Below are positions 1 to 64,000 of a stretch of 64,000 bases of DNA, piece after piece. The stretch covers positions 10,315,947 through 10,379,946 of the forward strand of contig NC_049982.1 in NCBI RefSeq assembly GCF_000003815.2, written 5' to 3'. The notes below the pieces were generated by a model that saw only the letters and a list, made by a program, of their open reading frames with translations, was not told where the DNA came from and searched no databases. The position numbers and the translations under genes are program-made. Within the stretch, counting starts at the first letter, position 1; the number at the start of each line of letters is the position of its first letter. Source of the stretch: Branchiostoma floridae (Eukaryota; Chordata; Leptocardii; Amphioxiformes; Branchiostomatidae).

Positions 1-1096
1 CGGTTGTCTTAGAGAACCTGAGGTCGAATTCCTCGGACAAATCTCGATGCTGTGCCATTGAGGAAAGCACTGGACACCGATTCACGACTTAGGTGTAGAT
101 AAGTACATAGCTTCGGCTAGGGACGTCCCTCGGATAGAATATTATTAAATGGGGGTACGTATACTCTTCAGTACAAACCTGGTCTGTTATGACATGAGGC
201 CATTTACTGGGAATGCAATACCAACAAACAAACATACATGTGACAAGGACTGTGATAGTCATTATTGTTACAAGAGACTAATACAAATAATACTAGTAGT
301 TGGCTATATCTAGATAGCACATGCTCTAAGGTTAACGTTATAGAAATTTGATCAAGAATGTGTTTTAAGATAGGGGACTGGCCGTGAAAGACATGTAGCA
401 TGATGGCTGCTGATTTTAAGTTCTACCTCAAGAGGCACTGCCACCACCCAGATAGCGGATGTTGAGAGGTACTGCGTATAGTTGACACGCTACAGAATAA
501 CTTTCTTAAGTTATTCAAATCGTTGTCCAAATCAAAAGAAAAGTATTGAGAACACTTTGACACACATCGATTCCCTAGCGAAAAAAGTTTTTAAAGTCTT
601 TAATTTCTGTTTAACAAACTGAACGGCTTCACTGTGTTTTAGAATGCTATATTAACAGTGCACTGACCGGTCAATACCACTTACTCCGTAGAGTATTGCA
701 CATCATGACTTGCAATTACAGCGTACAAAGTCGAAGAGTTGTAGTTCTAAGGTGTGTCTTGTGCGTGCACTTTCCCTGGTTTCCAGGGCGATATGTTTTG
801 AGGTTCGTGTGGCATGATGAATGATGAAATACAATGGTGTTTGTTATACAAACGTCTGTATAAAAGACGTGTTGAACATGTACGTGATGGCAACCACGGG
901 AGATGAACCTGGAGGAGAGTTGCAGACCGTCGGAGTTGAAGTTTGGTGAAAGAAGTCGTCAACAGAGCTCTTCAGGTTAGTAATGTTAGCAAAGCGGGTA
1001 AGATCACTCCTTTCAAACGGGTAATAACACCCATTAAAATGGGCTATAACACCCCTTACAAACGGGTAATAACTTCCCCTAAAGGCTGCAACCGTT

Positions 1097-2010
1097 GAGC
1101 GAAGAAAGATTTGACAGATCGCTCAACGAATTTTAAAAATAAAGAATTAATATTTTCCCTTTTTGTGTGTATTTTTGTCATTCAAATTGTACATCATGTA
1201 TCATATCCCAATTATAAATCAAAAAAACAAAAAGTGTCACATAAGTTCAACTTTGATTGCTTAACGGTCGATGTACCTGTCTCTTTCTAGTCCGAAGGGG
1301 ACCCTATATAAGGACTCATTGCAAAACGTAGTACTTAGACCTACATCGCTATGGAAACGCCGGTCAGCGTTACGTAATTATAATCGCATTAGCCTCCTTC
1401 ACCGGCGTCTATGGGGGCCTTGGCGTAAGGTTTTTTTGGGGGGGGTGGATTCGCGATTTTTAACCGGGAATACGCCGGAAAAGGAAAATATGCCGTACGG
1501 CGTGTTGTGCCCTTAGCTCTAGGTGAAGTTTGCGGGGAAGAAGTTGTACTTTACTTTGAGTTTTGTTATTGAAAGAAAAAATGATAATTTTCGGCCGAAA
1601 GTTTTGCCTAATTAAAAAATGTGAAGACAGAACTCATATGGACTTGAATATATGCACTCATGTGAACCCATCAATTGTGACAAAATTATGAATCTCATAC
1701 ATTTTTAGAATTTTTCTAACCCGCCGAGTTTGCGTGACGTAGGTTATGAAGATAGTACACAAGAAATATTGGGTCGACCCGGTCAGTGTGAACACTGTAG
1801 GAGTAGAGGAGCGACTGTTTAACCCCAAAAGTGTGTACGGCTCCCGTTCCCCTGGATTGCTTGGCGACCAACATTGGATTGGTGTCGTCCTTGGTTGCAT
1901 AATTGAAATATGGTGCATGATATGAAAGCATGATTCAAAAGACAAAAACACAGAAGACTTCGGAAAAATATTGTTCATCTCGAGAGCGATCTGTCAAATC
2001 TCTCTCATTA
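1097..2010. repeat. Possible DNA element with inverted ends
   Basis: The segment AGATTTGACAGATCGCTC near 1105-1122 recurs as its inverted complement (GAGCGATCTGTCAAATCT) near 1984-2001, about 880 bp apart. The flanks of both arms also match partly. This could be the two ends of a non-autonomous transposon. I see no clear target-site duplication and no transposase frame inside, so the call is tentative. Confidence 0.3.
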
Positions 2011-3162
2011 TCAGCGATCGCATCTTCTAGTTTTTTGGGGGCGTGTGTCGGGGGTCTGACACTAGTACGGCAGTAGTACAGCTTACTTTTCAGAGTACTC
2101 GAAATAGTGCTGTTAGACGATCATCCTGGGCACATCACACAGCCCTCTGTCATTCAGTCTCAATGTCACGTCTTTGACTGTCATCAAAAATAGCAATAAT
2201 TTGTAACTTTTTTTGCGTCTTATACCGCCTGAAAAGAGACTTGAAATAAATGACAACGCGAGAGACATCATAACTCCCGAATGCGTTTTCATGTACCCGC
2301 ATATCATAAACACGCGAGGTTGCCGAAGTAACACTGATATGTGTGTTAGCTGAATGAATATGATTGTCACAGATTGACAGATTTACTAATGGTGTTTGAA
2401 GTAACCTGCCCTCTTTTGAATTCACTTTGCGAAAACAATTCGATTATTTGTTCATCAAGCCGTGCTTGAATAAATAGTTACTTTATCGGAGTGATATACG
2501 TTCGTTCCTTAGTTGTTGACGTCTTGGTTGTCAGCCAAACTGCCAAAGTGTTCCACTATCAAGCCTCGCCCAATTAAGTCAAACAAGAGTGCACTGAAAT
2601 ACGCTTTGTGGACTTTGTCCATAGCCTCCACCAGGCCTTGCTGTATGTGCTATCGATAGTAGAATTCGACAAACGTAAGGTGAATAATTGGCCAAATTTG
2701 ACCTAATTAGTCAAAATCAAATTAGTCAAAATTAAATTATCAAAAATAAATTTGACCCAATTGATTTAGCTCACGGTAAGGCATTTTCCCTTAATTTACA
2801 AAAAAATGACATTTCGACAAAATCTGCAAGGAAGTAGTTGTACATAGTGGACGTGAATGCTATCCAAAGCCCAATTTACATTGTGCATACATCCAAGCCC
2901 GTATGGGTTGTGTACTGACATCATTTGGTTTAGGTAGATAAAGTACGAAGAAATAATATTTTTCTGTTAGATATCTGGGATCCACAACGGTGGGTCAGCG
3001 TAAAAAAATATCCGATTTCCTTCATATTTTACAAAATCCAAATAAAATACGCAACACATACGGACTTGATTATGCGCAAGTGTGTGTAATGGTTTATTAA
3101 GAAGAAGAAGAAACGTATCACATTCGCAGCCCAAGGGCTGAATTGCAGTCGATACTACAATA

Positions 3163-3294
3163 AAAGTGTGAACGGACCATACACATTAGGTCGGCAAAGT
3201 GTGAACGGACCATACACATTAGGTCGGCAAAGTGTGTACGGACCATTCACATTAGGTCGGCAAAGTGTGAACGGACCATACACACTAGGTCGGC
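3163..3294. repeat. 33-bp tandem repeat, 4 copies
   Basis: Four nearly identical head-to-tail 33-bp units of the type AAAGTGTGAACGGACCATAC plus ACATTAGGTCGGC. The copies differ at single positions only (for example TGAA/TGTA, CATACAC/CATTCAC, ATT/ACT). There are no spacers, so it is a minisatellite and not a CRISPR array. Confidence 0.9.
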
Positions 3295-5064
3295 AAAAAA
3301 GACCCCTTCTTTATTACAGTCAACATTCCCTATAAATCTCGGTTATTGTCCTACCTCGAGAAACCTAAGTTTGTAATTCTTGAAAGGCAAGATGATTCAG
3401 GAAAAGAGCTTTATTTGGTTTTTGGCAGTTTGAAAACAACTAATTTGCAAACCAAATAACAATCAGTGCTACATTAAAAATGTCGACATCTAAAATAAGT
3501 TTACACGCAATGCGCAAAATGACAAGAATACGAAGAGGGACATTTACTTAGTTCTCTACAATAAAAGAAATAAGCTCTGTCTGTCGTCTGAAAAAGTGTT
3601 TCAGAAAGAGTTCCTGAAATGTGTGATTGTACAGTGATGCAACATGATAGAGGAATGATTTTCTGAGCCGTTCAGTTCTACGTATACATGCCGGTAGTGT
3701 GAGGTAATTTTGTTTCTCGGAGCCTCGCCCATTCCACTGTTCCTGCATATTTTACAAAAAATCACCTGCAACCAAGTAGTGTAAAAGATGGTCACTGGAT
3801 CGCATCTAATCTAATTATTTCTAGATCGAAATTTGTATGCCGTGGCCCGTATCTCGTTCTTCCTGCCATCAATTACATGTGTTATAGGTGTAGAAGTCCT
3901 ATTATGTAAAACAGTAGAATTATATCCTTATTTGCATAACTTTCATATTATTGTGTACATCTCTGTCTAGGCTACAACTTTACACAGATTTATTGTGCGG
4001 GTAGATAATACCCCCGCCCGCCTGGCAAATCATTCTCTCTATGTAGCTAAATTCCACTATTTTTCACACAGACAGTCTGGTGGAGATTAATTTTTCCAGC
4101 ACATATGCTTATTTGGGTGGGGCAAGATTGCCAGGTGTGCACAAGTCGGCAATACGTGTCTTTCATTCCTGTATTAGCGTTTTATTGATGTTCCTTATCA
4201 GATCGCAGTTGTCCTTACATCCCCTTCACTTCAACCCCCAGATATTGTATCCACATCATGACCACACAAAAGACAAAATATTTACCTTGAAATTCCTAGA
4301 TGCGCACGATTCGATCTCGGTTGTCATGTGGTGTGGAAACATGGCCTGCGCAGCTGTAAAATTAGCATCCATGTTGTTTTATAAACATGTGTAGGGCATA
4401 TTTTGATGTACTGCGAGCGCGAACAGGCAAGGTTGTGCACAAAAAAAGACACCGCCGGCTGTCGAGCTCTCGTGAGGAGCTTTCAACCTGTTTACCCTGG
4501 CTTATGCAGGTAACGAATATTCCATTTGTTTTGATGCCATACGTCGATCTATACACAGAGAAGGGAATGTTATACTAAAGAGCGATCGCCCTTAGCAGAC
4601 ATTTCGCAATCCATTTTCCCCTAGGCCTATAACTCACTTAACCTTCTTGGCTCCAGTAGAAACATAAGACGCTGAAGAACTTTCTTCAGTCATTCCCATC
4701 TTGAGTTATTTATCTTACCTTGTACAAGGCTACGTCGTCTTCGAAATCTCAGTCTTCCAGTCTGGCTGAGGCGCCGTAGACATGGCCCTGACAAACTTCC
4801 CTCACAGTTTTCCAATCGTGGCTTTCCTTCATCCCCCAGTGCATTATATTGCGGTGAGAAAGACTCCAGTCATTTTTGTAGAACCACTCTCTGTGCAAGC
4901 TGTTGTGGCTAACACATTTTGGAAGCCATATGCTTGAAGTGTAGTCTACATTTTGCCCTACAAACAGAGCGAACAAAGATGGCTCCTTGACATTGCAAGT
5001 ATGGAACATCTGTAATCGTATTCGTTATTGTTGGCTAATTTCACATGCCTTGAACTCATTGTTT

Positions 5065-5690
5065 AATAGGGCCTTCACACCGAAACCGAATCAGCAGGAA
5101 TTAAGCAGAACCAGCCGGAATGAATTATTTGCAAAATTCGTACCACATTCGGGGCCATTTTCGGGTGGGAATTCCAAATGGGCCTTAAATCCCCTTGACA
5201 CGAGAAGGAATGAGTCAGAATGCCGTCAGAATGAAAATTATGAAGAAAATATGAAATATGCCTATTCCTGTGCATTCGTAGTGTATTCTAGACATTCCGA
5301 CTACATTCCAGATATTCTTTCGGCCACATTCGGGCAGGATTCGCGATGGCTTGCCGTTTCGATTCTCCATCGAATGAGATAAGAATGTTTCGAATACTGT
5401 TGGAATGCCGCAGAATGCGGTAAGGCTGCAGTTAGAATAGTTAGAATCCACTTAGAATCGACTTAGAATCCACTATATGAATGCCATTCGATATTTCTCC
5501 ACTTCGAATACACCTCGACAGTTTTTAACACGTCAAAAACTTTCGGGCTAGCCAAAAGAACGGGCACAAATAGCTGGAATGCAGTTAGAACACACTACGA
5601 ATTGCCAGGAATTGCAAGGAATAGAAAAGAAAAGAATTTTCAGTCCGACGGCATCCCGGATCATTCGTGCTCTCGTGTGAAGGGGGCTTA
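5065..5690. mobile_element. Possible MITE with imperfect terminal inverted repeats
   Basis: The left end (TAGGGCCTTCACAC...) resembles the reverse complement of the right end (TAAGCCCCCTTCACAC...). The interior is full of GGAAT/ATTCC motifs on both strands and has no convincing protein. About 625 bp. An 18-base string, GGAGCTTTCAACCTGTTT, lies just outside the right end (about 5692) and also about 590 bp left of the element (about 4476), suggesting a local rearrangement. Class uncertain. Confidence 0.4.
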
Positions 5691-8600
5691 AGGAGCTTTC
5701 AACCTGTTTTCAATGTGAAAAGGTAAAGTTGCCGGAGCGAAATAGACTTTCATGTGCTAAATAGAGGCCCTTGCTTGGGGCTTGCATCTTGCCGTATTCA
5801 TACTCTTTGCCATATATTATGACAGGATTATAAGCCCCACAGACATAGCACATAATGGCATTCGTGTCCTTAAATGTCGGCATATGTTTAGACCTCCGTG
5901 AACGTGTTATTATGAAATGGTGCGTTTGTATATTTACATGTACGGGTAACGTTACAAGTAAGCAAGTCATGAATGGAGTATGTTGATGTTGTGACATGGG
6001 ATTCGTACCTATTGTTGCAAAGATAAAGATAAAAATGTGCAAATTTCCGAGCTTTTTTCTTTAGATTTGCAGCTGTACTGTACTGTAGTTTTTTTTAATG
6101 TAGGTAGGACAGTGAACCTTTATCATCTTGTACTACCAATACCGATTCGTATTAGCTGGAAAAGCCAGCAATCTCACGTTGATCGCGCCGTTGGGCTATT
6201 GAACATCTGTTGACTTTACATTTTACCAAATATGGAATGTAGTTTCGAGAAATCTTATCACTGAAACTCTTCTACGTACCCGGTGAGAAATTGAGTGTGC
6301 GCTCTCCTTCGGTCGCTCGTTTTCAAGTAAGTGACTGGCGGGGAGAAATATCAGGACAGTTCAATGTACTGTCTCACTCTCAACATACGCATGTGATCGT
6401 GTGCGCTTCGATGTTGCGTATTCTGACGAAACTATAATATGCATACTGTTTTAAATTTTATAATCTCCAAGCAGACCTCCCGTGGGAAAGGCTGGTACTG
6501 CTCAGCCCTTTGAATACTGCCTTAAGTTTGCTCCCTGATAGATTGTTTTCATCAGTGCTTGTTGTCCAAACGTTGCATACATGGATAGATTCATTTACGA
6601 AACAGGTCTGGGGGCGCCGATTCTACGATCGATACGTACGAAGGAGCTTGTGGTTAGTTTTGCTGAATAACATCCATTGTGATTCTAATACAACTGTAAA
6701 TCTTGAAAATTTCGCGGTAGATTTATTTTCGCGGTGACCTCACCATCGCAAATTCGTAACATCCCGCCGAGTCTGAGTTTCCAATTTCATTTATCACTAC
6801 CTAGCTACAGACCTACAGAAACCTAATTTCTCTCCTTTAGCGAAATAAAACCATAACGAAAGTAGATGACCTTACAGCAGTTCTAACATCGATCATGTAC
6901 ACAACCTAGAGCTGTCAATCAACATATTTCTGCCACACCCAGGCTGCTTTACTTCTTGTTTACAGGTGTCAGCCAGACTGCATGTACGTACACGTACGTC
7001 GTATACTTGCTGTTTTACGCTGAGCCAGGTGGGAATAATAGTAGCCAGACTTCCCAGACTAATATGCCCCGCTGTACTGTGCTTGGACAAAATAAATGCA
7101 AGCGATTTGGTGACATGATTTAGGTTGTGCACAATTGATGAGAACTGAAGAGTGACGGACTTGAGTTGTATTACATAACATAGTGGGAGGGAAGTAGGTG
7201 GGAAGTGGGAGGTGGCCGCCAGGAGATGGGCGAATCACATCTCTCGTTGCTCTGCCGTCGGCACAGCGACGTAATTTATGATGATCGCTTACGATCTGAT
7301 GAAACAAAAGTTGACAGGCTGCTGTACTTTCGGCTCAGTCTGAAGAACGAGTCGGGGCAGGACGAGCTGACTGCTTCAAATTCCTAAAGGTAAAACTTTT
7401 TGTCGTGTGGTTCTAATACCCAAGCAACAGAATGACTCATTTAAAAGTACTAGAAAGTTATTCTCCAAGTAGAGGTTGGGTCGCGGAGATACTAGTGGTA
7501 TTTAAAGGATTTTTATTAGCTCCCGAGTCCCGACCACTGCTACCTCCGCGGGGAATACAAGAAAGGCACTTTGTCATATACCGTTCTATAAGATTGATAC
7601 GTTATGTATATATTTTTCTGTTGTTGTTTTTTGTCTTTGCACCCGTACATGTCTGTCTTGTTTATGAATCATGGCTCTAGCATGCATTTGACAAGTGAAA
7701 CCCGGAAAAAAACCGGTAAAGAGGCGCACTTCGAAACAGAATGTTTTGTTCACACTGTTTTCGATTATGAGTTGTCTATATCTAATTGTGCATGTGTTTT
7801 TCTGCCATCCCTTGTGACATAACGCTGAACAAGCCGCTGTTTTTAGTATGCAATTTCAATGTTGATCTTTTTCAAAGTTATTTGTGTAAAGGAATGACTG
7901 GAAAGGAAACTTGACTAAAAGTTGGTTTGCAGCTATAATGGGGTGAAATCAAAATGTATTTCGGTCCATCGACAATATAACGATTTAAGCAAAGAAATGG
8001 CGTAGATAGTTTGTTGGGTTCTTACGGCCCTGTTTCTTTTGTCGCAAGATGTCCACGGCAAATTGACTACATTCCTTGTACAGTCGTTAAGCTATCTTTT
8101 GGTGAGAAGACTTGTCCAAGATCCTTGTCTACAGTATTTCTTGTCATAATCTTGCTTAAAATCTTGGAAGAGATCTTTTTAAATCCTGAGAAGGAGCACA
8201 TCATTTTTTTTAATCAAATGAATATGTTTCTGCTTGGGAGAAGATAATTGAATATGTACAGTGGAATAAAATCTGTTGACTTTAGGGACTGAAAGGTTAA
8301 AAGAAAAAACGTGAGCTAAGCCTATAAAATGTTACATAATATCTCAGCTTTACTTGACCATCAACGCAAAACGGCTCGACAAAAACATGTGCTGAGCCGC
8401 AAGCTACTTATATATATACCGCCTCGCCCGTTAAATAAGCATAGACCGCAGATTTGTGTTCACCTGTGGAATGAGCTTCACGGACCGACATTTGCGACAG
8501 GGGAGCGAAAGCTCGGACGTGGAGTAAATAACCCGGCGGAGAGAGTCATGCGTCCCGACTCGGTATTATCGCCGGGGTGATTTCAAATAATCGAATTTGC

Positions 8601-10510
8601 GCCCGTAGCCGTCGGGATACCTGCCGCCGAAAGTTCCGCACGAGAAGTTGGCCCGTCAATGCACTGCAAAGTTGTCGATCATACAAACCAGCAAGTCATA
8701 TCGCAAACTACACATGAGCCTTTTATGGCAGTGGCTAGGTGGGTGGACTTGTCGTCCCTTGACAGGCCTGGTGTTCCGCGAAAAACAAACGATGCGATTT
8801 TGTATCTTTACTTCGGTTGATTCTTGGAAACAAAGTTGGCCGGGAATGATTTCGAATGGGCCCGCTAGTCTGTTTCCAAGATTGCGATGCTTTTTAGGTG
8901 CTCAACCTCAAGGCGTTCATTCGCTAGTTGCTAGAAAATCAGGTTTTGATAAATGAAATTTGAACATCAATATCAATAATATTTGTCGCTAATACAGCAA
9001 GGAGGCTCAGTGAACCCACTTTTCGTGTAGAGTGCACTGTTTTACTGTAAGAGAAACTTCGATTTCTTCAACTCATGTCAGGACAGCGTTTTCTAATGTC
9101 CTATACTGCACAAATCCTTTAGATGTCCTTGTGACTCGCACCTTTTTCAGCAAAAAAAATGTGAATAAAACAAAGTGATTTTTTCCTGCTGTAAATCAAA
9201 TTACACCCGTTTAGCCTTCTAATCGGAACGCATATAAAGCACCACTTCTCCAGCAATTTTGGCTCCGCGGCCGGCCACGGTCGGATTGTGTGTTTGATTT
9301 ACAACTGAGCAAACACAATCATTCTCCGTGTGGAGTTACGTAATGGGACGTGACCCAAGAAGCAAGTGCATGGCCGGGGCTAACCGCACAACAACTTCCT
9401 ACTGCCACTCAGAGTTGCCGATCGCGTGGGGGACAGGAGAGGGTAATGGCTCCCGCCGTCTCGTATGCGAGCCACGTAATCGTTTACTGGAGTCGTTTCC
9501 GTACGGGAAGAATCTCACATGTCCTGAAGTTTTATCAGTATATCAGTAGGAAAATTGTTAATGACGCGACTCATTTGCTAAATTGCCTATAAATCTAGAC
9601 CCTTTGTCATGCAAATACAAATTATTTTTGCAATAAGAAATATTTGAAAATTGAAGGGAGTAAAATAACGCAGTAAAAATTGATGATGAGTTTCTATATA
9701 AACTTTTGGTATGGACTTGTTCGAAAAAAACTACGAGCATAGACTGAAATCAGGCATGAATACAGTGTGTTGGTATACGTACGTGAACATAAGCATTCAC
9801 AAAGATTAAAACGCCCTGGTTAGCGATGGATGCACGGTTAAAGCTCATACTTAAGCTTGTGACTAGTGTGTTACCTGGTGCTAGTACTTGAGTCGTTTGC
9901 TTACGTACCGCCTTGTGCCATGGATTCCAGTGCTTGAGAACCACCTGCACACAGCAGGACAGAAACAGTCATTTTGCAGTATCCGTGTGAGCTGTTTTCT
10001 GCACTGTTGTTCAATCGGCGTCGCAGTTGCCCTCGTTCTAATCCTGCAAACCTTGCATAGAAGGTTTGTGGCAGTCTTACCTCGCGGAGGACATCGACCT
10101 TTGAGCAAATATAACCCACGCACATGACAACACGCACCAAACATACTGGACTAAACCAAGGAGTGAAGGAGAGAGGGGTGATGTGGTGAAGAAACATCCA
10201 GAAACACATGAACGTTGTTGTTTATTAGATGACAAACCAACGAGTAAGGCTTCATGGATCTGACACACGAAAAGGAATAAAAAGTGTATTTAAAATCAGG
10301 TGTATCTGTCAAGTGGCTTAGCACCGCCATCTTCACAAAAGTTTTACTCACAAAAAGCTTAGCTAATTGTTCAAGCAGCAATGCACGGAAAATATTTAGT
10401 TACCGTAACAGAATCTTCAAAGAAAACTGTCTTTAACTTCATCGTACAGGGAAGAAGAAATTGGCGGTCCACAAATTAAGCTGTAATGAGACACCTTGTT
10501 TATAGGCTAG

Positions 10511-10561
10511 TGTCAACATGTTGTTAAACATGGTCCTTTAACATGGTAAAGCATGTTGACA
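10511..10561. repeat. Imperfect palindrome rich in CATG
   Basis: GTCAACATGTTG at the left pairs with the reverse complement of the right end (GCATGTTGAC), and AACATGG units repeat between them. It lies about 190 bp before the first coding exon boundary of NOS, inside the presumed 5'-UTR intron. It could fold or bind a dimeric factor; nothing shows function. Confidence 0.4.
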
Positions 10562-10777
10562 ACGGGCCGCCTTTATTTCTGGAATGATTCTTTGGAACAT
10601 CACAGTCATGATAGTGATTTTAGGATTAAGGAAAGCCTTTTCATAACCACTCATCCGATAGACATAAACCAAAGTTCACTGATACGTTCAAGCTCAAATG
10701 ACGGTGGCCGCGGAGTATAATTTTTTTGTTAATCTTTTCTTTCTATTCTAGCTTCAAGCCACTGCTGTGCCTGAGCC

Positions 10778-11428
10778 ATGGAGGCACAACAGAACCTCAT
10801 CGTCGTCAGGATGGTGAAGAGGGAGGTTGATGGCCTGGGACTGTCGGCGAAGCGACGGACAGCAGCCGGTCATTCTGCGGTGGTCATCGAGGAGGTGATC
10901 CGAGGCGGGCCTGCTGACCAGACCGGGATGGTCCAGCCAGGGGACACCATCGTCGCTGTAAACGGGCAGGACACCGAGAGCTTGTCGTACCAGGAGGCGA
11001 CCAAGGTCATCAGAGACATCGAGCCAGGGAAGCAGGTCGAACTGGTCCTCCGCGGACCGAAGTGGTTCCACACCTACCTGGAGACCGTCCGTCTGAGCAG
11101 CGGTGAGACCAGAACCGTGCGAGTCACCAGGCCTAACGGGCCCATCGGCGCTCTCACCCTCCTCATACAGCGCATGAGAGGCAACACCTTTGACAAGAGA
11201 GCCATTCGCAGACTTGAGAATCGCGGCGACATCCCACTCTACAGCCGCAGTGTGGCGAATGCAGACGTGATCAAGAGCATACCGAACGGCACCATTGCGA
11301 ACGGCTGTCCAGTTACCGGCCACAGGGCGTCCACGGTGGGGCCATCCGCCACCAGGAGACCAGTGCGGCTGAAGAACTGGCTGAACGAAAGAAGAATTCA
11401 CGACAACCTACACGCCAAAGCAAACGAC
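10778..11428 (+). CDS. NOS exon 1: PDZ domain and beta-finger
   Basis: This exon encodes 217 residues. Residues about 9-95 form a PDZ domain: a GLGL carboxylate-binding loop, then a GGPADQTG...[11 protein letters not shown] core typical of PDZ strands and helix. After it comes [15 protein letters not shown]...TVRVTRP, which lines up with the nNOS beta-finger extension that docks on PSD-95 or syntrophin PDZ domains. Vertebrate nNOS carries ETTF there; this protein has ETVR. The rest of the exon is a low-conservation linker to the oxygenase domain. The acceptor before the ATG shows that transcription starts in an upstream non-coding exon. Confidence 0.9.
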
Positions 11429-14400
11429 GTATGTACCACTCCTCGTTGTCAGTTTGATGTGTATCACACGGGCTACGCAGCAAACTGAAACGGTTTCTTT
11501 TCGAATATCATGTCTATCAAATGGAATGTTGCCTGATAAAATCCTAGCATACAAAACAAAGCACTCCCCTCAACGCATAACATAATATTCAATCATAGAT
11601 GTCTTTATCTCCTCCAGGTGAACCCGTGCTCTGACGGTAAATGTCTCGGTCCGCTGATGCGACCACGACCGTTCACAACACCCGGCTACTTCCGGCCGAA
11701 GGAAGAAGTCCTTGAACAAGCAGAGAAGTTCATCTTCGAATACTACGCCTCCTTGAAGAGGTTTGTGCTGACTGTTGTTTGTAATGAAAGCATTGCCTTT
11801 ATGCCATTACACCTTCGGATAGTTGATATGTTTACCAACGCGAGATTCTCACTACTTCATCTACAACAGGTCGGATGCTGCTGACCGTGACAGACGTTGG
11901 AGCGACGTCCAGGTACAGATCGAGGAGAAGGGTGTGTATCACCTGACGTATGACGAACTGGCGTTTGCCGCCAAGATGTCGTGGAGGAATTCGCCCAGGT
12001 GCATCGGACGTATCCAGTGGTCCAAACTGCAGGTAGTGTTGTATACATTTCTACTTCTAATTTTCCCTCGGTAATACATGGTTTTGAGATGAATCCTATC
12101 ATACCAAAACATATTTCTCATTGACAAATCTATATGTTTGTATTTTTCGAAGTTGTTTGACGCCCGTGAAGTCACAACAGCCCGAGGAATGTTCGAGGCT
12201 ATCTGCAGACACGTCAAATGGTGCACCAACGACGGGAATATCAGGTCAGCGAGAAGAACTGTTTGTTACTTGTGGTGTTCTTTCTTCAGTGCCCAAAGAT
12301 ATGCTTTAGAAATACAAAAAGATGTCCGTCTACTCTCACGTTTAGTGACAGCTGTTGTCTGAAAATTGACGGTGCTTGAATTTAGGAAAAGTTATAATTA
12401 GTGACCAGTATACAATAAGAAAATGTACATGTTACTTCCACAGGTCGTCCAGAGCAACGGGTGCTTTTATAGTAAATCTTGGCCTCTTTTCCTCTCGGCC
12501 CCTTTTCCTTTGTTATCAATATCAATATCTATACTAACCTTAGGTCAGCCATCACTGTTTTCCCGCCACGCACGGACGGTCGCCATGACTACAAGGTGTG
12601 GAACGGACAGTTCCTGAAATATGCCGCCTACCAGCTGCCTGACGGGTCCATCCTCGGCGATCCCATCAACCTCGAGTTCACAGAGGTCAGACTATAAAGG
12701 AAAATGATTTTTACTTTCAATGTCCACTAGCCTTCACGAGCTGTCAGAAACGACTTGCTGCATTTGTACCCTTAGATAACCAGCCTCTTGTTACGTTTGT
12801 TCCCAGGTGTGCCAGGCTCTGGGCTGGAAGGGGGAGGGCACACGGTTCGACCTGCTGCCCCTGGTTCTGTCTGCTAACGGGGAGGACCCGGAGTGGTTCG
12901 ACATCCCCAGGGACATCGTCATGGAGGTCAACATCACTCATCCCAAGTGAGTCAAACTACGGGACAGTTATTTCTGTTAAGTGGGACTCTGTCCCTTAAT
13001 CTCTGACTAACAGCAACGTTTTCCCGAGGTACGACTGGTTTAAAGGGGTTGGATATTAAGTGGTACTGACTCCCTGGTTCTCCCATAGGTACGACTGGTT
13101 TGAGGAGTTGGGTATTAAGTGGTACTGTGTCCCCGCCGTGTCCAACATGTTGTTTGACTGTGGCGGTCTGGAGTTTACAGCAGCTCCCTTCAGCGGCTGG
13201 TACATGGGCACGGAGGTGGGCAGGGATCTGTGTGACGCCAACAGGCTCAACATCACCGAAGTAAGAATTTACGGCCGAATTTACTACAACGTCATTATGA
13301 ATTATTACGTTTCTAGCTGTAGGGAATTTTGTTTGATGACTTTTGGGACCATAGAACACTCCTTCGTCTTTATCCTCAAGATAAGCGGTGAATTAGAAAG
13401 CGCAGCCACGGGCAAAAAAAGTCATATATCTTGCTCTTCTCGTACTAGCCCATGGCAGCAAGAGATTGTGTATTATACAGGCAAGCTGTGATCTTGTTGA
13501 TTCCATTTTCATTTCTTACCATGTTTGCTGTCAACTTGTGCACCGGTGAAGTAATTGAAATTCTGATAACTTCTTCTACTAACAGGCCGTAGGGAAGAGG
13601 ATGGGCCTGGACGTCGCCAGAAACTCCTCTCTCTGGAAAGACGCTGTTTTCGTGGAGGTGAACATCGCCGTCTTGCACAGCTTCCAGGTACTGCAAGTAT
13701 TTGGACTAACAGTGCAATATCATGGTCAGGGCAAACTTGTAAGGAACCGTTATAAGTTTTCTTCCTATAGCTAGGTTCACAAGGCAAAATAGAATGACAA
13801 GTGATGGTAACAGAGGACTACGTGTTGATAATATCGATAAAGAGGTCTGTATCTGTGTCTATACAGCCGGTATAACCGCCCTTCCGCGTAACACACTGGT
13901 CAGCTTCGCAGGCACACGGCACAACAGCAGCTGGTTATATTACACTGAACGACCCGTCACACCTAATCTTTGCACATCTATCTACAAGCGTTCTTTAAAA
14001 CTATCAAGAGAAGATACCCCTTCTGTGGGTCCTGCTTGTCTTACACAAGTTCTTATTTTCTCTCGTGTTTGCAGCGGAACAACGTGACGATTATGGATCA
14101 CCACACAGCTTCGGAGAGCTTCATGAAACACCTGGAAAACGAACAGCGCCTGCGCGGAGGCTGTCCCTCCGATTGGGTCTGGATAGTGCCCCCAATGTCA
14201 GCGTCTCTCACCGAAGTTTTCCATCAAGAGATGGCGAACTACCACGTGAGACCGTCCTTCGAATACCAGGTAAATTGTACAAGTGCATCTACGGTGCATC
14301 CACTTGACCGCTCATTACTACTTGCAGCCCAACCCAAGGCAATCTAGACATAATCGCCCAAACTCATACAAACCCATTAACTTAAAGACTAATAAAGACT

Positions 14401-17400
14401 GTCTCAAATATTCATATTTCCCAAGAACCACTATCGATTGGAATACACTACCATATTCAACCACCCTTCAAGCTAATCCCGTTAAGTTTAAGGAGGAGGT
14501 GTTGCAACACCTGCGGAACGGCCAATAAACAGCAGCACTACGCCCTGGATGGTTTGCCCCAACACAAATTAGGGGTGTTATCCAGTAACCGAACAAGAAC
14601 AAGAACCGCTTTATGTACACGGAAAGCTATAAGTAGGAGTAACAATGGCATGTGAAAGTCTAAAGCAATTTTTCTTTCCTTGTATCAGGAGGACGCCTGG
14701 TTGGTACACCTCTGGAGAAAGAAGCCGAAACACCCGGTCCTTCTGAAGTTCGCCTATGATGAAAACCCACCAAGAAGGTGCAGCCTGAAGGAGGTGGCTC
14801 TGTGAGTTTTGCGTACATGTATAGCTATCTATTAAACAGCTTGGCTGTATAAGATCCGCTAAGCATGACACTTATCCTTCAGCGAAGAATGTTGAATATT
14901 ATCATAAATCAGGAGCTGTTGTCTGTATCTGTTGTTTCTCCATCAGGGCGGTAACTTTTGCTGCCGTGCTGATGAAGAAAGCTCTGGACAAGCGAGTGAA
15001 GACCACTATCCTGTACGCCACAGAAACCGGCAAGTCGGAATCATTTGCCTCTTCTACACTCGGGATATTCAAGCACGCTTTTGATGCAAAGGTAGGCAAA
15101 ATCGAATTGTTCAGATTTATTGACAGATAGTTTCAATACATGCGACGTATTTACAAGGTACATGTACTCAGTAGTAGTATCATGCAGTACATAAAGTTTA
15201 TCTGCACTATCAGTGAAAACACCCCGTCGTTCCCCTGCAGATGATGTGTATGGATGAGTACGACATCACGCACCTGGAAAAGGAGGAACTCGTCATCGTC
15301 GTCACCAGCACCTTTGGGAACGGAGACCCTCCGGACAACGGAGAGGTCAGACTGACATATTGTTTTAGTCTAGCTAGGTCAATCTATATTTAAGTAGCAT
15401 TTTCGTCACTCGGGTTACATCCTACGTATTTACCGACAGCTCTTGCCTTTCACTTGCTTACCCCCAAGCCAAAGCGGAGCGCCAGTGGTTACTACGACGG
15501 GTGATGCCCTGTCTCCAGGTTAGCATTCTCAGCTCCTCAATGGATCCGGAGTGTCTCATGATATGACCAAATTAGACAATTTCTGCTACCAATGTTGTTC
15601 CTTCCCAACACGAACACAGACCAAATTTCTAATTTATTTTTCTTCATCAGGCTTTTGGTCAAGCTTTACTTCACATGAGGCACCCGCCTGGAAGTGATGG
15701 TAAAAAGAGATCGTAAGTATTGCTTTGACTAGTTCCAGAATAGCAAATAAAAGGTATTGATTTATTATCAATGTGCATAAATGATATAAGAAAATCTCAA
15801 GATAACATTAAAAGGGAACAAAAGTATCGACAACACGTTTCTTACTTCCTCCAGCGGCAGTGTGCGGCGGGTAAGCAGCATCTCCAAGGCCTCCTACCGA
15901 CGTCAGCAGAAACTGCTGCGGCAGCTCCGGGACGGCGGGGCGCTCGGCAATGTCAGGTAGGGGTGCTGTATTGTTACCATACGTATTTGTACGGAGTGAA
16001 GAGCCACCACATCTCAGCATTACTGTATTGTTACGTACATGAACCAGCCACTAGATCTCAGCATTACTATACTGTTACGTGCATAAACTAGCCACATGAT
16101 CTCAGCATTACTATACTGTTACGCGTATGAACTAGCCACATGATCTCAACAATAACATTCCAGGTGGCCATTTCCTACCTTCATATTCCAGGTAATTCTG
16201 ATATGTTCATCTGTTCAAACAGCGTGTTTATGCTGTACGAACATGTTCGTCTGGAGTCATTGTGCCTTTGTTATGGTTAAGTTTTGATGTTTTTGACCGT
16301 AGATATGGCGTGTTCGCCCTCGGGTCCCGTGCCTATCCACATTTCTGCGCCTTCGGTCACGCCATCGACACGTTGTTTGAGGAGCTGGGAGCAGAACGGA
16401 TCCATCCTGTGGGTGAAGGAGACGAGCTGTGTGGACAGGAGGAGTCCTTCCGGGCATGGGCCAAGGGCGCCTTTAAGGTGAGGTCATTTCATGAGATCTT
16501 AAGCGTTAGATAGTTTCCTTGGTCTAGGGCAGTAGGTCTACCGAATACTATTGTAACCCAGCATAGTGGATACTAAGTGCTGCATTCTCTCTTCTACAGT
16601 CTGCATGTGAGAGATACGATGTCGGCCATGACGTTAACATGGAGGAGGCGAACGCGTCCCTTCTCGGGAGTGACTTCAGCTGGGCGCCTGGGAAGTTCCG
16701 TATCGTACAGACCAAGGGACTGCCGGAGACAGACGTCCTGGAGGGTGAGATGGATCACTTCTTTACCTCTCTCACTTTCAGCTAAATCACTCAAAATAGT
16801 TTATTATAATAGATTTATTTGCAACATATTGAAATCAAGGCATCGTTCGGTTTGGACACTGAAAATGGAGGATCACATATCAATCTTTATTGCATAGATA
16901 GATGTTATGCTTTCTAACACAAATAGATGATTAACCGTTGGATTGTATTGTGACATGCCCTGTCGCCTTGGTTAGGTCTGTCCAAGTTGCACCGCAGAAC
17001 ACTTGTGTCCAGTACAGTCATCTCCAGAACTCAGCTACAAGCTCCGGAATCCGGGTAGGGAAAATTGAAACATAGAGTCCTGTAGCTATTAAGATACGAC
17101 AAATGCAACGACTTTGCAGAGCATCTTAAAGATGTAGAAGACGTATCTTAAAGGTCGGAAAACTTGTCGTGTTTGCAACTTAAGTATGTCCAATATCCAA
17201 CCCATTGTTGGTTTGATGTGCCCCTCTCCCCAGCCGACAGACTTGCCTGGTGGAGCTAGAGACTCACGGAGCCCAGGAGCTGAAGTATGTTCCCGGCGAT
17301 CACGTGGCCATCTTTCCAGCCAATGAGGACCGACTAGTGCAGGCGATTCTGGACAGACTGGAGAAGGGAACAAACCCGGACGCCGTCATCCTGATAGAGG

Positions 17401-20400
17401 CTCTACAGGAGAAAAAATCTGCATCTGGTAAGACATTTCTATTAATGTAACTCAACTTCAGCTTTATCTGATTTGTACATGAGTCCTATATAGCGAACTA
17501 CATTTACACCAAAGTGGAACGTCGTTTACACATAAGAGTCACAGAGAAATATTGCTGACCCGACTTTTATTCCAAAGGCTTGGTCAAAACATGGACGTCC
17601 CACAACCGACTGCCGCCATGTTCTTTGCGCACGGCACTCTCCCGTTACCTTGACGTCACCACCCCACCGTCACCACAGCTGCTCCTCTACCTGGCCATGC
17701 ACACGACATCAAGCAGGGAGAGAGCTGAACTCGAGGCTTTGGGCAAGGTTAGTTCAAATATTGATATTCTTTGCTTACTTGATGGTGTATTTAAGGCATG
17801 AGGTATACCATCTTTTCACGTTTACGGGGGTGTAAGCCAAATGTTACAGGTAATATAGGAAGGTCAGGGGAAACGCTTGATCCTTCAGCTCTAACAGCTC
17901 TTAGTAAAAATGCTATCAGGTAAAGTTCTGTAATCTTGTCTCCACAGGGAGGTGCCAGGTACGAGGACTGGAAGTTTGAGGCGGCGCCGACCCTGCCCGA
18001 GGTGCTGCAGGACTACCCGTCCCTGCAGGTTCCGCCCGCGCTGCTCCTCAGTCAGCTGCCGGTCCTGCAGCAGCGCTACTACTCCATCAGCTCCTCCCCA
18101 CACATGTACCCGGGCCAGATCCACGCTACAGTAGCCGTGGTCAAGTACAGGACGCGTGGTGAGTCTAGCTATGATCCACGCTACTGTAGACATGGTCAAG
18201 TACAGGACGCGTGGTGAGTCTAGCTATGATCCACACTACTGTAGCCGTGGTCAAGTACAGGACGCGTGGTGAGTCTAGCTATGATCCACACTACTGTAGA
18301 CATGGTCAAGTACATGACGCGTGGTGAGTCTAGCTATGATCCACGCCACTGTAGTCGTGGTCAAGACCAGGGCGCGTGGTGAGTCTAGCTATGATACACA
18401 CTACTGTAGACTTAGTCAAGTACAGGACGCGTGGTGTGTCTATAGCTATGATCCACACTACTGTAGCCGTGGTCAAGTACATGACGCGTGGTGAGTCTAG
18501 CTATGATCCACACTACTGTAGCCATGGTCAAGTGCAGGACGCGTAGTGAGTCTAGCTATGATCCACACTACTGTAGCCATGGTCAAGTGCAGAACGCGTA
18601 GTGAGTCTAGCTATGATCCACGCTAAGTGTAACCGTGGTCAGGTACACAACTCGTGGTCAGTCTAGTTGTTATCTATGCTGCTGTAGCCGTGGTCAAGTA
18701 CAGGACGCGTGGTGAGTCTAGTTATGATCCACACTACTGTAGACATGGTCAAGTACAGGACGCGTAGTGAGTCTAGCTATGATCCACGCTAAGTGTAACC
18801 GTGGTCAAGTACAGGACGCGTGGTGAGTCTAGCTATGATCCACACTACTGTAGACATGGTCAAGTACAGGACGCGTAGTGAGTCTAGCTATGATCCACGC
18901 TAAGTGTAACCGTGGTCAAGTACAGGACGCGTGGTGAGTCTAGCTATGATCCACGCTACTGTAGCCGTGGCCAAGTACAGGACGCGTGGTGAGTCTAGTT
19001 ATGATCCACGCTACTGTAGACATGGTCAAGTACAGAACTCGTGGTTGAGTCTATATGTGACACACTCCCCTCCACACATGACCAATGTATCGTTATCTTT
19101 TTTCAGCAACATGGTAATTATACAGAGAACTTCATAACGATTAAACGAAGTGTGAGTTAACGTTATACAACGGTTTTATTTCAGGTGGCAAGGGTCCGGA
19201 GCACAGCGGTGTGTGTTCTAACTGGCTCAACACCATCAACATCAACGAGTCCGTGCCTTGCTTCATTCGCACGTAAGATCTTTTTTTCACGAATGCACCA
19301 ACCTAAGGCTTTATCTATGTTATAGAGAGAGAAAAAAGTCTACGATTACCTTCATGTGAACTTACTTAGGTCTAGGCTGGGTGACTTAAGCATTGTACAG
19401 CAATATGGATCAGCTTAGGTACAACTTGATCCTCATTAACACCATATACGACTTTTCAGGGCCAAGAATTTCCACCTTCCTGAGGACCCCTCCCTGCCTG
19501 TCCTGATGGTAGGTCCCGGGACGGGCATCGCCCCTCTCAGGAGCTTCTGGCAGCAACGGCAGGTGGACATCAAGACTGGTAAGGGGATGGCAACGTCATG
19601 TGTGCAATATGTCTTATGATGGTCTGAATTTAGACAGTTTGGATCACAACTGAAAAACACGACGCCCAAATAGGAAGAAAGGATATTGTGTCTAAGGTCA
19701 GTGTTCAGTATCTAACGGCTGCCATGCCTATCCTGGCAGGTACCACGTCCAGACATCCCCCCGGTGACATGACCCTGGTGTTCGGCTGTAGACAGTCCAG
19801 ACTGGACCACATCTACAAGGAGGAGACGGCACAGGCCAGGAGAGACGGAGCCCTGAAAGACATCCACACAGCTCTGTCTAGGGAACCTGGGACAACAAAG
19901 GTATGTTTTTTTATGTAAACTCATACAATCAGACTTAGGTCCTCTCGACCTTGCTCTGCTGTCAGCCTAGCTTGGTGGAAACTGATTAGAATATGACTTT
20001 TTAATCTGACCTTTTGGTAAAGTTTTGTGCTTTGTTTATTGCTTTCATGAAAGACGTACGTCCAAGACATCATCCGTCAGCAAATGCCCAGGAAGGTGCT
20101 GGACCTGGTACTGAGGGATGGCGGGCACGTCTACGTGTGCGGTGACGTCACCATGGCTACAGACGTCTGTGAGACCATTCAGCGAATCCTGGTGGAGCAC
20201 GGCGGGATGTCTAGGGCCAGGGCAGAGGACTTCATCAACACCATGAAGGTACGAACATTTTGAGTAACAGTGGACCTGCACATATTTTCTATCCAAGCAA
20301 ATATTGAGTAAAATATTACCAGTCATTGAAAATGTAATTTTTTTAAGAAATTGTTTTGCAGTATATATAAACTAGTACTTTCATACACACTGACGGCAAG

Positions 20401-20973
20401 AAGCCTGGTAGAATTCATAGACTAGACAAACATAAACCTCTGTACATTGCATTAATCAATATTCCTTCTTCCAGGACAACAACCGTTACCACGAGGACAT
20501 CTTCGGCGTGACTCTGAAGACCCATGAGGTTGAGAATGAAGCTCGCAAGAGAGGAGTAAGTACATAATGATCTGGTTTACATCTACCTGCATGCATCACC
20601 ACTTCAGTAACAGTGCTTATTCACTTAAGTGATTATACTACATTGGTGGGCGAATAAACCAGAGAAATGCAATACGTTTTTGTCGTAAGTGGACCAGCTG
20701 TATTAGCGTTGTGAACACAGTGATCTTAGCATGCATTGTATAATTGAATATGCGTATAAATTGTATTCTTTTCCATTGTTTTTAATGAATATACATTGTA
20801 TCCCTTTTTCTCTATATTTACTGAATATATATTGTATCCGTTTTGCTGTATTAATTCTGAATATACATTGTATACATTTTCCTCTGTATGTACTGAATAT
20901 ATATTGTATTCTTTTCCTTTGTATTTAGATGTCCCTGTTGGTGACATCGGATGATGAGGACACTTCCTTGTGA
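10778..20973 (+). CDS. NOS: Nitric oxide synthase, neuronal type with N-terminal PDZ domain (26 coding exons)
   Basis: Makes NO and citrulline from arginine with haem, tetrahydrobiopterin, FMN, FAD, NADPH and calmodulin. Coding exons: 10778-11428, 11618-11760, 11870-12032, 12153-12244, 12544-12685, 12807-12946, 13089-13260, 13586-13687, 14075-14269, 14689-14801, 14947-15091, 15241-15345, 15651-15712, 15855-15956, 16303-16477, 16600-16744, 16976-17054, 17234-17427, 17578-17747, 17948-18158, 19185-19272, 19460-19578, 19740-19900, 20054-20248, 20475-20555, 20929-20973. All junctions are GT-AG and in phase, giving about 1,329 aa. An in-frame TGA two codons before the ATG fixes the start. Seen in order: PDZ (GLGL loop) with a nNOS-like beta-finger; zinc motif CSDGKC; haem motif [20 protein letters not shown]; calmodulin-binding stretch before [11 protein letters not shown] part; RYYSISSSP (FAD); [17 protein letters not shown] (NADPH). 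No frame breaks. Length and PDZ suit the NOS1 class. Confidence 0.95.
13031..13072 (+). repeat. Decayed duplicate of the start of NOS exon 7 inside intron 6
   Basis: GTACGACTGGTTTAAAGGGG... copies the first about 40 nt of exon 7 (from 13089) with a 58-bp offset. The copy reads YDWF, then diverges, and its reading frame meets TGA after GTAC. Its upstream AG (CCCGAG) is a weak acceptor. It is therefore a tandem duplication across the intron 6-exon 7 junction in which only the second copy is usable. Confidence 0.85.
14283..14610 (+). mobile_element. 3' end of a non-LTR retrotransposon in NOS intron 9
   Basis: A frame from about 14283 to 14528 reads like the extreme C-terminus of many LINE reverse-transcriptase proteins: a [15 protein letters not shown] block followed by FKEEVLQHL and a stop. 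About 80 bp of 3' tail follows and ends in AAGAAC-type short repeats. Only the end is present, as expected for 5'-truncated insertion. Same orientation as NOS and clear of both splice sites. Confidence 0.7.
15965..16150. repeat. 44-bp tandem repeat next to the exon 14 splice donor
   Basis: Units carrying ATCTCAGCATTACT, TGTTACGTRCAT and ACTAGCCACATG repeat at 44-bp spacing (16015, 16059, 16103), with a more diverged leading unit starting nine bases after the NOS exon 14 donor. About 3.5 copies, fully intronic. Confidence 0.75.
18119..19055 (+). repeat. 55-bp minisatellite built from the NOS exon 20-intron 20 junction, 18 copies
   Basis: Copy 1 (18119-18173) is the last 40 nt of coding exon 20 plus the first 15 nt of the intron. 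Seventeen further copies follow head to tail, starting near 18174, 18229, 18284, 18339, 18394, 18451, 18506, 18561, 18616, 18671, 18727, 18782, 18838, 18893, 18949 and 19004; most keep GACGCGTG|GTGAGTCTAG, a full splice donor. Two unit types (ACTGTAGACATGG and AAGTGTAACCGTGG) alternate near 18727-18949, a higher-order dimer. 55 is not a multiple of 3 and units contain stops, so only the first donor keeps the NOS frame. Confidence 0.95.
20746..20928. repeat. 36-bp AT-rich tandem repeat ending in the last NOS splice acceptor
   Basis: GAATATACATTGTAT-type units recur at 20787, 20823, 20859 and 20895 (36-bp period), with a diverged first unit at 20746. The last unit supplies the pyrimidine tract and the TTTAG acceptor of exon 26. 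The 36-bp period leaves the frame open, which explains the spurious 65-codon frame here. Confidence 0.85.
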
Positions 20974-20996
20974 ACAGCTCCATCTCCTGTCAGATA

Positions 20997-21002
20997 AATA
21001 AA
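20997..21002 (+). terminator. Poly(A) signal AATAAA of NOS
   Basis: AATAAA 24 bp after the TGA stop of exon 26. It is the only canonical signal close to the stop and predicts a very short 3' UTR. Confidence 0.7.
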
Positions 21003-22593
21003 GTGTCATTGAAACTGCTTTGATGTGATGATAAGAACATGGACAAATCTTCGGATTCCGTACAAAGCGATGGGAAACTGAGAATTAGCGTAATATAGAT
21101 TGAGCCAAGAGATGTTATGTTTTACCACTAAAGTAAAGAAATGTTTAACAACAAAAGACCAGTCTGTAAAATTGAAGAGATAGACAAGCTTCATTACTTA
21201 TGCTTTATATTTTCAATAAACAGACATCAATATATGTGAACTTTGGGAAGTTTAGTATTTACCAGTATTGAAATATCTGAATTAGCTATAGATTATTTGT
21301 TTTGGGTGGATATAGTTATTTGATTTATTCGTCTGTATAGAGAGGAATTCAGCCAGGGCTACCCAACTAGCCGAAGGCTATTAGCAAGGGCTAGCCCTGG
21401 TAACAATAGTGTTGAGTGTTTGGCCTCATCTAACAGGGAAAATATAGATAAGATATCAATGTGGTTAATGGGTCTCATTGATAATCACGTGGCCCTTTTT
21501 ACGGCATGATGAAAGTTGTTGTTTTTTTAAATTTCAAAATCGACTCTCAACGATTGGCAAGAAATGCCTCAAAAGAATAATTTCAATAGTCCAAATAGTC
21601 AAATATTGATTTTGCTGTAAAACAGAAGCTGGCTAACAATGTGTTGTATCTTACTCGAAAATGTTCAATTTGTAAAAAAAAAATAAATGCTCTTTTAATC
21701 AATCTTAACTTGGTTTGTACTTCCTGTCCTCTAGTGTAGAACATATTGTACGGTTTTAAGTTCATGTATCCATTTTAGTGTCAAGGGAAGTAGTAAGTAA
21801 CATATTGATTATAATTCAACTTTTATTCACAATGACATGATTCAATTCTAAATTTACATCATCAAAATGTCACCTCATATGTGCTCATATATACATTACA
21901 ACAAGGCTTACAACAAGGTCTCAGCCTATAAGGTGCTAATAAATCTTCTCTTTTATTTCAAACAACATTTATGACATTTACCAATATGACATAACAATCA
22001 TCAGATGGAGTTTATCATATTTATAAACGCAACAAAAGGTGCTTGGATAGAATCTGATTTGCCAGCCCCTATCTGCGCTTTCCGTATAACGTTATCAAGG
22101 ATACAGCATTACATATTGCTCTTTCCTCCACAGTTTCTGAACAAATAGATAAACAGGGTTCTCAAAAAGCCCCTCCCATCTTTGTCGTCACTTGTAACAT
22201 GAGATGACGACTAATCTACATACCAGACACGCACTGTTAGAAAAGTTAGGATTGTTCGGCAAGACGAGAGGCATTCCATTTGCACCTAGTGACAGACAGT
22301 CACATGAGCCATAACCAGAGTGACTTGCAGAAAGGGGGACGTGACAAGGGAAAGGACAGTGCGCATGCGTTATTTTATGCTAATTTTATACAGGCGGTAA
22401 AGCTTTGTACAAGGACAAGGGTTATTGGTCCGCTATCTAGGCTATGCCCCACGTCTCCGACGTTTTATCTTCAGCACTACCCAAGACGGCACTTGATGTC
22501 TGGCAAGGTTAAAGTTTTACAGAACAAGCCTGTACAATCCTGGTCCGCTTTTTCAGCCACTTCAGCAAAGGGTTCACAAATCCTCACTGCACG
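21003..22593. other. Intergenic spacer between NOS and globin A (tail to tail)
   Basis: No gene seen. It should hold the 3' UTR of globin A: on the minus strand an AATAAA lies at 21957-21952, about 640 bp after that stop, and another near 21825. A hairpin repeat sits at 21353-21402. Confidence 0.5.
21353..21402. repeat. Short hairpin repeat, copy 1
   Basis: CCAGGGCTA at the left pairs with TAGCCCTGG at the right, enclosing an ACTAGCCGAAGGC core. A sister copy with the same core (ACTAGCCGGAGGC) lies at 24234-24283, so it is an interspersed family. Confidence 0.6.
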
Positions 22594-24704
22594 TCATTCC
22601 ACCGTCACTGTAAAATAAAATGGATATTAAACAAATCACTTACGTCTTAACATTTATAATGCTGAGCTATAAGCAATTGAAGAATCGGAAAGACAATGGC
22701 GTGATCTGTATGTACATAACGAATATACGAACCTATGATATCATCTTTAGCAGTATGAGCTCTATCAAATACTAATAATAACTTTATTGCACAACAATTG
22801 TACGAGGTACAAAGTATGGCATCTACATAACTAGTTTTATAACGTAACTTATCTAACTAATACAGGAGTTATAGTATGGGATAAGTTTCTTACAATCATT
22901 GGAGGCTTTTACAGTACTTAAGCCCCTACTTACACATACACTCACTATCCCAATCCTTCATCCTTAAACATGACATCTTTCCTTACCGACTACACTTGTG
23001 TTCTTTTTCTCCCGCCCCCGTAAGCCGTCCTCCACCCCCATCTTGAGGTGGACTACGAAGAAGGCGAACGCTGTTCTCCAGGCCTCCTCTACGGACTCTG
23101 TGAACTTCAGGCCCAGAACCGCCTTTAGGGATTTCATCATAACGACTTCTAGATCCTATATGGGTGAAAAGATATTCATTAAAAACAACTCTATTCAAAT
23201 CAATGTTTTCTTTATATAGCGAAATAAAATTGAAACGACTACTCCACACAACATCGTCCATTCTATTTTGTATGTTATGGAGCATATTTCAACTTTCAGT
23301 GAATTGTAAAACTGTCCTGATTTAATATCTGCTGGAAATAGACGACATACTACACAGTTCTTAATGTAATCTTCAGGGGTGATTTTTTTTCTTCGGGTAG
23401 AAAAAAACCCTGAAAGAGACACACAACATTTGTATAGTTCCACGTGCACACACCAGCACCTGTCTGACAAATGGTTTGCAACCGCCACAGTGTACCGAAT
23501 CAGATTCATGTACGGTACTTTGACTACGAATAACCCATGTGGAGCTGATTCCACTTTCATACTGTATACGTGACGAAAACTCTTACGTCAAAATGCTCGG
23601 GTTTGGTGTTGTGTCTGAGGTGTGCCTTGCCGGTGTCGTACAGAAGTGACTTCAGGGCTTCCGGGTCCTCCAGACACTCCATGAAGGAGTCGAAGCTGTT
23701 GATGAAGCGTGTGACGTGTGCTCGCATGGATGTCGTCTTCTCGTACTGCTCAGGGTCAACCTTGTCTATGCCTTTGAACAACTTCTTTGTCATAGGGTAG
23801 TCCGTGAACAATCTGCAAGGGGAGTAAAAAAAGTAAGGACTAAGTCACATAGTAGTAGTAGTAGTAGTAGTCGTAGAGCATACGGTGTATTACACCATTG
23901 GGGTTATGCCGCCACTTACTGTCGTATACGTACCAAGGCTGTCTTAGGTCCTTGTCGGGGTTGGTACAGAGCCTGTTTGACAATTTTACGACATCAAAAT
24001 CGTAAGACGGGCTACGACAAATGTGATCGTGTCGAGAGCAAAATACAAATAACAACTGAACATACAAATGACAAATCATAGGTACAGTTAGCGTAATAGA
24101 TAAGCTGGATCTATTTAACATTTGAATTTCAACTACTCGTATGATGTGGTGGCTTAGCTTGGTATGCTTTCTTTGCTATTGTCATGTTTGATTTTGATTC
24201 GATTTATCGGCTGTATGAAAATAAGTACAAGCAGGGCAAACCAACTAGCCGGAGGCAATTATAAAGAACTAGCCCTGGTATTCGTCAGGTATACAATGCA
24301 GTCATAATATGGCTTTTAGAAAACAATGAGAAGTTAAGAGGTAAATGGAGGCCTTTGTGTAACCACCGTCTTTTTGCATCCCTTGCACTGTTATGTCTCA
24401 CTGATATTTCCTTGAAATTGACATATATCTGTTTTTAGTTCGAAATAAATAAACAAAATAAGCAAAAACAATGAATCTACACGTTAAACATCGCCTAGTG
24501 TACTCACATCTTAAATATGAGGAAGCCATTTTGTTTCTTGTGGAGGAGGATGACCTTCCAAGTCTGCTGGAGAAGTCTGACCTGGGTGGGGGTCAGACCT
24601 GTGACGTCATTAGGCGTCTCTATCGGCTTCACCCACCAAGAGAACAGGACTTTCCACAACAGGGTCTTTACAAGAGAGAGCGGCTTTCCCAGAGCACCAC
24701 CCAT
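22594..24704 (-). CDS. Globin A, globin X/neuroglobin-like, Met-Gly N-terminus (4 exons)
   Basis: Haem globin of about 201 aa. Exons (minus): 24704-24508, 23812-23587, 23155-22987, 22607-22594. Introns fall at B12.2 and G7.0, the ancestral globin positions, plus one near the C-terminus. An in-frame TGA upstream fixes the ATG. Seen: an N-terminal extension of about 36 residues (LLWKVLFSWWVK, hydrophobic and amphipathic), A-helix Trp49, probable CD1 Phe78, distal His98 (E7, MRAHVTRF), proximal His130 (F8, GKAHLRH); the E7-F8 spacing of 32 equals neuroglobin. The first residues MGGALGK fit the N-myristoylation pattern G-x-x-x-[STAGCN]. Exon 3 starts after TATATAG, because the nearer CTAG would break the frame. 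The terminal exon adds VTVE and a stop and was found by its identity with globin B. Likely O2/NO or redox role; clade assignment is inferred. Confidence 0.88.
22772..22960 (-). mobile_element. Probable retroposon 3' end in globin A intron 3
   Basis: Read on the minus strand it ends GTACAATTGTTGTGCAATAA plus AGTTATTATTAG: a polyadenylation-like AATAAAG followed by an ATT-rich tail, the usual 3' end of non-LTR elements. No protein remnant visible. Family not identified. Confidence 0.45.
23849..23875. repeat. (AGT)n microsatellite in globin A intron 1
   Basis: About eight AGT/GTA trinucleotides with one C interruption. Simple repeat only. Confidence 0.8.
24234..24283. repeat. Short hairpin repeat, copy 2
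   Basis: GCAGGGC...ACTAGCCGGAGGC...AACTAGCCCTGG matches the element at 21353-21402 in order and length, with less perfect arms. Inside globin A intron 1. Confidence 0.55.
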
Positions 24705-27000
24705 GTCGACTTGGCTTCACATTTACTTTGCTTGAGCAATCCTATGAGGTTAACAATAAACACGCAATGCTTACATGCCCAATGGCTAATGAGTTTATCA
24801 AGTGTGAAAAGGTCCCAATCCCAGGTAGCTATATTAAGATACGTATACTAGTACACCACATCCAGACATGTATAAATAGTAGGTAGCCATAGTATGCAAA
24901 GATGCATATGCCATATCCAGGCATGTGTCTAGAGACCAAGTTTAACTTTTGGGTGACATTAGAAGTACATGAAAACTTTTTTATCTCGGTCGTTCGCTAA
25001 CTTAGTATCGGTGGCACACAGAAGGAGCTAACATTGGGGTTTGCAACAAAAACGTTCAAAACTACTCAATCAGCATACCCTTTACAAACAGTTAAATCAG
25101 CGTGGCGCTCACAAAGTTTGACACGTCTGGTTGAATGGTTGTATTCGCACCAGTTACCCTCAGCGACAATTTGATGCCGCTGTTCTACAACGCGTGAAAG
25201 GGAGGCCGGAACACGTATTCACACACGATCACATAGCAAATTTACCCAACCACTATTTCAGTCGAAAGGCTTCCAATAAGCTGCCACCAATTACTAGCTT
25301 CTAACTGGCACGACTATGTATTGTCAGAGCGAGAATGTTACGTAACACTTAAGTTATGTTAATGTCAACAATGTTCAAAGTTAGAGACAGACATCCGCCT
25401 GAAATACACCAATACACCACGTACTCTCTACTGTTTGTTCAGTGTAGTGCCAGCGTCATTTATCAGTGTCAGGAATAGTAAATTGCGCAATATCCATACA
25501 GTACGTGTGGTCTCGTGAATAGGATTTTGGCTTCGAAGCCGAGTGCAGTGAAACCAGTCAAAAATATTGAAACTGGCTGGCTAGACGCACCACATGCACG
25601 AGGACGAGTAAGTGTGGGCAGACATTACAGCATTTTAGGTCTTGTGGTTTCTGTGCAGACCGAAACGTACCTGGACGGGTGCAATAGTAAACTTGTCTGG
25701 CGACACCCGCCTTTTTTCACACCTGCTAGCTGCTGCTCTTGTATTTCCGCCGTACATTTATAGACTAAAACCTTATTACATCACAGGCAACCAACTTACG
25801 GTTCCATACGAGCGTACTGAAGACCAAATCTGGTCCAAATCGCCGGTCTTGTGCCGCCCACCGTGTGTTAAGTAAGGTAAAGGTGTGGAGTCCCGTGCAG
25901 TACTGTGGTGGTCACCTCACGTACTTGGGTCGCGTGTTTGTTTGAAGAACTTTCTACTGGCAATTACAAGCTTTCACTTCATGTGGCGTGGAGTGCTAAA
26001 GGGCGTTTCAATATGCCAACTCATCTGTTGTCATAGTGTAAAGATGGCCTTGCAAATGTTTGGGAGTGCTTATTGGTATTTTGTGTGAACATTAACCCAT
26101 TAAATTTCTAATTCTGTAATACAGATGTGTGACTTACATCGCCTGAAATCCTATGTCTGATTAAAAAACGTGGCAAAAACAGCTTGTACTTTTACTTTTG
26201 TGTTTGATTTAACTTGCGATGAATATACTACTGTTTTCGGAGCGACAACGGATTTAAGACAACCGAATTTGTTTCTAATTTTTACTGATTCTTCAAAGTT
26301 CCACACAAAGTGCCATGTAACGTTACTATGGATAATAGCTTCCGGTGACTTTTTATTAACGGCAAGTTGTTGTCAAGGTCTGAGCATTGTCACTGCCTAT
26401 TTTCCCCAAGGGTAAACATTTTTTTAAGAAACAGCTGCCGCCAAAACCAATGTGCGTCCAAAATACATTAATAAACAATAATGAAGTCAGGGTTTTTGAG
26501 AACTACAATCCTAAATCTACCTAATTCATGAACTGATATACTCTACAAAAGTAAATAGCGTTCAAGAAAATAAAGAAGCACAAACCGCTGGTACAATACT
26601 TTAATGGCATTGTAAAGAAAATGGTAAACACTGAACTTGTGTAAATACCATTTAGTAACATGGTTAACCATTCAGTGGGTTTGTAAAGTAAACAAGAAAA
26701 CAGGGCGACAATCTCCTCACATTTAGTTCTTGCGGTACTTCAGCAGTACTTCAACTCTGAAAAATACCTTCTACTTTCAGTCAGATTCTTATACATATAA
26801 GATTGTTCATTGTACATTGAATTCCAAATACTAACACTGTAGACGTCAATTTCAAGGTGGCCTCCATGAGCATTTTTTCAAAGTATTGTTGACAATGGGG
26901 CTGAGCCGCTCTTTGGAATGGTCAGCAAGTTGAGAGACTATTTATTGTTGTTAAGTTGTCCTCTAGTCTTGTCTCAAACGTGTGGCGGCTCTGTCGACAT
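24705..27000. other. Spacer between globin A (5' side) and globin B (3' side)
   Basis: Holds the unplaced promoter and any 5' UTR exon of globin A, and the 3' UTR of globin B at its right end. Small open frames at 25515-26415 show no domain, splice structure or family likeness; I see nothing else. Confidence 0.5.
26941..26946 (-). terminator. Poly(A) signal of globin B
   Basis: TTTATT on the plus strand, that is AATAAA on the minus strand, about 55 bp past the globin B stop codon. Confidence 0.6.
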
Positions 27001-28640
27001 TTACTCCACAGTAACTGAGAAAAGTAAATGAAGGACATTTTGTTACAATATGTCATTGGGCATAGAATACATTTTACTGTCAACATGAAGCTTTACACAG
27101 CAAAACAAACCCTTCAATGATGTAATCGCATTGTTTTCTTAAATCTCCCGAGACCCCTGCCTCTCCTCCGAGTTGCATCTGCGTTTTCCTTGTCTTTCAA
27201 CGTAAAGTTACAAAGCTAAGACTAAAATACACCATTGTGTGTTTCCATTGACGTACACATATGATTTGAATCCAGTCTGTTACTCACACGAAGGATTTAA
27301 ATACATGTTCATCACTCACCTACTACACTTGTATCTGCTTGGTCTCTCTTCTGGATGGCATCTTCCAAACCCTGCTTTATAGTGACTTTGAGGTGGCTGT
27401 ACGCTGTTTGCCAGGCCTCCTCAAGCTGTGGGGTTAACTTACTCCCAAAAACTATCCGCAACGATTTCATCAGGACAGTTTCAAGAACCTAGAAGGAGAA
27501 GTCACGAAACAGAAAATATTAATGGTATCGTCTCTGCATTGATGATATCGTTAGAGCTGTTGAGAAGAGAACATTAATAATACCGAGTTTTGCATCTGTC
27601 TGCTAACCTTTGAGGAGGCTACCTTACACACTTACCCCATATTCTATGTTTCTACAAGTGACCTCCCAAATATGCCGGGCTCCGAAGATATATAATCTGG
27701 AATCTTTGAGTAGCATTTTATCCTTTTAACGGCGATCAAAGACGAGTAACGACTTACATCAAAGTATTCTGGTTTGATGTCATGTATAAGGTGACTCTTG
27801 CCGGTGTCGTACAGAAGTTGTTTCAGGTCTTCAGGGTCGTCCAGACTCTCCATGTAGGTGTCGAAGCTGTGCATGAACCTCGTGACGTGAGCTCGCAGGG
27901 TGATGCTGCTCTCCAGCTGACCAGGCGCGTCCAGGTCCAGCTGTTCCACGCCTTTGAATAGCTTCCTTGTGACGGGATAGTCCGTGAACAATCTGCAACG
28001 ATAACGATAGTCCCTTTTGTTAGACTAAACTTGCACATGTTTTCAACATACCCAGGGACATGTTACATAGCATTTGTTTTTAAGAAATGGCACTGTATAT
28101 ACTGTGATATTTTGTTTTTCTCTACCAGACTGGAATAATGCCAAACATGAAGAAAGATGCCTAACCTCTGCTAAGAATTCAATCAGGCCGAAATTCCCAT
28201 TCTGCATTATTGTCGGTCCACTTGACCTGGTATATCGATTGTAGCTAAATATATTTGTACATAGATACACCGACACGAAGCTAGCAATTACGTATCAAGC
28301 TAGAAAGTTATATTAGAGACATTGGAACATGGACTGCAACCTGTAATGATCTAAGCTAAAACTAGATATAGCATGGATGTTTTCAGGGTGCGACTACAAA
28401 GGCCAAGATAACTATACGGATATATAAAGACACACACACTTACACCCTGAATATGACGAATCCGTTCTCTCTCTTCTTACTCAGGAACATCTTCCACGAC
28501 TCCTTGACGAGGCGACTCTGTGTTGGTGTCAGTCCTGTGACGTCGCTAGGCGTCTCAATCTGTTTGACCCACCAGGAGAACAGCACCTTCCACAGCAGTC
28601 TTCCCACCAGGGAGAACGGTTTGGTCAAAAATGCGCCCAT
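27001..28640 (-). CDS. Globin B, paralogue of globin A with canonical N-myristoylation motif (4 exons)
   Basis: Haem globin of about 204 aa. Exons (minus): 28640-28444, 27992-27758, 27488-27320, 27014-27001. Exon lengths 197, 235, 169 and 14 match globin A (197, 226, 169, 14); only exon 2 differs, by 9 nt in the CD-E region. Seen: MGAFLTKP start (Gly2, Thr6: fits the N-myristoyltransferase consensus), an FSWWVK extension nearly the same as globin A, Trp49, distal His101 (LRAHVTRF), proximal His133 (GKSHLIH), terminal VTVE. The first exon continues open upstream to an acceptor at 28673-28672, so a GTG or upstream start cannot be excluded. I chose the ATG at 28640 because it aligns exactly with the stop-bounded ATG of globin A. 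Tandem duplicate of globin A, same orientation. Confidence 0.87.
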
Positions 28641-28671
28641 GTCGTCCTTACTGTAGATGTCTGCCACGCCA

Positions 28672-31600
28672 CTGTGAAAAATGAACGTCGGTCAGAACAC
28701 ATTTTGCAGAATGTTTTACCAAGGAGCACCGGAGGCGAGCGTTTTCTAGCGGAGTCCTGGGCATGCTTCCCCGGAAAAAATGAGAATTCAATCTTCTGAA
28801 ATGCCATTTCCTGCGGCAGTGACAAGACTTAAAAATGTGTACAAAAACAGTGACTGTCGATAACCGAAGGCTGTCTAAATTTCCCAATTTCAGGATATCG
28901 CCACACACACACACGCCTAAGGGCACGGTTCACGACAAAACAGCCCATCAAAAGGACAAAGCGGATATATCCACAGTGATCCAGTTCAAAAGTAACGACC
29001 TCTTTGTGGGGGATCATTGGTAATCAACACGGCAAATATCCGGGCTATAACACAACTGTACCTACTCTTTAATCTAAATGAGCCTGACATACATGTCATT
29101 ATGATACCCTTCTAATTAGGCTTTAAAGATTTAACCGATAAGTACATGAAAGGTTAAAAACACATTCCGCTGTAGAGAAGTCAAAGTCAAAAGCTTTCTA
29201 AAAGTCTATAACCACTAAACCTACCATAGGGGTTCTCCAGACTATACTAGAATTTGAAAAATTTTCCTTCATGATTTTATTTGAGGCTTTTATGACTGTG
29301 GACCTTGCGCAATGTGCGTGGAACATACGTGCGCAGCATGACCAGCAAATATCCATCTGGACCCTTGTCCAGGTCACGTCCTGCGTGTTTGATTTGTGTA
29401 AGGGTGAAGGGTGTGCTTCTCTGTCACCTGTAGTATAACATTGCGTAATCCACACCCCCGCCATGCCCTTAACCGTGTGTACCGATGTCATTGTTACGCA
29501 ACAATGAGCTTGACGTCGGTACAATTCTTACACTAGTCTGGGGGCAGACTTGCTGAAATACTACGGTCGGTTTCAGTGTTTAACAGTGCCAGTCTTTTTC
29601 AAAATATCGATGGATTGTGTGAACACACTCGTATTGGTACATACATAAGTGTTGTTGAAATTTGTCCCTAAGCAAATACAGTATATCTTAGTGTAATTAA
29701 GGTGTGTTAACATTAGTGTACCACATACATGTACGTTATTCAGACGCATGTACGAATCTTTCAAATATATAGTCCTAGCCTTACCTTTAGTAGGATTGTT
29801 GTGTCACGTACAGTCTGGATGCACGTCCCACCTCGTGCTGTCGAGTCGCCGATATGACTGTTTGTGCAGCGACCCGGCGATTGTACCCTTTTGACTCGTG
29901 TGCTGCGGTAGGCCGACCTTGTTTGTTTGCATGCAGGTCGTCGCCATAGAGGCTGGGGAACGCGTCAGTCACGGAGGTATTAAATCTGATGTATGCCTAG
30001 GGACTGCTAAGGTTAGTGTTTACAAACCGCTGAAATATTCTAGGGACAGTGGATGCAAGTTGCATTATATTGCTGCGGAATCTTCAATGTTGATACTTGA
30101 ATATCAACACGTCAAAACGTCAATGATCCATAGAGGCTGGGGAACGCATCAGTCATGGAGTAGTTTGCCTGAGGTATTACTTCTGATATATGCCTAAGGA
30201 CTGCTCATGGTAGTGTTAACAAACCGCTAAAATATTCTAGGGGCAGAGGATTCAAGTTGTATTATATTGCTGCGGAATCGTCAATGTTCAAAATTGGATA
30301 TCAGCACGTCTTAACGCCAATGATCCACAGATTTTCTCATACTCCCATCAACACGTCTAAACGCCAATGATCCAAAGATTTATTGGATACACGGATACGT
30401 GCTTCATATGCTGCTCCCTTGTATGTGCAGGCAAACTGAACAATTCGCGTATACCATAAACGAGCATGTAGACCATTTAAGATTATAAAGCCCCGTCCTT
30501 ATCACTTTTAGTTACGTCCTTGTCATATTCACCGTGGCATCGTTTCAGAAGCTTAATCAAGCAGACCTGCAGTACCAAGCCAGGCCGCCGGTTTCAGGAC
30601 TGTGTGAGCATTTTTGCTAAGAACACAAAATGTATCTAGATTCATGCATCTGAAAATGACTTTGTGACATGCCATCGGAGTAAAACTATGTATCCTGTGG
30701 TTTACATTACGAGTTACAAAAAGCATGATAGTGATGACTAGTATATTGCTAGACAGAATGAAATCACTAAATGAATTATGCCACCTTTATTTCCCAAACG
30801 TATGCAGTCGCAAGTCTTGGCTCATATGACAAGCGAAATCATATCCATCACATTGAAAATGCAAGCGCTCATGATGCTAAAAACGTAAATCTGAAGGTGC
30901 GCTCTCATTGCACTTGCTTCAAGCTTGCGTCACTGCTGGGTTCGTTCACTGCGTCACTGTTTTGTTATTTTCTCCGACTTTTGTGATTTAGATATCGCGT
31001 AATACGTGAAAGTATGACTTAGACAATTCGTTCTTTATCTCTGAAATTCGTTGAGTATCTTTCGAACCCCACAGTGACGTAAGCGTAACGCAAGTGCAGT
31101 AAGAGTGCACACATAAGCACATAATACATACAATCTAATAGTAACAGTGTTATCTATGTGGAAATTGAGAGTGAACTTTAAAGAGGTCATCGTTTTAGCT
31201 TTGACAAACGTCAGAAGATGACATGGTCACATGCAATTTAAATAGTTTCTCTGCCTTGTATCTAGAAGCCAAGGAAATACAGCCTAGCTGTAAATCATGC
31301 CCATTGATTATCACAAGATCCGTTTACATAGGATCTGTAGCATAACGACAACGGTGCAAAATTGTGTATATTGATGTACAAAAAAATAGTGACGTCACGT
31401 AGCATGCTCACTTACGTAAGTTACGATCACGTGACACAGCATCTTATAAAACACTGACTTGAACCACCACTTTTGTCTGATAAACTGTGTTGTTGCAATT
31501 ATCTATCAACAAGCAATTGTAAAGCATTGATATGTATAGCAGAATCTAAATATCAGTTATCATTATTTTGACATCACGCATCCTAAAGAATAAAAATTAA

Positions 31601-32033
31601 CCAAACGTAAATTATGAATTAAACTATGAAATGATATTACAAAAAAATATGGCACCTGATTCACCTATGATCATCAACACAGACTGACTGTGTCTTAATA
31701 ATGATAAGTTTAAAATAATTTTGTTCACCCATTAAAATTCCAATTTTATTCTATTTTAGTCAATGTATATTGCACATCCCGACACACCTCAAGTTAACCC
31801 AATAACAAGAATCACAATAACAAAACTAAGCTAAACCATTGCTACTCAAATAGGTAAACGAAAAAAAGTAATATGAAATAACTATATCTATTCTTGTCGT
31901 ACCACCATCAATTGTACATAGCTGCCATGTACATGCCATATCATACTGTAACTTTCCGGATCAGTACCGTCTTCTCCATTTAATGAGTAGTAAGTATGTT
32001 GAACACTAGAGTACAGCCTACCCTAAATTGTAG
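28672..32033. other. Spacer between globin B (5' side) and the SLC17 gene (3' side)
   Basis: No gene recognised. Should include the globin B promoter and the 3' UTR of the transporter (minus-strand AATAAA at 31750-31745, about 285 bp after its stop). A 184-bp tandem duplication lies at 29944-30327; the rest is AT-rich and featureless to my reading. Confidence 0.5.
29944..30376. repeat. Tandem duplication, about 184-bp unit, two copies plus fragment
   Basis: CCATAGAGGCTGGGGAACGC begins copies at 29944 and 30128. Both continue through TGCCTA-GGACTGCT, ACAAACCGCT-AAATATTCTA and ATTATATTGCTGCGGAATC to AACGCCAATGATCCA-type ends. A third fragment (ATCAACACG...CCAATGATCCA) follows at about 30346-30373. 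Small indels separate the copies, so the duplication is not recent. Confidence 0.85.
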
Positions 32034-35000
32034 CTAAAAGTCGTCATCATCTAAGTAGCTAAAGTCTCTGTCACCAAGATTGTACATGTAAGGGTCTTTG
32101 TCTTCCATCTGAACTCTGTGCACGCTCTCGTCAAGAAGAGTTTCCGGATCCGGAAATACCAAATTCGGCAGACCGGACTCGTTCCCCCTCGGCACGGGAT
32201 CACCGGCGGAGACGGACGGATTCGGCCCAAAGTCCGCCCAGTCCTGCACTTCGCCGGAGCCGAAGAGGAGGTAGAGCAGGCCGGCGCACAAGATCAGTCC
32301 TGCCGACACGATGAACACGATGTTCCATTCTTCTGGCGTCTGATAGAAAAGAGGGAAAGTTTAGTATCGTTTTCAAGTCATATTGTGACTGTCCTTGGTG
32401 CTGAATGCGCATCAAATGACGTATCTACTTTCTAAGGACTAGTATAGCATCTTCAAGGTTAGCATTTATATCTCTCCCTGTCGTTGCATGTGTGTATCTA
32501 TGTGTGTGTGTGTGTGTGTGTGTAAGTGTGTGTGTGTGTGTCTGTGGGTGTGTGTGTGTGCGTGTGTTTGTGTATGTTTGTGTGTGTGCGCGCGCGCGTG
32601 TGTATGACAAAAATCGGCAACTCCTGTATGAACAACACGTACCTTGTCCATGGTGATGGCCCCGATAGCGACGGGACAGGCCATGCCTATTATGGTGGAC
32701 AGGGAACCGGACAGGCCCATGATGGAGCTGGCAAACTGGGGCGCGATGTCCAACGCATTCACGTTATATCCTGCGAGAAACGGCGAGAGTTTAGACTCAA
32801 ACTAGACTAGTCAGCTCTGATACTCAGTCTAGAATTTAAAGCTGTGAATCGTTACAGATATTCTACTATCCAATGAAACAAGTCTTGCTATATTGTTGAT
32901 CATGATGAAGTACCTGCTGAGAGGGGGAAGGACTGGAAGAACAGGGCGACACTCAGACAGATCGTCGACACGTAGATGTTTGATGTCATACCGACGGTTA
33001 GAAGAAGGGCGCCCTCTACGAACATACCTGGTAAAAACAAAATAAAACGCGCCAAAATCAGCTGCACTCCTTTCTCAACATTTTCAGCATCATTAAAATG
33101 ATATTTCTGCAACAGGAACAGTTGCAAACATTTTATAATCCGACAAGAACAACAAGAAAGAGAATTTCTTTCTTTCTATCTTTTTCTCACACCAGAAATA
33201 TTTTCTACGCAAAAAGATATTTCAAGTAACGTTACCCATAGTGTTGAATAGTTTCCTCATGGTGGTAGTGGACATGGACTGTGTTCTCCACACCCAGTCG
33301 GCCAGAGACCCGACCAGGGGCAGTCCGAACATTAGCAGGAAGAAGTGGAGACCCGCGAAGGCACCGGCCTGCGTGAAACAATCGAGATATATAACTTTAC
33401 AAAACTCTGATATTGTCAGTGAACTGCTTGACGCAGGCTGTTATCACTTACAGTTCCGATTATGTTGAGCATGCATTGTTCCATTTTATGATGACCAAAT
33501 AACTTTGTTTTACCCGTAAACTAATCCAATGTCAGACAGTATCTTTCCAACAATGAACTTGTAAAGGAAAAACTTTTATTCTAAAACTTACAACTCTCAG
33601 TTTATTGACGTAGTGTTTTTCTCTGATACTAAGGATAAGTCGCTATGAAAGTAATATTTCTGCGTCAGTGATGTGAATTATCATCGCCAGGTAAGAGACT
33701 TTGATGACGTTGAACAAACCTCTAGTTCGTTGACCTTGAATGACTGCACGTAGTACATTGGTGCGTTAAGCAGCATGAGGTACACCACCCACTTCACACA
33801 GGTGTCACAAACCAAGATGGCATACACCGGAAGTGACGTCAGAAGGTGTCTCCATGGAGTCTTCTGTGGCGAGACTTGTGTAGGAAGGTCTGGTCCGACT
33901 GATGACGCGGGGGAGGTCGGGGTTTTCGCGGCGGGCTCGCTTGCTTCTGTTGACGCCTCTGAGGCTTCGGACTGGGGCACGAGAAATAATTTGTATTAAG
34001 AAATGCGTTTATTAAAGCAATGAATACCACTTACAACTAGACAATTCGTATCACTCATAATTATCATTGAGGGAGCTAGTATAAAAGCAAGGAGGTTTAA
34101 GCTCCTTGATAAAAGCGATCAATTCCAATGACAATGACGTTGTCTTCAGCGTCGCACGGTAACAAGTCTCAATGATGTTTAAGGATGTAAGAAATGATAA
34201 TGTTGTACCATAAAGGCGATAACATTTAGTCTCATACTTTTGCGTCAGGTTCACTGGGTGATATGATTCCCGGATGTGACGTCATGCTATCTTGGATGAA
34301 CTTCAGCTCCTCGGGATCAAGGTACTTGTCGACTTCTGGTGACTCGTACACCATGGTGTACCATATGAGGGACCAGACCAGGCCGACACCACCTGCGGTT
34401 CATATGGAACAAAATTATCGTCGTTAATTCTTCATATGCCCAGGGACTGTGATATGCCCCTGTGATAACTCTGCGTGCCGTATAATTCAGAGTGCTCCTC
34501 TATGCGCGAGTCACATGATAGGGAAAACTATATTTCGCGTTATTTAAATGTTAGGGAGATGATAATGACTTCTTTGGGAAATTTTCCACTCAGGTTTTCA
34601 AATGTATGGCGATAACGTATATATGTTTAGGCATTACTAGCGAAAAATATCCAAGTTCACAACATTTACCGTAAATCCAAAAGGGAAACCGCCAGTCGAT
34701 GTTGAAAACCGCCACTCCGGATACGGGCATGCCTATCACTATCCCTATGTATTGGCCTGAAGAAAAACAAAACAAGGCATGTGATGACAGAATTAGTTTT
34801 GCAGCAGATTGATTCAGCGTTTCTATTGAATGAAAAAACGACTGTTGTGTTGACTAAAGTTACCTGTGACTGTGATTGACGTCAGCTTGCTCCTCTCGGC
34901 CGGCGGGGCCCAGAACGTCCAGATGCCATAGGAGGCAGGGATGGTGAGACCCTGAAGAGGAGAAAATTGAACCAAAACAATTTCTCTGTCAATTATGTTA

Positions 35001-36585
35001 TGATGTGGTAGACCACTAATGATGCAACATGTCGTTCAATCTGTTGACCTTTGTGTTCAATCGGGCATTAAATTGTGTCCGGCCTAAACACGTCCATTTA
35101 GAGTATACCGTTAGCTCACTGGTGACCTTTATTTGAAATAATCATTTGGCAGGATATATATGTGTTTTTTTACAGTCTGCCACAAAGCAAAAATTCTCTT
35201 TAGACATTATCTTCCCTACAACCAATAGAGCACTAAGTATGCTTAGAGCATTTAAAGAGTTTTTCTCTGGTAATCCCTAAGCAAATAAGTAAGTTCAAGT
35301 GTTTTACTAGAAACACGAAGGTGATATTTTACCTCACTCATGCCTTGAATCACTCTCAGAGCCACTAAGATGGAGAAATGCACCGTAGCAGCGACGGGAA
35401 TGAACAGGTTCACCAGACTGGAGACCGCGATCGACAGCACAAAAACACTACGGGAAAACACATGGGAGGTTGATAACAATACAACATATTTGTATTTTCA
35501 AACCCACATAATATTCAATCTGATGAAAACAACACCTTGTCGACATTTCCTGACTTACATTGTTGCTGGGTACCGCGAAACCAGAAATCCTCCCAGCGGT
35601 CTGGACAGCAGGAAGCCCAGGAAGAAAGCACCATGGATCACCCCCACAATCAACATGGTCCACTCCAACTCAGATGGCTGAAAACAGAACACGTCAATAC
35701 CGATCGGGCGGGTTATTCTATACCTTTGAATTAGACGAACTGACTTGAAAAAGATTGTTTGAGTATTGGTTGTTGAAGTGTTAATAACAAAAATCATTGA
35801 TCTCCATTGCTCGATGGAGTAACGAAAAACAATCACTTTATCATTATTCTTTCATTATATCGTCAATATATCGATATTTGACTTGCAATTGACTTTACTC
35901 GTTGATAGGTCGATACTTACGAGAGGTTCTGCGCACTTACCTGGAACAGCTGGTTCATGACGTCCTCGTTGTTGACCATCTGCGTCGCAGCCACGCCCAT
36001 GTTGGTCCGGGCGCCGTACTCGATCAGGAACCCGATACACGACAGCATCGCGATCTGATGGAGAAGGCATTGGTAAGTTCATTACCCCTTATGTAATGGT
36101 CACATTTCCCAACCGGGGCCCGGCGGGCAGTTTTGCGGGAGTGAATAAAGGTGTAAGAAGTGGGCAACATCCTAGATGATCTTCGTTCAGGAAGCCAAGC
36201 CGAGACAGAAAGAGATCAACATATATACAAAAAGTAATCCTCATGTTTTTTTTAATTTTTTGTGTTAAGTTGCTTTTCTATCATACTTTCCGTTTTCCGC
36301 AAACAACCCGCCCGGACACCGGTTCGGCATTAAATACCGGTCATAAGTTAAACAAGTGTAACGAACAAACAACGTCAATACTTTTATTCATCTAAGTACT
36401 ACATTCTATGCGTTATGATATCGGATTGGCCTGTGTTTGTAAGGGAAGAAGGAAACTGTTTAATAATGTTTCCTACCAGATATCTCTTGGGCATACAGCT
36501 ACAGAGGGCCTTCTGGGTCGGCAGTTGGAACCAGTCTACAGTTGGGTAGTTTATGTCCGGCTTAGGTACGCCGTCAAGAACTTTC
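32034..36585 (-). CDS. Unit B of the double transporter (exons 15-26), VGLUT/sialin-like
   Basis: Closer to textbook SLC17 than unit A. Seen: CMPKRYL before TM1, YGARTNMGVAATQMV (TM1 Arg kept), GVIHGAFFLGFL...PLGG (TM2 His kept), VIQGMSEG (TM4 with Arg and Glu), PASYGIW...PPAERS, PWRHLLTSLPVYAILV (TM7), MSTTTMRKLFNTMG, YNVNALDIAPQFASSIMG (TM10-11), and GEVQDWAD just after TM12. The acidic tail ends YLDDDDF. The TM7 Arg of VGLUTs (CRSW) is CVKW here, so glutamate specificity should not be assumed. No in-frame ATG precedes the first conserved exon: the first Met is inside CMPKRYL. Confidence 0.85.
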
Positions 36586-39500
36586 CTGGATAGGGAGGAG
36601 GAACAATGGAGACAAGTCAGTGATAGATAAATGACGTCAGTGATAGATAAATGACGAAACGCAGGGATTGCGTTAGGTATGGGTTGACAGCATGGGTTGA
36701 CAGTATGTTTGGGATTGCGATGCCCTAATGGGGAGAACCAGGTGTCATTGAATACAGTACGAGTCTTGAGTGTTCTCCGCACTTGACTGGTGTGTTGCGC
36801 CTTTAGGCGGTTATACCAGCTATACGGATACACATTTCAAAGGAGGAAAGAATCTTTTCCCTTTTTGTGGTGTTTTCAGAATCCACCGTGAGAGAACACA
36901 TCGATATCACCAGGACTTACTTGTACCACGACATGGGAGCGCCTGTCTCTCCGGCATCCTCCTTCGCCTCGCCCTCAGGCTCCTCCCTCTTCTTGAACCA
37001 ATCAGGGAACGGGATCTTCACTTTGGGCGCGGAGATTGACGGGAAGGGGAACTTTGGAAGTTTGATCTTGGGTCGGGGTTTCTCGACTACGATCTTCAGG
37101 GGCTCTGCACTGGCCAGAAGACCATAGATGATTGCCCCGAGTACGATGGCCCCTACCATGCTTCCTATGGCCACTTCAAACCCACGGACCTGTTCCAAAA
37201 TGTTAGAAAAGCAAGTATTAATTATAGATGTATAACATGTCTGTGTTTCCTGTTCAGAATTGAATCTTCTGATAATGTAGTCCAATGAGTAACGTTTCTT
37301 TGACGACGCCTTATACGACAAAGTTATGAAGCCTAGGTCCTCATCGACTACGATGGACGAACACAATCATAACTGTACCAAAATTATATAGAACAGCAAC
37401 AGCTTTACTGTAATGAATACATACATACATACATACATAACATTTCATACACTGGTATAAGGTAAGTGTTGTCAGGACTTACTCCAAACTTGCTGATGAA
37501 TTTGAAGAGCATGGGGCAGCCGAGCAGCGCGATGCTCGCCAGGGTCTTCGCCACGCCCACCAGGATCCCGGCATACCTGTCAGCTATGTCCAGTGGAGTC
37601 ACCGTAAACCCTGGGAAAAATAAAGGGATTGAAAACACATTAGTTGATAAATTCCAGCTAAAAAATACTTCTTAAAGACTACTATTCTTTTCTTACCTTA
37701 TCTTCACCCACAGTCCAAAAAGTAAACAACAACCAAGGACGTTATGATTTTCTATTCTAATATTTATTTGTCCTTTCAGAAATGGTTACAGTATTCAGAA
37801 GCTATCCAATAAATCATCACATTAGTTAAATGAACAAAAAAACACAGGGTGCCACAGCTCTTGCATAAAACGGACTCTTATATGTAATTGATTGGAGAGA
37901 ACAGTAAAACTATATGACACAAGCATATAACCCATAATATGCTGACCTGCTGCCATGGTGATGCCCATGAAGACCATGAAGGCGGCAGTGCCGTAGTACG
38001 TCACCATCTCGTCCTTAGTGAGGATGATGACGAGCATCAGGAGGGCCCCGCAGACTTGTCCTGAGAATATAACGCGCATTCAGTATATACAAGGACCAAG
38101 TGGTGTCTGTTTGCACCAAAATAACAGCGTAAAAGAAGTGCGCTTGATGTAGCTATTAATGTTGTCATACAGGAAGAAATTAGGCTTTCGTCGATAACGG
38201 TACCATGATACCGAATACAAATACAATTCAGAGATATTCTGTCACATACCAACGATGTGGAAGCCTTTTCTGAGTACGGTGATGTCAACTTTTCCAGAAT
38301 CCAGCAGCTGATCTGCCAGGAAGCCGGCGATCAGGAGTGTGATGGTGGTGTATGTGCCTAACCACGGGCCGTACTCACACTGATGAAAGACACATGCAGA
38401 GTTTGTGCACGGGAATCTGAATATTGTAACCTCAGACAGATTGTAATGTTTTACCAAAGGAATACAGCGGGACTTTCTCCATAATTGGTTTGGACTGTAG
38501 TTGTTTAGGAAGGGTTTAAACGGCATGTCTGACGTTTGAAACAGTTATTCCAAAGAAAATATTCATTAATCGATTTTAAGTGAAAACTACGTACCAGTGA
38601 CTACACCAGAATAGATTAGACTGTTGCTTACTGTTTTGATGTTAAAACCATGATGATTCCCGCGAGTAGCCCTGTACTCATACGGAATGGACACTCTCTT
38701 GGTTAGCTCCCTGTAGCCAGGTGGGCTTGCCGCCTTTGTGAGATCCTGAATCATGTTCTCCAGACCTCCATCGTTCTCGTCGTTGAGTACGACTGCGCAG
38801 AAGTCTGCCAGGTGGTTGATGACGACACAGAAGGTGAGCGTGTAGACCAGGTACGCCAGGATGTAGGCCACGGCAGGCTTGTTGAAGATGATGTCTCTCC
38901 ACGGAGGGAACTTCTTCTTAAGGTCTTCAACCTAAAAAAACATTGTCATTAAGTTCTAGGGCTATCATCAGACCTCCGGACCGACAGCTTCTAATGACAT
39001 ATAACCATGGCTTACTGCATAACCATCAATGAAGTAAGACCTCATCATTGATGCCGTTTTCAAAGCCGCTTACGGGTTTTCTAGTTTGAAAACAGAAAAA
39101 TGCACGGGGTTCACTACACGTTGTTCGGCAGTGAAATATTACACCACCAATGTGGTAACACGGTGGATTGTATTTCTAATGATATACATTCATAATCTTA
39201 TAACAGTTTATAATGATACTGGTTACCTTTGCCAGCATGTCCTTGGCCTTGTCCGCTACCTCAGACATGTCAGGCGGGGTGGGGCTGCCGCTGTCGCCCT
39301 CCTCTGTCCCACCGCGCAGGCGCAGAGGACCCCATGTTTCAGCCTATTAGACAGAAACGTCACAACATGAAAACTGAAATAGAATTCAGAATCCATCCTA
39401 ATTGTTTACTTTGAATATGTCAGAAACCAGTGGGATCTGCAAACCTATACAAACACTTTCCCGATTCCCTTCGTTCTTCACCCAGCTTGCAAAGCAACTT

Positions 39501-42500
39501 AAGGTTTCTAACGCTAGCTATGATATACATCTTACTCACCACTCCAAACCGAGCAGACAGCTCCCTGACAATCCGCGTGGTTTTTCTCTTCCGGATGGCT
39601 ATCGACCTGGCCACGATGTCGTCATCCGGCATCGGGTATTCGGATTCCGAGTCGTCCGAACTGTCGGCACCGTGCACGATCTGCAAAAAGGAGGTCAACA
39701 TGTTACTAGTCAGCACCCATCTAGTTGTACTGTATGACATTCAAAAATACGGATACATGAGTCATTGAGGAATATTCAAATATAAGTAAACATACACGAT
39801 GAGACAAGAAATGATGTATGAGAAACAGTTATGGCGCTCTTCTGTTTGCCTATCTCCTCTTTCTCACACTGCATATATTTACCCTTTCCCGAATGTCCGA
39901 ATCCGACAATGGCCGAAACTTCTCAGATGACCAAGACTCTGAAGAAGACGAGTACGATCTCGGCCTCGATCTCACCCGGGCCTCCGTCGGACCCTCTGGA
40001 GGGGGATCGGCACTCTTCGGATCCGTCTTCGGCTCAGTCGGTGTCTCCTTCGGTGATTCGGTGGAGTCCGCAGGCTTGTCTTCGCCGTCGGCTGCAGGCT
40101 GTGTGGGTGGTTTGTTTTGTGGCGAAGAACTTGTTATCGTTGAAGTGGTGTTGGTGAACGCTCTAGAAACGGGTTTCTGTCACCAGAAAAGGTGTTAGGT
40201 GTTAATACATCCACCCCCAGAATGTACACAATACAGACTGTAGTTATATTATCCATCACCAACTTTATGAGTGCCATAATCTAGTCGATATGACCGTCGC
40301 CGTTATATTAAGAACCATCACAAAGTAAGGGGTTGGGAGGGGGAGGGTCTTGAACATCCCGAGACACGAGGGGATATGCTAGTTACTCAGTCAGTATATA
40401 CAACAAAACATAGTTCCATTAACATTACGAATCTCTGAACGAAGATATTTACAATACGAATGTTTTTCGGCGTAGCAATAGTAATAGTACACAGCTCGGT
40501 TGCCTATCACTGGCAGCACTTGTTGTTTGCCAATTGACCTACGTGTGCAGCCTATCCTTAAGATATTGATAGTCAATAAACCTTTATTACCTACAGTTTT
40601 TAATAAGAGCATGAGATAATAGTTATTGTCATTACTTTGACAACATAAGAAATAGACTACATCGCTTACCTTGAGCTTAGTTGGAGCAGCTCCGTCATCT
40701 GCAGGTTTCGCTCCGTCGTCCTCATTGTTCCCGGGGTCGTCGTCACCTTTCGCGCCGTCGTCACCCTTCGGGTCCTCACCGTCGTATGCCGAGATGCCCT
40801 TGTCCTTCCCCTTGGTCACGTGAATCAGCTCGTCTACGCTCATCTTCGGGTCGTCTTCGGGAGTGCTCGGCGATGAGAAGAAGAACAGCAGGGCTAGCAG
40901 CGCCCCAGTACCTCCTAACGTTGTACAGCACAGATCGGCATATTATGCGAAGAAGTGTTTTAAATATTTTGGACTGAAACGATTTGGGTTCAATTCAGTC
41001 TAATCATTATATCGTGATTGGAATCAAATGTAAGAAGTTTGGTCACAGTATAGGTCTTGTTATCTTGTCTGTTATCTGTGGTATTCAACACCACATCTCA
41101 ATGAGGACTTCTTCGAGTCCGGCCATGGTACATGGTATCAATTTGGTTTGGTTATACAAACAATCAATCTTAGGTTATCAATCTTAGACTATGATTGATT
41201 GCCATGGCACGACTCATCAAACGTCTACGTCAACATCTGTGTATACACTAACCGATGACGTAGAAGGAGTAGAACCAGCCGATGGCCTCGTACAGCGCTA
41301 CCGACTCCAGCATGCCGATGGTGTGTGCAGACGTCAGGCCGGCCGTGATGAGGGACACCACCGTGCTCCGCTCGTTTTTAGCCGCCCAGTGAGACATCAC
41401 GCCGTACGTCGCCGGCTCGATTATACCCTAGCATCAGGAAATAGAATAACACCGTTCTTCTTGAAATCACAGAAACAACAAATCATAGAAAAAGTGTGAC
41501 TTTTCTCCATACTCTGAAAAAAGAAACCCAACTCAACTTGTCCAGCACTAGTATTTGAGTAGCCTATTGTTACGACGACGTCAACCATTGTCCTGTATGT
41601 CTCCTATGTTCTATTACGTACTGGCCCTTGGGCATGAACTTGCAAAAACTTTCTATAAGCAATTTATGTGTTTGACGCTCTGTGGGTATTTCTCTCTGAT
41701 ATCGAAAAAAATCTTAGGCTCACTTCCAGCATTCCACTTTCAATGTTTTCTTTTGGATTATTTTGATGAACCATCCAAACGTATATTACATGGACATGCT
41801 CATCCTTTCAAAATGGAACCAAACACACGTTATAGCACTCCAATTGCTTTGTGGGACTTACCGTCAGACCGCCTTGTATAAGTCGCAGAGCACACTCGAT
41901 GTAGTCCATCCTACAGTTCAGAGCTAGAGGCGTCACCATGTGGATGATACAGGCAGCAAATATTGTACCACCCAACAACCTAAGACGGTACAATGATTAA
42001 AAAGGTGTTTATCAGAGTCCTTTAACTTAATATTTTACATAGAGATAGAATGTTTGGCAAAAGTCACTGCCGTTAAGAGGTTTATCGAACTGGTACAGGA
42101 CTATGTGTTTATGGATTTATTAGTACCACAATCGTGTAAGTTGTTAGCCTGAGTACCACACCATCATCCGTAGTGACCGCTGGATTGAGGATTGAGCCAG
42201 TGGTCACTACAGAGAACGGTACTCGGGCTATAGTAATTTGTGTCTTTTCTCGGTCTGGCCCTCCGCGAAAATTGGCCTTCAAGCCTTCTTTTCATAGATA
42301 AGAAAAGACGCAAAGAAACAAACTAACTAACTAACCAACTGACTGTGTCCTTACCTTACGGGTGAGAAGATTGCTGACATCATCCCGCCGGTGTATGACG
42401 TCAGCGTGGCCCCAGCCAGGAAGAAGATGTGAGTACTGAACACCATCCCTGCTGGCGACATGGTGGTGGCCTGGGGACGGATATAGTAGCAGATGTGTAT

Positions 42501-45500
42501 TATACCATGTTTTCTCAATAGAATTGTTTAATGCTCTAAAATATAGATAATCTACTCACTACTGAATCAACAATTAGGTTCCCTTAGACGGATCCCAAGC
42601 CTTCTTGAGCTTACTGAATATCTGCCACAGAAAGTTATGTCCTGGACGTTTTAACGCAATTACAGTCTTTCCTGTGGTCGTTTTCCGTTTGCCTGTAGCC
42701 ACTACTAGATTACAGGATTAGATGTAAATCGCGTCGTTTATTGGATAAGCGGACATATACCACGGTACATAGACTTACCGCCATCATCTGTCCGAGACCG
42801 CGTTTGTCCTCTTCCTCCTCAGTCTCGTTCAGCCCGGGGATGAACATAGCCATGGCCTCCGCCATGATCTTCTCAAAATCTATGTCTATCTCTGCTGCCT
42901 CGTCCTGCAGCGCCGGAATCTGTGGAAGCACGTCTTTCTCCCCACCTTTCTTCGAGTGGGCCTGGGCTTCTGATGACGTTTGGCTTGATTTTTTCAAATG
43001 TTTCAAGGACTTGGATTCTGCATCATATTCTGCTGTGTCGCGTTTTGTTTTACTGTGCTCATTCTCCAATGAATAAGAGAGGAAATTTCTGAGAAAGGAC
43101 ATGTACCAATGTCTGGTGATGGGCTGAGGCCGCCATTCATCTGTTTTCGTGTTTGGATTAAATTCACGCTGAGATCGCACCACCAGACTGGACTCGCCAT
43201 TTCCATCCAGAAGTTCCTCTCTGAGAAAAACTTCTAAGAAACGTATATGTTTGTCCTGCGGCAACCCTTTCTTATCCGGAAGGGGAATGTCAGGAATGCC
43301 GGGAATGTCTTCTTCCTCACTGCTACTCCCCATCAGTTCAAGGAAACTGACTTGCTGAGATGACGAGCTCGACAGAGAATTCGGCTTGTCTTGTTTCGCT
43401 GCTGCACTTTCTTTTAGCTTTCTGTTCATGACATCTTTTGCTAATGATGATAAGGACTGAAGGTCCTTTTTCTTGGACATGCGTAGTAATTCATCATGGA
43501 ATAACTCGTTTTCTAGGAAATGTTTCAAAAATTCCATTTGTTTTTGTTTTTGTTTGGACATCGGTGTGTCTGAGCCATGGGCTGTTCCCCTGTCGTCATG
43601 TGATTCCCCTGTTTCCGAGCTCGGGTTATCGAAGATAAGATTTTTTCTCAGAAACGTCCGAAGTCTCTCGATGTCCCGGTCGGTGAGCGTTAGAGTAACC
43701 CCGCTCTGTGACGTCAGAGTGTAGGGTAAGCCCCGCCCACTTGTTTGACAGTTACAGTCGGGCTGCTCCACCCTGGACTCTGGAGGCGCTCCCTGGTCAC
43801 CAGGTTTGTCCTGCAGATATCAGAGTATATATTACTTAGTGATGCAGGATAGAACGGATTCAAATTACTAACCACGAGACGGCAATCGCTAAGAGATGGT
43901 TGAGCAATCAGCCTGAGTAGGATTTAATTTGTGCGACCCTTGATTCCATAGCTCTAACATGATGCAAGATGTGAACTTTGAAGTATGATTTAAAGGCGCT
44001 CTACTTAAGATGAGGACAATACAAATTTTCCTACAATTTCTTCATATGATAATAGTAAGTTAGGTAAACCCTATAGCATTGTATGTCGATATTTAGGAAG
44101 AGAAGTTGCAACATTATTGCATCATACAAACGCGCTTAAAAACTTCCAACAGAAACACACAAAACGTAAAATATTAATTCTTTATCTATGCTATTCTTTG
44201 AGCGATCTGCCGATCTTTGGTCACTCATCCGTCTCAGCCTCTGTTCCACATAGCTCACGTAATGCAGTTTTCTAGCTCATCGGGATGTCAATACGATAAT
44301 GAACTGATCTATTACAGTCATGTTCAGTAGATGTATTGCTTTGCTACCCTACATCATTTCGATAATGCACAACCGCGTATTTAAAGTCAATATTGTACTC
44401 TTCTCCTGTTCAATCGCGTCACATACAATTCATAGAAAGTAAGGCGATTAGATGGCAAATGAGGTGCATTGGTTTTCCACTGAGACGAAACAAAGTTAAA
44501 AGATCTTGGTCAAAACTAACTTACAGATGATTTAACAGGGCAATTATCATGTTGGCATGATACACAAAAACGGTTACTGACTGCTTTAAATCACATCAGC
44601 TCAGATGAACGAACCCTATCTGTGATAAAAGTCTGTTCGATCAAACAATGAAAGAGTCAGCCAACTTCACCACCCAATTAATCAAGCATGCGCGTCATGA
44701 CGTGACAAGCGTAGTGGATGGGCCAACCGCCATCTTGTTTTCATATCGCTTGATCGTGAAACAAAAGGATCTGACTCGTGTGTCAACCACCTGCAGGCAG
44801 GGTCGCCCTGCACATAACTCTAGTGATATAGCCTGCGGTGGCTGCACGGAAAATACACCAGCGAAACTGGTTATGGGTAGGAGCTAGCTATTAGTATCAC
44901 ATGTTTTGTTAACATATAAACTTTAACTTCACATCATAATCTCTCGTCTCTCTTGTCTTGATGACTTGTGACACAGTTTTTTTAGGAAGCAACGGACGTC
45001 CACACAAAAAATAATCTTCTTCAGTTAAGGATATTGGTAGGACAGATTTCAGTCGAGATTGCTTTTCATATTTTGGAATTAAAGTCTAATTTATAGATTT
45101 GGGTAAGTCCAATATTTTGTATTGGAAGTTTTAGTTCAACTTTTCCAGAATGCTTTTGTTCGCATTTGTTCACTTTGTCACATAGTAGTATTACCCATGT
45201 TGCTTGATGTTGTATGTATTTACGAAGTTTTGCAAAAACAATGTAAGCATATAAAGAAGAACATACATGTAACTAGATAAATAAGAACATATTAACTAGA
45301 CTAAATTGCGCTCGCCATGTATAAGCAAGGCACACAAAGGGAACGATCTAGATGAAATCAACGGAACTGCGTGATGAATAAAAACATTCAATGGCTTACC
45401 TTCAGCATAGCTGACTTGACCACCTTGACCACGGCCACCTGGAAGTTGGGCTGCAGCCCTCCGTGCGCGATCAGCGCCAGGATCATCAGCCCCAGCACGG

Positions 45501-45546
45501 AGAACCGGCGGGGCACCCTGCGCCACGCGTCCGACACCAGCCCCAT
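32034..45546 (-). CDS. Predicted fused double SLC17-type (MFS) transporter, 26 exons
   Basis: Two complete SLC17-like units in one continuous exon chain of about 1,681 aa. Exons (minus): 45546-45400, 43810-42779, 42470-42355, 41979-41862, 41427-41253, 40914-40670, 40176-39883, 39680-39540, 39343-39227, 38931-38632, 38379-38250, 38060-37947, 37610-37483, 37189-36921, 36585-36477, 36054-35941, 35677-35559, 35447-35333, 34951-34864, 34756-34670, 34392-34238, 33971-33720, 33368-33236, 33027-32914, 32770-32643, 32339-32034. All are in phase with GT-AG. An in-frame TAG four codons before the ATG fixes the start. The unit A-B junction (exon 14 to 15) splits a Lys codon as AA|G. SLC17 proteins carry organic anions (glutamate, sialate, phosphate) across vesicle, lysosome or plasma membranes. 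The substrate is not predictable here. Alternative: two adjacent genes, discussed under findings. Confidence 0.75.
32489..32605. repeat. (TG)n-rich microsatellite in transporter intron 25
   Basis: About 115 bp of TG/GT dinucleotides with interruptions, ending in a CG-alternating run (GCGCGCGCGCG). Begins 38 bp beyond the exon 25 donor. Alternating purine-pyrimidine sequence can adopt Z-DNA; no function is shown. Frames across it on both strands are spurious. Confidence 0.95.
36921..45546 (-). CDS. Unit A of the double transporter (exons 1-14)
   Basis: First SLC17-like unit. Seen in order: TM1 (RRFSVLGLMILALIAHGG), a 344-residue inserted loop, TM2-3 (FSTHIFFLAG...TGG; SPVRLLGGTIFAACI), TM4 (ALRLIQGG), the PATYG...ERS block, TM5-6, a cytosolic loop of about 265 residues over exons 6-9 (acidic, then Pro/Ser-rich, then a basic RKRK cluster), TM7-12, and TPLDIADRYAGILVGVAK, the SLC17 hallmark in TM10-11. 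It ends in a Lys/Pro-rich linker (PKIKLPKFPFP...). By eye the TM1 Arg of VGLUTs is Gln-Pro here and the TM4 Glu is Thr, so transport by this half may be altered or lost. If exon 14 is read past its donor, TAA follows the Lys at once (stop at 36919-36917). Confidence 0.8.
37413..37437. repeat. (CATA)n microsatellite in transporter intron 13
   Basis: About six CATA tetranucleotides, uninterrupted. Confidence 0.8.
42145..42230. mobile_element. TAGCC-type hairpin MITE, copy 1 (transporter intron 3)
   Basis: The left arm TAGCCTGAGTACC...GTAGTGACCGCTGG pairs with the right arm CCAGTGGTCACTAC...GGTACTCGGGCTA. About 86 bp in all, nearly a complete hairpin. The same terminal sequence type is found at 63486-63590. 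No convincing target-site duplication here. Confidence 0.7.
42779..43810 (-). CDS. Exon 2 of unit A: 344-residue insertion between TM1 and TM2
   Basis: A single phase-0 exon that replaces the short first loop of normal SLC17 proteins. Hydrophilic and rich in Ser, Lys, Glu and Asp, with no membrane segment. Four short amphipathic repeats of the form xFLxxFLxxxL occur at 43672-43625 (RTFLRKNL), 43537-43490 (EFLKHFLENEL), 43246-43199 (RFLEVFLREEL) and 43105-43058 (SFLRNFLSYSL). One N-glycosylation sequon (NET) lies near the end before an EEEE run. SLC17 topology puts this loop in the vesicle lumen or outside the cell. I do not recognise the domain. Confidence 0.8.
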
Positions 45547-45596
45547 CACGACCCGCTACTCACTACCTGGGAGGCGCACGCACTCGGCTCATCCGG
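45547..45596 (-). other. 5'-UTR part of transporter exon 1
   Basis: A good acceptor (AATTTTCAG) ends at 45597 on the minus strand, and the stretch to the ATG carries an in-frame TAG. This suggests an untranslated first exon farther right, which I could not place; a GC-rich patch at 46175-46255 is a candidate. Confidence 0.5.
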
Positions 45597-48500
45597 CTGA
45601 AAATTAAGGAATTTACTGTCTTAGAATGAATATCAATTTAGTTGCTCATGTTAACTTGAAAGTCCATCTGTGTGGGTAAAAGTAATTCCAGATCAGAATT
45701 AAACTGTAAGTTTGAAAAACTGATTTAGCCAAATTTTCGACTAATCAACTCCAGTAAGGCAGTATTACTTGAATTTTCAAACGTCTGGGTGGCCCCATTT
45801 AACCTGGGTTTTTTTTTCATGGGCCAGGTATACAAAAACATATAAACCATCAATGTTCTTTGAAGGATGCACAAAGTCAATAAATCAAACCGAGAGCGAA
45901 TTGTAACATATGTACTTTGAAACGATGAGTTTTTTCTGTAATGAACATTAAGGTGAACGCAATTTCTGATCGAAAAACACATAGTGTTACCTGCCTTCAT
46001 TGTGAAGGAACTTGGTTTTTCACTACAAGTACCTCCATTGCATGGCAATTTCAAAACGAATCTTAAGCAAGAAACTTGATGGGCCAACGTATTGTCTTAA
46101 AACGCTGGAGAATCGTCCAGAGTTACTTGTCAAAAACCTGCTGTGTAAATCTGCATCTGCATATATACCCCCAAATGACCCCGCGAGGGGCAAAAGTAGG
46201 GGGGGGGAGCTGAGGCTCTCGGGTTAGGGCGGGCAGGCCGCCTGCCTGGCACGGAAGTGCTCAACTAGTATCCATTAAAGCATTGACATTGTCGTAGGTT
46301 CGTGCGGTCCAAAAAGCATCGTCGCATGTTTGTGCTGACAAGTTGTTTGGGTCAGAGCAAAACGAGGGGGAGACCTCTTAACACTTGATAAGGTGATAAC
46401 AAAGAGGGAGCGTGGTCAGAACCAGTCAGGCGGACAGTATTGTGTTGAGCCGTTCAACATTCTTAGCCAGAGAAAATGGCGGCTAGCCTAGGGCAATATA
46501 GATGCCTCGGTTTGTATTACACAGCAATATGTGGCACAAAATGCATTTCTTTGCTTGATTACAACACCGATATGTATGCAAACATTATGTCTCAATTGCT
46601 TTTATGAAGTGAATCTGATGATCATTATATTTTCTCTTTAACGTCCGTTAATTCAAAGTTATAAGCGCGATCTTGAAAATCTTAATTGCCCCCACATATT
46701 TAACAAAAATAATTATCTATCCCGCGCTTTTTAGGCAGAAAACAGAAAACTAGTTATACCGGCTTTAGCACTGAATGGTTTATGGCCCTTAGGAGAGAGC
46801 ATCCAGGTATCTACAGCTTTATATTCATGCATCAATGATGCTAAATTGTAATTGGTTCGTTGAACAATGAATGGTGCCACTGTTAGTCAGCTTTGTGACC
46901 ATTACTTGTAGAATAGGGCATGAAATCATGGTAATGTGCTTTTTTATCATCAAAGGTTTCATTTCTCTGATAAGAAGACGTCTTCGGAACATGAGATCGC
47001 ACCAGCTAACAACTAGAGGCACTTGAAAGACCCACAACAATATAACAAATTTAGAATACTTAAAAAGTGGCGATTGGTTGGAAAGATATGAGACTTTTTT
47101 ATCACTGATAAAAGATCCTTGGAATTACATAGAAGCCATGATAAACTTTGACTTTGACAGCTTTGAATGGCCTGTATAGTGCACCCTTAAAAGTCAGACA
47201 AGATCTGTTTGAATCCGCTGTTTAACGCAAAAGAAAAAAAAAAGATGGCGGACAATACTTTTGGAAGACGTGTACCCCCGTAACAAGTAAATGGCAGAAC
47301 AGTTCGAACTTTTCCGGATACATCCTAATTGAGTTCTCTCGAGGAATCACACTTTTGATCATACTGTATCTTGAACAAGTATCTTAATTGTGCAATGTCT
47401 ATGTATAAATAAAAAGATTAATTGTAGTAGACACTGGTAGCGTCAATAAAGGCACAAGACACGAGTCAAAAGTTTGAAATTATTCGGAGTAAGTTAGCAT
47501 TTGGATGCAATAGAATGAACATCTCATCATTGATTACTATTTGTAGAGGCATAGGATTCGGTATCAGAGTCAATGTAACGAATAATCGATAGCATCACAA
47601 TCGAAGTGAATGCTATAACATCGGGACTATGATTTCAGCAGCGCTAACTTAATCTGAAGCAATATCAACTGGTGTAGGTCAGAAGTGACAAAGCTCTCTC
47701 AGAATCAGCTGATGAGTCCATTTTGTAGTTTACTTCAATTTCGCCAAGAAATTTGATAGAAAATTCGCAGGCAAAAATGAGCCCCTCCCCCTTCCCCATA
47801 CCTAAACTATTGTCACAGAAAAGTGCACCTGGTGCAAGAACAGTCGAGTCTAGAACTGAAATGTTTCCAGAAACAAAGAATTTACACACCCTCAAATTCA
47901 TCCCAGAGATGACTTCTATCAGAAAAACATTATTGAAGGCTCCTTACCGTCAAGTTTCTCCATGTTGTTCCTCAAGAAATCCAAAAGGGTGACAATTAAA
48001 AAGTGAAAGGCCTAAAGCGACCTCGTTTTCCGCACGTACCAAAACGTAAATCACGGGGGGACAACTTTTCATGAGCTCCCTTCCTTTGAGGTACGACATC
48101 TAAGCTGAATCTTTACTTTATATATTTACATCTTGCTTGAGATTATCGGTCTATTGTTAATTCTTATAGGGACGTTGTATGTAAATAAGCTGTGATATTG
48201 AGCATAACAAATAACAAGAGTTATCTCTTTTTTTGTGGTTCCGTCCTTTTTACAGCGTCAGCTCTAATACGATGATTAGCCAGACTTGTCCGACAGGTTT
48301 CGGCAGTCTCCCCGCCACCAGTACAGGAGCACCTCACATGCACCCCTGGGCACCCTGCGCAGTAGAGCATCACGGGAACTCAACGTGCACCCGATCGGAA
48401 CAGAAAAACGGCAACCGCTTTGACAACTGTAATACTAGTAATCAACGCCTGAGGCAAACAAGTCCCTTACCAACGATTTACCTCTCAGTATATAAGGTTT

Positions 48501-48690
48501 GTGGGAAGATTATGGCCTTTATTTCATATGCCCCGTTTTCTAATAAAATCGTTACAATCTTCACCAACAACCTCTGCTTGGAGTGTATCTCAGCACACAA
48601 TTTGAATCAAAACATTAAGCCTTAAAATATATTTGTCTATTGATTCTTTCAGATTCCTGAATAAAATAAAACACATATTCAAACCTGAAA
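45597..48690. other. Intergenic spacer between the SLC17 gene (5' side) and CKAP5 (3' side)
   Basis: No gene recognised. Contains a GC-rich patch at 46175-46255 (G9 run, GCCCG motifs) in an otherwise AT-rich stretch, which could mark the transporter promoter or first exon. Small open frames show no domains. Confidence 0.45.
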
Positions 48691-48695
48691 TAATC

Positions 48696-49880
48696 TTTAT
48701 TACACAGATGCACATTTCAGTACAGATGTAATTTTAAAATATTAGCTGCTAGCATACGAAATGTACCTAATAGTGCACCACTGATGAGAATGTTGCTCAA
48801 ATACAAAAGTAGCATATCTGAATACATTAGTCACCTGTATGAGAGTAGGTTAAGAAATGTAAATTGGGGGAATACAACCAAAACATACATGTAAGCTTGA
48901 AGAAGGGACAGGAGTTGGACAGGCTATAAAACAAATGGTAGTGACAGGGTCAAGATATAATACAACAGAGGTATATGCATAAACTGTACTCTCTTAATAT
49001 GCCAATTTCTGACTGTAAAATAAGAGGCAAAAAACAATCAACAAATCTAAGCACCAAATTAGTATGGCTTGCCACATAAAGGATGTTATTCTTTACACAC
49101 AAAAAATAAAGCACCATACATGTTTTCATACATATTTTAGTTTAAACACATAAATGTAACAAATAGTGGCCTAATAGGCAATGGAAGTACATCGAAGGCA
49201 AAATTAAGGAAGACGATAATTTTTGCTATCTAAAGGTGTAATGACTGCATGTTTTCATAGAAAACAAAATGTACATTTACAGAGATTGCAGGCAGGTTTC
49301 AAACATACATGTACACACAAACAATGGTGGGGACACCAAATGCACATAAATTTCTGTTGTACCACTATTAACTGCATAGTTTGCTCCACAATTTTCATGC
49401 TGCTGCCATTTACATTAACATCCAGCTAGCAGAGCATTAGTTCCACTTGATCAATTAGTTACTACGCTTACAGGTAAAACAATTTTTCCTTAGTATGTAA
49501 GTTTTCTGTCTTGAGATATGAACATCTGCTTTGTTAGAAAAACTACCTTTGCTCGTACTTTGTTCCTATCAATTGTTTGAAGTACTTATAGTCACCGCTA
49601 AAGCCCCTATGTCTTTCTCACTCATAACATTGTCACCTTCTATTTGCAAATATGCTATGAAATAAATGCAAACCATCAAATAAATGTATCATTTTATCAT
49701 TCATAGTACAGCTATAAACAAGATCACAGCTTTTTTTACATAGGCAAACCGAGGTAATTTTGCACTTGGCACACATACACTTTTCAACATAGAGATACCA
49801 ATCATTCATTCTACTTGAATGTGATCCTAATCAGGAACTTAATCAGTGTTCATGTGTTTTCTGGGATGTGGACTTCAGCT
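48696..49880 (-). other. Probable CKAP5 3' UTR with poly(A) signal
   Basis: AT-rich, gene-less stretch immediately after the CKAP5 stop. A minus-strand AATAAA (TTTATT at 48696-48701) gives a 3' UTR of about 1.2 kb. Other AT-rich near-signals exist, so the end point is approximate. Confidence 0.5.
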
Positions 49881-63291
<13,411 letters not shown>

Positions 63292-64000
63292 CTATATAGA
63301 ACGAGAAAAGAAGTCAGTTTTTAAGAAACACATTCTCCATTCAGAGCCTTTATGACATCACAGCCAATGTCTCATCCCCTTCTGCAAGAAACACATGCAA
63401 CTTGTGGAGGACTAAGAACACTGCCACTGTTTACAGGGTTGGATAGGCTGAAAGGGAAAGGGGTCACCAGTGTATCTATAAAGGGTAACCTGGATGCAGG
63501 CCTTTTTAGCTTCAATATGCATTCTTAGACCCTTCATGGAAAGGGACTAGAGAAAGCAAACTACAGCCAAAAAGGCTGGCACCCAGGCTATATAAAGGGT
63601 GGGTTATGTACAGTACAGTACAGGACATTATATACAAGTGATGAAGTGGTAACTAAGATCACAAAGTCACAGGAGAACATGGATATTTGAACGCAGATGG
63701 TACTGAAAATAAGGTACCCCCTTCTCTCTACTTTCTATCTGGACTTAGGAACAGCTCTTCAAATTTCAATGGTAAGAACTGTGAGGAGAGAAGCAGAAGT
63801 TGTTTTATTTCTATTCTCTACCTGAACATACAACTTTCATGATAAAAGCCCTTTTTCCCCACATCTGGAAACTACAATGCTTCCAAATTTCCTTTTAACA
63901 GAAGTTGCTTACACAACTTACTTCAAACTTGAGACACAGCTAGGGATACAAATGTATGTGCAGTACTTCTAGTTGATGTGGGTTAAACTGATGGGCCACA
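63292..64000. other. CKAP5 intron running off the window
   Basis: The exon at 63291 starts one base into a codon, so another exon must lie upstream (to the right). I found no matching TOG exon before 64000; only the hairpin element is visible. Confidence 0.5.
63486..63590. mobile_element. TAGCC-type hairpin MITE, copy 2, with 9-bp target-site duplication
   Basis: The left end TAACCTGGATGCAGGCCTTTTTAGC-like arm pairs with the right end GCCAAAAAGGCTGGCACCC plus AGGCTA. It is bracketed by perfect direct repeats TATAAAGGG at 63477-63485 and 63591-63599. 105 bp. The duplication length suggests hAT-type mobilisation. Located in the CKAP5 intron at the right edge. Confidence 0.8.

Follow-up and report, generated by a model that had tools for sequence, protein, structure and literature searches.

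A lancelet gene predicted to join two SLC17-type transporter units in a single chain

Carriers of the SLC17 family fill vesicles and lysosomes with glutamate, nucleotides and acids, and to our knowledge each of these proteins comprises a single 12-helix unit. In the VGLUTs, R184 and H128 are linked to Cl-, and the position occupied by R322 in VGLUT2 is one that we take to be a mark of glutamate carriers. A double arrangement is described for the NarK1-NarK2 fusion of Paracoccus: a variable linker, placed between helices 12 and 13, connects two MFS transporters, a functional interaction is reported, and the linker is taken as a tether (PMC5217062). For the bacterial SLC17 homologue DgoT, R47 and R126 are described as conserved in SLC17, and in simulations of the R47Q form the outer gate was not closed by galactonate (PMC11649914). 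Among the literature matches listed, none has a title that points to a double SLC17 protein, and the words "fusion" and "tandem" are absent from the main text of an SLC17 phylogeny that includes amphioxus (PMC2824716).

The window analyzed here is a stretch of 64,000 nucleotides from Branchiostoma floridae (NC_049982.1, positions 10,315,947 to 10,379,946). On its minus strand, between 45546 and 32034, a 26-exon model yields a single open frame of 1,681 residues with two MFS_1/SLC17 units, with GT-AG at all 25 introns and every exon in phase. Unit A, which has a Pro/Lys-rich linker at its end, accounts for 1,108 residues and unit B for 573; an in-frame stop at 45558 lies upstream of the start codon at 45546. 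The first-pass annotation had proposed two SLC17 units in one protein of about 1,681 residues, and the open 26-exon frame, the matching phase at the joint, the coding-like linker and a second A-B locus in the same genome all argue for this proposal. Judged from sequence comparisons, one gene very probably encodes one double, VGLUT-like SLC17 chain, in which a probably transport-dead unit A is tethered to a presumably transport-competent unit B.

Unit A opens with exon 1 (45400-45546), which contains the start codon and TM1 and, in the alignment, places Gln at the position of VGLUT2 R88. Exon 2 (42779-43810) encodes a large TM1-TM2 insert with a WYxxFxRxFL stretch common to the A-type unit of the second locus (A'), and exon 3 (42355-42470) has the same length as exon A3 of A' (116 nt each). 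The R184 equivalent is kept in exon 4 (41862-41979), which has Thr at the E191 position; exons 5 (41253-41427; 175 nt) and 6 (40670-40914) follow, and a long TM6-TM7 loop is spread over exons 7 (39883-40176), 8 (39540-39680) and 9 (39227-39343). Exon 10 (38632-38931) has Tyr at the R322 position, and exons 11 (38250-38379), 12 (37947-38060; 114 nt) and 13 (37483-37610; 128 nt) lead to exon 14 (36921-37189), which encodes TM12 and the Pro/Lys-rich linker.

Unit B begins with exon 15 (36477-36585), comprising a coding-like linker, KVLDG...LPTQKALCSC, followed by MPKRYL. Across intron 15 (36055-36476), exon 16 (35941-36054) supplies TM1 with the R88 equivalent, exon 17 (35559-35677) the H128 equivalent, and exon 18 (35333-35447) those of R184 and E191. 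These are followed by exons 19 (34864-34951; 88 nt), 20 (34670-34756; 87 nt) and 21 (34238-34392), by exon 22 (33720-33971), with Val at the R322 position and Lys one residue on, and by exons 23 (33236-33368), 24 (32914-33027; 114 nt) and 25 (32643-32770; 128 nt). Exon 26 (32034-32339) encodes TM12, the stop and a C-terminal tail, DESV..VQ..PYMYN..RDF, much like that of the single-unit paralog P1; the first AATAAA or ATTAAA hexamer past the stop is an ATTAAA at 31979-31984. Some exon lengths are shared between the units: exons 12 and 24 are equal, as are exons 13 and 25, and exon 5 equals exons 19 and 20 summed.

Both units fall among SLC17 proteins in profile and structure-database searches. 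Unit B matches Pfam MFS_1 with 141.8 bits, and its PDB matches are headed by VGLUT2/3 (best, VGLUT2, E 5e-106), followed by sialin and DgoT. Unit A matches MFS_1 with 75.1 bits over two stretches, its best PDB match is VGLUT3 (E 1e-23), and, with the loop inserts left out of the query, all eight PDB sequences matched at E<=0.1 were VGLUT or sialin. Whereas unit B keeps four of four equivalents of VGLUT2 R88, H128, R184 and E191, unit A keeps only H128 and R184; R322 is absent from both. P1, too, lacks E191, with Gln in its place, so that a carrier cannot be called dead from the loss of this residue by itself. In the spliced frame the two MFS units are laid out C-end to N-end via the linker. 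The 24-TM double transporter of the first-pass annotation stands as to two units in one frame, but the number 24 comes from homology, and a simple hydropathy analysis recovers 19 of the 24 expected helices (9 in unit A, 10 in unit B); about 12 helices per unit are inferred, which would place the linker in the cytosol. The B units of the two loci fall outside a clade of VGlanc, VGLUT2, VGLUT3 and C17 (clade support 99/100), and the likely VGLUT orthologue lies elsewhere, at about C4:6935025-6959314, a locus assembled from separate stretches assumed to be one gene; where aligned, it is 70% identical to rat VGLUT2, and its N-terminal exon was not found when 14 kb upstream were scanned for motifs.

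The joint between the units consists of the 335-bp intron 14 (36586-36920), across which exon 14 is joined in phase to exon 15. The 3' end of exon 14 reads TAC AA/GTAAGT and exon 15 opens at 36585 with CCAG/G AAA (slashes marking the 36921/36585 splice), so that a Lys codon and the frame are restored; failing splicing at this donor, the TAA at 36919-36917 terminates unit A directly. Both of these earlier observations are confirmed. With a splice-site weight matrix built without intron 14, the donor scores 9.04 bits and the acceptor 6.44 bits; of the GTs across the gene span that are outside the model, 2 of 841 score at least as high as the donor, and of the corresponding AGs 16 of 775 score at least as high as the acceptor. 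In frame, the 30 codons of exon 15 ahead of an ATG at 36494 have a per-codon score of +0.32, versus -0.35 and -0.37 in the other frames. This score is reached by 3 of 861 open 30-codon windows, overlapping one another, from the remaining 24 introns, and within the training coding sequence 310 of 1557 windows are equal to or below it; the open extension of exon 15 into intron 14 scores -0.21. The KALCSC-MPKRY stretch of unit B is aligned, with low column confidence, to VGLUT2 KAPLCDCTCFGLPRRY, and a candidate N-terminal exon of P1 (best of 21) ends NFCPCPK, followed by FMPKRY.

A paralogous A'-B' pair is found in the same genome at C2:12650377-12665328, with the same unit order, one strand for both units and the A-type insert. 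It is likewise open through the linker exon: A', linker and B' are open over 23 exons (1,098 aa), to which is added a TM1 stretch with an ATG at 12650377. The joint is longer there (about 1.6 kb) and the linker occupies a separate exon. Across the loci, B and B' are 40% identical, and A and A' 28% and 36% in two stretches. The C2 linker contains three repeats, whose codon differences in the fusion frame are 9 synonymous versus 6 nonsynonymous, whereas the counts for the rival ATG-open frame are 0 versus 17, and those for the remaining frame, which is closed by stops, 9 versus 8. The weak points of the C2 model are the acceptors of the linker exon (0.4 bits) and of exon A4 (-3.4 bits), loop exons that may be missing, and 22 candidate ATG-first exons for B' at the joint. 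Near this pair lies a stand-alone A-type unit, A'', whose phase-2 AA/GTAAGT donor is followed by an in-phase exon that, read by eye, gives WEFKKPKLPKWLKRR and a stop, resembling the linker start WPPKKPKLPK. The dN/dS between A' and A'' is 0.18 over 511 codons. By tblastn at E<=1, no second B unit was detected in 7.7 kb, partly masked, behind A'', in a search that likewise failed to pick up the A' TM1 exon in this stretch, so that single exons can escape it; nor was a TM1 exon of A'' seen in a by-eye reading of 3.1 kb upstream.

These features have to be weighed against the view, which we consider unlikely, that the window holds two ordinary adjacent genes, A stopping at AAG-TAA and being polyadenylated in or near intron 15, and B having a promoter in or near exon 14, with the splice sites of the joint serving its first exon. 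The TAA directly behind the last Lys codon, the AATAAA at 36388 and the existence of a stand-alone A'' at C2 would fit such an arrangement, as would in-frame ATGs from which separate B products could start. That no in-frame ATG precedes unit B, as had been claimed, holds for the open extension of exon 15, but 36494 lies inside exon 15, just ahead of PKRYL, and 37159 and 36934 lie in exon 14. The start context of 37159 is good (A at -3, G at +4), but a start there would bring in the last helix of unit A; neither 36494 nor 36934 has a purine at -3. In addition, 36494 as the sole start of B was judged unlikely given the codon usage and the VGLUT-like CxC motif before it. The two-gene view also leaves the TAA-bearing donor followed by an in-phase coding exon, both at C2 and in A'', and the preservation of pair order and frame at C2, unexpected.

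Still less probable, in our estimation, is that the genes are in tandem with occasional read-through, the fused mRNA being a minor chimera and A alone and B alone predominating. Ends of A alone are permitted by three hexamers in intron 15 (ATTAAA 36464, AATAAA 36388, ATTAAA 36256) and by an AATAAA at 12658726 in the intron following the A' TM12 exon, 76 nt past the A' donor. Between the units themselves (36920-36586, minus strand) there is no AATAAA or ATTAAA, as had been stated, only one weak variant, AAAAAG at 36866; but this is a weak argument and was rejected as a sign that no gene ends there, since 16 of 25 introns, including intron 14, likewise lack both. The hexamers of intron 15 imply that unit A alone could end there. 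Against a minor chimera stand the long in-frame linker and the C2 repeats differing mostly synonymously in the fusion frame, together with a C-terminal tail that B and P1 share and unit A lacks. Moreover, no ATG-first partner of exon 15 begins in the 335-bp gap: none of 83 candidates of the right phase starts there, in a scan that called for a donor of at least 2 bits and ended 30 bases before exon 15.

As to the origin of the pair, units A and B of the window are only 22-25% identical. The tree unites the three A units in one clade (100/100) and the two B units in another (99/97), so that A and B were probably copied together. The internal tandem duplication earlier proposed thus finds no support as a recent event, and was rejected on the A-B identity and on the grouping of each unit with its C2 counterpart; a stand-alone A-type unit also exists. 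A tree that holds the A and B units together as a single clade passes without rejection (p-AU 0.179), and the A rows are long-branched, the tree leaving the window's A unit unplaced when the two C2 A rows are removed. The better reading appears to be that an old A lineage was fused to a B-lineage neighbor and that the pair was copied later. It is about an even call whether 24-helix SLC17 doubles form an old, duplicated family in lancelets, with a conserved dead first half fused to a live vesicular carrier and the dead half also made alone via the donor stop.

Under the favored reading of a single double chain, transcription would begin upstream of 45546, and exon 14 would be spliced to exon 15 to give the 1,681-residue product; a short A-only form that ends at the donor TAA and uses the hexamers of intron 15 is possible as well. 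Unit B would then likely transport substrate across a vesicle or lysosome-like membrane, coupled to protons or anions. Unit A would probably be unable to close its gate on substrate, given Gln and Thr at the R88 and E191 positions, and, with R184 and H128 retained, would likely be a tethered partner of B, with a role in steadying, sorting or regulating it. If so, a natural double with one half devoid of gating and proton-coupling residues, present at two loci, would constitute a test of SLC17 regulation by a partner, and a system for how tandem transporter genes turn into a single protein. One genome would present both states, in the stand-alone A'', which has a stop codon, and the nearby, apparently fused A'-B'.

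Compared with known systems, the double is closest to VGLUT1-3 (SLC17A6-8) and sialin (SLC17A5): both units match PDB chains of VGLUT2, VGLUT3 and sialin and contain MFS_1, and unit B further resembles the VGLUTs in its CxC-PKRY-type N-terminal stretch. Unlike the VGLUTs and sialin, the predicted protein has two units per chain and large inserts in A, and its unit A is without the R88, E191 and R322 equivalents. DgoT is a single-unit, active galactonate carrier, unlike the predicted double SLC17; its R47 probably corresponds to VGLUT2 R88, where unit A has Gln, as in R47Q (PMC11649914). The NarK1-NarK2 fusion differs in being bacterial, in lying outside SLC17, in handling nitrate/nitrite, in that either half alone supports growth, and in having no intron at the joint, but like the predicted lancelet double it consists of two MFS units joined tail to head (PMC5217062).

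The SLC17 gene of the window runs on the minus strand from 45546 to 32034, and predicted splicing of its 26 exons, all separated by GT-AG introns, yields a single open frame of 1,681 residues. Its first VGLUT-like unit, unit A, occupies exons 1-14 (minus strand, 1,108 residues) and its second, unit B, exons 15-26 (minus strand, 573 residues, counting the Lys at the joint). MFS_1 is matched by both units, at 75.1 and 141.8 bits respectively, and among solved structures both resemble VGLUT2/3 and sialin. The double SLC17 frame of about 1,681 residues proposed in the first-pass annotation is upheld by a model that stays open throughout and carries MFS_1 in each unit. A simple hydropathy profile recovers 19 helices versus the 24 expected. 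By eye, an acceptor-like ttttcag ending at 45597 (minus strand, within 45540-45620) points to a non-coding first exon upstream of it; the ATG right after this acceptor reaches a stop nine codons on.

Exon 14 ends in AA ahead of the donor GTAAGT, and exon 15 begins with the G after CCAG, so that removal of the 335-bp intron 14 restores a Lys codon and the frame, as had been claimed. Under a weight matrix built from the other introns of the gene, this donor scores 9.04 bits, a value that 2 of the 841 remaining GTs within the gene span attain or exceed, and the acceptor 6.44 bits, attained or exceeded by 16 of the 775 remaining AGs. The reported lack of AATAAA holds for intron 14, which is also free of ATTAAA, but is weak as an argument because 16 of the 25 introns have neither hexamer and intron 15 has three.

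The main alternative is that unit B starts on its own. The earlier claim that no in-frame ATG precedes its first conserved exon left unweighed one within exon 15 itself, at 36494, immediately ahead of PKRYL. In frame, the 30 codons preceding this ATG have a score of +0.32 per codon, compared with -0.35 and -0.37 in the other two frames. The in-frame value is attained or exceeded by 3 of 861 open 30-codon windows in other introns, and 310 of 1557 windows of training coding sequence lie at or below it, these windows being overlapping and their counts not independent; the open extension of exon 15 on the intron 14 side scores -0.21. The unit B peptide KALCSC-MPKRY aligns with VGLUT2 KAPLCDCTCFGLPRRY, at low column confidence. 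P1, the closest single-unit paralog, lies about 80 kb away on contig C4 and is 50.5% identical to unit B over the aligned parts; its candidate first exon (the best of 21) ends NFCPCPK, ahead of FMPKRY. The coding-like upstream codons, the CxC-type peptide and the candidate P1 first exon count against 36494 as the sole start of unit B. Among 83 right-phase candidates for an ATG-first exon across the gene span (donor of at least 2 bits, the scan ending 30 bases before exon 15), none starts in intron 14 and two lie in exon 14, at 37159 and 36934. The start context at 37159 is good, and a B-only product from a promoter inside unit A is therefore possible.

With unit B as query, 44 matches at the level of exons were obtained in the same genome, including a gene on contig C2 (B'), upstream of which lies a degenerate A-type unit (A') in the same orientation. 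From exon A2 to the stop, 23 exons join in phase into 1,098 open residues, and a first coding exon at 12650377-12650493, containing the ATG and TM1, brings the predicted double protein to 1,137 residues; this model may lack some loop exons in the interval from A7 to A10. Identity is 40% between B and B'; measured over two stretches in each case, it is 28% and 36% between A and A' and 25% and 22% between A and B. An insert between TM1 and TM2 (WYxxFxRxFL) is common to A and A'. The linker exon at 12659380-12659560, which encodes TWPPKKPKLPKLEWPSLPKLKKLKCPS..., is in phase on both sides and contains three repeats. Comparing these repeats pair by pair gives 9 synonymous against 6 nonsynonymous codon differences when they are read in the fusion frame. 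The alternative open frame, which begins with ATG, gives 0 against 17, and the third frame, interrupted by stops, gives 9 against 8. Upstream, the nearest in-frame stop is three codons from the start of the exon, and the interval contains no ATG. Against fusion at C2 stand the weak acceptor of the linker exon (0.4 bits), 22 candidate ATG-first exons for B' in the 1.6-kb joint, and an AATAAA 76 nt inside the first joint intron; the poor acceptor of exon A4 (-3.4 bits) also counts against the C2 model.

A third A-type unit, the stand-alone A'', lies upstream of A' at C2:12641144-12645823, and the 7.7 kb after it yielded no B unit. It is 58-94% identical to A' per exon, and its TM12 exon ends as exon 14 does, in phase 2 with AA ahead of GTAAGT, so that TAA again directly follows the donor. 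By eye, a later in-phase exon reads (K)GWEFKKPKLPKWLKRR-stop. If this exon is used, the TAA beside the donor would be intronic, the linker start KKPKLPK would be conserved coding sequence, and A' would differ from A'' by the absence of a stop there. Between A' and A'', dN/dS is 0.18 over 511 codons of 11 compared exons within A2-A14, which points to purifying selection on A-type units.

In an 11-row tree, from which the short rows C1sial and C6 were omitted, all three A units are monophyletic (100/100), and so are the two B units (99/97), these two clades being separate from P1, P2 (another VGLUT-like unit on C4) and the VGLUT group; the topology test does not reject a constraint that unites every A unit with the B units (p-AU 0.179). 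Both clades persist in a 13-row tree including the short rows (100/98 and 99/98). The branch of the window's unit A is long, and this row is unplaced once the two C2 A rows are removed, while the B pair persists. The simplest reading of these sequences is that the A-B pair predates the separation of the two double loci. Exons 12-13 of A match exons 24-25 of B in length (114 and 128), and exon 5 of A (175 nt) equals exons 19 and 20 of B together (88+87), lengths consistent with A and B having a common origin in a single gene of VGLUT type.

Other related sequences occur in the genome. The VGLUT-like cluster at C4:10262582-10277500, which lies at about 80 kb from the SLC17 gene of the window, comprises P1 (+), P2 (-), a partial copy P3 (+) and a C-terminal exon (-). 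On C17, at about 18248250-18248820, at least four partly degenerate tandem copies of sequence encoding VLGGQLADTLRSRGWSTTVVRKLFNCGGQYR stem from the latter half of a VGLUT-like gene, and look like an exon-derived tandem repeat. Elsewhere in the window, a PDZ-domain stretch (PF00595; 10778-11488, plus strand) is presumably similar to the corresponding domain of neuronal nitric oxide synthase. Minus-strand stretches at 49880-50500 and 54694-55128 look like coding sequence of at least one neighbouring gene and are probably similar to the C-terminal part of CKAP5/chTOG; 54694-55128 has no Pfam match.

Alignment to VGLUT2, whose numbering is used here, shows that unit B retains R88, H128, R184 and E191, with Val at R322 and Lys next to it. 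In unit A, H128 and R184 are retained, and Gln, Thr and Tyr stand in place of R88, E191 and R322, respectively. A' has Met at R184, Gln at E191 and, by eye, Tyr at the place of R88; P1 likewise has Gln at E191, where the lancelet VGLUT and P2 rows are incomplete. R47 and R126 of DgoT are described as conserved across SLC17, and in simulations of DgoT R47Q the outer gate is not closed by galactonate (PMC11649914); in a study of VGLUT1, R184 and H128 are linked to luminal Cl- binding (PMC12240346). We infer that unit A probably does not transport and that unit B may, unit A then serving as a putative tethered partner. Among the matches listed in one open literature collection, no double SLC17 protein appeared; the closest layout is the bacterial NarK1-NarK2 fusion (PMC5217062).
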